Positions 1 to 64,000 of a stretch of DNA of 64,000 nt are shown here, in pieces. The notes below the pieces were generated by a model. That model saw nothing but the letters and a program-made list of their open reading frames with translations, searched no databases and was not told the DNA's origin. The number at the start of each line of letters is the position of its first letter. Position 1 is the first letter of the stretch. Source of the stretch: Branchiostoma floridae. Taxonomy: Eukaryota; Chordata; Leptocardii; Amphioxiformes; Branchiostomatidae. The stretch spans positions 288,962 through 352,961 of the forward strand of contig NC_049983.1 of NCBI RefSeq assembly GCF_000003815.2. Reading direction: 5' to 3'. Made by a program: the position numbers and the translations under genes.

Positions 1-108
1 ATCAGAGTAGGGGCTCTATTAATACACCACTGTTTGAGACTTTACAGTTCAGTTCTACATGGCGTTACAAAGGCAATGAACTACACAAGTAACAGATTAT
101 AGGACTAA

Positions 109-488
109 GGCACGATCTAGACACGGTTTTTCCCGATATCGGCGAGCCAACAACCTCTCGCCGACAGCTTTTTTTCAGCGTCTAGATGGAACTGCAATAT
201 CGCCATAAAGATATCGGGAAAATTTCTCCCAAAAGGTCCGGACCATTCGTACGATAGCTTAGCAGGGGTCCCCGATAGCTTAGCAGGGGTCCCCGACAGC
301 TTCCGCGCGCGTGTATACATGTGTCCTGACTTCGGGAAGGCTCATTAGCATATAGCACGGGCTCATTAGGCTATATACAAAATGTAGCTGTTTATGACTG
401 CAAGCGCCACGGGTGTCCCGTGGCCAACGTTCCAGATCCCTCCCGACACATCCACAGATATCGGTAAAAACTGTGTATAGATTGGGCC
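109..488. mobile_element. Harbinger-like MITE, copy A (TAA target site)
   Basis: A 380-bp non-coding element lies between direct TAA triplets (106-108 and 489-491). Its ends are inverted: the left end begins GGCACGATCTAGACACGG and the right end is a diverged reverse complement. A second copy lies inverted at 2940-3296. A 3-bp TAA duplication with GG-starting inverted ends fits the PIF/Harbinger group. The ends are seen directly; the superfamily is inferred. It lies inside the DCP1 locus, upstream of the first visible exon. Bases 1-105 and 492-655 show nothing recognisable. Confidence 0.7.
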
Positions 489-655
489 TAAGAGGATGAA
501 TGATCATAGATTTTGAGTCCAGATTTCGGATCCGGTCAACTTGAGGCGATGGTCATCTTGTGGAAGTGGTCGTTAACCAAGTTTGACTGTTATACAGAAA
601 ATGAACTAAACTGAAATGCTGAGGTTTTTTTCTTCTTTTTCACCTTTCCTACCAG

Positions 656-3600
656 ATCAGCGGCCCCCCACAATGGCTTCACCATCGTGAACAGACTGAG
701 TATGAACAACCTGACGGAGCCGATCACCAAAGACCTGGAGTTCCAGCTACAGGACCCCTTCCTGCTCTACAGAAATGCACAACGTACGTATTATTTATTC
801 TTGGCCTCCAGTATACAGTATTGTAATAATCTTATAACAGTGCCCTATCCCAATCAGGTTTTGCACCCCTGGAGAAAAGCATAAAGTTTGAAAGGTCACT
901 AGGGGTGGCTACCGGTTTAGAAAATTCAGGTCCGGTTCAGGTCCAAAGGATTAGGTCCAGGTCCGGACCTGAACCTGGACCTGATTCAGTATGACTCATA
1001 CCAATGGTCCATTTCACTACAAAGAAGTCTGTTTGGTGGAGTATTAGACTTAAACTGGCGTTTTAAAATCAACACTAGAGTCCATTCCAAGACACCATGC
1101 GGATGTTTGTGGCCATTGTTTAGAATTGATTTTAAAGTTTTGTAATTATATGTCTAGGACATTTGATACTTCAGAAATATTTGCAACAATGTTTCAACTT
1201 TATAAATATTTCCCTGGTCCTGTAAAACTTTGGAAATATTCATCGTGTGGAATTGGATACTTCTAATGGTTTCTAAATAATGATAACAGCATTCTACCAT
1301 TATCTACCATTTTCTACCATTTTTTGTAAATGGTTCAGTGGGCTGGGAAGATAGCTATTCACACATCGTTGCAAAGTATGGTTGGGTGCCATGAAACAAT
1401 GGCCCACCACAAAGGATCCACCAGTGAAATCTAAAAATATACAGATACAACAATAGGGCTTACTTTTATGGGGGCAATAAACTAATTTAACCATTTGGCG
1501 AGGTTTACTATTTTTTGTAAATATTTGTAAATGTGAAATAATCACACAGAGGTTTCACAATTATTCTAAATAAAGATATTTTTGTACAGTTACTTTCAAA
1601 ATGTTTCTAAAATATTCAAAGGAATTCAAATATATGAGTACTTTCTCAGTCAAATTTTTAAAAATAATTTAATTATTGTGGCTCAGATATTCTTTTATTC
1701 AAAATAATTCAGACTAATTATAAATATCGCCTAAAAACCCTCATGGTGTCTTGGAATGGACTCTAACTGCACAACTAAATTTGGTAGAAATTACTATAAA
1801 CTCTACTCTACTTCACTCTTGTTATTTTCCACTACCTGCAAGCGCCAAAACGTGTGACTGCCTGATAAAATAATCTGTTAATTTTGTAATCGGTCCAACA
1901 TCCGGTCCACCTAATTTTTTTAGGTCTGGTTTTTCTGGACCGGTCCAGTAAAAAAAAACGGTTTCGTGCCGGTACGCTGTACCGATACCCCTAAAAGTCA
2001 CTATTCAATTCCAAAGGGACATTCTTATATTCACCTTGTATCATTACATTAATTTTGAAGCCAAACATAGTAGGAAACGTTAACAATTGGTAACCTCGTA
2101 TCATAAAGAACGGGACGTTCTGCTGCAGTACTTTAACAAGCCACTTGGGGGCCCAAATTCTGCAATTGTTTCAAGGCCTTGTTAAGACCTAGTACTCAAA
2201 TACAACGTATCAAGACAATCCATTCAGCCATTCTAGAATTATCATGTTCACAGACACACACACACGCAAATGCTGCTGAAAACAAAACCTTCTTTACGGA
2301 GGTTAAGAGTAATGTCGAACACATATCAAAGAGACAGTACATTGGGCAAGTAGGTCAACTTACTTAGCACCTCCATGTTTTATTCTATTCATCAGCCAGT
2401 CTTCATATAATACAATTTGGTCTACATGCCTGATTTATAGGGTTGGACACTATTTCAGCAAAGACAAACTCTAAGACGATTTTTGACATCACAAGAGTGT
2501 CTCTATATAGGGGCTAGGGAAAAAAATTTGTATTCAATGACATGGTTATTTGATCTACCGTAGCAAAAAACTTCGGATGCTACCAATGCAAGGGACATAA
2601 GATTTCCGACTTAACTTTGACTTGAAAAATGTTCTCCATAATAGAAAAAGGGGCTATAATTATCATAAACCAGTAAAACAGACCCGCTGAGCATAGTCTC
2701 CTTTCTTATGATGCTCAATTTAACAGGAAAAATCAAAATACGCTGTTGAAAATACCAATGATCCTTCTTGAGTTTCACACTGTCAAACTGTTTTGCTTGA
2801 TCACCTTGGCCGCAATCTAAAGAAAATAGTTTTTAAAAAGAGAAAATCCCTACCTACCAGCCCAATCTATTTCAGTGACACAATCCTAAGCAAAAAAAAA
2901 GTTTTTTGTTCAGCCTAGCCAGTAGCCTGTTATGACTAAGGCCCAATCTACACACAGTTTTTACCGATATCTGTGGAGATGTCGGGAGGGATCTAGAACG
3001 TAGGGGGCCGGACACCCATGGCGCTTGCAGTCATAAACATATAGCAAGATTTTCCAAATGGCGTTATATGCTAATGAGCCTTCCCGAAGTCGGGAAGCAT
3101 GTACAAGTGTGCGAAGCTGTCGGGGACCCTGCTAAGCTATCGGTAAAGTATCGTACGAATGGTCCGGACCTTTCGGGAGAAATTTTCCCGATATCTTGAC
3201 GGCGATATTGCAGTTCCATCTAGACGCTGAAAAAAAGCTGTCGGCGAGAGGTTGTTGGCTCGCCGATATCGGGAAAAACCGTGTCTAGATCGTGCCTAAG
3301 ACAAGTTGTAATCATCACCAAACTAGGTCAGCTTTTCATCCCAGAATTGCGGCCCTGCATGACAAACGATCGACAGAAGAGATGAACTGATGAATTGACG
3401 GATGAGTTATGCCCGGGCCGGACTCTGTCAATACAATTTTGCCATCGCGTATCGACCGGGAACTGCGACCGAGCGGCCAGCCACGTAATATATGATCATG
3501 AGATCATTGATATGATTAAACGCTGGGTGATATAATGTCTTGACAATACCGATCTTCCGCCGTCTTCTAACATCCTGAAATTNNNNNNNNNNNNNNNNNN

Positions 3601-6600
3601 NNNNNNNNNNNNNNNNNNNNNNNNNNNNNNNNNNNNNNNNNNNNNNNNNNNNNNNNNNNNNNNNNNNNNNNNNNNNNNNNNNCAATGAGTATTTGTATAA
3701 GAGGAATGAACTGAATGACCAGTTTATATTTTTATCATTATATAAAGGACTTTCCTACAGTTAGTAGTTTGCTAGAGTTTATTGTTGAACTTGAAGGCTA
3801 AGCGTAAAACACTGTGACATTTAAAGGTATGTATTATTGTAGTATTTGTGTTGGATTGTGGGAGGTTGTGTTGCATAACTTCAGGGTGTTTGGCCCATAA
3901 TCTAAAGGTCCCTTGTTGGAATCCCGTCATGCTATCTTGTGCCCTTGGGATCAGCACGAGACAAGTACTTAACACACAGGGCTCGAAATTCATTTGGGGG
4001 ATTAGCTGCACTGGTGCACCCAGCTTAAAAAATTGGGTGCACCAAAAAATTTTGGGCGCACCACTTAAATTTAAGTAGAATGTCAGACAAAAATAATAAC
4101 AAAACTTAGTTACAACCTATCAAATTCTTAAACAAGTACCATGACAGACATTTTTATTATCTTTCTAACACTTAGATGTCAGGAATATGATGTATACTAG
4201 TATACTTGATATCTTTACATACATAAACCTAAGAAAATATTTGGGTACACCCTGTGCACCCACTGAAAAAAATTGGGTCCACAGTTCCAATTTTGCGTGC
4301 ACCTGGGTGCGCATGCACCCAGTATTTCGAGTCCTGACACAACTTTCCTCACTCCACCCGGGTGTAAAAATGGGTGCTTAACTTTGGTTGGGGAGGTAGA
4401 GGCAGGGGGAACAGAGGGTAACAATGGGCTCCGCCTTGCCCAAGACTACCCACTACCTCTAAGGTCTTAAAAAGATTATGGGACTACTTTTTTATTGGGA
4501 GAATTTTGGTTCCCAAAAGACTCCAAATATTCTTAATGTTAAGTCTCCATTCAGATTGACATTAATTTTGTAACTTATTTTCAACATTTTTCTGTCATTC
4601 AATTGGGAAGTGCCCATATTTCAAGACATTCTAACGGCACAACTAAGTCACATTTGTAAATATCTCTGTGCAGTAATCGTGAAAACAAAGGCATTGCTTT
4701 TGGTCATTTTTCTTCATTATAAGTTGAATCATTCTACCTATAATTACTATAATTATTAGGTAGAATGAAGAAAAATGACCAAAAACACTAACTTTGTTTT
4801 CACGTTTTGATCGCTCCTATACTACAGTACAATACCTTAAAACCGTCATGCCACGCTGGCATAAGCCGTAACTGACTTGCGTATGAATCATGAAGTAAAG
4901 TACCCCATAGAAGGCCATGTATATCAATATAGATGGGGTACAGGATTTAATTAGGACTTTATGGAAAGCGTCCATGACTGTGCTGTTACTAATCGTGTTG
5001 GTAAGGTAAGTAGTGGGCAAGTAAGGAGGATTGAACGAAACAAAATAAACCATACTGATACAAGATACATTGTAGACAGATACACTTATCGGATCATGGT
5101 AAGATGCGCAACTCAAATGTCTGGGCATATTTATATTTAGTATCATTATTATGATAATGATGTCTTTTATCAGTATCCACTAAATGTCAAATCATTGTGG
5201 CCATTGGTTTCCAGTCGATATCCTTTTGAGAATTGGTATGTGGCTGGAAAAAAACATTGCTGGGTGTCATGTGAAGTCGCATGGCCCAGCGGCGGCATTT
5301 GTGCCTCGTGACCGAGAGGTCGCGGGTTCAAATCCGGCTGCGTGTCACCGATCTTGTGCCCTTTGGAAAGGCACTTTACACTGCTTTCCTCACTATACTC
5401 AGGTGTAAATGAGTACCTAGCTTCGGCTAGGGCCGTCCCTCGGATACGACGTTAAATGGAGGTCCCGTGTATGGGGAGAGCCACACCCCATGCACGTTAT
5501 AGAACCCCCACACGTGCGATGGTGCGGTGTGAGATGGAGCAAACCCTTCTGTCTGGAGTTGGTGATTCACTTCAAATCATCCCCGTCTTGTAATTAACCA
5601 GCGAAAGGGTATGTCACCCCGTAAGGGGCGGTATAACCCCGCCGTGTGTTAACATTTGCGAACATGTGTGTATGGTGGCTTTGAAGAGGTGACCTTTGAC
5701 ACCTGTTTTGCCATACCCTCCATTGTCATCGTATATGGAGAATCCTAATAAATAAATAAAGGGGTGAACTAAGATTAGAGCTGTGTGTTTCGAGTTCCTC
5801 ATGCCATTCAAATCTTGGAAGACATTTTGTTAAAATGTTTGATGAGTATTCCCTTTGTATTTCAATTAGACAGAAGTGGGTAGAGCAAGTTGACCCGCAC
5901 ACCTCAGGTCCCAGCTCAGTTGTCCATGTGTTTTTACCTTTCTCTACTAACATTGCTGGGTGTCATCTTATCATAATGATTTTGAACTTTCATAATGATC
6001 GTAATTTTTGGTAGATATTCATCAAAGGCTTGGCTTATAATCATCTGGTATATAGTTTATAGTTATACTTTATTAGTTATGCCAAAAATTTGAATTGAGC
6101 ACAACAATATATTATCTCCCTCAGAATGTATTGATCCCCTTGCATACATACATTGTACATGACGTGTACAGAGGCCCCTTTTGAATTGATATACAGTTAT
6201 ATAATATATACAGTAAATGATTACTAAAAATGAAACTGTTGTGATATACATATGTTATAATGTCCTTTGGGACCAAGAACAATGGCAATATTTTGCTGCA
6301 AAAAACCTAATAAAATACTTGATAGAACAGGTCTATGAGTTGAATGAAACAAAATTCACACCTGACACGTACTATGTATACGTGGTACCTAATTGATATT
6401 GTAATACATACTGCATGAGCAAATATTAACATTACATAGTATACGATGCTTCGTAATTTTATGCCCCAACATGCATGCCTCGGGTACGCACTTCCCTTCC
6501 CAAATCCATTTACCGGCCCGTTATGAATGAATGTAAGGTGGTTACATAAGAGCGCGGAGAATTACTTCCCTCGCGCTGGACTCTCTCCAGGGCCCTGTCG

Positions 6601-9600
6601 CCCCCTGACGTCATTTCATTCAGCGTTTTGTACAATCAAATCAAGTCGGTGGTGAATTCTGCGGGACCCGGCTTACTTGGTATTGATTCGACGGTAGATA
6701 GATCGCTCTTAGCATGCTCTACCGTCTGGGGCATTCGCTACCAGGGTTGAACAAGTTTTCTAAAATCCACTTGTCCTATCGGGCAAGCACATAAAAAATG
6801 TACTTACTTGCCCGAACCAATTTTTCACTTGCCCAAAATTCAAATGTCACTGTTACTAGTTTATGCATTTTCACTCCCAGCAATGGAATTCTCTGTAGAC
6901 AATTGCTTGATGTCATGACTGTAAAAAGTAACAAGTATATCAAAATTGCACTAAAATCAATGGAAAAATCTTACTTGCCCGATCGGGCAAGTGGGGTAGG
7001 ACATGCACTTGCCCGAACAGCACTTTCACTTGCCCTGGACAATAGGGCTAGTGGACTTGTTTATCCTTGGCTACTCCTGTCTGTATTCAGCAATCTTGAT
7101 TGATAAATCAAATAGAGATACACGTATGTTTTTTATAGAAGTATTTTTTATAGAAATAATCAGCCTCTTTTCAAAATCCAGAGGTCGAAGGGTGTAGGGT
7201 ATATTCTATCTTGTTTTATGTGGCTTGATATGTTGATATTATTGTTACGGATGCAAGTATGCTCTGAAGTACCAAAAAGACAGTTCTTTATTTTTCTTCA
7301 TGATATGAATTGAACTTTTACTAGTATGTATGTATGTATGTGCATAGGCCAGGACTGGCTCCTTGCGTTGGGTGTTGTGTTTAATGTTTTGTTTTGCTTT
7401 GGATACACTTGCATGATGTAGATATTAAGTTGGAAGGATAAAATAAAAATTCTCTACATCTAATCTAATTCTGTACTGTTGTTTGATATATTTATAAATT
7501 TTAAATGAGTATTTGCAACTGTAAAATACATTAATTTTTTTGTCAATTGGTACGTTGTTAAAATTTACACAAAGTGGAAAAGTACACGATGAAGTTTTCC
7601 AGCTCTTACTTAGGCAACACCAAAATAATTTGTTGCTTCTCTGATTTTTTTCAGAAAAAAAATGGACCGGCAGGTCAACAATAAAATAAAAAGGAATGAT
7701 GTTTACAAACAGTCAGGGTTAGAGAGATAGAGGGGCTTATTCAAGTTACACAACATACATGTAGACAGGGATCGAAATACTTTTTTATTGCTACATGCAA
7801 AATTGCAAGTTGGCCAAAAATTTACGTGCAATTTAGAATATTTACATGCAAAATACAACTAGTCTATACTGCAATGTTCTAGCCACCATCCATCATTCTG
7901 TACTTTGGTGGAATGTTGCTGCTCTGGATGGATAAGAATTTCGCCCATTCTGTCACTGTTGATGTACTGAAATTGGCACATGAAAATATAGACAGAACTG
8001 CAAATTTTGGAAAGATATCCACATAATCAGCATGTTAGTTTGTAGCAAAGCCGAATTTGATTGTTTATAACACCTACTGACAACCGGTGACGATCCCTGT
8101 GAGACAAACAAAGGCATCGTGGCCTCAGTATTTTAACTATAGGCCATGTATTTTCAACAATCATGCAAGATTGTAAGTTCAGAAAATTTTTACATGCAAA
8201 TCTCAAAAATTATGTGCAAATTGCAAGTTAAATATGTCTATTTCGAACCCTGATGTAGATAACAACAGATGTAACAAATAAGTTTTCAGATTTCCTTCAG
8301 TTGGCACATTTTTTATGTAACTAATCAATATTTTTTAGGGTTGTCCCTAAATAGGAAAGCCGCAATTTTGAAAAAAAAAAGACATACGTACCATCCAAAA
8401 TAACCACGTACATTGTGAAAATTTGTCAACGGGAGGTGTGGCCAATTTTTTTTTTTCAAATTGGAAAAATAAGACAGCAGAATCGGAGAAGCAACGAATG
8501 AAATTGGTGTGGCCTTACCAAGTCTTGTACAGTTGTTTCTGTAGGACTATACGAAAAGTTACTGTTTTTGAAATGTGTGAATTTATATTGCGAAGTTAAA
8601 ACATATGCTTAAAAGGGGCTTGTTTTTCTATGAATTTGTACAGAAATTCATGGCATCACAAAATCTCTGCTATTCGCTTTCTGACCAAACTGTTGAACGA
8701 ATTTGAATGAACACAATAGGAGCCTCTGGAAAAGTATCTGTAAATATAGTAAATGTCAGTTAAGATTCTATAGCATTAAGTATTTGCCTTGAATCGGAAT
8801 TTTAGAGATCTAGCCCAAATAACTTATATGGTAAGATTTTTTTGAATGATCATATATTCTGATGATCAGGGTTTTGAACAAGTACCCAGTCTTTTAAGCT
8901 GGCAACCCTCTAAAATAGATAAGTGTAAGTTGGAGTTGTATACATTTGTAATTACCAATTGAAGTTCTTAATGCTAACTCAACAGGTTTGCAAATGTGTG
9001 TGTCGAATAAATATTTTCAAAAGGAAAGAAAAAATGAAACTTACGGTCCATGGTTGGAGTCATGCTGGAACTGTCTTTGCTCTTAGTCGAACCCGTCGGA
9101 GTTGGCGTCTGCCGCCTAGACCGGATGCGCACTCTACTTCTAGGAGGCATTTTTCCTGCCAAATTAACCCTTGAGAAACCCTCAAACCCGGCGACCTTGC
9201 CGTCAAAACGTTAACCTTACGGTAAATTCTGTCATTTCTTTCAACTGACAAGGCCCGAGCACTTATTCTTGTTTACGTTGGGACGTACTACTGTGGACCA
9301 AATAAGGGCAGTGAAGTAAACTAAAGTCGGTGCTATCAGCTTGGAATGCGTGCATGTTGTGTGGCTGTTTGAAGAGATTTTCTCAAAGGCAGATAAGATG
9401 AGATACTCTTCCAGACCAAGCACGGAATGTTTTTACTAATGATCTTTGAGTCCTTGACTTTAAGAAAAAGATGAAAGGGAGTACACGTACATGTATCTGT
9501 TTTGGTTTACGTGACTTTTGATAAGTTTTTTCGTGTTCTATCAAGGATGTGGATTTTCCTGTTGATTGTTGAGTTGAAATATTGTATTATTATTTTCCAT

Positions 9601-12600
9601 CCTGTACACAGAAAAAGAAGGTTAATGCAACCTTTCGCATTTCCTTGATTTGACTTTCTTTTGTGTGTCTAACTTGTTTCATAGTTAGTGTACTTGAATG
9701 GGTGCCTTCACAGACATCCAGACAGAAACCGCCAATGAGTGACTGGATAAGGGTGATACAGACGGACAGAACAGTTGATTTTGGTACTAGTGCTGGTGTA
9801 GTCAACTGTCACTATCTACTACCCATGTCATAACCCTGTGGATTTGCATTGAAAATTATGAACATGAAACCGCTGCGAACATTTCTGCATTTACAGTACA
9901 TGTATGTGACATGTATTAGTCCCTTTCCATAACCTGTTAAGTCATATGCTCACAAACTTTTTGAGAAGGAGTACATGTGAAAATGGTACAGTGAAGTACA
10001 AATTGTATGACACTGCGATCATCACACTGCTGTTGCAGTAATGCATATGGTAGGGTTCAGTATACATTTCCATACAGTACAAGGTCACAAACTAATTAGT
10101 ATACCTCTTACTTTTCAGACCAAATCTATGGCATCTGGTTCTACGACAAGGATGAATGTGCCAGAGTGGGCCAACACATGAACAGGTAAGTCTTAACTGT
10201 TCACTACAGATTACCATGTACATATACATGTACTGTAATATAATTCACTTTGTCTTCTCGGTACCAAACTTTCACGGTCTAAGAAAATTTAACTTGTTCT
10301 CGGAACTAAATGTTCACGGTTGCGGCAGGTGGGCATTAAAAAAGTCCCATATATTATTTGTTATCAGTAATGATATGTTCACCTTACAGTAATTACTGTG
10401 AAAACCGTGAAAAAATTGAAAAAATCAGGAATTACAGTATATCATCATTGGCATCTTTCTACCTCAAGAGCAGATGTCTGTTCTTAGTTGTCCGGTTTCT
10501 TCTTATACACAGAAAACATTTCTTAGAAGAAGAAAACTTTTATATATTTAAGGCATTTTTTCCATGAGTTAAGAATTTCATCTGAAGTATGAATTTTTCT
10601 TACAGCATTTTCTTGAAATTTTTTTTCCATACCACCGACTGTTAGGGAGCCAGTGTTGTTGATTTTTCGTGTTGAATATCTCATTTTAAGATTTTGAAAA
10701 TACATTAATTTTTCAATAGTGTCATGTCATGAAGTTTTGGGACGGATGGGGTCAAATTTTTTTCGTCCCAACAAGCAAATTTCTGTCCCGGGACGAGGGA
10801 TGGGTCCTAGAGACAGTCCTGGATAACAGAAAGCATCAAGTGTTTCAAAACAGAAAAATAAAATAAAATATTAGATGTAGTGATTAACGATAATACTGTG
10901 ATGTTTCTTATAGATTGCAATACATTGATCATTTTCCATAAGTCTTGTTTAAAATTACTGTATTAAGTTGAGCTGTTGTTTTTCTTTTCATCCATGAGAC
11001 CACTTGTGGTCATTTGTGGATTTAGCCTATGGGCATGAAAGTGCAGTAAATATAGAATACAACACGGTGTATTCCGTATCACCCGAGGTATCGGCCTGAC
11101 CGCGGGTCGGATTGCCCGAAGGCCGGAGGGTGATCCGACCCGCGGGAGGGCTGGGACCAAGGGTGATGCGGAATACACCGTGTTGTATTTTATTTATGTC
11201 ATACTCACCTAAGAAAACCCCTGTTTTGATGCGAAATTCGCCGGAAGTTGAACAAATTTGGTGCCCTCGAACAAAAAGTGTTGCAACAGTAATGTTCCAA
11301 CGTCTGAATCAGGTATCGAACATTCGATGTCGCCGCACTCGGCCTGCTCAAAACAGTTCGATTTATTCGATTGGAGCCTGTGTGATACGCCTTTCGAACC
11401 GGTCTGATATGGAAGTCCGGTCAGGAACACCCGTATTGAACGTTTTCGCGTCACAGGTATGACATAAAGATTATTATAATTATTATTATTAATAAAGTTT
11501 TTGATTGATGTGTCCAGTCTGACCCAGTGGGCTGCGAGCAGTGCGATGAGCGAACACTCGCCGCGCCGGCAGCGGAGAGCGTCCCTAGACGGGGCGACTC
11601 CGATAGAAGGGTCGGTGACAGTCACCGCGGGCAAGAGGGAAGTAGACATAATACAGATGCTGTCTAAGGCACAGGATGAATATGATAAGGTAATATGCAC
11701 ATACAATATTGTGTTATGATATTACTGTATTTACCAGTACTATTACTATTATTTTTTATTGAGGATTGCGCAAGAAGGCAAAAACACAAGACATAGTACA
11801 AATAGTGTAAAACAATATATTAGTATTGTTACACTGTCTAGCAATATTAAGGTAAATGATAAGTATTCCAAATTGTCAAAGTATAACTCAAATTATTAAC
11901 AGTTGTACTATTAGTCTTTCAGCTGTTAACACCAATGTATCATTCACTGTCTAATTTACCAGACATAGTATTGGATTATATGTAAAAAGAATGTTGATTT
12001 AAGTAGAATACTTCAGGATTTTCATTAACAACTTTCACTACTCAAAATACTGTTAAGATTTGACTATCATAATTTCTTAATTCATGATTTGGATGACAAA
12101 AATGTTTTTTTTTGTTCAAAAGTTAGGTTGCTGATTGTTGTTAGTTTCCTTTCTATCTCAGAGTCTTTTCCATTAGTCAATAAAGTACATGCATTGACGT
12201 AATGTTATAATAGTTCTCATATGGCAAGTTATTGTTATTACAGCAGCCAGACAGTGATACCGGTACTACAGAAAAAAGAGTGGACATCTTGCAGCTTCTG
12301 TCCAAAGCACAAGGTGATTACCATAAGGTTCGTAAACAAGTTCTCCATCAAGTCTTGAAATTTGCAAACATCTGTGCTGAAGGACTGTTCTTTTGTATAT
12401 ATTGCCAAGAAATTTATTTTTTTTTAATTTTTCCTGGTATATTCCTAAGCCAATCTTTTTCTCCATAGTCCAAGCAGACGAGCGGAGCGGAGCCGAAACC
12501 TATGATTGACAACTTGACGTCGAGAGCAGAGGGAGGAACAGGCGGTCTGGTCAGACCTGTAGCACTCAAACCAGAGCCTGCAGCCAGTCAAGCACAGGTA

Positions 12601-15331
12601 TGGTGGAGCAAAAGAGCCATCTAGTGACTAGGATTGGTACTGCAGCACCAAGTAGGCAGTCAGTTCAGTAGGCAACATGGAGGATATGTGTGTAGTATTG
12701 ATCCCTGAATACCCACTGCAGCCATTGCTGTCATTTTGCTTGGTTAAAGGGCATTCCTATGACTTTGTACACCTGCAACTTACTTAGCATTTGAAACTGA
12801 CCAAGCTATTCACAGAGAGGTTCGAGCCTACCACCCCAGACAAACCTCACCACACTTAGACAATAGTAATGTAATGTAATGATGTTGCTTGTGTCAGATT
12901 TGATGTCGCATGAGTCCATGAAGTTATATCAGGAGACAAAAACTAGAACATTTATATTTCAAAGATGGCTCTGATGTGGTATTTTACATATTTTTCAGTG
13001 CATCTTTAGTCACAAAATATTACGCATATTTAATGTCTCAGTACAGTACCGGTACTTCCTGATCCAGTATTTTTTTACCAGTATCAAATTGTTTTTTTTA
13101 CGGTACAGTACAGTGTGGGTACACAGCCCTACTCTGAGCACACATACCCACCCTACACATGCATGATCATGATACTGTGTATACGAGCGATCACGATGAT
13201 GTCACGGTGACGCAGTGGTAGGCAAAAAGCAGGTGTTTGGCAAACGATTGATTTACATCTTAACCGGTAATTTGATCTGGTGATTTAGATATGAATTTTT
13301 AATCCAATCTACTGATGTCCTGGTAGGCACTAACCGCTGAATACCCGGATATAAACAACAACAGAGATCGCTCGTATTTGTTTGTCTTAATGAATTGTAA
13401 TCCATTAAAAGTTTGTCTCCCCTACCCCACCACAACACCCCCCACCCCCACCCCTCCAGGTGCCAGCCCCTCAACCCAGACCAGTCAACCTGGCCACCCT
13501 GTTCAACCAGCCTGTGGACCAGCGCCCGGTGCAGGTGTCAGAGCACCACCCTGCAGCTGCGCCAGGTCAGCAGCATGCCACAGCCGCAAACAACAACAAC
13601 AAGATGCCGGTCCTGTTACAGAGACTCATGTCCAACCCGGGGATCGGGGAGCGCGTCACCACACTGGAGAGTCTGGAAGCGGATCAGCTGGGTCCCCGGG
13701 GTGGGGAGGCAGGGGCAGCGGGGGGAGGGGAGCCGCAGTTCCAGCCAGATCAGCTAGTGGAGCAGCTGAACATGCTGAAGATGAAACAGCAGGAACCGGT
13801 ACTTTTTTTGTTTCTTTGATTTCTTCACCTTTTTGTAGACAGCATATCACGATAAGGTCAAAAACAAAAGAGTAGCAGACGGGCTATTCAGTACGTCTTT
13901 GTGATGGTAGACAATTCCCTTCAATGCTTTAAAAGAAAAATATCAGGGGTAGAAACACTCAGAAACATACCTTCTCCCAACATAGCGGTCAGCCGCCAGT
14001 TTTCACCTGTGATGTTTTTGTGTATCGAAATATTAAGATTCATTTCTTATAGTGATTCGTGTGCATCACATATGGTTTATACATTTTCGAATCATGATAG
14101 TGATTCGTGCGTTTCCCAAAAAATTTGTACGAATCTCATCGAATTTGCGTGAATGCTTTAAGCACCCCTGTTGTACTTCTGTTAAAGCCAAACCTTAAGG
14201 TAAACACTTTAAACACATTTCCCTGTTATGTTCCAGGTGTGTGAGGAAGCAGGTGACGTCCCCACGTCCCCAGGGACTAACCTGTTGAAGATGCTACAGG
14301 CCAGTCCAGCCAGCTTCACTGGGACAGCTACTAGTACAACAGTCGACAGTGGCAACTTGTTACTCAAGAACTTACAGGTAATTTATAGCTTTAACAATTG
14401 CAATGTGTAGGAACACAAATTAAATCTTCCATTCTCTGAGGATATAATTATACAATTTTTTTTTACCTAATACAGTCAAACCTGTCTATAGCGGCCACTC
14501 AAGGGACTGGAGAAATATGGCCACTATAGACTGGTGGCCACTATAGAGAAAATGTTGATCAATTGACCATGAGCAAGCCACACACGATTTCAGTTCCCAC
14601 TAATCTTTCTCACCAAGTAACATTGTCGATCGGTAAATTCACCGACGAAGACTATCACTTTAATGCTCAAGGCATGCATACCTTCTGCTACCGCCAAAAT
14701 GACCCTGTCAGGAACTCCAAATCCTCGCAAACTACAATTTCAAACTCGGTGCAGGGTGACATAAGGCTGCAGTATGGTTGCAATAGGCAGTGTTTCTGTA
14801 TCAACGGGACCGGAAATCGTGTGGCCGTGGCCGCGTTGGACAGGTGGCCGCTAAGACTATTTCCTAATCATTACGAATCTGACAAAAAGTGGCCACTATG
14901 GCCAGGTGGCTGCTATGCAAAGGTGGCTGCTGATACAGGTTTGACTGTAGTATGTTTAATTGATCATCGTTATGCCAACTCAGTCCATGTCATCTCTGTA
15001 ACTGATGTTACAAAAAGAATTTATAATGGGACCTTTTGTAACTGGAACAAGTTCCAGAAGGTCAAAGGACTGAGTACATTGTGTAAATATGTAGGAACCA
15101 ACACCTTGCATGTGGTAAAGATCTAATGTAGATTTGGATAAAACAAATAAAACCAGTCTTAGACTCAAAGTTTTGCAATTACTTGCCAATGCCATGTTTG
15201 CAATTGACTTTTTATAATATATTATACACATGTACCAAGTGAGGTTGTAAACCTACCTTCCAACCTGGTCTCTTGACCTCCAGGTCATTTGGGGGACAAG
15301 GTAGACATGACGATAGAGAGCTATCTCTAGG

Positions 15332-15372
<41 letters not shown>

Positions 15373-18229
15373 GTTTGTCTCTTTCTCTCAGTTTCTCTCT
15401 CCCTCAAATCTCTCTCAGTCTCTCTGACTCTCTCTCTCTCTCTCTCTCTCACTACAACTGTATGCCTTTTGTCACTCTATTTTTTTTTTTTACTTATTGG
15501 TCACCACGTAACAAGACCTGAAGGCCACTCAAGGTTATGGGTTACATTATAACTGTTACAGCATCTCTTCGCCCTAGGTCAGAAACATCATGATTGAGAC
15601 CAGTTCAATTGCTCACTATGAGTACTAACTGACCCAATAGGCGTAGCAGGGGTTACAAGGGCTGCTCGGGAGATTCCCTACCCCATTTTTGGCCGGAATG
15701 GTTTGATCCACTCACACCGGGAAGGTCCCCTACTCTTTTCGATAAGTGTGGCGGGTTCTTTAACTTGCTTGAGGTGTTATGACTATATCCTTCCACATAC
15801 CCCCCGCCACCCTCCCAAAATGAAAACCTTTGTCATAATAGGACTCCATCTACATGACTCCATGTATGTTCCCTGCAGGCCATGTCCCCCCAGCCCAGCA
15901 GTTTACTCACTCCACAGGCTTTTGAAGCTGCAGCAGCTGCTAGTGCACAGCTACCTCAGTCTGGTAAGTACTGTTTATTTACCTCTATGAATATTCATGG
16001 AGGTTACATTTCATCACATAGAAATGAGAAGCACAGACTGCATAGAGCGCATCTCAGTGACACCAAGGACATATCAAAGAAAGATGCGTATACTAATATA
16101 CGAAATACAGTCCAGGGAAAGCTGAGACAGATGCGAGACACATGGCTAATGGATAAAGCCGTAGAAATCCAAGGCTATGCGGACAAACACAATCTGAAGA
16201 AATTCTATGACGGCCTGAAAGAGATTTTTGGACCATCATCAACAGGTCTATCTCCTCTGCTCAGTGCTGATGGTAACACGTTAATCACTGACAAAGATGA
16301 TATTCTGAAGCGATGGGCAGAACACTTTGACAGTGTACTAAATCGACCATCATCAATAAATGAAGAAGCAATAAGTCGTCTTCCACAAGTGCCCATAAAT
16401 GAGGCACTTGCAGAACCCCCAAGCCCGGCTGAAACACATAAGGCTGTAGGCCAACTCTCAAGTGGGAAGGCTCCAGGTCAGGACTCTATCCCTGCTGAAA
16501 TCTACAAAGAAGGCGGCACAGCTGTGATTGATAAGCTTCATCAACTGTTCACCATCATTTGGGAACGAGAGTCAATTCCTCAGGACTTTAAAGATGCAAC
16601 AATCATACACCTGTATAAACGCAAAGGCAACCGACAGGTCTGCGACAACCACAGAGGTATATCCCTACTCTCTGTCGCAGGGAAGACACTTGCTAGGATC
16701 CTCCTCAATCGCCTTATAATACATCTTGATCAAGGACTACTTCCAGAGAGTCAATGTGGATTTCGGAAAGACAGAGGAACCACTGACATGATCTTCGCTG
16801 CAAGACAGCTGCAAGAAAAATGGCAGGAGCAGAACTCTGACTTGTTCTCCACATATGTAGACCTGACGAAAGCATTCAATTCAGTCTGCAGGGAAGGTCT
16901 CTGGAAGATACTGGCCAAGTACGGATGCCCCACGAAGTTCATAAATCTCGTGCGACAGTTCCATGACGGCATGCAGGCTCATGTGCGGGACAGTGACGCA
17001 CTGTCTGATCCATTCCCGGTTACAAACGGTGTAAAGCAGGGTTGTGTACTAGCACCCACTTTGTTCAGTATCATGTTTACTGCGATGTTAACAGATGCAT
17101 TCAGTGGAGGAGATGTGGGAATTGGCATCAGATACAGAACAGACGGTAAAGTGTTCAACCTTAGAAGATTACAAGCCAAAACCAAAGTGAAAACAGATAT
17201 TGTCAGGGACCTTCTGTTTGCCGACGATTGTGCACTAAACGCCAGTTCAGAACCCAGCATGCAGCACAGTGTTGACAACTTCTCAAACGGATGTAACAAC
17301 TTTGGCTTGACAATTAGCACAAAGAAAACAGAAGTGCTCCATCTACCAGCTCCAGGAAAACCCTATGTGGAGCCAACCATCACAGTAAACAACAAAAAAC
17401 TCAATGTGGGTAGTAGATTCACTTACCTTGGCAGCACCCTCAACCAGAATGCTAACATTGATGATGAAGTGGATTCCAGGATTGCAAAAGCGAGTGCTAC
17501 CTTTGGCAGACTTCATGATAATGTCTGGAACAGGCGAGGAATTCGACTGGAGACAAAACTGCAGGTGTACAAAGCAATTGTTCTTCCGACACTTTTGTAT
17601 GCATGTGAAACATGGACAGTCTACCGACGCCATGCCAAAAGACTCAATCACTTCCACACCACCCGTCTTAGGAAGATTCTCAACATCAAATGGCAAGACA
17701 GAATTCCAGACACAGAGGTACTGACCAGCGCAGGTATGCCGAGTATCTACACTATGTTGATGCAGTCCCAGCTCAGATGGTCAGGACATTTAGTCCGTAT
17801 GCCAGACCACCGACTGCCCAAAAAACTGTTCTATGGTGAACTTGAAGAAGGTGCACGGCTACGCGGTGGCCAAAAGAAACGCTACAAGGACTCTCTTAAA
17901 GCATCCCTGAAAGCCTTTGATTTAAAAACTGATTCCTGGGAGCATCTTGCCAGTGACCGGCCACAGTGGCGGCGTGCAGTTCAGAAGGGTGCCGTTACCT
18001 ACGAGGGAACACGCAGAGCTACTGCCCAGCAGAAGAGGCAGGCCAGGAAGGAACGAGCAGCCAACCCCCCCTCGAGCATCACTTTACTTCCCTGCCCGCA
18101 CTGCAACAGACACTTCAGAGCGAAGATAGGGCTGTACAGCCACCTGCGAACTCATTTCACTACTTGAATGATGAACAAGATGATGACGAAAGCGGTCCTC
18201 GTCGACTCGACGGACGAACAACACATTTT

Positions 18230-18260
<31 letters not shown>

Positions 18261-18349
18261 CTTTGTGTGTGTGTGTGTGTCTTTTTCCCTGTGTGTGTGT
18301 GTGTCTTTGTCTATGTGTGTGTGTGTCTGTCTGCCTTTGTCTGTGTGTG

Positions 18350-18396
<47 letters not shown>

Positions 18397-19775
18397 GTGT
18401 GTGTGTGTCTTTGTCTCCCTGTGTGTGTGAACAAGATACCTCAAGAACAGCTGGATGGAATGGTTTCATACTAGTTACTCCACCAACACACCAAGATTTC
18501 CCTCTTTATAAAGTTTGAATGCAGAGTATACTAAATGTTAGTATGTGATTCTTAATTCTTAGTATATCTTAACACTTTTGAAGGTGTTAGAAATGGTTAG
18601 ATAGTGTAAATAGCTTAATATATGATTTATGATTTGTGAACGTGAAATTATTGTAGAAATAAATCTCTGAACACATGTAAGTACATTGTATTCCTTATGT
18701 ATGACCTCAAATGGTTGCAGTCTGTTGGTATGGGTATTACATTGTATATTGTGGAGCAATGTCTATATATAGATATATATATTATTACTTTAAAATGATT
18801 TTGTGGGGGGGGGTAGAATTTTCCGGGCACATAACATATCTTTTTAGATAAAATTTGAGATATCTTTTCATGATAAAACATCTGTCCATGTTATTGCTAT
18901 TACTTATAATAATTACCTGAAGAATAGATTTTGCCGATCTAGTTCTGGGACATATTCCTGTATCCTTGACTGACGATATCGTAATTTGTCTTCCCAAAAG
19001 GCCCTCGGCGAACACGAATGTCCTCCACATCCTCTACTACTTCCCTCGACACGGCCGCCTCACAGTTCAAAATCCACCCATTGTCCAAGGAACAGCTGAA
19101 ACAAGGACTACTCTACCTGATAGAGGTAACTTTCTAAGAAGTTCAATTTACAGTACATGTAACTTATTAATAACCCGTTTTTAACCTTTCCAGTTAAGTG
19201 ACACTGTGGTCAATGAGTAAAACTTTGGAACATTCTTCTTTCAACAGCTGACATCAAAGCAGTTGATTTAGCTTAGCACTGTCTGTAACTTAAGGCCATG
19301 TAGATTTGATCGAAGTCGAGTATTTTATTTTGCAACAATTGCAACAGCTTTAGACAGTAACTAGGAGAGAATAGATACTACTTCCAATCATGTAAAATGC
19401 CAATTTGAAAGTCAATTGCAATGTATCCACATAAATGTTGTGTCGTTTTTTTGGTCGCAAATGGACCTGACTTGGGGTGGTAGCAGTCACAGAAGGCAAA
19501 ATGTTTAAAAGCATTCGTCTTGAGCTGACAGTCGTTATGTGGACATGGTCGTTTGACCAAGTTTGACTTTACTTTCTTTGAAAGAATGTTGTATCTGCAT
19601 GTTGGGTGAAATGTGTGCACTTTCACTGTTACTATTACTTAGGGGTAGCTGTCAGCATTTGTCACAGGTTACTGAATGAATCACTTCTTTGTTTCAGAAC
19701 GATGACGACTTTGTCAACAAGATTCACGATGGTTACCTACAGAGTTTAAAGGCACGCAGAGACAGTAACCTGTGA
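656..19775 (+). CDS. DCP1: DCP1, mRNA-decapping enzyme subunit 1 (5' partial, ten exons seen)
   Basis: DCP1 activates DCP2, which removes the 5' cap from mRNA in cytoplasmic P-bodies. Exons: 656-783, 10119-10185, 11518-11689, 12244-12327, 12469-12597, 13460-13798, 14237-14377, 15879-15963, 19001-19125 and 19698-19775 (TGA stop). All are bounded by AG/GT and all phases join without a break, giving about 448 residues. The first two exons encode the second half of the EVH1 domain, with the hallmark stretches NRLSMNN, TEPITKDLEFQLQDPFLLYR and IYGIWFYDKDEC. Exons 3 and 4 each carry a short motif, DIIQMLSKAQDEY and DILQLLSKAQGDY. Exons 5-8 are Pro/Gln/Ser-rich linker. The last two exons form the C-terminal trimerisation helix region (HPLSKEQLKQGLLYLIE, then DDDFVNKIHDGYL). 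The exon(s) for the N-terminal EVH1 half are left of the window. A 0.9-kb transposon sits 65 bp after the stop, and no clear AATAAA is seen before it. The identification rests on recalled DCP1A/B sequence and is firm. Confidence 0.95.
900..1993. mobile_element. hAT-like MITE family 1, copy A (interrupted)
   Basis: The ends are TAGGGGTGG and its reverse complement CCCCTA. Flanking octamers are AAGGTCAC (892-899) and AAAGTCAC (1994-2001), an 8-bp duplication with one mismatch, as expected for hAT. The interior has the palindromic tract of AGGTCC/GGACCT repeats near the left end that is shared with copies B (25984-26400) and C (29364-29798). It is 1.09 kb long instead of about 0.42 kb because another element is inserted at 1078-1763. 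Confidence 0.8.
1078..1763. mobile_element. Tc1/mariner-type MITE nested in hAT-like copy A
   Basis: The perfect 21-bp inverted ends begin GAGTCCATTCCAAGACACCA and are flanked by TA (1076-1077 and 1764-1765). Copies B and C of the host repeat have a single TA at the matching place, between AACGC and a following CTGCAC-type sequence, so they serve as empty sites. The 686-bp insert is AT-rich and has no credible reading frame. Confidence 0.82.
2940..3296. mobile_element. Harbinger-like MITE, copy B
   Basis: This copy is the inverse of the element at 109-488 and is flanked by TAA at 2937-2939 and 3297-3299. The right end reads CCGTGTCTAGATCGTGCC, the exact reverse complement of the left end of copy A. 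Interior stretches, including the tract around CGTACGAATGGTCCGGACC, match copy A closely. Confidence 0.72.
3583..3682. other. Assembly gap (100 N)
   Basis: A run of exactly 100 N, a usual placeholder for a gap of unknown size. Any intron-length measurement across it is unreliable. Confidence 0.99.
3977..4336. mobile_element. hAT-like MITE family 2 (CAGGGCTCGAAA ends)
   Basis: The left end CAGGGCTCGAAATTC pairs with the right end, whose reverse complement is CAGGACTCGAAATAC. The interior repeats the word GGTGCACC and its variants many times. The element at 7766-8252 has the same kind of ends. A clean 8-bp duplication is not seen here, so the exact borders are tentative. Confidence 0.55.
4678..4804. 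repeat. Hairpin-forming inverted repeat
   Basis: The arms CGTGAAAACAAAG and CTTTGTTTTCACG bracket inner arms TTTTGGTCATTTTTCTTCATT-like and their complement, meeting at an AT-rich centre near 4750. The whole 127 bp can fold on itself, like a small foldback MITE. No target duplication was assigned. Confidence 0.6.
5274..5590 (+). mobile_element. tRNA-derived SINE, family 1, copy 1
   Basis: The head is tRNA-like: an A-box-like GGCCCAGCGGCGGCA, then a B-box-like GGGTTCAAATCC 48 bases on. The body has the family words ATCTTGTGCCC, AAAGGCACTTTACAC, ATGGAGGTCCCGTGTATGG and CACACGTGCG. A second copy at 46752-47070 matches along its length, and the body recurs inverted near 63.1 kb and partly near 15.7 kb. 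It is a polymerase III-type retroposon without coding capacity. Confidence 0.8.
5762..6050. mobile_element. Decayed mariner-type MITE fragment
   Basis: The inner part (about 5885-6030, with GTTGACCCGCACACC and GTTGTCCATGTG) matches the interior of the better-kept element at 21460-21747. Recognisable terminal repeats are missing, so it is read as an old or truncated copy. Confidence 0.45.
6742..7037. repeat. Repeat rich in CTTGCCCGA words, possible hAT-like element
   Basis: The stretch starts CAGGGTTGAAC and ends with the complement CCCTG. It contains repeated CACTTGCCC and TTGCCCGA words in both orientations, including a local palindrome around 6980. No flanking duplication is visible. Short frames across it are read as non-coding. 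Confidence 0.35.
7766..8252. mobile_element. hAT-like MITE family 2, copy with flanking duplication
   Basis: The ends are CAGGGATCGAAATAC and a right end whose reverse complement is CAGGGTTCGAAATAG. The direct repeat ATGTAGA flanks the element (7759-7765 and 8253-8259). The interior repeats ATGCAAA and TTGCAAG words in both orientations. There is no coding capacity. Confidence 0.68.
9045..9150 (-). CDS. Possible first exon of an unrecognised gene inside the DCP1 intron
   Basis: On the minus strand an ATG at 9150 in a favourable context (GGAAAAATGCC) opens a 35-codon frame that ends at a consensus donor GTAAGT. The product starts MPPRSRVRIRSRRQ and continues Pro/Thr/Ser-rich, basic and low complexity. 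I found no matching downstream exon, and I do not recognise the protein. It could be the start of a nested gene or a chance frame. Confidence 0.25.
11052..11470. repeat. Dispersed repeat, copy 1, with a strong palindrome
   Basis: About 420 bp also found at 47105-47485. The first part holds a palindrome: GAATACAACACGGTGTATTC near 11058 is mirrored by GAATACACCGTGTTGTATT near 11172, with GACCGCGGGTCGGA and TCCGACCCGCGG between. The remainder (11220-11470), ending GTATGACATAA, is shared closely with copy 2. TATGTCATAC at 11195 and GTATGACATA near 11457 are inverted to each other and may be the termini of a small element. It is intronic, just before DCP1 exon 3. Confidence 0.6.
14473..14947. mobile_element. 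Tc1/mariner-type MITE (CAGTCAAACCTG ends)
   Basis: Inverted ends CAGTCAAACCTGT are flanked by TA (14471-14472 and 14948-14949). Copies of GGCCACTATAG and its relatives recur near both ends as sub-terminal repeats. A 187-codon frame runs through it but has no recognisable domain and is considered accidental. It lies in the DCP1 intron between exons 7 and 8. Confidence 0.78.
15335..15450. repeat. (CT)n microsatellite, imperfect
   Basis: A pyrimidine tract of CT repeats broken by TTT and short variants, about 115 bp, inside a DCP1 intron. Serine/leucine frames across it are artefacts. Confidence 0.95.
15703..15770 (-). mobile_element. Fragment of SINE family 1 or a related repeat
   Basis: The stretch GATCCACTCACACCGGGAAG to GGGTTCTTTAAC, including TCTTTTCGATAAGTGTGG, matches the sequence around 63065-63130, which runs on into the family 1 SINE body. 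Only a short part is preserved here. Confidence 0.45.
16045..18167 (+). CDS. Reverse transcriptase ORF of a 5'-truncated non-LTR retrotransposon
   Basis: The frame is open from within DCP1 exon 8 to the stop at 18165-18167; the retroelement part begins near 16045. It encodes a non-LTR reverse transcriptase: GKAPGQDSIPAEIYK, then YKRKGNRQVCDNHRGISLL, ESQCGFRKDRGT, YVDLTKAF, GVKQGCVLAPTLFS and the catalytic FADD at 17217-17228. The C-terminal part has LLYACETWT and QLRWSGHLVRMP, and ends in a Cys2His2 zinc finger (CPHC...HLRTH). The upstream apurinic endonuclease domain is absent, so the copy is 5'-truncated, as is usual for target-primed insertion. There are no stops or frameshifts, so it is probably young. 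The clade is uncertain; the family resembles LINEs widespread in animals whose RT ends in a zinc finger. It lies in the same direction as the host gene, in the intron between exons 8 and 9. Confidence 0.9.
18234..18432. repeat. (GT)n microsatellite
   Basis: About 200 bp of GT repeats with CTTTGTCT interruptions, starting about 65 bp after the retrotransposon stop. It may have grown from the element's 3' tail. All Cys/Val and His/Thr frames across it are artefacts. Confidence 0.95.
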
Positions 19776-19840
19776 TGGTTTAGCTGCACTAGTAATTACT
19801 AAAGACTGCATTGTATGTTGTAGATGTAGGCAGTATTGTC

Positions 19841-20761
19841 CAGAGGCGGCGGCAGGAAATTTCGTCTGGGGGGGCGAACTTTTACTGACAGAATTTTGCG
19901 GCACACGCTTACGTAGCGCCGAAGGCGCTACCCGTCGCGCCGGAGGCGCGACCACCCTAGGGGGGTCCGGGGGCATGCTCCCCCGGGAAAATTTGAAATC
20001 TAGACCCTCTAAAACGGCATTTCATGCGTTTTGACGGGCAAATTTTGCTGCCAGACTAAGCTAAGTTTGATGGCAATTCTGTTAGAAAGACACATGGTTT
20101 TAGCGAGGGCGATGCCCACAAAATATTTTCACGATTTCGAGTGCCGAAGGTGCGAGCTGTTGCAAGGTTGGTCTTTGGAAATTTCGAAATCTGTACCCTC
20201 TGAAACGACATTTTCTGTATTTTGAGGGACAAGTTTTGCTTGCAGACTATGCTAAATCTTATCTAAAGAAAAGATGTTTCAGGGCGATGACCTAAGCTAC
20301 CACGCACAAATTTTCACCATGTTGTTGTGAGCGCCGGAGGCGTAAGTCATCGCTAGGGAGGTCCGGAGAAAATTTTAAAATCTTGACCGTCTGAAACGTC
20401 ATTTCCTGAATTTCAGTGCCACATTCTGCTTGTAAACTAAGCTAAGTACGATAGTACAATTTCTATTGGTTTAAAAGATTTTTCAGAGCAACGCTCCCGC
20501 AACATATTATCCTGCGTCGAAGACGCAGTCGTCACAAGGGAGGTCTGGCGAAATTTTGAAATCGGGACTCTCTGAAACGCCATTTCTTGCATTTTCAGGG
20601 GTAGACTATGCTGTTATAAACTATGCTTGATTTTATGAAATTTCCATCATCAAAAAAATACACAAGGTTTCAGCTTGATTTTTTGGGGGGGCGACGCCCC
20701 CCCAACATATTTTCCGGGGGGGCAGCCGCCCCCCCCTGCCCCCCCGGTGCCGCCGCCACTG
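19841..20761. mobile_element. 921-bp terminal-inverted-repeat element made of internal repeats, copy 1
   Basis: The ends CAGAGGCGGCGGCA and TGCCGCCGCCACTG are 14-bp inverted repeats with one mismatch. The direct repeat TTGTC (19836-19840 and 20762-20766) flanks it; a following C could make it six bases. The interior has about four diverged tandem units of 150-200 bp, each with an AAATTT-GAAATC-GACCCTCTAAAACG-like block, a CATTTC-TGCGTTTT block and GACTAAGCTAAG-like words, followed by a G/C-rich tract. There is no coding frame. The closely similar copy 2 lies at 52720-53633. It sits 65 bp after the DCP1 stop, probably within or next to the 3' UTR. The superfamily is unassigned. Confidence 0.8.
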
Positions 20762-20801
20762 TTGTCCATGTATATCAGAAAGAAAAACAAGCATACAAAA
20801 T

Positions 20802-21216
20802 TAGGGGTGGGTCCTGATACAGAAAATTTAGGTCTAGGTACAGCCCAGAAGACCAGGTCCAGACCTCAACTTGATTGTAGTAGAACAATAGCACTGAATC
20901 ATATTTTGGAAAGCAAGACATTACCACAGCTTTCTGTAGGACAAGTTTGCGTTAAAAATTAAAATCATATATTTAATTTTGAATGTTATTTTCGGTTCAC
21001 GTTATAGAGCAACTGCAAAATGAACCAGTTTGTGCCAAAAAGACAGAATTGCGCTTTATTCTAACCAATCACATCACGGTAACTTAATTTATTACAGGTC
21101 ATTCTCTGAAAAAACAGACAACTCATTTTCGGGGGGGGGGGGGTGCATTTGATTTGGACCGGTCCAGCAAGAAATACCAGTTTGGTACTAGTACCATGTA
21201 ACGGTACCCACCCCTG
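20802..21216. mobile_element. hAT-like MITE family 1, copy D (diverged)
   Basis: Starts TAGGGGTGGG and ends ACCCACCCCTG. The interior keeps GGACCGGTCCAGCAAGAAA near the right end. Flanking octamers TACAAAAT and AACAGAAT agree at six of eight positions. It is old and diverged compared with copies B and C. Confidence 0.6.
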
Positions 21217-21459
21217 AACAGAATGCTAACGCAGTCCCGTATCAAGCTTGTCATATACACGTATATTTGTACCTTGAGACAGTGATGCTTTACACAGGGA
21301 CAGAAGGGTGTAGTTGTTAAAATTGTCATCAAGTTGGTTTTGTCATATATCTTACTGGACTAAGTAGTTATGGTACAATAGATGCATTCCTCTCTAAAGA
21401 GACACCTGTAAAATCTTGACAACGTGAAGAATAAATTTGCTGTACATTCGCACTGTTTA

Positions 21460-21747
21460 TGAGGGGTGATCAATAAGTTCTCGGCCTCACCCAGAAATGA
21501 TAGGCACAACTCAAATTTGAGGCACAACTTGTTGACCCGCACACCCCAGGTTGCAGATCAATTGTCCATGTTTTTTTCCTTCTCTCTCACCTACCATTAT
21601 TGGGTGTTGCCTGTAAAGTAATGATCACAATAATTTGAATTTTGGTACACATTCATAAAAGAGTTTATACTTGACATCTATACTTCAAAATCTGAGTTGT
21701 GCTTTAATTTATTTCTGGGTGAGACCAAGAACTTATTGATCACCCCG
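21460..21747. mobile_element. Mariner-type MITE with about 35-bp inverted ends
   Basis: The left end, with GGGGTGATCAATAAGTTCTC, is mirrored by the right end with GAACTTATTGATCACCCC. The inverted match extends to about 35 bp (CACCCAGAAAT and ATTTCTGGGTG). TA dinucleotides flank it at 21458-21459 and 21748-21749. No frame is intact. Confidence 0.7.
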
Positions 21748-21932
21748 TAGACCTCGAAAGTCCTGGTTGGAGGGCTAACATACGTACATGCATGGTGTAA
21801 TCAGTGACTACATGTTCTATATCCATATCCCTTATTAAGTTACATACCCATCAGCTTCTGAAAACTGAGGTAAAGTACTAACTGTATCAGCACTTCTATA
21901 TTGTACAACTTGGTTTTCAGATTTTACACACT

Positions 21933-22122
21933 ATGGGGGTGGGTACCGGTATGCGTGAAAGCCTGCCAGTATAATCTGTCCATTTTCTAATCAGTCCAGA
22001 GTCCGGTCCGCTGATTTTTTCAGGCCCATTTTTCCTTGACTGGTTCAACAAGAAAAACTGGCTTAAAGTTTGTACGGTTGGTACGGTTTGTACCAGTACA
22101 CCGTACTGGTACCCACCCCTGG
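21933..22122. mobile_element. hAT-like MITE family 1, copy E (190-bp deletion derivative)
   Basis: Ends with GGGGGTGGGTACC and GGTACCCACCCC-type sequence are enclosed by a perfect 8-bp duplication TACACACT (21925-21932 and 22123-22130). Only the outer parts of the family remain, including the CAGTCCAGAGTCCGGTCC-like block. Confidence 0.72.
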
Positions 22123-22254
22123 TACACACTCACAATGCAATGCAACAGGACTAGGAAGAAACAAATGTCTGAAAAGCCAACGTCACAGTTTTGTTTTGTT
22201 TGTAGTCGAGAAACTTAAAGCACGAGGCTATCACAGCAGATAGACATGGAAGTG

Positions 22255-22448
22255 TAATCTCCAAGCAATTCCTCCGGTGGCATTAAAACAGGACCGGGCC
22301 TTGAAGTANNNNNNNNNNNNNNNNNNNNNNNNNNNNNNNNNNNNNNNNNNNNNNNNNNNNNNNNNNNNNNNNNNNNNNNNNNNNNNNNNNNNNNNNNNNN
22401 NNNNNNNNGTTATGTTTTATGCCACCGGAGGAATCTGCTTGGAGATTA
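22255..22448. repeat. Inverted repeat interrupted by an assembly gap (22309-22408)
   Basis: TAATCTCCAAGCAATTCC onward at 22255-22283 is mirrored at 22419-22448 (reverse complement with one mismatch). Exactly 100 N fill part of the loop. The assembler probably broke on a hairpin element whose middle is missing. Confidence 0.7.
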
Positions 22449-22847
22449 ATGGAAGTGGAACTAAGATCCTTCAGCCCAGCATAGCCTACCATGTATAATG
22501 TGGAAATCGACAAAAAGATGAAACGTAACCCAATACAGTATTATATATATTGATTATATATAAGGACATATCAGCATATCACCATCCTGGTTTGTACATG
22601 TATCTTGCTGGACCGCAGCACATGGCATGGCATTGCTATGATTTGTGGTACCCTTTGATTTTATAATGGGAGTATCATGCTAATCATACAAGTATGACTA
22701 ACAAGGCAAGATAATATAACAACAAAGTGTCAATAGAGTCGGTTTTAATGGACAAAATTTGTCAAGCGGTCGCAGAGACGCTGTAAACTTACCGCAGCTT
22801 TAGTGAGATATCCCCAATCAGAAACATGGATTTTTGTGTGCAAAATA

Positions 22848-24500
22848 GAGTTAATTCCAGTTGTGGCGGCCATGTTGGATTTCTGGGGTCATCCGGGGTC
22901 ATGGCACCAGAACGAGACTGCAGGTGGTACCAGCTGGGCATTCTACTATATAGGCTGTATTGCAGACATAAGTATGCCATCTTCGGGAGTGCATTTCACC
23001 CCTCTAAGGTTAACAACTGCACAATATATGCCTGTTATATATAGAAAATATTGTTTGGGACATTTGATTTTGGTGATATTCTTTAATCAATTTTTCACAT
23101 TTTTTATGGGTGACCTGAGAACAATTAGTGTCAGTGTTTATATCATCCATGAGTGCTTTGTATTGGTAACTGTGATATAGTAGGTTTACTATTGGGATTA
23201 AACCCTACAAATACACAAAATATGGGGATGACATCTTTGCGGGTAGAAATTTAGAAGACATTTGGCAGTTGTTCTGATGATGTATTGATGCCAAGATCCG
23301 TTCTGCAAACTGCGCTCTATGGGAATATCATGCCGGGTGTGCTCCTTTACTTTCTTCCCAAATCATGTTTTCATTGTTTTATTCTAGTTTAAACAACATA
23401 ACCCTACACAACAAATTCCACATGTTGGGTCCATAAAATTGTGGGATGAAATGTAGCAGATTTTTTTCTGTTAGGGATTTTTCAATGCCAATGTGGAGAA
23501 AAACGTAAATTTTATCGTCAGTGGAAGAGGTAAATTGGTGATAGAACTTAGTAATACGTAGTTTTATCAACAGATGTTCGCAGCGTCTGTGAAAATTCTG
23601 TCACATTTCCACCCACACTGATCTGAAACTGGCATGAAGTCCGGTTTTTAGAGTAATGTGAGGGTCGACTCTAGCCTGAGTATCATCCTAGTTGGTTACG
23701 GAGGCTCTCATACTCACCCCTCTGGTTTGTGAGGGGTGAGTATGGGAGCCCGGTAAGCTACCTAGGATGACACTCAGGCTACAATCCCTCCTCCGCTGGC
23801 ACTTATAATCAAAGTTATGTTTTTTTCCACCTTGGCATTGAAAAAATTGCAAAAACAACAGTAAACAATCTGCTACATTTCATCCCACAATGTTATACAA
23901 CATGTGGACATTTTTCTTACGGGGTATGTTGTTTAAACTAAAATAAAACAATAAAAACACTGTCAGATAAATTGGGAAACAAGTAAAGGAGCACACCCGG
24001 TACATACACCGCCTTCACCATTGAGTGCCGCAGGATTTTCCCATAGAGCGGAGTTTGCAGAACGGTTCTTGGCTTCTAGAAATCATCAGAATAACAGCCA
24101 AATGTCTTCTAAATTTCTACCAAAAGGTTTGTCACCCCGATATTTCCATGTTTTTGTAGGTTTTAATCACAGATACCGATACACAGCACACATGGAGGAT
24201 ATAAACACTGACATTAATTGTTCTCAGGTCACCCGTCAAAAAATGTGAAAAATTAATAAAAAATATCACCAAAATCAAGTTCAAATTTCCAAAACAGTAT
24301 TTTCTATAGATAACAGGCATATATTGTGCAGTTGTTAACCTTAGAGGGGTGAAATGCACTCCCGAAGATGGCATACTTATGTCTGCAATACAGCCTATAT
24401 AGTAGAATGCCCAGCTGGTACCACCTGCAGTCTCGTTCTGGTGCCATGACCCCGGATGACCCCAGAAATCCAACATGGCCGCCACAACTGGAATTAACTC
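22848..24500. mobile_element. 1.65-kb foldback element with about 0.7-kb inverted arms
   Basis: The left arm starts GAGTTAATTCCAGTTGTGG and the right arm ends with its exact reverse complement. TA flanks both ends (22846-22847 and 24501-24502). The outer 240 bp of the arms are nearly identical; the inner parts are diverged and differ by small indels. Frames of 117-125 codons appear in both arms as the same translation (beginning near MLDFWGHPGSW), so they are repeat sequence and not genes. A second palindrome sits at the centre. The TA target site suggests a Tc1/mariner-related long-inverted-repeat element; this is inferred. Confidence 0.78.
23672..23781. mobile_element. Small palindromic element at the centre of the foldback
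   Basis: TAGCCTGAGTATCATCCTAG at the left is mirrored by CTAGGATGACACTCAGGCTA at the right, with inner arms CATACTCACCCCTC and GAGGGGTGAGTATG around an 8-base loop. It is a nearly perfect 110-bp hairpin and may be an independent MITE inserted between the arms. Confidence 0.65.
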
Positions 24501-24884
24501 TATTAATGCTTATCTGAACATTCCCATTATACTGTAAGGAATACACAGCATACATGTATATAACAGAACTAAAAGAGGACAGTCTAGTTTACACTACAGT
24601 TTTCTCATGTGTTCCTCATTGCTGATGGTGCTATATATATGTAATCATCTGTCTCATTTTCAGACATCCAACAGTGAAACCGCCTGTCTGGATATACCCT
24701 GCTTCCTCAACCTTCACTCTCATTATATATATATTAGTTTCCTGTGGACGTCCCCCCCCCAACCAGCTGTCAGCCAATCTAAGAATATCAAGTCAAAGTT
24801 CCTTCCCGCGCCTGATGGTGCATAGGGCGGCGCCCATCTCCGTTTCAGTAGCCCTTGGGCCACACAACGCAATCACTACAGCAG

Positions 24885-25072
24885 GGGGCTAGTCCACTGG
24901 TAGTGGTGTGTGTTCAACTTCCATACTCTTTCCCGAATGCTGAGTGCTAAGCAGAGAAAGAAGCATGTACCATTTTTAAAGTCTTTGGTATGACTCGGCC
25001 GGGGTTTGAACTCACGACCTACCGAATGCAAGGCGAACACTCTACCCACTAGGCCATTGCACCGGTTGAATC
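24885..25072 (-). mobile_element. tRNA-derived SINE, family 2
   Basis: Read on the minus strand, the head has an A-box-like TGGCCTAGTGGGTAGAGTG and a B-box-like GGTCGTGAGTTCAAACCCC, a tRNA-like spacing. It is not a functional tRNA: the acceptor stem does not pair and the downstream sequence is unrelated tail. Confidence 0.6.
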
Positions 25073-25869
25073 TAAGAATATGCCTTTCAGTATTCAAAAG
25101 TGATGTTGCTTATATAAGGGTAAGGTCATTAATATTTATAAGCAGGGCAGTCAGGAACTAAGAGTGATGGTTGAGAGAGCAGGATACATCCAGACAGGTG
25201 GTTTCGCTGTTGGATGTCCATGCGTAGGAGGAAGTATTCCGGAAATGTCCATATACAAAGACTCATACGGACAACTGAAAACATTCAAAAGAAATTCTCT
25301 CAATACAGCTTTTGTTTAATTGATACAGAAATATGACATTGTATTTTGTTTGTGATCCAACATGATATGAAAGACTAGAAGTTTAGCAAAAAGAAAAATG
25401 ATGCTTCATTTTAACTTTAATTTGCTATGATTCAAATTCATTGATTAGCAACAAAGTCTGTTTCGTAGGTAGGTCGTTGTTTTAGAATAAATTACCTCTC
25501 AAGCTTTGGATATTTCAGAAAGTTATGTTCAGCAATTTTTTGTTGTATATGTATTTTTATAATAAAATATGGAAAGAATTGTTGACATGAGATGAGTGTA
25601 TATCCGAAAAACACACGTACAATGTACAGTTGTTGACAGTTTTTATTTATGACATGTTGTAATAGAAATGCTAGCACTATATGCATTTGTATAGTCAGCC
25701 AACCTTCATCACAGTTCAAATTTTGGTGTAACCATCTCATGCGATTCCAAACAATGTCGCCAGGGGGCGCACTTCCAACTGCAAAGTACTGTCAGTTGCT
25801 CTGATAGCAAGAACCTGTATGTAAATAAACATGAAACAAATGTTTTACCTGTGAGATAGTCTTGTTTTT

Positions 25870-25983
25870 GCTAGGCTAGTGGACACAAGATGGAAAGACA
25901 ATGTGTTCGGATCCTGGCCGGCACAAGATGTTGTGCCCAAGGGAAAGACTCTCTTAACTCCACCCAAGTTTTACTGTGTATGA
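25870..25983 (+). mobile_element. SINE-like sequence split by hAT-like copy B
   Basis: GGCTAGTGGACACAAG and GTGTTCGGATCCTGGCC resemble A and B boxes, followed by TTGTGCCCAAGGGAAAGACTC, like the body of SINE family 1. The sequence breaks at 25983, where the hAT-like element begins, and may resume at 26401 after the duplicated octamer. Confidence 0.45.
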
Positions 25984-26400
25984 TAGGGGTGGGTACAGGT
26001 ACAGAAAATTCAGGTCCAGTGGATCAGGTCCAGGTCCGGACCTGAACCTGGCCCTGATTCAGTATGACTCATACCAATGGTCCATTTCACTACAAAGCAA
26101 TCTGTTTGGTGCAGTATGAGACTTACACTGGCTTTTTAAAACCCTACAACGCTAACTGCACCTGTACGATTGGCTGTAAAACTTGGTAGAAATTACTATA
26201 AACTCTAGTCTACTTCACTCTTGTTATTTTCTTCCACCTGCAAGCGCCCAAATGTGTGAATGCCTGATAAAATAATCTGTTAATTTTCTAATTGGTCCAA
26301 CATCTGGTCCACCCAATTTTTTCAGGTCTGGTTTTTCTGGACCGGTCCAATAAGAAAAAAACGGTTTTGTACCGGTACGCTGTACCGATACCCAGCCCTA
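25984..26400. mobile_element. hAT-like MITE family 1, copy B (intact borders)
   Basis: Starts TAGGGGTGGGTACAGG and ends CGATACCCAGCCCTA, with a perfect 8-bp duplication GTGTATGA on both sides (25976-25983 and 26401-26408). At 417 bp it represents the uninterrupted family length and is non-coding. It gives the empty-site comparison for the insertion inside copy A. Confidence 0.88.
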
Positions 26401-26560
26401 GTGTATGAGTATTAACGATTGTTGTTGTGGGTGTGTTGCATTTGGGTTCTATCCTTTGTATGAAGATTGTTTCACGTGATGGATGTTTGTAGGGCATTGC
26501 TTTTAACAAGAAAGGTGATCTTTTGTGACGAGTGACCTATCATAAATGTTTCTCATTGAT

Positions 26561-26961
26561 TTTGCAAATTAGGTCCTTATTTGCATAAACGATACCAGTT
26601 GATTTCCTCTACCTAAATGACAATGTGTTCAAGGTATGAAAGTCATGGTAAAGAAAGCTATTGTAGCATTTTCTCAAATCATGTAAATTAGTCCCTAATT
26701 TGCATGACTTACGTCCACATGTTCAACGTATACGTTGCTACCAAATGCCGCAAGAATGGAATTTTTGTCATTTAAATCTATGATAACAATTTCTCATAAA
26801 TTATGTAAATTAGATAATAATTTGCATCATTGATTTCTATCGATATTTCTCTCTTTTCTAGTCACATATGTCATGTTTAAGTGCCCCAGTAGTAAAGAAT
26901 TACTGTGTCTTCATAAACTGTGCTCATTAGGTATGCAAATTAGCCCCCGGTTTGCATTAAT
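26561..26961. repeat. Diverged tandem repeat of AT-rich palindromes (ATGCAAATTAG)
   Basis: Four imperfect palindromes of the form TGTAAATTAG-N-TAATTTGCAT occur at about 26563, 26682, 26800 and 26932, so spacing is near 120 bp. Similar words recur at 55090-55290. There are no coding features. The stretch 27000-27640 that follows shows nothing recognisable. Confidence 0.55.
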
Positions 26962-27666
26962 AGCCCTTATTTATGGAAGGTATCTCCGGAGTTATCTACA
27001 TATAAAAAATCACGGTGATCCGCCAACCCCTTCCGGATTATTCCCTTTCAAAGGGATGGTGCAATCGCGCACGCGCGGACGAATTCCTGTGGCAAATTTT
27101 GACAAACCCGTAACAAACGCGCCTAGCTAGCCCCCAAGGTGAGAGCTAATTTTGAAAAAAAAAAGGCTACACTTGCTGACATGTTATATCAAATATGGGC
27201 TTTTTTGAGTGGCTGCGGTAGGAAAGAACCCTATACAGTAGAAGCCAGTCAATTGCACAACGGATTAACGCACACTTCTGTTAACTGCACGGAATCCCCA
27301 AATCCCAAACCTGTGCGGTCCTGAAAGATAACTTTATTATTGCACCAGCCGGATAATTGCAATGAATTCACCGGAAAATAGGCCGTGAAATTATGTGGCG
27401 TCTACTGTACTTGTTTGACTAAAGAAAAATAACATTTTTCCCTCTCGGAGGTTTTTGCACCCCTCGAGATAGTGTGTTTTTGAGCCCCAAGGACCAATTG
27501 AATGGCTTTGAGTGTGTGTGGAGGGGGGGGGGGGGATGCGTTCTATCTGCAGACTAGCCGTATAAAAATTGTTGCAAATGACGTTTGATGAGAGAGAACA
27601 GGTTAGGTTAGCATATTAGGTTAAGTTGGTATGGCTTGAAGTTTTGATTCTTGAGATAATGTTTGA

Positions 27667-29010
27667 CATTGCAAACAGAAGTGTCGTCATGCAGTTAAGT
27701 TTTATTACAGTTAACATGTATTGTGTTAGTTTTTGCCAAAGCCTAACAAAAGTTAGAAAAAAATCCCTACCTGCCGACCCTAACTGTTTTTCAGGACTGA
27801 AACAGGAAACAGCATTTTTTTCTAGGCCTCAGTTGTTCGTAGTGCAAATGACAGTCGCCCCCCCCCTCATTTTGCCGCCATGAGTGTTCTGAAATCAATC
27901 TAAAATAGGCCATAGGCGTAAAACTACATCTGGTGACTCTAAACTTGTTTTCTGTACAGTTGTCGGCATGACACGCCCCCTTATTATGCTCCACAGCCCA
28001 GAGGCGTACAGCCGCAAAGGTTTTTGACAACTGGTCACAACAACAAAAAAAGTAATTTCTGTGTAGATTTGTAACTTTGCGGTCAATATCCGTCTTCAAT
28101 TTATTTTTTATAAATTCTTAGATGCCTGAAATAAACCGGACAAAGTCATAAAACGTCCCGCCTATTTTGTTGCCTTCGCTGCCCCGGCGCCTCAAACCTT
28201 TGGTGTCATCAATCAGCGTTGCCATGACGACCAACTAGAAATGCGAATTGTTACACAGGACTGGTTACACAGAAGTTTACGTAACAACTGGACTGACTAC
28301 TAAACACATAACCTTTCCACTTTGGCACCATTATAATTATGCATCCATGCCCTACTTGTTCACTGTCCGTTGAAATGTGGTAATCTGACTTCTACTTTTG
28401 CCTTTAGCACTGTTGACAACACCCTCTTTTCTGTCATTCAAAAATTATACATTTTGATACTGTCTCACGAAACGAACCTGGAAGACCTACGAAAAGCTGT
28501 AAGACCTACCCTAAAAAAAAACTCCTGACCCTAGTTTTTCGGGTTGGGCAATGTCACATAGTTTACAGTTGGTATTCAACCTGCTTCCTATTAAAAGTGA
28601 CGAAAAACTAAAACTGCTTGTCCTATCCGAGGAGGTTAAAAAAACTTCTAATAAAGGATGAATGTATCCACAGATTTGTAAACATTGTGCACAAAAATAA
28701 AATTTGGCATTGGAAATATAAGTGCCCTCATGCAGTTCAGTTTTACTTTGTTAACCTGTATTGTATCAGAGTTAAACGCCTAACAAAACAAACAAGAAAA
28801 GATAATCCCTACCTATACCAACCCTAAGTTTTAGGACTGTAACAGGAAACCTTTTTTTCCTAGGCCTACTAAAGTTGTCGAAATTAGTAAAGCAAGTAAC
28901 AGACGTTCATGCTGTTCCCCCTTCATTCTGTCGCCCTAAGTGTAAAACTGCTGTCTGTACCATTGGTTGCGTGAGAATTTCAGATCATTATGCTCCACAG
29001 CCCAGGGGTA
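27667..29010. repeat. Local segmental duplication, two diverged units
   Basis: Sequence at about 27667-28005 (from GTCATGCAGTTAAGTTTTA through ATCCCTACCTGCCGACC to ATTATGCTCCACAGCCCAG) is repeated at about 28708-29010 with many substitutions. The later unit shares CTCATGCAGTTCAGTTTTA, AATCCCTACCTATACCAACC and ATTATGCTCCACAGCCCAG. No gene is seen in either unit. Confidence 0.6.
28155..28240 (-). pseudogene. Truncated copy of exon 1 of the Arg-rich peptide gene
   Basis: On the minus strand the stretch translates VVMATLIDDTKGLRRRG, closely matching VVVATLIDDTEGWRRRRR of the gene at 30808-33060. Homology continues outward: 28040-28140 matches sequence around 32350-32433 and 32879-32905, and 28310-28460 matches 33441-33600. 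The start codon and most of the signal peptide are missing and no exon 2 copy is seen. It is best read as a pseudogene left by segmental duplication. Confidence 0.6.
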
Positions 29011-29363
29011 AAAAGCATACCAGTAATAATAATTATCATTATCATTATGCTCTACAGCCCAGGGGCGTACCCGGGGGGTGGGGGTGGGGTGTTAAGGGGT
29101 GGTCAACACCTGCATCAACACAGATACTCATTCTTCTCCCGGACTATCCCTCAGTGGAATGTCCTGAGCCTGGCTCAGTTGTAACAGCCCCCACGGTTGG
29201 GTCGTTCAGAGCCAGGCTGAAGGCCTGTCCCCCTTTAATAACCCGGCCCCCCTCCTCCCTCTCCTACTGGTGTCTGACAAAACGGGGAAAATATTGCTAG
29301 TTTTCTATGCGAGTGTGGAGTTCACCACGATTTGGCCGAGTATAGTTTGGGGTTACTCGTGTT

Positions 29364-29798
29364 TAGGGGTGGGTACCGGTACAGAAAATTCAGGTCCAGG
29401 TCCGGTTCAGGTCCAGAGGATCAGGTCCAGGTCCGGACCTGAACCTGGACCTGATTCAGTATGACTCATACCAATGATCCATTTTACTACAAAGAAATCT
29501 GTTTGTTGGAGTATTTAGACTTACCGCTGGCGTTTTAAAATCCTACAACGCTAGCTGCACCTGTACGATTGGCTGTAAAACTTAGTAGAAATTACCATAA
29601 ACTCTACTCTACGTCACACTTGTTATTTTCTTCCACCTGCAAGCGCCAAAACGTGTGAATGCCTGGTCAAATAATCTGTTAATTTTCTAATCGGTCCAAC
29701 ATCCGGTCCACCTAATTTTTTCAGGTCCGGTTTTTCTGGACCGGTCCAATAAGAAAAAGCGGTTTTGTATCGGTACGCTGTACCGATACCCAGCCCTA
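29364..29798. mobile_element. hAT-like MITE family 1, copy C (intact borders)
   Basis: Starts TAGGGGTGGGTACCGG and ends CGATACCCAGCCCTA. The perfect 8-bp duplication CTCGTGTT flanks it at 29356-29363 and 29799-29806. The internal palindromic AGGTCC/GGACCT tract is well kept. Very similar to copy B. Confidence 0.88.
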
Positions 29799-30033
29799 CT
29801 CGTGTTATTATCTCCAGGTCACTGTGCCGTCATGGTTGATAGTTTTAAACAAAGGTGACAGTATGGACTCTCTCTTTTTGTATCTACTGCACAAAAGAGG
29901 CTGTTGACTGGTTAGAAATTACGCTGAACGATGGTTTGACAGGCCGGAGGGAGTTTGGCTCTAACCGTATGAAGGCTTCATTTGCCACCCTTACCGCGTA
30001 TCCACTCTCTCGGGGCGCATTACTCACCCAAGT

Positions 30034-30215
30034 TTGCCGAATTCTAATCTCCAGGCAGATCTTGTTGTGGCATAAATATAGTGTCATAAGCTTGGTAAGG
30101 AGTTTAGCCGACAGAGGAGGTCAGTGAAACTCTCCTGGCCAAACTCCTTCCACAGCTTATGATACAATATTTATGTCACAGCAAGATCTGGCTGAAAATT
30201 AGCCGAATTCCACTA
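30034..30215. repeat. Hairpin element with arms of about 75 bp
   Basis: GCCGAATTCTAATCTCC onward through CAGATCTTGTTGTGGCATAAATA and AAGGAGTTTAGCC is mirrored by GGCCAAACTCCTT, ATTTATGTCACAGCAAGATC and TTAGCCGAATTC. The arms are imperfect and the loop is about 30 bases. No coding potential. The flanks to 30800 show no gene. Confidence 0.6.
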
Positions 30216-30807
30216 TGGATCCTGTTAAACTCTTCAGACAGTATCGTGGTGAGGATACTGATTCTTCTGGCCGGCTGACTCCCCTAGCGTACTATTGACT
30301 CTATTTGTACAATGTCTACAATTAGACCACCGATCCATGGAGCTTGGTAGAGGCTAGAGACTTTGCTACGTATGTTGTTTTCTGATATAACGTTACTGCG
30401 TAGGCAAATATTGCAAACACGCATGGATTTTCTAAATAGTTTTTATTACACCAAGAATCCCCAAGTGAATCAGCCGTTCTTAGTTAATTCCATGACGTAA
30501 ATACTGAAAGGTGTAATCGTTGTCATCTGTATAACCTTGTAGCATTGTTTGACTGAAGATGTGTACGGTACTTAACACCACAAAGAATTTTAATGGTGGC
30601 ACCTGAAGTCAGGCGATGTCTTAGGTAGCAAAACGGGAGCCTATAACACACCATAAGACAGATTGGAGAAATATCTAAGAGAATTTTCTACAAACACTTT
30701 CTTCTCATTCAAGTAAACATCATCACATGGCTACTCTTGTCCAGCTGACGTAATGGGAAGTTCACTCCAGTGTCAGGGGACGTCCGGACGGTCACCGGGA
30801 GCTGCCA

Positions 30808-33060
30808 TCACTTTTTGACGTCTGTAAAATGAATACATTTTCGTATTGTAAAACACACATATGAGAAGAAAATATTGCATAGGCATTTGTATGATAATTT
30901 AGACCGGATGAAGTAAATATGCCTTATATACATATATATATATATATATAATAGTTGGACTCTTGAAAGGGATGCAGCAGAGATGACAAGACTTCTTACC
31001 GTCTTCCTCCAGTTCGATCTCCTCAAGCTCCCTTGCAGCCACCTCCTCAGTCAGCTTCGCGGTCTCAGCCAGTGCCGACTCCACCTCTTCCAGGGTGTCC
31101 ATTAGTTCCATCCTTTTATCTGTAAAAGTACGAATGGTATGATCGACACAGAAAAAAACACTATCCTCGATACTAGGTTCTTTCTAGGGCCTCGGCTCCA
31201 TGGCCACCACACACCGTGGAAATGTTTGCTACAGTGCCCAAGTTAGACCCTGAGAAACAGCTAAGGTGTAGCCTGGATGCAAGGCTTTTCCAGGCTAGGG
31301 CCCACACAGACCAGCTCCTCGGCTCCATGGCCAGCACACCCCGAGGAAATGTTTGCTGCACTGCCATAGTTAGACCCTGAGAAACAGCTAAGGTGTAGCC
31401 TGGATGCAAGGCTTTTCCAGGCTAGGGCCCACACAGACCAGCTCCTCGGCTCCATGGCCAGCACACCCCGAGGAAATGTTTGCTGCACTGCCATAGTTAG
31501 ACCCTGAGAAACAGCTAAGGTGTAGCCTGGATGCAAGGCTTTTCCAGGCTAGGGCCCACACAGACCAGCTCCTCGGCTCCATGGCCAGCACACACCGTGG
31601 AAATGTTTGCTACAGTGCCCAAGTTAGACCCTGAGAAACAGCTTAGGTGTAGCCTGGATGCAAGGCTTTTCTAAGGCCCACACAGGCCAGCTCCTCGGCT
31701 CCATGGCCAACACACCCCGAGGAAATGTTTGCTATACTACCCTAGTTCGACCCTGAGAAACAGCTTAGGTGTAGCCGGCATGCAAGGCTTTTCTAGGGCC
31801 CACACAGGCCAGCTCCTCGGCTCCATGGCGAGCACACCCCGAGAAAATGTTTGCTACACTGCCCTAGTTCGACCCTGAGAAACAGCTTAGGTGTAGCCGG
31901 CATGCAAGGCTTTTCTAGGGCCCACACAGGCCAGTTCCTCGGCTCCATGGCGAGCACATCCCGAGAAAATGTTTGCTACAGTGCCCTAGTTCTACCCTGA
32001 GAAACAGCTTAGGTGTAGTCTTGATACAAGGCTTTCCTAGGGTCACACAGGCCAGTTCCTCGGCTCCATGGCTAACATGCTTCCTCGAAAATTTGGTTCT
32101 CCTACCGGGATTCTCTAAAACGACACACATTATCACTTACAATGCTATATTTTCCAAAAGTCACACGAGCGCGTGTATCATATAATAGCCGTAGCCGTAC
32201 CTCTGCTTGGAGAGTAGATTTAAGTACTGACAAAGGCTCATATTTCCTATGATCCCTTGAAAGAGAATGTCGATATAGGGAGTAGGCGGACCTTATTGTT
32301 TTAATTTTTTCTTATTTTTGTATCGCATGACAGTTAAGTCTCCTCACAACGAAAAGGAATTTCTGTATAGATATGGAACTTCCCGGTCAATGTCTGTCTT
32401 GAATTCATTTTTATCAATTCTTTGATGCCTGAACACCACAAAGCTGAAAGTATTTAAAGCATGTGTAGAGGCTATCTTGCTTTATGGTTCGGACTCATGG
32501 ACACTAACTAAGTCTCTGTCCAAGAAACTGGATGGTAACTACACCCGTCTGCTTCGTTATGCTCTGAATGTACCTTGGCAGAGTCGCATCGGAAACAAAA
32601 AACTGTACAACGGACTTCCCCCGATCACTAGAACTATTCAGAATGGAAGATTGGCTCTAGCTGGCCATGTAGCACGACATGAGGAGATGGCCGCCAAAGA
32701 ACCTGAAGCAAAGAGAAAAAGGGGACGACCGAACCTGACACTTAAGAAAGTTCTGGAGAAGATGATTGATTTAAGGACTACAACTTGCTAGCCGCCATGC
32801 TAGGTAGAGATACATGTACTTGGTCGGACATTGTAAATGGCACCTCATATGAGGATGAACTGAACTGAGATGCCTGAAATAATCCGGCCAAAGTCATAAA
32901 ACGTACCAAGTTTATCCTCTCCCGACGGTGACGGTGACAGTGACGGTGACGGTGGCTGGCCGGCGCGACGACGCCTCCGGCGCCTCCACCCTTCGGTGTC
33001 GTCAATCAGCGTTGCCACGACGACCATCGTGATTACCAGCAGGCAAAGAGAAAACTTCAT
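30808..33060 (-). CDS. Secreted Arg-rich peptide precursor with acidic C-terminal region (three exons)
   Basis: Minus-strand exons 33060-32907, 31119-31000 and 30821-30808 join in phase (1, 1) to give 95 residues; all introns have GT and AG ends. Residues 1 to about 19 form a signal peptide (MKFSLCLLVITMVVVATL). Then comes IDDTEGW, seven consecutive Arg, AGQPPSPSLSPSPS and an acidic DKL-DKR junction. The second exon is a predicted helix rich in Glu/Leu (ELMDTLEEVESALAETAK, then ELEEIELEED); the last exon adds only DVKK. A Lys-Arg pair at residues 53-54 is a possible convertase site. The build, signal plus strongly cationic segment plus polyanionic tail, is like precursors of tunicate-type antimicrobial peptides, but I see no sequence identity to a known family, so the function is unknown. 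ATG at 33060 was chosen because the signal peptide starts there. Intron 1 carries a tandem array and a LINE fragment. A truncated paralogue lies near 28.2 kb. Confidence 0.68.
31191..32100. repeat. Tandem array of 121-128-bp units in intron 1 of the peptide gene
   Basis: About eight units, each with CTCGGCTCCATGGC, AGGAAATGTTTGCT, ACCCTGAGAAACAGCT and GGTGTAGCC-GCAAGGCTTTTC. The first four repeat at about 128 bp and the later ones at about 121 bp. Overlapping minus-strand frames with the same translation (including CFSGSN) are products of the repeat and not genes. Confidence 0.85.
32434..32868 (+). mobile_element. 5'-truncated non-LTR retrotransposon with 10-bp target duplication
   Basis: The insertion is flanked by GATGCCTGAA (32424-32433 and 32869-32878). 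Its frame (32477-32791) reads MLYGSDSWTLTKSL, then YTRLLRYALNVPWQ, LALAGHVARHEEM and KRKRGRPNLTL, the C-terminal end of a LINE reverse transcriptase. The tail is a short GAACT repeat. The paralogous sequence near 28120 has one GATGCCTGAA and no insert, an empty site. The family differs from the RT at 16-18 kb. Confidence 0.85.
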
Positions 33061-34126
33061 GGTGCGACTTTTTCTACCTGTAAACACTGGACAAAAAAAT
33101 AAACATTAATTTTATAAAACTAAAGGGTATAACCGCCGGAAAGGGTAAAATAGATGAGCAGAGACAAAAGATTATGCAAATAGTAATTGGTATCATACAC
33201 AAGGTTGGGCTAAGTTGTCTTAGAAGGAGGGCTTCTACTAGCTGCTGACACAAAGAGCGTGGATTGCTGGTTTTCACGCCTGTGAAAATGATACCTTTCG
33301 AAAGTGAACTGCTAGGGTAGTGTGAAAGTTTATGGAAATTAGTATTTAATTCAATGGCAACACTGCAGTTTCCAATAAAGTTATCTTCACACGTTTCGCC
33401 AATTATAAATGGGAATTGTGATACTTAACACCTATTATATATAGTAACCTTTCCACTTTGGCACAATTATGCATCCATGCCCTACATGTTCACTGTCCGT
33501 TAAAATGTGCTAATTTGACTTCTACTTTTGCCAAGGAGCACTGTTGACAACACCTCATTTTCTGTCATTCAAAATATTAATCAATATTATACATATTTGT
33601 ACTCTCTCACCCTCACCCTCAGCTTTTTCTCAATGCCTGATGACAACGGTCCCTTTTTGTCGTTCAAGAATGATACTGATTAAGTCGTGGTGAAAATGCT
33701 ACAAACGATGTTCCAAACCTTTTTTACAAGTTTTTTTTTTACTTAAAATGGTGTTGGTATTTGTTTTCCACTGCTTCCAGAAAAGAAGTCAAACCCCAAA
33801 TGCGTAGATTGTAACTCTCAGCAGTCAATATCATTGATAGAATAGTCACTTGTTTACACTTGTCACCATTGTTATCCATACCAAATTATTTCATTTTATG
33901 TATGTTTATTATATTTTCTGTATGCTTCATGATGCAAATAAGCTTTCTTTGTTATTCTCCTTCTTAATTTTGTTTCCATGTAGCCTTCTGGGTCAATTAG
34001 AAAAACAGAAACCCCGAACATTATGTAAGCTAATATAAACAGGACACCAATTTTGTTGTTTGTACAATTGTCTGTCAGTGATAACACTCCCTGTTCGTCA
34101 CACAGTAGACCATGTTGATTTGATTA

Positions 34127-35175
34127 TGGGTTTGAACAATGTCTGGATTGGAACTAGGACAGGGCTAGAACAATGATCAACAATGTCTGAATTTGAACTA
34201 GGGTAGTGTTTGAACAATGTTTGGATTTGAACTAGGGTAGGGTTTGAACAATGTTTGGACTGGAACTAGGGTAGGGTTTGAACAATGACTGGATTGGAAC
34301 TAGGGTAGGGTTTGAACAATGTTTGGATTGGAACTAGGGTAGGTTTGAACAATGTCTGGACTGGAACTAGGGTAGGGTTTGAACAATGACTGGATTGGAA
34401 CTAGGGTAAGGTTTGAACAATGTCTGGATTGGAACTAGGGTAGGGTTTGAACAATGACTGGATTGGAACTAGGGTAAGGTTTGAACAATGTCTGGATTGG
34501 AACTAGGGTAGGGTTTGAACAATGTTTGGATTTGAACTAGGGTAGGGTTTGAACAATGTTGGATTGAACTAGGGTAGAGTTTGAACAATGTCTGGATTGA
34601 AACTAGGGTACGGTTTAACAATGTATGGATTGGAACTAGAGTAGGGTTTGAACAATGTTTGCATTTGAACTAGGGTAGGGTTTGAACTTTGAACAATGTC
34701 TGGATTTGAACTAGCGTAGGTTTGAAGAATTTCTGGATTGGAAATGGGGTAAGGTTTGAACAATGTCTGCATTGGAACTAGGGTATGGTTTGAACAATGT
34801 CTGGATTGAAGCTAGGGTATGGTTTAAACAATGTCTGGATTGGCTAGGGTTTGGGTTTGAACAATGTCTGGATTGAAGCTAGGGTACGGTTTAAACAATG
34901 TATGGATTGGAACTAGAGTAGGGTTTGAACAATGTTTGCATTTGAACTAGGGTAGGAAGTTTAACAATACCTGGATTTGAACTAGGGTAGGATTTGAACT
35001 GTCTGAATTGAAACTAGGGTATGGTTTGAACAATGTCTTTATTAGAACTATAGATGGAATTGGAACTAGAGTCGGTTTGAACAATGTCTGGATTTGAACT
35101 AGGGTAGGGTTTGATCAATGTCTGGATTTGAACTAGGATAGGGTTTGAACAATATCTGGATTTGAAGTAGGGTAG
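34127..35175. repeat. 34-bp minisatellite, about 30 units
   Basis: The consensus unit is about GGAACTAGGGTAGGGTTTGAACAATGTCTGGATT, given here as 34 bases in head-to-tail order: GGAACTAGGGTAGGGT, then TTGAACAATGTCTGGATT. Units vary at TCTGG/TTTGG/ACTGG and at a few indels. Reverse-strand frames with Ser-Asn-Pro repeats are translations of the repeat. Flanking 33620-34120 shows nothing recognisable. Confidence 0.95.
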
Positions 35176-35589
35176 AATTTGCACACTTCTAGATTTGAAT
35201 TTCACCACTTTACCTTTATTTTTTAACTGTCCAATGTAATAATTGAAGTTGAAAATATATATAAAATATAAAAATATAAATATAAATGGGAAACCAAGGG
35301 TATGACAACACCTCCCTCTTTGTCCACGTGTACACATTAGGCCATCTTGTTATGATTCTATGGATGACGTCCTCGCGCGCACCAATTTTTCACCGTTTTC
35401 AAAATATTCGACCATCACTGTAAATAGTACAAAGCTGCTGCAAAATATGGAAATACATGATGCAAATTGGAAAAAATATTGAGAACGGCTACTTATGTCA
35501 TAGAATGGAGCTGAGGAAGCCATAGTACTTGGCTCACTACTGTAATGTCCAAGCTCGAAGTATTCCTTTTTCATGCCTTCTACGTACAT

Positions 35590-36105
35590 ACGCACACGCT
35601 TCACCAAGGCTCCAAAGAACTTGAAACGCCCTGGATACAAAGGAGGCTGACAGAAGAAGGAAGAGACGTGAACCATGTCAAACAATGGAATTATGCTGTG
35701 AGACCTGCGGAAATCAGGCATAAGGCTGTCGATGCCATGATAAGACTTAGTAGACTAAAGTGGTTCGGACATGTAGTAAGTCCACAAAGCCTATGCTACA
35801 AGGAGTTTCAAAAGACAAGGCCGCGGGATCGAGACCTCCGAAGCACTGGAAGGATCAAATTGCAAAGGATACTGGTCGGGAGTCTCAAGTTTGCGGAGAC
35901 AAGTACAAAGGACCGTGCAACCTGGAGAATTCTAACGGAGAGGAGCAAGGGTCCAGTCCCTGGCCTAGGCACTAAGGCAGGTAGGCCAGACCTGTGGACG
36001 AGCCGGCCTTGCTGCACACAGACGGGCCCATCGGCGGTGAACAGAGCGTCCGTCATGACGAAAAGGACTGAACATTATGTGAGGAGAATGTGATGGTGAC
36101 GTATA
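35590..36105 (+). pseudogene. Decayed C-terminal end of a LINE reverse transcriptase
   Basis: Fragments in two frames recall the end of a LINE RT: TPWIQRRLTEEGRDV and IRLSRLKWFGHV in one frame, then GSRPPKHWKDQIAKDTG in the next. The frame change near 35800 shows it is broken. The sequence just downstream (36105-36262) recurs as the host of the 4.5-kb transposon insertion and may be the 3' part of the same retroelement family. Confidence 0.6.
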
Positions 36106-36636
36106 AACTAGATGTTGTGATAATGCATTCCAATCTATGAATGTATTGGGGAAGCAGTCCCTTCTGAACGTTTCTGTCTTGTAAAGGAATGTGATATAAT
36201 GTTGGCATTTTTGTAAGGATATTGCGTGTCTAATATCAATTAGCTTTGGCAAAGATGTTCAAAATGAAATAGAAATTTTGCAAAATAAGAGGTAATTTGC
36301 ATTCTTATAGAATATTCTATTATAAGTGTTTTTAATGTATCCATTGTTCCGGTCTTGATACGGTCTTGACATTTGGGTGGCGGGTAGCTTTTGACGTCAG
36401 GACAAGGTTGGGCATGTTTCAGCCCCCTAACATTGAATGTTGGAACTGCAGGGGGATTTTGTCAAAACATTCCAAAGAGGATAACTGAAGAAAGGACACA
36501 TATACTAGGTGTTGTTGTAATGCACTCCAATCTATGACTGTATTCTCGGCTTTCAGTCACGTGATCTGACCTTAGCAACGGTTGCTATCCGCCATCTTTG
36601 TGACCATGCGTAGCGTCCCCTACGCCGGTTCTAGCG

Positions 36637-37218
36637 ATGGTTCTTTGTCGGCTGTGGATCGAGAACCGATGGAAAATACAGGGAGAAGATTTCATTTTTT
36701 TCTGTACCTAAAGTAGTTAAGGAGTGGAACACGAGAAGCTCACTCAAGAACGCCGGAGGTTGTGGATTTCGGCGATCAGCCGCGGAGACACGACAACAAA
36801 AAACATTCTTGAAACCGAGCGGGTATGTGGTCGTCATTTTGTTTCTGGGAATGCTGCCCCTGTATGGGATAGACACAATGTTGACTGGGTTCCCACTCTC
36901 AACCTTGGAAGGAAAGACTACATAGAAGAAGGGACAAAGGAAAAGCTACAGAAGACGGCAGAAGAGAGGGCTGAACGGGCTAAAGAGCGCACAAAGCGAG
37001 TCGCTGAACAACGGGTAGAGGCTGCAGCAAAGAGGACACCGCAAAATCCTACTGGGTACCGTTTGCAAGATATCGATTTGACCAAAGTTGAAGATGTGCC
37101 GCTAGACGTGGAAATGGCTAACTTAGCGATATCAAGTGAGGAGCCAGTGCCGGCTGAAACACAGACAACTGAGTTGCCGAATGTGTTGAGCAGCAAGCAA
37201 TTACTTCCTGCTTGGTGA
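36637..37218 (+). pseudogene. THAP zinc-finger protein of the transposon (frameshifted N-terminus)
   Basis: THAP domains are Cys2CysHis DNA-binding fingers found in animal proteins and several DNA transposases. The open frame from 36724 reads [13 protein letters not shown], then VCGRHFVSG (the C-x2-H-F hallmark) and [11 protein letters not shown]. The start of the finger is in another frame just upstream (CGSRTDGK and [12 protein letters not shown] at about 36650-36720), so at least one and probably two indels break the domain. After the finger comes a charged helix ([16 protein letters not shown]) and an acidic C-terminal tail ending at TGA 37216-37218. It may be decayed or hold sequencing errors. 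Its role in the intact element would be binding the transposon ends. Confidence 0.65.
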
Positions 37219-37559
37219 GGTTTGGTAAGAAAATGCTTGAATGTTGAGCAAAAAATAATACTGCCTGGTTGAACACTACTTTATACTAGTATCAATGAGA
37301 TGATAATTGGCTGCTGGGTGTGCTATGGCATGTATATGGACCTGTGATGAATAAAAGATTTACTCAGTACAATTTTTGCAAGACTCAATATTTGTTTGAA
37401 GACAAGAAAACAGTTTATTCAATGGTAGATACTTAGGACACTAATGTTAAGCATCTATGTGTTAACTGCTGACATCAAGAAATTACAGCAAACTAGTAGA
37501 ATGACAAACAGTACAAAATCAATGTCAGTATCTGGCAACTCTAATCATAATGTCTTTCA

Positions 37560-38080
37560 AAATAAGTTCTAGCTGGTGTAGTGAATAAAATAAGTTCTAG
37601 CCAGTCAGTGTGGTTAGACAGTAATACAACTGACGAGAAAATATGCTCTAGCTAGTCAGTGTAGTTACACAGTACTAGTAATACAGTTGGCAGACTTGAG
37701 AATAAATAAGTTCTAGCCAGTGTAGTTACACAGTAATACAGATGAAAAAATTATATAAAAGAAATATGCTCTAGCTAGTCAGTGTAGTTACACAGTAATA
37801 CAACTGACAAATTTATATAAAAGAAATATGCTCTAGCTAGTCAGTGTAGTTACACAGTACTAGTAATACAGTTGGCAGACTTAAGCATAAATAAGTTCTA
37901 GCCAGTGTAGTTACACAGTAATACAGATGACTTAATTTATAAAGAAAATATTAGCTCTAGCTAGTCAGTTTAGTTACGTCAGTGTAGTTACACAGTAATT
38001 CAACTGACAAAAATTTATATAAAGGAAATATGCTCTAGCTAGTCAGTGTAGTTACACAGCTTATGTTATACTATTCTTAT
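37560..38080. repeat. Tandem repeats of about 80-100 bp inside the transposon
   Basis: Words GCTCTAGCTAGTCAGTGTAG, TTACACAGTAATACA and AAGTTCTAGCCAGTGTAG alternate through about seven diverged units with AATTTATATAAAAG spacers. No coding frame. Confidence 0.75.
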
Positions 38081-38676
38081 AATGTTACAGTTGACAGATT
38101 TATAAAATCACAGGATAACAAGTGGCAGGGCGTATAGGAGCATCTTACACATCAAACATGTAAAACCAATGGCAACATTTGCAGTGGCAGAAGTTTTGCA
38201 GAAAAAAAGGTCCTGCTCTATGGCTGGCAGTGCAGGGTAAGCAGAGAAACCTCACCTAGTCCCAAACAAGCCCGACTGAACCTACCATATGGGCAATCAG
38301 AATTGCTACATGTGACATCATCTTGACTCATCTGTTCCCGTCAAAGACAGATTGCATTTGAGTCAGGGACCTTCACTGGCACATCACATTTTCCTTGTGT
38401 TCCAGCGGCCGAGAATCTCACAGAATGCAAATCCTCCAAAATGCTTGCAGTTTGAACAGAACCATCTTTGAGTGTTCTGGGTCAGGTTTGATTCTGTCAC
38501 AGACTATTAGTGGGCATTCCCATTCTGGTCCCATGCAGATACTACAAAATCACAATACCTATTTCCTCTCTGTTAGAACAAACAATTGCTGCTGAACATG
38601 ATGGTAGTAGTTGCGGGCTCTCTTAAAGTTAAATACCCCAATTACCTTTTCCAGACATGAACTCTTGTTATGGACA

Positions 38677-39225
38677 TCACTTGTCAAAGCTACCGTCAGG
38701 TACAGAAATCGGACATTTTATCTCCCCACATCCCATCCCACAGCAATCACATGATACAAGAAAGTCAGGGGTCGCATGGAGGCAAGGGTGTTCTTTACAT
38801 ATGAAGAGACTGCACTTCTTAACCTGGAAGTTGACATGGTTGGGCTTCATGCATGTCTCATACACTTTGATGGCAGCCTCTTCCATCTTACTTACATACG
38901 TGATACCTTGTGGCCCTTGTGTCTACCTTATACAGGTGTGATTAGCATATAGCCTTAACTATTGACTGAGGAGGCTGTCCTAGGTTGCTGTGATACACTG
39001 CCCCACTAATAGATGCCCCTATACGCCCTGCTCTGTGGCGGAAAAAGCCAGGACCTTTAGCTTGTGTCCTTGTGTTTTTTCAACAGTTTTGATATGACTA
39101 TCTGACATGTCAACATTAACATCTAAACATTTGTGCAGGAGTTCATGGTGCTGGAGGTCGAGGTTGTTTGGATCGAACAAATCCGACACAACAGGGATGT
39201 CTTGACTTGGCAAACTCGCCTGCAT
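38677..39225 (-). pseudogene. YqaJ-type exonuclease relic of the transposon
   Basis: YqaJ-family proteins are PD-(D/E)XK nucleases related to lambda exonuclease, known from phages and from repeated genes in invertebrate genomes. Reading the minus strand, the first piece (39225-39019) has DIPVVSDLFDPNNLDLQHHE and HIKTVEK, typical of the lead-in. The next piece, in another frame, has FFRHRAGRIGAS and QSIVKAIC followed by an in-frame TAA, then VDTRATRY. The last piece (38886-38677) has [15 protein letters not shown]-like [17 protein letters not shown] and [12 protein letters not shown]. The catalytic region TPDx to EIK is recognisable. Two or more frameshifts and a stop make it a pseudogene. Further N-terminal sequence is not seen. 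Confidence 0.72.
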
Positions 39226-39294
39226 ATGGAGGAATCAAACTTAGTGCCACTACTTTAACTTTGCACTTACTGAGCTTACTGTACACATATTTAC

Positions 39295-39645
39295 ATCTCT
39301 TGAGCAGTTGGGGTGTTGTTCTGTGGTACTGTAACCTTATCCTGAGCAGTTGGGGTGTTGTTCTGTGGTACTGTAACCTTGTCCTGAGCAGTAGGGGTGT
39401 TGTTCTGTGGTACTGTAACCTTGTCCTGAGCAGTTGGGGTGTTGTTCTGTGGTACTGTAACCTTGTCCTGAGCAGTAGGGGTGTTGTTCTGTGGTACTGT
39501 AACCTTGTCCTGAGCAGTAGGGGTGTTGTTCTGTGGTACTGTAACCTTGTCCTGAGCAGTTGGGGTGTTGTTCGGTGGTACTGTAACCTTGTCCTGAGCA
39601 GTAGGGGTGTTGTTCTGTGGTACTGTAGTCTTGTCCTGAGTTGTC
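39295..39645. repeat. 42-bp tandem repeat, about eight units
   Basis: Unit GAGCAGTTGGGGTGTTGTTC then TGTGGTACTGTAACCTTGTCCT, nearly identical from copy to copy. Forty-two is a multiple of three, so frames stay open on both strands. The minus-strand frame KVTVPQNNTPTAQD lies upstream of the exonuclease relic and could have been coding; the 219-codon plus-strand frame looks accidental. Confidence 0.9.
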
Positions 39646-40630
39646 AGATTACTCTTGTGTGTACTTGTGTTGTGTTGACAGTCACATGTGATGTGGGATT
39701 GAAGGAATCAATCTTCTTGTCAAGCTGTTCTTTCAGTTTCTTTGCTGATGTAAAATCAGTGTCTCTCACTCTTGCATACGGGACTTCCTTAATATATATT
39801 TATACGTGGGCAGAATCCAGGTACTAGTACACTTCACCTGTGTGCAAGCCAGCACTGGACTACTGGTACATTCTAATGGTATGGGTGGACAGCAACATCT
39901 TGATAGCTGGGACAATTACTCAGCACCTAAAGCACAGGGATACAGGAAGTTTCATTAGAATGACAGACTAAACATCACTTTACACAATATAAATGCTAAA
40001 AATAGTTCACATACAGTCATGGGACCCAGAAGGCACATTGAGCTTTACTTTAAATGCCCTACAAAATATCACTGATCTTACTATTCTTAGCTTGGTCACC
40101 ATTACCCGCTAATCGGCATCCAGGGTGCTGAGGCACCGACCTGCTTGTGTTTTCGGGTGCGACGAAATCCAACCCAACCCCGTAAAAACTCCCCCGGCCT
40201 GCGCTAATAACTGGGCGGGCCGGCTACCCCTAAGGCGCCGAAGAGATCACGGCGAGCGCCCCGATGGTATGGTTAACAGGCTAACTATCAAAAATAACCA
40301 TGAAAAAATTACATTTCTGTCCACAATCGTCTCGATCCGTAAAATGTACGTCAAGTGGGATGTTATCCCGAAAAAGAAGATTCAAACTTTCGGGTAAATC
40401 TACAAAAAGAGACATTTCCGAACACGTAAATTAACGCTAACGTTACCCCCGTCCCCCACCCAACTTCGACGCTGGAAAACTAACTCTCAAATTATGCCGT
40501 CAAAGTTCCGTTTTTTTCATCCACAGTGATTACATGCCATCACGAGTAATCTTATGACTTTACACCGACAGGAGCAAGGAGATTCTATTTAACCTCCTCG
40601 ACAGGGAGTAGTAAATACCTGAACTGAAAG

Positions 40631-40730
40631 NNNNNNNNNNNNNNNNNNNNNNNNNNNNNNNNNNNNNNNNNNNNNNNNNNNNNNNNNNNNNNNNNNNNNN
40701 NNNNNNNNNNNNNNNNNNNNNNNNNNNNNN
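40631..40730. other. Assembly gap (100 N) inside the transposon
   Basis: Exactly 100 N. The true length and any coding content at this end of the transposon are unknown. Confidence 0.99.
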
Positions 40731-41086
40731 ACAAACCCCGCCCCCGCCCGGCTACCCGTCCATTTATCCGTTCAAAACTGGTATATGCAAGTCAACTAAC
40801 AGATATTGACTCTCAAACACCATAGCAATATTCTCCGTTCAATACAAGCACCAATATAGCTGTATGATTTATCATAAAGAAGCAAAACTTACCAATAAAA
40901 CTGAACTTCTGGCTCCATTGTCTTTGCTTGATGGTGCACCGCGTTCGCAAAAATGGAGCACAAAGATGGCGGATGCCCATATTTGGAAGCCCCGTGACGT
41001 CACGTGAAAGCCGAGAATTAGGGAAGTAGCTGCCTCTGAATGTTTCTGTCTTGCAATGTAATATGATGTCCTCTAGTCATTTGGTA

Positions 41087-41278
41087 CTGTAAATGCAGAA
41101 ATGTTCGCGGTGGATTAATGTTCGCGGTTTTCGCGGTGACCACTTCACCGCGAATTTAAAACCACCGCGAACATTTCTCTATTATGATATTAGATTGCAG
41201 TCTATGGTGTTACCGCCAACTTAAATCCACCGCGAAAAGTCCTTTTTCCTGCCACCGCGAACTTAAATACATTTACAG
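41087..41278. mobile_element. Tc1/mariner-type MITE (CTGTAAATG ends)
   Basis: Inverted ends CTGTAAATG and CATTTACAG are flanked by TA (41085-41086 and 41279-41280). Repeated CACCGCGAA/TTCGCGGTG words occupy the inside. The host sequence around it (GTCATTTGG, then TTCTTGTAAGGATATTGCGTG) is uninterrupted near 36210 (GGCATTTTTGTAAGGATATTGCGTG), which is an empty site. Confidence 0.8.
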
Positions 41279-42439
41279 TATTCTTGTAAGGATATTGCGT
41301 GTCTTTTTCAATTAAGAACTTCAAATCATTAGATTAAACTCCACATTTCATTTATTGGCAACAGCACCAGTATATTGTCAGTTAAGTCCATAAGTCCAGT
41401 CTTCACACCAGGATTCGGCCTGGAGCAAACTGTCCATTTCTCGCCTAGTTGCTTATGCACTTGTAATTTCTTGGATGTGTGTAATGGAAGCTGGTGGTAT
41501 GGTACGAATTGTGTTCATAAATTAACTTGACTTACGTAACTTAATATAACTTGCACAGTTAACGAAAACATCTGAGGACAGTTATATGGACTGACACGTG
41601 CTTTGAGTCTTTGCAAAACGGCATGTAAAATGTGTGTAACTCACAGGGCAGCATCTCTCTATGAAAGGGTCCACATTATTGTCTTCGTGGTCCTTGTACT
41701 GTCCTACTAGCGTCATCTAGCGGTTTCTGGTTGAAATAAAGTTAAAAGCTTTTCGTTTAGACATGATATTTGAGTGGGTAAGGAGCGCTGCCGGTGCCAG
41801 AAATACGGTTACCACAGGCCCGGCCCGACTGCATGTATCTTTGTACGTACGAGAGGCCGAAACTATAGGCTTCGTCCTTACTGGGAAAACAAACTTTCAA
41901 TCGCGGGGTTTAAGTATGAAATTCAAGTGATAAAAGTAACGTACAATTTGAAATCTTGACGCCATGACGTTTGAAAGTTACAATTTTACAGGGACAACAC
42001 TGACAAAGTAGCTTTCTAGATCCCCGACATTCCGGCTGACGCCCATTGTTTTAAAGCCTCGTGGAAAAGTATCTAAGTAATTTTTGTTCTGTCGAAGGGG
42101 TTTAGTTTGAAATTCAAGTCATAAAAGAAAGTAAAGAAAGTAATAACGCACACTTTGTAATCTTGACACCATGACTTATGAAATTTAAGAATATACAGTG
42201 ACAACGCTGAAAAGTAGCTTTCCAGATCCGCGACATTCGCCCATTGTTTTAAAGCCTTGTGGAGAAGTTACTAAGTAATTTTTGGCAGCCAAATGGCTTT
42301 CTACGTTGTTGTGATGGGTTCTAGTATGAGATTTAAGTGATAAAAGCATCGCACACTTTGTAATTTTGACGCCATGACGTATAAAAGTTAAGAATATACA
42401 TTGATATCACATATGTAATGAAAACTGAGCCAGATATAT

Positions 42440-42444
<5 letters not shown>

Positions 42445-42500
<56 letters not shown>
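42445..42500. repeat. (TA)n microsatellite
   Basis: About 55 bp of uninterrupted TA. Sequence between 41300 and 42440 and from 42500 to 42900 shows no gene; three diverged blocks around 41900, 42150 and 42340 share TTGACGCCATGACGT-like words and may be an old tandem repeat. Confidence 0.95.
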
Positions 42501-42501
<1 letters not shown>

Positions 42502-42904
42502 CATCATCTTTATTTGTAACATTTAAACGACATTAAACACAATTACGTATTCATTTGTGTTACATATGACAGAATGTGTTTCCAGATAAAAAGCCGATAG
42601 ATTTTTCCTTGAAATTGGATGCATATGTTTCTTATATTTGCATTAAATTCATATTTGGAACCTGGCCACACATTGTATAATAATTGGAATCTTCTTTAAA
42701 TGTTAAGGAAGTGTGCGAGATGTTGCTCGGGAATCAAAGAACAAAACATAAGATTGTATCACAAGTTCCCCCCCCCCTCCCCTCCCCCTTATCACACATT
42801 CTTTGACGACGCCACTATATTATTTTGTTTGGGAAGTAGAGAGAGCAAAACATAAGATTGTTTCAGCGAATCACCGAGTCATCACACAAATCTCGACGCC
42901 ACCA

Positions 42905-44314
42905 CTACCATTTTCCCTTGCCCCACACGTTCTCGCTGACGATGTCGAACTTCCTCTCTCCGGCTGCGAAGCGGGTCCCCTCCACTCGGGATACTGACTG
43001 CAGCGTCTCTCCGCGGATGCCATTGCCGTCAATACAGCTTTCAGATACGTGCATGTGAACAACCTGAACAGCAATACAATGAAAAAAACTTTATTAGGCC
43101 ACAATCATTTAGTTTTATAGAAGACATCCACGCGCACATCGATTTTCGCCTCTTCTAAAAAAATGGTAGCTACATGTGACCCAATAGCATCCCTGGTCAA
43201 TCGGAAGTTTATGCTTGCCAGATAATCTATTCTCCTGGTTAAGGGGGCACATAGTCAGGGCATGGAGCCACAGCGCCCTTGTTTCCCTCTGAATGTTGAA
43301 AAAAATCCTAAATCACAGGATGACAGGAACATTCTATCAATAGTCCAAATATCCTTATTGACAGGAACAGTCTCTCAACAGTTCAAACATTCTTAGTAAC
43401 TGAAATACTTGAATTTTGCTAAAGAAACATCCTGTCAATAATGAAAAAAATCTTATTGACAGGAACATTAGGGTTGCAATAGCGACAACCCTTCCCACAA
43501 ACAGAACAGACAACAAACCCTGTCAATAGTGCCCAAATTCTAATTGACAGAAACATTATCTCAATCGTTCAAAGATGTTCAGTGACTGAAATGTCCTGTC
43601 AATAATACAATAACTCCTATTGACAGGAAGAGCCTGTCAAAAGCAACTTCTGTCCTGTTCCCCACCTGCCCAATAACAACGGTCGTCCCTCCGTGCCTTT
43701 TCTCCCCCACAGGAAGCGTGTGGAGCAGTCTGCACTCCAGAGAGACGGGCGACTCCAGCACGTGCGGGGCGGGTCCGCACACGGACGGGACGGGCGTCAG
43801 GCCCGCTTCTTCAAACTCGTCCACATCGGGGCCGAACTCCTGGGACGCTGAAAAAAAGTACCATTTTTGTCACGATCTTGAAAATGTTGCAAGCTGCATT
43901 TTTCGGATTCGCAGCTTTCTGCTGCATGTACCCCAAGGCTTCGTCCTCGGTCCACATCTAAATATTTCTTCTTTTTTTTTCCTGTACAACTTACCTACGA
44001 ACACCTTGGCTATGATAGGGAGGGTCGTGTGGTTGACGACAAAGTGTCCGGTGGATCGGATATTTACCAGAGTGTCCTTTTCACTTCCGTCCCGCCTCCT
44101 GAAATGCAGTAAGGGGCCCCAGACAAATTAGGAGAGTTGGGAATGATGGCTAATTTAATAACGATCCACTTAAGGTTTTTCATTGGAGTTGTTGCAATCA
44201 ATTTTCGAAAAACCTTGTCCCAGGAGCAAGCACCCTCTTTGAAAGTTTGACCGCATATTGTTCAATTAAAAAATGATACATACGCATGAACACACACACA
44301 GTCTCTCTCTCTTG

Positions 44315-44348
<34 letters not shown>

Positions 44349-45348
44349 AACACAAAGAAAATGGGTACGTACACGTTTACACACACATACACATATATTG
44401 ATGCAAACACACAAATACACATACATGTACACAAACGCACATGCAGAGAAAGAGAGACACAGAGAGAGAAGCAAAAAAAATATCACTGTCTTGGGTGAGG
44501 TTAAAAACAACTTTAACACACTCAGGCAAAAAGAACTTTACCACGTCATAGAGAAGGCGAGACTGGCCGGTTCGCTGGTGACCGGCATGAAGAAGGCTAC
44601 CGGCGCCAGGTTGTTACAGCCTCCCGTGGAACAGGTGCTGATGAAAGCGAGGGGGCGTGGCTTGATGGCCGAGCACATGACGTCATAACGCTGGACAATG
44701 TCTAGTGAGTCAAAGCTGGTGCTGACCTTAGGGCAATGGTGAACAAAAATTTCCAATTAAATTAAAGGACCACCGCGTTCCCATTCTTTGCTCAAGCAAA
44801 ATATCTCGAGTACACAATATCAAATTTATTCTTCATAACACGAGAATATTCCTATCATTTACAGAGAAACTCTAGATAATGTTTGAAATGTTACACTACA
44901 TCAATGTCAGCCAATATTGATTTTTGGACTGAAATATATACATCGGTCCATTTTGAAGATTACCATAGAGGTCTTTGACGTTTGTTAACCCTCTTTCATC
45001 TTAGGAGCCATTTCGGATCCAGCGTCATGTGGTCTTCTGTTGGACACAAAACTTCGTTCAATATAAACATTCATTCAATCAGAATTCAGTTAGTGTGTGA
45101 GGAAAATTGCAGGTAAGTTGAATACAGCTAGTGTCTAATATACAGACGTGACGTACCTTTTTCAGACTGTAGGGTAGCGATGTTTTGGCACGGACCAGTC
45201 CGGACAAGACTTTGGTATCCCACACAGAAGGGCTGAAGTCCTCTGTGAAGCTACTGCTCAGTCTGGTTCTGTTGATGAACCATGACCAACACAGATTAGA
45301 CACGGATTCGTATAGAAATGACTTCATGTTTTTTAAAAGGGCCTGCAT
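42905..45348 (-). CDS. Flavin-reductase-like (FMN-binding split barrel) protein A, five exons
   Basis: Minus-strand exons 45348-45157, 44726-44542, 44098-43995, 43847-43666 and 43063-42905 join in phase to about 273 residues. Family members bind FMN in a split-barrel fold and reduce flavin or related substrates with NAD(P)H. Telling stretches are IKPRPLAFISTCSTGG and NLAPVAFFMPVTSEP (exon 2), KDTLVNIRSTGHFVVN (exon 3), FEEAGLTPVPS and ESPVSLECRLLHTLPVGE (exon 4) and IGQVVHMHVSE across the exon 4-5 junction. This order matches the Flavin_Reduct domain. Substrate unknown; no signal peptide is evident. The first exon is less certain: ATG at 45348 or 45327 could start, and a 5' UTR intron is possible. 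A paralogue with identical sizes for exons 3 and 4 lies at 61385-63621. Confidence 0.85.
43300..43640. repeat. Intronic diverged repeat of CCTGTCAATA/TATTGACAGG words
   Basis: Between exons 5 and 4 of the flavin-reductase-like gene A, words such as ATTGACAGGAACA and CCTGTCAATA recur in both orientations every 40-60 bp. Non-coding. Confidence 0.7.
44298..44475. repeat. Microsatellite cluster, (CT)n, (CA)n and (AG)n
   Basis: CT repeats at about 44300-44340, then CACACA/ACATAC tracts and a GAGAGA tract to 44475, inside the intron between exons 3 and 2 of flavin-reductase-like gene A. Confidence 0.9.
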
Positions 45349-46049
45349 GCCCCTTTTTGTTCCTACGGAGTAAGCAAGCTACTTTGTGTTGGCAAGTCAT
45401 TCAAATTTCGCCGTCGGGCGTGACCTCTACTTTGCCCTGTGGGAATTCGAACCCTATAGCTACCGGGCTGTTTGGTGGCACGACCGGGCCCCGGCCTTGT
45501 TTTAAACTCACAGTTAAAATCAACTGAAAATATATTTCTACACAAAAGCTTGTATTGGTCATTTTTGTCCGTATGAGGTTTCCAATTGATATTGATAAAG
45601 ATTGTAAACATGGAGCTGATAAATGCTTTTAAAACCCCAGGTCATCCCTCCAAATATTTGAAAGCACTCCTCCAACTGTAATATGATACAACACTCAGTT
45701 GTTGTGTTCAACTTGTCTCACAACATCAAAACATAGTGAAACACATTGCAAAAATGCAAGGAACAAATTTGATACAAAAACAGTTAAAGATGTCAAATAC
45801 TGAGCTCTGAGAAGCAGCACTTTTTCTACAGTAAATGTACATCAATTCAGTTGAACGTTAAGATCATTACCTCAAAATCCAACCCAAAAGTAAATGAAGG
45901 CTTTCTTCAGTGTCCTCTACGCCTTTAAAGTAACCTGTTTCAGATGGGGTGTATTCTACTGTACATGAGGGTATAATCTAGACTATACCCCGGGGTATAC
46001 TTTGGCCTAAGGCGGTAGAATCTGGTCTGCATTATACCCGGGTAGATTT

Positions 46050-46255
46050 TAGTCTCTACCAGACTCCGGATCGCTGGAAAAATCGTAGAAATTGAACAAA
46101 TAGAGGAGTAAGCCGGCCAGAGGAATATAACCGGCCAGGGAACAGCACGCGATCTACGGATCCTAGGATCGCGAGCTGTTCTCTGGCCGGTTATAATCCT
46201 CTCTATTTGTTCCATTTCTACGATTTTCCAGCGATCCGGAGTCTGGTAGAGACTA
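46050..46255. repeat. 200-bp near-perfect palindrome
   Basis: GTCTCTACCAGACTCCGGAT with GCTGGAAAAATCGTAGAAAT and AACAAATAGAGGA on the left are mirrored by TCTCTATTTGTTCC, ATTTCTACGATTTTCCAGC and ATCCGGAGTCTGGTAGAGAC on the right; the centre is GGATCCTAGGATC-like. It can extrude as a cruciform. No coding potential. Bases 45400-46050 and 46260-46750 otherwise hold only dispersed repeat fragments, including one (GGCGTGACCTCTA) also found near 63780. Confidence 0.75.
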
Positions 46256-46751
46256 GGTAGATTTTGGGCAGGGCCTAGGGGGTAGGTTCTGGCCCACTAT
46301 ACCGGGACCCGACAACAAATAGACGCCGTGACCCAAACGTGAATACACCAGTGAGGGGGTGGTGGGTGTGTGGGTTGAGGTACCCGTATCTGACAGTCGA
46401 ACGGGAAAAAAATTTGTGGCTTCAGAACCCGACAGGGGCTACGCTCCCTACGGTCATCGTTGCAAAAAATGTGAACATGGCATTGCTAACTTAATTCGTA
46501 CCTGGGTGGATTTGCATTTACTATAACAACATACAGGGGCTTGTCCAGAATTCAGAGTACCCCATGCATGCCTTTTTTATATGCACCAAAAGAATGAGTA
46601 CATTGGTCAATGGCCCATAAAAAGCAAACACAGTACAATTAAAGATGAAAAACTTCACTGAGATGGAAATATTTACATAATGCCTCCAAAAGGTACTCTG
46701 GCTAAAACCATCCGAGCAGGACGAGCAGGTGGTTTATATCATTGTCAGATG

Positions 46752-47070
46752 ACAACAGCGGAACCGCGTGGCGCAGTGGCAGCATGTTCGGATCTGCACC
46801 GAGAGGTGTCGGGTTCGAATCCGGCTGCCGTGCCACCGATCTTGTGCACTTGGGAAAGGCACTTTACACGTCTTTTCTCACTTTACTCAGGTGAAAATGA
46901 GTACATAGCTTCGGCTAGAGCCATACCTTGGATAGGACGCTAAATGGAGGTCCCGTGTATGGGGAGAGCCACATCCGATGCACGTTAAATAACCCTCACA
47001 CGTGCGGTGGTGCGGTGTACGATGGAGCAAACCATTCTGTCTGGAGTTGGTGATTGACTACAAATCACCC
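46752..47070 (+). mobile_element. tRNA-derived SINE, family 1, copy 2
   Basis: The A box (TGGCGCAGTGGC) and B box (GGGTTCGAATCC) are close to tRNA consensus. The body matches the copy at 5274-5590, including AAAGGCACTTTACAC, TAGCTTCGGCTAG and GGAGGTCCCGTGTATGGGG. The head could fold like a tRNA but runs directly into the SINE body, so it is not annotated as a tRNA gene. Confidence 0.83.
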
Positions 47071-47104
47071 GGACGGGCTGGCGAACCTCCGTCTCGTATC
47101 AGCC

Positions 47105-47485
47105 ATACATATAGAATACAACACGGTGTATTCCGTATCACCCAAGGTATCAGCCCGACCGCGGGTCGGATCGCACGACGGCCGAAGGTCATACCCATGG
47201 CCGAAGGTCATACCCACCTGAGAAAACCCATGTTTTGATGCGAAATGCGCCAGAAGTTGAACAAATTTGGTGCCCTCGAACCAAAAGTGTTGCAACAGCA
47301 ATGTTCCAACGTCCGAATTTGGTATTCGAATTGCCAATCGAGCCGTATTCGGCCCGCTCTAAACAGTTCGATTCACTCGAATGGAGCCTGTGTGATACGC
47401 CTTTCGAATCTGTGCGATACGGAAGCGTACGGCCCGGTCCGGAACACCCTATCGAACGTTTTCGCGTCACAGGTATGACATAAGG
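47105..47485. repeat. Dispersed repeat, copy 2
   Basis: It matches 11052-11470 from GAATACAACACGGTGTATTCCG to GTATGACATAA, but the returning arm of the palindrome has been lost. It directly follows a SINE. Short frames on both strands in both copies (KFGALEPKVLQQ, its reverse and relatives) come from the repeat. The region 47490-49300 has no recognisable gene. Confidence 0.6.
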
Positions 47486-49302
47486 TGATTTACATCATTC
47501 ACCATGCCCCGGAGAGGAGATAGGCGCCCTACGACTGATGTATCAAAAGGCTATAGGACTAATGAAATGCAGACGACAACAGGCGTGTAGCAAATAAATG
47601 ATTGAGCTTGTGGCGCTTTCCGTCAAACATATCAGTCCGGTTGCTTACAAACAAACAACTTGTGCTTGCATACCTGCCGACAGAAAAGAGCAATTTAGAT
47701 GCACTATGGTATGCCACTTTTTAGTTTGGAAAAAGCGCCCATGCTGTAGTTACTCCAAATTTGCGCACAGTACTGAACATAGGTGAATAGTACGCTGAGA
47801 ACAGTACACTTTATACCACCGGCGCTAAGCTGTAACGGAACCGTCTGAGGAGCGAGTTTGCTCGGGTATAAAAACCTCTGACCGTCGGTGGGGTCGAATT
47901 GCTTAGTCATCAGAAGGTCAGTAGTAATTATGTAACGTTAACCATGATAGGAGGAAGAAGAGAATATATTAAAGGCGGTACCGTACAGCATCAGCGGCGG
48001 CAGTGACATACTCATGCCGAAGCGGCGACACGGAAAATACATACATAGTGTTTTCGTTTCATTAAACAACATATCAATATCCGCTCCAGAGAGCTCACAA
48101 ATACTGATTAATTTCTGCAACGCTTTAACAGAACACCAAACCAAGTCTTTTTCCGTCCTGTGCACTGTGCACCGTCTAGTCAAACTTCATACTTGTTTAC
48201 AACCCCCAAAAAGCGACCTACAGAGCGGGGATACTGTTTTTTAACAGAACTGTTTGAAGTTTGATACATGTCAACATTACCGTCCGTTCTTGGGTAAGGC
48301 CTGAACCCAAGAAGATCCCCCAAGTTGTCTGAAAAATCGCGAAAACACCTGTGTAGACATCTCCGTAACTTTTCTTCCGTCTAATACATACGTGACGACA
48401 CCGATCATAAGTACGTCACTAACCTTGATTTGAAAAACATGGCGGGTATGTCGGGGGATTTGGGGTGAACCAGAAAAGGGAAAACAATCACCGTAATTCT
48501 ATCAGGTAACGTTTTCTGTCATACTAGTGTAAATAACTCGTTATGAGAAAATTTTGAGCACCATTGTAAAGCATATTCCACAGCATATAAATTGCACAGC
48601 TTCGCAATACTCCAAAAGTCCCCCTAACCTTGGTTGCTACCTTGCACAGCTGGCATTCTAACTGGGTCAAAGTTTAAGGTCAGCGAATGTGTGACTATAT
48701 ATGTGTTGATATTGACATTCAGGTGACTTTTGCCACCACTGCGCTTTACAGTTTTTACCTAGGGTTCTATTGCAAAGCATTCAATGCCTTTTTTCGTTTC
48801 GCTCAGCAAACGTCGTCTTGTCTGCGTTGAGCTAAATGACGTAAACAAGCCAAAGTCTTGCATTTGTTTGGACGTCGTCATTCGGCCCTGATCCGGTTTG
48901 CAGCGCCCTGAACTGGTTTCGTGTCACTCAAGGACGTCGTGGTATTTATCGGACATTGACTTCTTGTACCATGGACTGCGTAATCTGACAGTCCATCATT
49001 TTAAGCGTAAAGCTAAGGGCAAAATTTTGCGTGCTGTCTACGTGCAAAACGTGGCCTTTTTTTGGCATCCGTAAGTGGGAAGTACCGCCTCCGTACGAAA
49101 CCCTACGGAATCCAACGTATTTAGGAGCACACAGACACACCGTAGCACTTTACGTGCAGGCAGAATTTTTCCCGCGTTCGGCCTGCGGATTCACTCCCCG
49201 CACTGTACAGCCAACGTGAATGAGTAAGGAAACCGTACGTAGCCAGCATGTGTAAGTGCGCCCTGCATATGGTAACGTGGCAAACGCACAGAGAAGACCT
49301 GA

Positions 49303-52300
49303 TTATTTATCACATTTATTTAGCACTGAAAAGTATATAAAATAATTGTCGTGATAACTGAAAAAGATGTGATAAAGGATTTAGGTTTTTATATCACATT
49401 AATTCACCAAATAAGTGTTACTACAATCTTCTTCTGGAGAATAAATGTGATAGCAACCCCTTTATCACATTTATTCTCCATAGAGAGAACCAGGATTCTT
49501 CTTCTGGAGAATAAATGTGATAGAAACCCCTTTATCACATTTATTCTCCATAGAGAGATCCTGAATTCTTCTTCTGGAGAATAAATGTGATAGCAACCCC
49601 TTTATCACATTTATTCTCCATAGAGAGAGCCAGAATTCTTCTTCTGGAGAATAAATGTGATAGCAACCCCTTTATCACATTTATTCTCCATAGAGAGAAC
49701 CAGGATTCTTCTTCTGGAGAATAAATGTGATAGCAACCCCTTTATCACATTTATTCTCCAAAGAGAGAATTCGAACCAGAATTCTCCTTCTGGAGAATAA
49801 ATGTGATAGCAACCCCTTTATCACATTTATTCTCCAAAGAGAGAACCATAATCCTTCTTCTGGAGAATAAATGTGATAGCAACCCCTTTATCACATTTAT
49901 TCTCCATAGAGAGCACCTGAAACCTTCTTCTGGAGAATAAATGTGATAGCAACCCCTTTATCACATTTATTCTCCAAAGAGAGAACCATAATCCTTCTTG
50001 TGGAGAATAAATGTGATAGCAACCCCTTTATCACATTTATTCTCCATAGAGAGATCCTGAATCCTTCTTCTGGAGAATAAATGTGATAGCAACCCTCTTA
50101 TCACATTAATTCTCCAAAGACAGAACCAGGATCCTTCTTCTGGAGAATAAATGTGATAAAGGCCTCTTCGTATCAGTTTGCGGTTAACGTCACTAGCTCG
50201 CAGCATGCAATCGTTTCCGGTTTTCGTCGTTGTGCGACGTCTCGATTCGTGATTTGCGCAAATTCCGTTCCGACTTAGAGTCCATTTAAAAAATCAAAGA
50301 TGAAGACGGTTAGATCTCACCATTAACATCATTAACAACGTATGAGCTATGTATCACTTTAAGTCAGGCGTATTGCCTTCGTTAACTAGTGGCATAGTTA
50401 TGAATGTCACTGCAAATCGTACTGTTGAGTAGCGCGTGTGAACTAATACAAGTATACCAATAGAAAGTGCATACCGTACTCGCCGAGGTAACCTTGTCAG
50501 GATGTTGCGGAAAGCACGTACGGAGACCAAGGTACGGACACAATGACATGTGTAGTCTTTGCCTGTTAGTTGCAAACCCTTATCACATTAATTCGGCAAA
50601 GAGAGAACCAGGGTTCTTTCTGGAGAATTAATGTGCTAGTCCTGTGTTTCAGGTACAGTACTGCGCAAACCATAACTACATCTCGTCAGGTCTTAAACAT
50701 CTCTGGAATAACAGTCCCGTGTTTCTGTTGAATTTTTGAACACATCATGGATACAGCTCGTCTTGTTGTACACGTTTCTGGAACAACGACTTGCATATCT
50801 TGTCAACTTCTGCGTACCAAGATGTATCGGTATTTTTCTCAGATTTTACCACAAAAAATGATAGGAAAATGCCTATTTACTTCAATTATTTGAAACGCTC
50901 TGGAAGACGACTGGTGACAAAGTACCGTCTGTGAAACGGTGAAACTTCTGAATTCACCTTCCCACGTTTCACGTTCGCTTCCTCTCGCTGTGCATCGTCA
51001 GCAAATAAAATTTCCTTTCAGTTAGAATCTGAAGTTAACTGTGTTCCGACTCTATCGGGTATGTAAATTACCAAAATCTCCGTGGCCTACCCATCTGGAT
51101 CCAATTCCATGGATCTGTGGGCCTGATGAGTTCGATGTCTGGATTCCGGGGTCGGTTCAGCTCGGCTAGGTTCGGATATGTTGTAAGAAGTGATTGCTTT
51201 CGTCTTTCGGAAGGGACGTAAGACGGGGTCCCAACCTAAAACAACTACCTTGTCCCTACCTGGCCTGACGAACTCTAAGAGTTCTCTATGACAAAGTCAG
51301 ATGGCTTTCCATGCCGATTTATGTTTTTGTTCCATCCCGCGGAGTTGGGGGAGTACCCTGTGACGTCTTTTCCGGTCTCATGTTCGCAAAATAGGGGCGC
51401 TTCGTCTGGACAAACCTCAGCTCTGGAGAAAACTTATACAGTTTCCCCCAAATCAAGGACGTTAAATAACCAACAGAAGTGTATGTACGTAACATTCATA
51501 AAGTTTCTCCCCAAATCAAGGACAATATATTACACCCAAATGTAACGTGTGTGGTGTTTAATTCCGGAAACGATTGCATGCTGCCAGCTAGTGACGTTAA
51601 CCCCATACTGATACGAACAGGCCTTTATCACATTTATTCTCCAGAAGAATAATTCAGGATCTCTCTATGGAGAATAAATGTGATAAAGGGGTTGCTATCA
51701 CATTTTTTCTCCAGAAGAAGAATTCTGGCTCTCTCTTTGGAGAATAAATGTGATAAGAGGGTTGCTATCACATTTATTCTCCAGAAGAAGAATTCTGGTT
51801 CTCTCTTTGGAGAATAAATGTGATAAGAGGGTTGCTATCACATTTATTCTCCAGGAGAAGGGTTCAGGATCTCTCTATGGAGAATAAATGTGATAAAGGG
51901 GTTGCTATCACATTTATTCTCCAGAAGAAGAATTCAGGATCTCTCTATGGAGAATAAATGTGATAAAGGGGTTGCTATCACATTTATTCTCCAGAAGAAG
52001 GTTTCAGGTTCTCTCTATGGATAATAAATGTGATAAAGGGGTTGCTATCACATTTATTCTCCAGAAGAAGAATTCAGGATCTCTCTATGGAGAATAAATG
52101 TGATAAAGGGGTTGCTATCACATTTATTCTCCAGAAGAAGAATGTTGGTTCTCTCTATGGAGAATAAATGTGATAAAGGGGTTGCTATCGCATTTATTCT
52201 CCAGAAGAAGAATCCTGGTTCTCTCTATGGAGAATAAATGTGATAAAGGGGTTGCTATCACATTTATTCTCCAGAAGAAGAATCCTGGTTCTCTCTATGG

Positions 52301-52683
52301 AGAATAAATGTGATAAAGGGGTTGCTATCACATTTATTCTCCAGAAGAAGAATCTTGGTTCTCTCTATGGAGAATAAATGTGATAAAGGGGTTGCTATCA
52401 CATTTATTCTCCAGAAGAAAGTTTCAGGATCTCTCTATGGAGAATAAATGTGATAAAGGGGTTGCTATCACATTTATTCTCCAGAAGAAAGTTTCAGGAT
52501 CTCTCTATGGAGAATAAATGTGATAAAGGGGTTGCTATCACATTTATTCTCCAGAAGAAGAATGAAAATCCTTGTTGGCGAAAAAATGAGACAAAGGTTT
52601 TACTCATCACTATCACATATTTTGTAATTATCAAACTTTTCATGAGAAATACTTTTTTGAGCTAAAAGAATGAGATAAATAGC
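49303..52683. mobile_element. 3.4-kb foldback element built from two opposed arrays of short hairpins
   Basis: Left array (about 49420-50165): eleven units of about 70 bp. Right array (about 51625-52560): about thirteen similar units in the opposite orientation. Each unit has a perfect 17-bp stem, GGAGAATAAATGTGATA and its complement, around a 10-base loop (GCAACCCCTT left, AAGGGGTTGC right). The arms continue inward through GGCCTCTTCGTATCAG to CAATCGTTTCCGG (50161-50220), mirrored at 51564-51623, and outward to diverged ends TATTTATCACATTTATTTAGC at about 49308 and its partner at 52683. The 1.34-kb centre has no recognised gene, only short frames and one diverged unit near 50580-50640. The build is like foldback elements with long, internally repeated inverted repeats. 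No target duplication found. Confidence 0.85.
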
Positions 52684-52719
52684 TAACTCTCACAGAGAAC
52701 GTAAGTACAAGTCACTTTG

Positions 52720-53633
52720 CAGAGGCGGCGGCACCAAATTTCGTTTGGGGGGGCGAACTTTTACTGACAGAATTTTGCGACACCAGTAGCGCCGTCCTAG
52801 GGGGGGTCCGGGGGCATGCTCCCCCTGGAAAATTTGAAATCTTGACCCTCTAAAACGCCATTTCCTGCGTTTTGACGGGCAAATTTTGCTGCCAGACTAA
52901 GCTAAATTTGATGACAATTCTGTTAGAAAGACACATGGTTTTAGCGAGGGCGATGCCCCCAAAATATATTCACGATTTCGAGTGTCGAAGGTGCAAGCTG
53001 TCGCAAGGTTGGTCTGGGAAAATTTCAAAATCTGCACCCTCTGAAACGCCATTTTCTGTATTTTGGGGGGAAAATTTTGCTGAGGGACTATGCTAAATCT
53101 AATGCCATTTTTGTGAATGAAAGAGATGTTTGAGGGCAATGACCCACGCCTCAACAAATTTTCACCATGTCGTTGTGAGCGCCGGAGGCACAAGTCATCG
53201 CTAGGGAGGTCCGGACAAAATTTTGAAATCTTGACCGCCTAAAACGTCATTTCCTGCTTTTGAGGCTCACATTCTGCTTGTAAACCAAGTATAGTACGAT
53301 AGCAAAATTTCTATTAGTTTAAAAGGTTTTTAAGAGCGACGCTCCCGCAACATATTGTCCTGCGCCGACATGGCCAAAGACGCAAGCCGTCACAAGGGAA
53401 CACTGGCGAAATTTTGAAATCAGGACTCTCTGAAACGTCTCTGAAACGTCATTTCTTGCGTTTTCAGGCGTAAATTTTCCCGTTAGACTAGTTTGATTTA
53501 ATGAAATTTCCATCATCAAAAAATACACAAGGTTTTAGCTTGATTTTCTGGGGGGGCGACGCCCCCCCAACATATTTGGGGGGGGGGGGGGGCAGCCGCC
53601 CCCCCTGCCCCCCCCCCGGTGCCGCCGCCACTG
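52720..53633. mobile_element. 914-bp terminal-inverted-repeat element, copy 2
   Basis: The ends CAGAGGCGGCGGCA and TGCCGCCGCCACTG are identical to those of the copy at 19841-20761. The direct repeat CTTTG flanks it (52715-52719 and 53634-53638). The internal units match copy 1 in order. It lies about 35 bp from the right end of the foldback element. No gene is seen from 53640 to 53990. Confidence 0.82.
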
Positions 53634-53995
53634 CTTTGCACAACAAACGATGCACGGACTCGCTCAAAGCCGGTCGACCAAATACTTACACCTTACGCAA
53701 CCATGCGAGTGACGTGCGTTGAGACGTACTTCCTCCCTGCTCTTACCATTCCTTCCCACGTTTTCAAAAAACGTGGCTCACGTGGCCTCCCAAAATGCAT
53801 ACGAACAAAAGCACGTACGGCGGGTTGTGCCCTTAGCTTAAAGAGAGACTTACACCAGTGCTAGAACGTATAGTAAATCTTTATCTACGTGTAAAAATCT
53901 TTCACGTTGGAATTCATCGCATCCCTACATTGTGTGTTGCTCTTGCTTTTACATTCTCTGACCACGGATTTTCTTGCATACATGGTACTATAAGC

Positions 53996-54521
53996 TTACA
54001 CAGTAAACATATAAGCCAAAAAGAGCAAGAAGGCGAATGTGTTACTCGAAGCTGTGCGGTCCGGAGAGCCAGAGACGCCTGTACAGTCGTCCCACTCCGG
54101 CTCTGTAGGGTCCGGGTTGGTCAGCTTCAGGCCTCGCTCGAACACTACAGGAAGTTCAGAGGAATCGCTTTGTAGGGTTAGGGAGAAAACTTTACCATCT
54201 TTCTGACCAACGTCAGCACCGAATGCGGGGACATACGCTAAAGGTCCTTGGCAGCGAAAGAGAATGTGGTCATCAAAGACGGTAGGAGAACGAGACCACG
54301 TCCGATCAGACCAAGACTGAAGTATAACTTGTTGTCGGTCGTGTTCAGACTGATAGTCAAGTTGCCTGTCGCGTGGTTGCCATAGATACCCTCGTAGTCA
54401 CGTTTGTCTCGCGGGAAGTTGTCCGAGATCTCGGGGAGGACGGTGCTGTTGGGCTCCGGTCTCGTCCACCAAGGCTCAGGATACGTGCAGGCTGTGGTGG
54501 CGTTTAGCCAGTGGTCCTTAC
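53996..54521 (-). pseudogene. Duplicated last exon of the beta-lactamase-like gene, frameshifted
   Basis: The 526-bp stretch, with acceptor sequence and TAA end, is a near-copy of the last exon at 56001-55475 (527 bp). It lacks one base near 54284 (GGTAGGAG instead of GGTAGGGAG), which on the minus strand shifts the frame and brings a TAG about 18 codons later. The duplicated block includes about 45 bp upstream of the acceptor, identical in both copies. It could serve as an alternative 3' exon giving a shorter product without the hydrophobic tail, but the simpler reading is a decaying partial duplication. Confidence 0.8.
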
Positions 54522-54585
54522 CTATTAGTGAGTTTTAAAAGAAAGATATAATAGGCATTAGAATTTAAGTGTAAGAAAGGGGCAG

Positions 54586-55400
54586 ATGTTGTGGCCCCGG
54601 GTTCTTATTTGGAATTGCTGCCGAGAGTCTAAGACTGAAGGGAAGAACAACACGCAGAGACACAGGCCATTTCCGCACACACCCGGACTGCTTGCTGGAG
54701 AGCTACATCCTCGTGTCTGCACTCCACGCACGACTGACACAACTGATCTCTCTCTCTCCCCACCAGCAAGCTTGTCCTGTTTATTCATCCAAATCCACAT
54801 ATTCATACATATTATAGAGGTGACAATGTTTTTGAAGTCCCTTTGTTGTTCAAGATATCAAAGGCTGAGCGACTGCCATCTATCTGTTAATTCTGTCTAT
54901 GGCTTTGGTGTGAAACAATTACACCTGGCACTAGAGGAGACGAACGTTCATTTGCATACGACACTAATCAAAATGCAAATCTCCACACTTCACACTCTTG
55001 CTACAGCTCTGTGGCACTAATCAAAACAACAACCTAACTTTAGCCCTACCAAATAATACACAAAAAGTATAAAACACAGTGAAGTTCATTTTGCCCTACT
55101 TACATATGTACAGAATGAAATGCAAATTATGCAAATTTTGACATAATTTGCACACGTAATGAGGAAAATCTATTTTTCCAGTGTTTTTACATTATAGGAC
55201 TCAAATACATGTCACACATGTAATTTGTGGCAGGTGGAAGATTAGCAGATATCAATTATGCAAATAAGTCCCTAATTTGCATAATTAATGTGAAAGTGTC
55301 CTAATTCATCTAAGTACATGTAGTACATTAGTTGTACATAACCAAGCATAAATCATACAGATAAGCAAGACATTTGCATATTAGACAATTTTATGGAGTT
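54586..55400. other. Spacer between duplicated exons
   Basis: No gene is seen. From 55090 to 55290 there are AT-rich words (ATGCAAATTATGCAAATT, CCCTAATTTGCATAATT) like the palindromic repeat at 26.6-27.0 kb. A 144-codon frame at 54586-55020 has no recognisable domain and weak composition, and is not called. Confidence 0.5.
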
Positions 55401-55474
55401 ATGTGGTCTCCGAACTTTTATTGCTTGTAGAAATCTTTCACATGGAGCAGATACATTGGTATCTGATTATAAGA

Positions 55475-58294
55475 TTACACAGTAAACATATATGCCAAAA
55501 AGAGCAAGAAGGTGAATGTGTAACTCAAAGCTGTGCGGTCCGGAGAGGCGGAGACACATGCACAGTCGTACCACTGTGGCTCTGTAGGGTCCGGGTCTGT
55601 CAGCTTCAGGCCTCGCTCGAACACTACAGGAAGTTCAGAGGAATCGCTTTGTAGGGTTAGGGAGAATACTTTACCATCTTTCTGACCTACGTCAGCACCG
55701 AATGCGGGGACATACGCTAAAGGTCCTTGGCAGCGAAAGAGAATGTGGTCATCAAAGACGGTAGGGAGAACGAGACCACGTCCGATCAGACCTAGACTGA
55801 AGTATAACTTGTTGTCGGTCGTGTTCAGGGTTATCGTCATGTTGCCTGTCGCGTGGTTGCCGTAGATACCCTCGTAGTCACGTTTGTCTCGCGGGAAGTT
55901 GTCCGAGATCTCGGGGAGGACGGTGCTGTTGGGCTCCGGTCTCGTCCACCAAGGCTCAGGATACGTGCAGGCTGTGGTGGCGTTTAGCCAGTGGTCCTTA
56001 CCTATTAGTGAGTTTTAAAAGAAAGATATAATAGGCATTAGAATTTAAGTCGTTTCTTTTCTTTTCTTACCATAAGGGAGGCGATCTGAGACGGGGAAAA
56101 CATAACCATTTTTGGATCCAGTATCTTCTTGGAGATAAAAAAAATGCTGTAACGTTACCTGTTAGGATATCTCCGACCATGCCGTGGATGATTTCGTGGA
56201 TGTCGGAGGCCACCCCGGCTGTGTACGGACCATTGACGGAGGTATAGACTCCTCCCGAAGCGGCAGGGTACAGGGATAGTAGAGAAGCAAAGCCCGCGAC
56301 AAAGCCACTGTGTTGTACTCGTCTGAATCCTGGTAAAGGAACAAAATAGCCATACCTTCAAAATGGTGGTTTGGTAATAAAAAGGACCGCAAGGCATTTG
56401 TCCTAAATGACAGACAGTTGACGTGTACTAGGAATAAAGTCTAAGTTTTAGCGCTATTATCAATACAAGACAGCAAAAATACGTTACTAACATTCCATGT
56501 CAACATTAACATCAAAATGACATCTCTTCACATCATACACCACTCCCATGGGAAACAAAATGGCGGCGCCCAAGGACCTAATCGAAAGTTTTGCTATCGC
56601 AAACCTGTAGTAAGTTAGTTACCTCTATAGGTGCCCGCCATCCACCCTAACCCATAGCCTTGCGTCGTCCCCGCCTCCACTGGCCAGTAAGGTTCGAGTT
56701 TGTCTAGCTGCGGAGCTGCGGTGAAGTCCGCCGTGTGTGTCTGCCGTAAGGTGTCCTCCGGGACCACCAGGCGGCCGGCCGTGTCCCTCCCCCCGCTGAG
56801 GTGGAACTTCATGTACCGGGCCATGTCCAAGGCGTTGGACACCACGCCCCCTGCCGGCAGATGGAGTTTCAGAGGCCTACAGAGGAACGGATACGATATA
56901 TTCTTTAAAGCTGTAAAAAAATCTACAAATATCATAAATACCTACATTTGGTCAGGTCTTGTCAGGAGTATTGTCAAAAACACTGTATTCAGAAATAGGC
57001 TGAGATTACTTGAATTTAATTAGAGGGTACTTTGGATTTTAGAAGGACACTTAATGCTTTTTGGGTACTTTATTATACTTAACTATCAACTAGTATTCAT
57101 TTTTTACTTCCTGAAATTTATATATCTTATTGGAAAATAACACCCCAATGTAGTTAAGTGCTCATTTAAACTTACGTATTTACCTGAACTCCTCTTCACT
57201 GTACGGCATCGACAGACCTGTTCTGTTATAGGTCAAGTACGTCTGGGCAAAGTTGGAGAAACCCTCATCCCTCAGCGCGTCAGCCAGGTACACTGTGTCG
57301 TCCATGCCTAGCGGCTGTAATATCCGCTCCCGCAAGAGGGCCTCGTAGGACTGTCCTGTTAGCCTCTCAGCTACGTGCCCGGCCAGGGTGTAGAGGGCGT
57401 TGTTGTAATGCCAGAAGGTACGGAACGGGTAGACCTGCCTGTAGTACCGCATTCTTCTGCAAGAGGGAGATATTCAACGACGTTACAAATCATTATAAAT
57501 GTCCTGATGGAAAACTCCTTCTTGACTGTATGGAAAACAACATAGGGAGCAATGTTATAACGCTGGTCCACCTTTAGCGTCGAGGTAACCTAAACTATAA
57601 TTATAATATCGCAGTTTGAAACTTTCGTTCGACGACTAAATACCCTTTAAAAAAAAACCAACGAATACTGGTTACTCCGTTGATAAAGGTGAACTACTAT
57701 GGTCAATATTGACCAACGTATCTAGCAACACAAGTATGTTTGACGCTGCGATAAGTTTTCTTACATCTCACAATTGCAAGGAAGAGATCTAACCCACCTT
57801 GCCAATCCTGATCTGTCTATATCTTGTCCCGCCCCCATGGCAAAAGCGTGGTTTTCCAGACCGGTCTTGTGGGCTAGAAGATCTCTCAGGGTCGCTTCTT
57901 CGGTACGGAACTGGTCCCTGAACCTGAAGGACGGCCCCAGGATGTCCGTCAGGACGGTGTCCCAGCTCACGTCTTCCCTCTCCCCGAGAATGGCCGCTAA
58001 CAGGGCTGAGGTGAAGGACTTGGAGATGGAGCCGACTCCGAAGAGAGTCCTGTTGTCCACAGCTTGTCCCGTCTGCAGGTCCCTTTGGCCGTACCCCTTG
58101 GCGAAAACGGTCTGGCCGTCCTTGACCACGGACACGGTCAGTCCGACTACAGGCCTGGACTCACATGTCATCAGGTTCTGGATGAAAGTGTCGAGATCCT
58201 GTAGCATCTGCTGTAGATCTGGACTGGTCATGGTTGAGACCTGTCCGACTATCATAAAGCATACCAAAAGGAACACATTTACGGTAGCTCCCAT
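55475..58294 (-). CDS. Secreted serine beta-lactamase-like protein, five exons
   Basis: Minus-strand exons 58294-57798, 57456-57184, 56876-56623, 56329-56159 and 56001-55475 join in phase to 573 residues. Residues 1 to about 20 form a signal peptide. The class C beta-lactamase/penicillin-binding fold is shown by SISK (nucleophile Ser89, Lys92), the Tyr-x-Asn motif HYNN (Tyr183, Asn185) and HSG at 348-350, the His-x-Gly form of the third motif. LLAHKTGL and GYGLGWM are also typical. A C-terminal domain (PEISDNFPRDKRDYEGIYGN and onward) follows, ending in a small-residue site and a hydrophobic tail (YTFTFLLFLAYMF), compatible with a GPI anchor or membrane tail. Animal members, such as oyster gigasin-6-like proteins, have unknown substrates; a peptidase or esterase role is possible. 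The last exon is duplicated downstream. It lies between two flavin-reductase-like genes on the same strand. Confidence 0.9.
57563..57698. mobile_element. Small MITE in the first intron of the beta-lactamase-like gene
   Basis: The ends GGTCCACCTTTAGCGTCGAG-GTAACC and GGTTACTCCGTTGATAAAGGTGAAC are inverted repeats. A relative lies at about 58811-59004 upstream of the gene (GTTCACCTTTATCCGCGGGG-TAACC to GGTTACCCTACGGATAAAAG). Borders and target sites not fixed. Confidence 0.55.
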
Positions 58295-58810
58295 CTTGAG
58301 AGATGAAGTAGACTATTGATCTTTGCACCACCTATGAGTCATCAGCTTGTAATAAAACATTGTTAGGCTTGTCACGAGTTTATAACTCAATGTGCCCTTT
58401 TGGGTGTGCCGTGGTGGACTTTGATCACGGTTTGCCTTTGAGTAGGAGCGAGTCAAATTCTGGCGATTAGAGCATGCGATATAGGGTTAATGACATGCTA
58501 TGAGGTCTATTCGGTGTCACAATGTCGACATTGTTGTGACATTGTTGTTTCCTATAACCACCTAATGAACAACCGAGTGCGCGAAGTGAACGAGGTCGTT
58601 TATGAAGTGGCTATAGGAATCGACAAAGCCTTATGGCATGCACCGTACTATGCCTTGTGCACTGTATAGACCGACGGAAAGCGGGTCATTAACGTCATAA
58701 CGATATGGCCAATGCAATCATCAAGGAGGTTGAAAAGAGGGGTCAAACAAAGCACACTACCGAAGAAAACCAAGATGGCTGATTTGTTTTCTTTGGAGGA
58801 TGTAACGCTA

Positions 58811-59004
58811 GTTCACCTTTATCCGCGGGGTAACCAATATCCATCCTTTTAAAAACAGGGTGTTTAGGGTATCTGACAGTGGTTGAAACTGCAATGTTTT
58901 GACAAAATGTCAATTTAATACCACAGTCCGTCGACTTAATTATCCCAGATACCCTGCTTCTAAATACAACTGATATAGGTTACCCTACGGATAAAAGTAA
59001 ACCT
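58811..59004. mobile_element. Small MITE upstream of the beta-lactamase-like gene
   Basis: Inverted ends related to those of 57563-57698, with inner arms AGGGTATCTGACAGTGG and CCACAGTCC...CAGATACCCTG, so most of it can fold on itself. It lies about 0.5 kb upstream of the start codon and could affect the promoter region. Confidence 0.55.
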
Positions 59005-61120
59005 GCGTTACCATGTCTGAAATAGGGTGGGCAGATTAGAATAGTTTGCATGTACTTGAAATATTGTTGTTGACTGTTAATCTGTCCATGTCATATGCTA
59101 TCTGCATTGTCTTTGTCTCTATCAGCAGGGTTCGCCATTTGTGATAGCGACAGACTAGTCGGGCAGCCCTGGCTGTACGTGCTGAACAGCCAAACCAAGA
59201 AATTAATAGATAAGCATATGGGAGCTCAACTATCGGCTGAAGCTAACATTAACCACTATTATCGAGAATGGGCGAGTGGAGAAATATGGAGCGTGCAATA
59301 GTTTGTAACATAATGAATCGACTATGTTATTATTTCAAGCCTTGGAACTGAAAGACATTTCACGTACAAGTTATATGTTGTTCAAATTCACTGTTCAAAT
59401 TTATTCAATGTACTAGATAAAAGATGTATGTTTTATAAAGGAATTTGTCGCTTAAATGGGTCAGTTTGGGTAGGCTATATGATAATAGTGCCAATGACCC
59501 ACCTGTTCCTCGGTATATATGGTGTCATATACACCTCGGGGCGGGTCATTAACCCTTAATTATTGTATGGCATCTAAAGTATTAGAAACAACATCTTGTT
59601 ACAGGTTTCATAAGATACTAGCTACATTTCCACGTTACCACAAATAAACCACTTTTTAGCTACAACGTATTTTATTTATTTTTATTTATTGATCTTTAGG
59701 GTAGTCCCTTCAGTTAACGTAGTAACTGATTTCCAAGGGAGCCCTATAATTAGTATTACATGCAAGAGATGTCTTTTCATTTACAATTAATAACACATAC
59801 CCTCTTTTCGTCATCTTTCTTAGACCTGTGGAATCATTAATATCTAGATTGATTTTAAGAAGTTTTCTTTTCGTCCTGTTTATCAGAACGTGTCATGAAT
59901 ATTTTTGACATGAAGATATTGAGTAGAATAGCTACATAGGCGGCGTCAAGAGCACATATCAAAATATTATCATTATTACATTTGGGTTAGCGTTGGTGAC
60001 ATAAGGCCATAATATTATGTTGATGCGAATATATGGATGACGTCCTTGAAAAATTGCCTTTATTATGAAATATTGCCATGAAGGTCGAATAAAAAATAAA
60101 TGACTAAACACACAGAGTATGACATACTGAACAATAAGTTCTTCGTTTTTGTTCCTTTACATCTTCTTCTTAGATGTTGGAATTGATTCTACAACATTAG
60201 CATCCATTTTCCTATATATTTCCGACATGTCCTTCCTCATTTTGTAGCTGCATCTCATTTGTGCGATTTACAGTGTTTTTTAGGCGGGGCGCAAAAGTTG
60301 TTTTGGAGGGGAGAAGAATGTTGATGCCCTTGCATTTACCAACAATCAAAGCAACATGACCTTACATACATATTATTGTCTATCGGCCTTTCCTGCCTGT
60401 TCAATCCATCGTATTGGGCGTTCTAACTAATTACGACAAAAAAAGGAAAATTTCTGTACAATTCTGGGAAATATGTATTCAGTATACCACTTCGCAGACT
60501 TGAAGCAACAAAGTATGAATTATAATGGTATTTACATACGTACGTACACGTTACTGGAGAATTACTCTACACAACAGAGTGTTCATTCGTGTTGCCAATC
60601 GGTCGCATACTATACTGTTAGGCTCGTCCATGACGCGTCGCCAAAAATATCACTAATTGAACCGTTCATTTTCCCTCCAGTATGAGACTGGCTTGGCTAA
60701 AAACCATGTTTCTAGCAGCCCTTGTAATAGTTAACAGGTGGGCGGACCGATCGAGATTTCGGCTTCAAGCTAAGAGAGGATTGGTCGGAATTGGTCACAT
60801 GCATACATCCCCCATACTTTTTCACCCTATTATCACCACAGTTTTGCTTGATATCACCACACCTTTTCCCTCATTTGCATGAAATAGCCTCACACTTTTT
60901 TCATAGCCCTGTACTACGTGGATACATTCACAGAACTGGGGGCTTTTAATTGGCTGAAGGGAAGTAGCCACAGGCTAACTAATGATTAGGTTTCTTATTA
61001 ACCCTATTTATATTTTAGGAAAACTCACCAAATTTGGTGGCTCTAGCGTAAGCCGCTATATGGCGTAATGCGACATGAAGGTTGGCGCAGGCCTCAAAAG
61101 CACCCCTAGTCTGAATAGGG
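59005..61120. other. Gene-poor spacer
   Basis: About 2.1 kb between the beta-lactamase-like gene and flavin-reductase-like gene B. A 68-codon frame at 59095 and others are too short and featureless to call. No repeat boundary was recognised. Confidence 0.5.
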
Positions 61121-61126
61121 TTAAAT

Positions 61127-61430
61127 TGGCCCAATCAGACCCTGACAACAAGCGACTGTGTAACACAGGTTGTGTCTGTTACAATCACCACTTTTTCCTA
61201 TCCCATATCTTGTTGATGATGTTGAATTGGCCGATCAGACCCTGACAACAAGCGACTGTGTAACACAGGTTGTGTCTGTTACAATCATCACTTTTTCCTA
61301 TCCCATATCTTGTTGACGATGTTGAATTGGCCAATCAGACCCTGACAACAAGCGACTGTGTAACACAGGTTGTGTCTGTTACAATCACCACTTTTTCCTA
61401 TCCCATATCTCGTTGACGATGTTGAATGTT
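61127..61430. repeat. Triplicated 100-bp gene end of flavin-reductase-like gene B
   Basis: Three units with a period of 100 bp (CCTGACAACA at 61141, 61241 and 61341). Each holds AAGCGACTGTGTAACACAGG, TGTGTCTGTTACAATCA and CACTTTTTCCTATCCC. In the gene, the last of these is the minus-strand end of the final exon (the ...WDRKKW-stop codons), so coding end plus 3' UTR has been copied in tandem downstream of the true stop. Confidence 0.8.
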
Positions 61431-63621
61431 TTCTCGTCGATACCGTAGCTCATGCCCCCCAGACGGGACACGGACTGCAGCCTGTCGGAGCGGATCCCGT
61501 CAGGGCCGAGACAGCACTCCGAGATGTGGACATGGACTAGCTGTAGTAAGATACACAAAGTTAATGGTAGTTAGATGAAGTCACGTAGTCTTTTGGAGGA
61601 CAACGGAGCCATTGGTTTAACGTTGTTATTCATTGCCTACATGTCTAGGGCATAGTATTGGTATAAGAGGGACCAAACACCTCCTTTGCACCGCCTTTCA
61701 CCTTCCCAGCCGAAGTCATGTACATTTTTGCATCCTGGTGGAGTGAGAAAAGTCATACAGAATACTTTTCCCTTGGTCACAACATCGGTGGGATGGTCAG
61801 GTGGACTCTCACTTCACTTGGGGAACCTGTGCTGCCCCGCGGGGTTCGTATATAGTTGACCCAACGAACTTCAGAGATAAAGAACGAATTTTCTTCCGTT
61901 TTGTGTATGTTTATTGTCTTCTAAGTCATGTTTTTACGTATTACGCAACATCTAAGTTATAAAAAAAATAACAAAACTATGGCGCAGGGAACGAACCCCG
62001 CAGTGCCACACTGGTGCTCCAAGTGCAGTGAGAGTCTACCTTTAGCGGATTCAAATCCAGTACCTCTGGGTTCTAGAGCAATCGCCCTTACCATCTAGCA
62101 ACTTATACGATGCCACTAAAGATACACTATTCACAGATGGATAAAATTCCCCACCTGCCCAAAGACGACGGTTGTCCCTCCGTGCCTCTTCTCCCCCACA
62201 GGAAGCGTGTGGAGCAGTCTGCACTCCAGAGAGACCGGCGACTCCAGCACGTGTGGGGCGGGTCCGCACACGGACGGGACGGGCGTCAGGCCCGCCTCTT
62301 CAAACTCGTCCACATCGGGGCCGAACTCCTGGGACGCTACAGGAAGAAAAACGTAACATCTTTGTCTTAGAAAAAGTGTAAACGTCAACTTTGCGTCCGT
62401 TCTGCTGTTCAAACTCACCCACAACGTGGCAAAACACCCTGTAATAGAAACGTAACAGTTATTTTGTGATATCTGATCGGTTCTCAGACCTTCATAATTC
62501 AAGCCCCTGTCACATAGTCACAGAGACTCGATCGCATTTTCTGACTTCAAAAATCGCAAGAGACTCGAGCCTAGTTTTTCACGGGCCCATCAGATGGTCT
62601 CTCAAAAATTGCATGGCAATTGAAAGAGTATCAGACGTATAACTGCCGAAAGTGTCCTTCAGACCTTTACCGTAGACTCGTTGGCTGATCAATTTTGCTG
62701 TTGTGTGACAAGGACTTTACACTGATAATGTGTAAAGTAACATGCATCGAGCCCCAAAATTCTGTGGCGTTTGGGACGCCTGGGTACAAGCATTGCGATA
62801 TTTGGAGCACCCATAAATCACAATTACAAACTAAATCATATTTCTATAGAGCATTTTGCGGTTGAGCCATGCTCCCAGGAGTCCCAGCATATTTGTACGA
62901 AGCTTACATGTACAACCCATTCCACTAGAGTCTGTGAGCGCCCTAAGACCATGCAGTAACCGATGTTTTTGTTTGTTTGTTTGTTTTGCATACCCAGTAA
63001 ACCGCCTTGTGGCGGAACACACCAGGTTTGTACTGAAGAGTACAAGCTGCATATCGAGACTGATTTATTTGATCCGCTCAAACTGGGAAGCACACTTACT
63101 CTTTTCGATAAGTGTGGTGGGTTCTTTAACATGCTCCTTGTGTGGCTCTCCCCAAACATGGGGCCTCCATTTAACGTTCTATCAGAGGAATTGCCCTAGC
63201 CGAGTACTCTTTAATTTCTACCTGAGTGAAGTGACATAAGTCGTGACAGATCGTTTAATGAATTTCGTAGATAAAGAATCTTTTACGTTCTGTGTATTTT
63301 TTATATGATACTTTAACATCTTGCATCATATTCCAATAATGAAATCAAGTGTCACACGAAGAAAATTCTGGTCTCTGTACAGTCGCTAAGCAATCGCCCT
63401 CTAGCGGAATGTGTAGGTACTAACCATCATATAGTTTGCCTGATGTCAAGCTTACCACAACTCTACACCCTTTATACACAACTCACCGGTCACTCAAAAG
63501 TCTCCCAGTTCACTTACCAACGTACACCTTTGGCATAATAGGTAGGCTGGTATGGTTGACGACAAAGTGCTGGGTGGATAGGATATTGGTAAGAGTGTCC
63601 TTCGGACTGCCGTCGCGCTTC
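61385..63621 (-). CDS. Flavin-reductase-like protein B, 5' partial (three exons in window)
   Basis: Minus-strand exons 63621-63518, 62336-62155 and 61540-61385 (TGA stop) correspond to exons 3, 4 and 5 of gene A at 42905-45348; the first two are exactly the same lengths (104 and 182 bp) and all phases agree. Telling stretches are KDTLTNILSTQHFVVN, FEEAGLTPVPSVCGP (identical to gene A), ESPVSLECRLLHTLPVGE and LVHVHISECC. The C-terminus (DEKTFNIVNEIWDRKKW) differs from that of gene A (GERKFDIVSENVWGKGKW). Exons 1-2 must lie beyond 64000, or have been lost. Exon 4 is far more conserved between A and B than exon 5, which suggests gene conversion. Predicted FMN-binding oxidoreductase of unknown substrate. 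Confidence 0.83.
63065..63200 (-). mobile_element. SINE family 1 body, inverted
   Basis: TGTGGCTCTCCCCAAACATG and GGGGCCTCCATTTAACG are the reverse complement of the family 1 body (GGAGGTCCCGTGTATGGGGAGAGCCACA). The tRNA-like head is not present here. It lies in the intron between exons 3 and 4 of flavin-reductase-like gene B. The last 300 bases of the window hold a dispersed repeat fragment also present near 45.4 kb. Confidence 0.6.
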
Positions 63622-64000
63622 CTTTGGCAAATGAATTATAAATCTGACAGTTAGTAGGGGACAACATTCAATCTTTACCAACGAGGGTACACATATCACC
63701 AGTTCTTATCTACTCTCCTGTTCATGCTTCGGTCACAACTAAAAAAGGGGCTGTGCCGGACAGTTTACGGGCTTATTTTGGCGTGACCTCTAGTTGAGCC
63801 CCAGTGGACAGCCGGTAGTTACTGTGCAAGCTATATTTGCGGCCGGCTGGGCCCCGGATTTCTTTTAAACCCGGAGTTAAAATCAACCCTGAACCAGGCG
63901 ACAAATAGGCGTCACGGCCTACCCATGAAAACACCTAGAGCTACCCCGTGGTAAATGGGGTCTCACTAAATACCGAAAACAACCGAAAGCAACCGAAAAC

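Follow-up and report, generated by a model that had tools for sequence, protein, structure and literature searches.

A decayed THAP- and YqaJ-bearing insertion in the genome of Branchiostoma floridae and its probable affiliation with ISL2EU transposons

Described systems and the element in the window

The closest described counterpart of the insertion reported here is the ISL2EU group of the PHIS superfamily, for which Han et al. (2015; PMC4482050) described one open reading frame with THAP, HTH and DDE domains, a second one for a YqaJ exonuclease, and an AT target duplication. The published mean size is 4840 bp (PMC4482050, PMC9179366); the terminal inverted repeats usually begin with GG, and a target A|AT|T was inferred from conserved flanking bases (PMC4482050). 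That paper assigns no role to the second gene, and its main text does not mention PHD or Ulp1. Spy, also of PHIS, has a related DDE transposase according to PMC4482050, but is described there with an AAATTT insertion, no target duplication and a single ORF, whereas AT is duplicated and two genes are present in the elements studied here. PIF/Harbinger elements have the transposase superfamily in common with them, but their target duplication is TWA (3 bp) instead of AT, and their partner gene is of the Myb/SANT type instead of YqaJ. Ginger1 resembles them in having a transposon protein which bears Ulp1, plus PHD in one family; there, according to PMC2836005, these domains are located on an integrase-like transposase, whereas in the present ISL2EU element it is the exonuclease protein that carries them.

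The window, i.e., the whole stretch of 64,000 nucleotides which was analysed, contains an element of 4473 bp at positions 36544–41016, close to the published mean size of ISL2EU. A first-pass annotation had given 36543..41017, with the first base one position early and the last one late; TCTCGGCTTTCA starts at 36544 and its inverse counterpart terminates at 41016 (Table 1). Inverted ends of about 60 bp had also been proposed. These are real, since the 100-bp ends reached an alignment score of 40, compared to a maximum of 25 among 2000 mononucleotide shuffles, but they do not form one perfect repeat: the repeat is bipartite and imperfect, as 12 element bases agree in its outer part and 16 in its inner part (ATCCGCCATCTTTGTG), and the outermost two columns of the best local alignment (65 columns) are the duplicated AT. 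The 2-bp duplication is backed by two empty paralogous sites, namely the uninterrupted host repeat nearby, which had been noticed before and was found at 36098–36210, and a second copy on contig C18.

Table 1. Positions of features in and around the element (numbering of the window)
Feature	Position	Strand	Remarks
Target-site duplication AT, left copy	36542..36543	.	One AT is the best fit at two empty paralogous sites
Left terminal inverted repeat	36544..36604	+	Outer 12 bp TCTCGGCTTTCA, inner ATCCGCCATCTTTGTG
THAP-DDE transposase relic, N-terminal part (residues 19-229)	36583..37197	+	Pfam THAP; tblastn of P0001; alignment
Internal-deletion junction	37198..37200	.	blastn of element against sibling copies
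Irregular tandem array, units of ~62 bp	37560..38059	.	Occupies the place of the ORF2 3' part (Ulp1) in sibling L013
ORF2 relic with broken frame, corresponding to sibling residues 51-507 and covering the YqaJ exonuclease region and first PHD stretch	38212..39852	-	
42-bp minisatellite within ORF2, 14-aa repeat TAQDKVTVPQNNTP	39256..39717	-	Longer than in sibling L013
Assembly gap within element	40631..40730	.	100 N
Right terminal inverted repeat	40957..41016	-	
Target-site duplication AT, right copy	41017..41018	.	

Two convergent coding relics are present in this copy, whose decayed state had been noted before; both frames are broken. The longest open frame of the THAP relic is 36721–37218 on the + strand (Pfam THAP, E = 6.1e-5, 24.1 bits, cut-off 23.9). 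An 8-bp frameshifting deletion is located within the first zinc-binding C-x4-C stretch of THAP and is common to 5/5 copies of the window element's type (type A). The relic of ORF2 shows several stops and frame changes; the motif GEIKCP is found at about 38710–38727. YqaJ was recognised by Pfam at 38677–38922 on the - strand (E = 6.7e-4) with 20.4 bits, which is under the cut-off of 22; the call is secure, because sibling ORF2 matches 38212–39213 by tblastn with E = 5.7e-72. Most of the ORF2 tail is missing, and so are HTH and DDE: tblastn of a 590-aa sibling transposase against the whole window (E ≤ 0.01) yielded residues 1–229 only, in agreement with the earlier failure to see a DDE domain, and the copy thus retains only the THAP part and the linker of ORF1.

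Judged by the genes of its siblings, its ends and the AT duplication, the insertion is very probably a non-autonomous, internally deleted DNA transposon of the ISL2EU group. The suggestion of an undescribed mobile system is not supported; the combination of THAP-DDE, YqaJ and AT duplications is already published as ISL2EU (PMC4482050, PMC9179366).

Sibling copies and the deleted transposase

All relatives were taken from the genome of the window itself. A search with the left end gave 13 matches, among them L014 and L017, which possess open frames on the + strand of 590 and 561 aa, consisting of THAP, HTH_Tnp_4 (Pfam E = 7e-17) and DDE_Tnp_4 (3e-50 and 2e-50). The sibling transposase holds D415-D490-E537 (assignment by motif); a PDB sequence search with transposase P0001 was empty at E ≤ 0.1. 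In L013 an open ORF2 of 810 aa was found on the - strand, convergent with the transposase, with YqaJ (1.7e-11) and Peptidase_C48 (3.2e-6); it also matches PHD fingers of the ING type at 7e-7, although PHD in ORF2 was not called by Pfam at E ≤ 0.1. The PDB sequence search with P0002 returned PHD matches of the ING type, matches of the Ulp1 type and one in the YqaJ region (R354). The fuller element contains two convergent genes, one for a THAP-HTH-DDE transposase and one for a YqaJ exonuclease to which, in this lineage, a PHD-like stretch and an Ulp1-type protease domain are added. A gap-free copy of type A or B with both genes open was not seen: ORF1 of L013 is broken, ORF2 of L017 lies in two frames, and ORF2 of L014 is partly within 1530 N, with most of YqaJ falling in this gap. 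As assembled, L014 (7151 bp) and L013 (8397 bp) differ in size from the published ISL2EU mean.

The 62-bp left end is nearly identical between the window copy and the siblings (61/62 bases in L014). Element positions 655 and 657 adjoin positions of L014 which are 1162 bases apart (blastn); the deletion of about 1.16 kb took out transposase residues 230–590, i.e., linker, HTH_Tnp_4 and DDE_Tnp_4. Its junction is identical in 5/5 A-type left halves, those of the window copy and four close relatives. The A-type copies diverge from one another by 0.3–1.8% across their first 650 bases, and from type B by 13–14%. The A-type copies are a non-autonomous deletion lineage, with this shared deletion and THAP-breaking indels. 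The transposase is missing from the window copy because of the deletion in its lineage, as is revealed by the siblings with THAP-HTH-DDE_Tnp_4.

These data bear on the first-pass proposal that the exonuclease represents a different mobilisation chemistry, in which a THAP protein and a lambda-exonuclease-like nuclease would act without any DDE transposase. The absence of DDE sequence from the window copy, and the same junction in four other A-type copies, are in keeping with this, and so is the spread of the lineage to several loci in the DDE-less state. Yet siblings with a near-identical left end encode a DDE transposase fused to THAP; moreover, shared lesions interrupt the THAP frame of the A-type copies and their YqaJ matches contain several stops, so that the spread cannot have been due to either protein. 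DDE-free mobilisation is refuted for the window copy, given the shared deletion, and appears very improbable as an explanation altogether. Since the cutting enzyme was deleted from a known kind of element, a new chemistry of mobility is not needed.

It could also be supposed that the inverted ends are those of a shorter element, and that the THAP and YqaJ sequences are independent insertions or host pseudogenes. Both frames are indeed decayed, and the element is interrupted by tandem arrays and a gap; in addition, 6 of the 28 places scored genome-wide for the YqaJ region had no transposase match nearby. However, the order end, THAP, opposite-strand ORF2, end recurs in four two-ended A and four two-ended B copies (in L014 with the mentioned loss of YqaJ), and the gene pair was found in diverged families as well (see below), so that this explanation is almost certainly wrong and the placement of both sequences within a single transposon, as originally annotated, was confirmed.

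For the internally deleted ISL2EU-type element, an intact relative would supply the DDE transposase, which would bind both ends, probably via THAP and GCCATCTT, the conserved inner motif. The enzyme would cut and then join the element to a staggered AT that often lies in T|AT|A, and A-type copies would be mobilised in trans. For the putative exonuclease, end processing or the repair of donor or target gaps would appear the most likely role, with about an even chance of being correct.

Target sites and end matches

When the insertion sites were compared, AT was present on both sides in 8/8 two-ended A and B copies, a count which includes L012 and L017, in which an N run of 6.85 kb or a nested insertion stands between the paired ends. 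The flanks were T|AT|A (4/8), A|AT|A (2/8) and T|AT|T (2/8); the target A|AT|T, published for ISL2EU, occurred in 0/8, and the A and B ends begin with TC, unlike the usual published GG. L018, of which only the left end is present, is preceded by TT, not AT.

THAP domains are present also in Kolobok and in P elements; the former have a TTAA target duplication, the latter one of 8 bp together with a P-type transposase. Affiliation with one of these or another THAP-bearing group is highly unlikely, since the duplication here is AT, the catalytic domain is DDE_Tnp_4 alongside HTH_Tnp_4, not a P-type transposase, and the YqaJ partner agrees with ISL2EU as described in PMC4482050.

The search with the right end yielded 39 matches; the 19 weaker ones (L033–L051) were retrieved, and all were excluded from the count of target duplications. 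Short right-end matches were considered as MITEs and rejected: L033–L047 (15/19), all 49-bp matches, have a near-identical outer flank and therefore represent a 49-bp ISL2EU end embedded in another repeat, not independent insertions. In the other four (L048–L051) a second end was not recognised.

In other families, exact inverted matches revealed clear ends for L021 and L022 and long inverted repeats in L025, L030 and L032; the ends of L026 and L031 were not recognised in this way. From L021, L022, L023, L024 and L029, AT was read without empty sites (T|AT|A 4/5, T|AT|T 1/5); these are outside the 8/8.

Diverged families and the second gene

Of the 28 places at which the YqaJ region was scored, 22 have a THAP/DDE relative at a distance of ≤13.5 kb, which is convergent in 21/22. 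ORF1 of L021 contains THAP, HTH and DDE, and in L023 the YqaJ-bearing ORF2 is open. A tail with PHD-like and Ulp1 sequences on the exonuclease is present in at least two families, i.e., type B (L013, L017/L027) and the L021/L022 family. A count of three was rejected, as L021 and L022, with about 98% similarity in most of the stretches that match, form a single family. The tail gave no match in L023–L026, L029 and L030, and only short weak matches in L031 and L032.

The exonuclease of this ISL2EU branch could perhaps have become one large protein with a SWIM-like finger, YqaJ, one or two PHD-like fingers and an Ulp1-type protease; such a protein might recognise histone marks and remove SUMO at the site of the break, and so couple transposition to chromatin state and repair. 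We regard this as tentative and rather unlikely. None of the listed literature matches (open-access papers) dealt with such a transposon protein, nor was an open-access paper found which joins YqaJ, a transposon and a PHD finger; novelty of the PHD-Ulp1 tail is not claimed.

The pairing of THAP and YqaJ is settled as requiring no new transposition chemistry, and a deletion derivative was shown to be able to mimic a new system. One survey (PMC9179366, 2022) detected no ISL2EU in amphioxus; diverse and partly young ISL2EU-like families are now documented in this genome. Of interest are the PHD-Ulp1 tail in at least two families and the T|AT|A flanks, as compared to the published A|AT|T. The PHD-like and Ulp1 sequences provide testable hints on the role of the second gene of ISL2EU.

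Ends, insertion site and copies of the element

The 4473-bp element of the window ends, as the first-pass annotation had claimed, in inverted repeats of about 60 bp, TCTCGGCTTTCA at its left end and the inverse at its right. The best alignment of the two ends comprised 65 columns, the duplicated AT counted in; its outer and inner blocks (the latter ATCCGCCATCTTTGTG) match exactly, the stretch between them poorly. The outer 100 bp scored 40, whereas the best of 2000 mononucleotide shuffles reached 25. The left flank closes with ...CTGTAT and the right one opens with ATTAGGG.... The uninterrupted host repeat is present twice, in the window and on contig C18 of the same genome, where it was located by searching with the joined flanks. 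Flanks joined with one AT scored 126 and 93 against these two empty copies, and flanks joined with zero or two AT scored 116–120 and 87; thus the 2-bp AT is the target duplication and lies outside the element. A foldback of ~200 bp (TACTGTAAATGCAGAAATGTTCGCGGTGG and its inverse), probably a separate MITE, forms a second break in the host repeat, to the right of the element.

Features in and beside the window element (window positions)
Feature	Positions	Strand	Remark
Uninterrupted host repeat	36098-36210		empty copy
Element	36544-41016		4473 bp
THAP relic	36721-37218	+	Pfam THAP, 6.1e-5, slightly over cut-off
YqaJ relic	38677-38922	-	Pfam YqaJ, 6.7e-4, slightly under cut-off
Minisatellite in ORF2	39256-39717		42-bp unit
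Assembly gap	40631-40730		100 bp
Foldback	41084-41279		~200 bp

The assembly search with the element ends, as proposed in the first-pass annotation, was run over 513 Mb (431 contigs) with the 158-bp ends; it gave at least 13 matches for the left and at least 39 for the right. Five copies (type A: window, loci L009 to L012) are 98–100% alike across these 158 bp. Four others (type B: L013, L014, L015, L017) begin almost as type A does (61 or 62 of the first 62 bases), whereas over the first 650 bases L014 and L017 differ from A in 13–14% of aligned bases, plus 47–65 gap columns. All B copies and the A copies except L009 are two-ended, although for L012 and L017 the pairing is only assumed, since their ends lie 13 kb (with a 6.85-kb N run between) and 16 kb (with ~10 kb of extra sequence) apart. 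AT stands on either side in 8/8 of these two-ended copies, the two assumed pairings included. Their wider flanks are T/AT/A (four), A/AT/A (two) and T/AT/T (two). Among left-end-only copies AT precedes L009, L016 and L020, and TT precedes L018; the single end of L028, a right one, is followed by AT. At 15 loci (L033-L047, position ~200) a 49-bp ISL2EU right end sits within another dispersed repeat, which spread carrying the captured end, as its flanks are nearly constant.

Loss of the transposase in type A

The THAP frame claimed for the plus strand is present, and no DDE domain accompanies it, as had also been claimed: tblastn of the whole window with the 590-aa transposase of L014 matched residues 1–229 only. 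Open transposase frames in L014 (590 aa) and L017 (561 aa) contain THAP, HTH_Tnp_4 and DDE_Tnp_4 (DDE E values 3e-50 and 2e-50). Acidic residues assigned by motif are D415, D490 and E537; their spacing of 74 and 46 is identical in P0004 and P0006, transposases of two other families. In Blast, the window element is collinear with L014 up to 655 and again from 657, and the 1162 additional bases of L014 encode transposase residues 230–590 and slightly more. Since the more distant L021 (~50% identical) also retains the DDE part, the types differ because A lost this part rather than because B acquired it. The DDE-free mobilisation chemistry suggested earlier thus fails: the domain was deleted in the A lineage and is present in its siblings.

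The deletion junction, a frameshifting 8-bp deletion in THAP's first zinc-binding stretch and, farther along, a 7-column deletion are common to all five A-type copies, which differ from each other in 0.3–1.8% of ~650 bases. The A lineage therefore spread after the transposase had been lost, presumably mobilised in trans; judging from the near-identical ends, type B or a lost full-length A is the likely source of transposase.

The second gene

The YqaJ relic claimed for the minus strand was recovered (residues 51–507 of ORF2, spread over several frames, with 13 stops within one 1005-bp match); the Ulp1 part is missing and a 62-bp tandem array occupies its place. A 42-bp minisatellite within ORF2, encoding a 14-aa repeat, was seen in the window and in L010 (~3960-4530, reverse complement of the locus); its copy number differs among element copies.

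L013 has an open 810-aa frame, N-terminally probably incomplete, on the strand opposite its transposase. Pfam found YqaJ (1.7e-11) and Peptidase_C48/Ulp1 (3.2e-6) and made no PHD call with E values allowed up to 0.1; comparison with solved structures gave ING-type PHD fingers (7e-7), and residues 539–591 weakly matched another PHD protein (0.028). A SWIM-like CxC...CxH near the ORF2 N-terminus, without a Pfam call, was noticed by eye, most clearly in P0005. The PHD/Ulp1 tail was also matched in L021 and L022, counted as one family because they are ~98% alike across most matched stretches; L031 and L032 gave short weak matches only, and L023-L026, L029 and L030 none.

Recurrence of the gene pair and relation to ISL2EU

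The transposase gave at least 75 genome matches (74 of 199 candidates scored) at 69 places, 61 extending past residue 300, and ORF2 at least 79 (56 of 203 candidates scored). For pairing, 46 ORF2 matches were used, 41 of which touch residues 230–400, making 28 places; L014 and L021 touch the YqaJ edge only, the domain being within an assembly gap. A THAP/DDE match lies within 13.5 kb, a limit set so that L017 falls inside, at 22 of the 28 places (convergent in 21), and within 3 kb at 21 (convergent in 20); by our own arithmetic, chance alone would yield ~0.1 pairs under the 13.5-kb limit. Because one family accounts for several of the places, the 22 pairs are not independent events. The orientation exception is L032 (C19), and six places are without such a neighbour (C16, four on C6, and L028 on C9). 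The recurrence upholds the earlier view of THAP and YqaJ as parts of a single transposon.

In L023, L024 and L029 the main matches are 99.0–99.6% identical, which looks like a young ISL2EU-like family; L023 and L024 have open frames of 380 aa (HTH-DDE, with the THAP match upstream in a separate frame) and 476 aa (YqaJ), and L029 has a gap within the transposase. For the YqaJ protein of this family, Pfam additionally gave viral alkaline exonuclease (3.7e-8). L032 (2312-5371) holds a divergent ISL2EU-like pair, beyond which lies an exact inverted repeat of 44 bp. The pairs of L025 and L030 lie between exact inverted repeats of 236 and 340 bp, in contrast to the short ends of other families.

According to Han et al. 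(2015, PMC4482050), ISL2EU is restricted to animals, has AT duplications, a mean length of 4840 bp, an ORF1 with DDE, HTH and THAP, and a YqaJ exonuclease as ORF2. PMC9179366 gives the same two-ORF account and reports ISL2EU as undetected in amphioxus, though listed there by Han et al. The element shares all three main features of these accounts (AT duplication, ORF1 composition, YqaJ ORF2); it differs in two secondary ones, in that its TIRs start with TC, those of ISL2EU usually with GG, and that the ISL2EU target A/AT/T occurs in 0/8 A/B copies. By feature match to the published description, we file it as ISL2EU. The proposal of an undescribed mobile system thus gives way to an element ordinary in kind. 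Capture of PHD-Ulp1-type domains has precedent in Ginger1, where, according to PMC2836005, they are on the transposase, whereas here they are on the exonuclease protein; this tail is the sole point which specialists might pursue.
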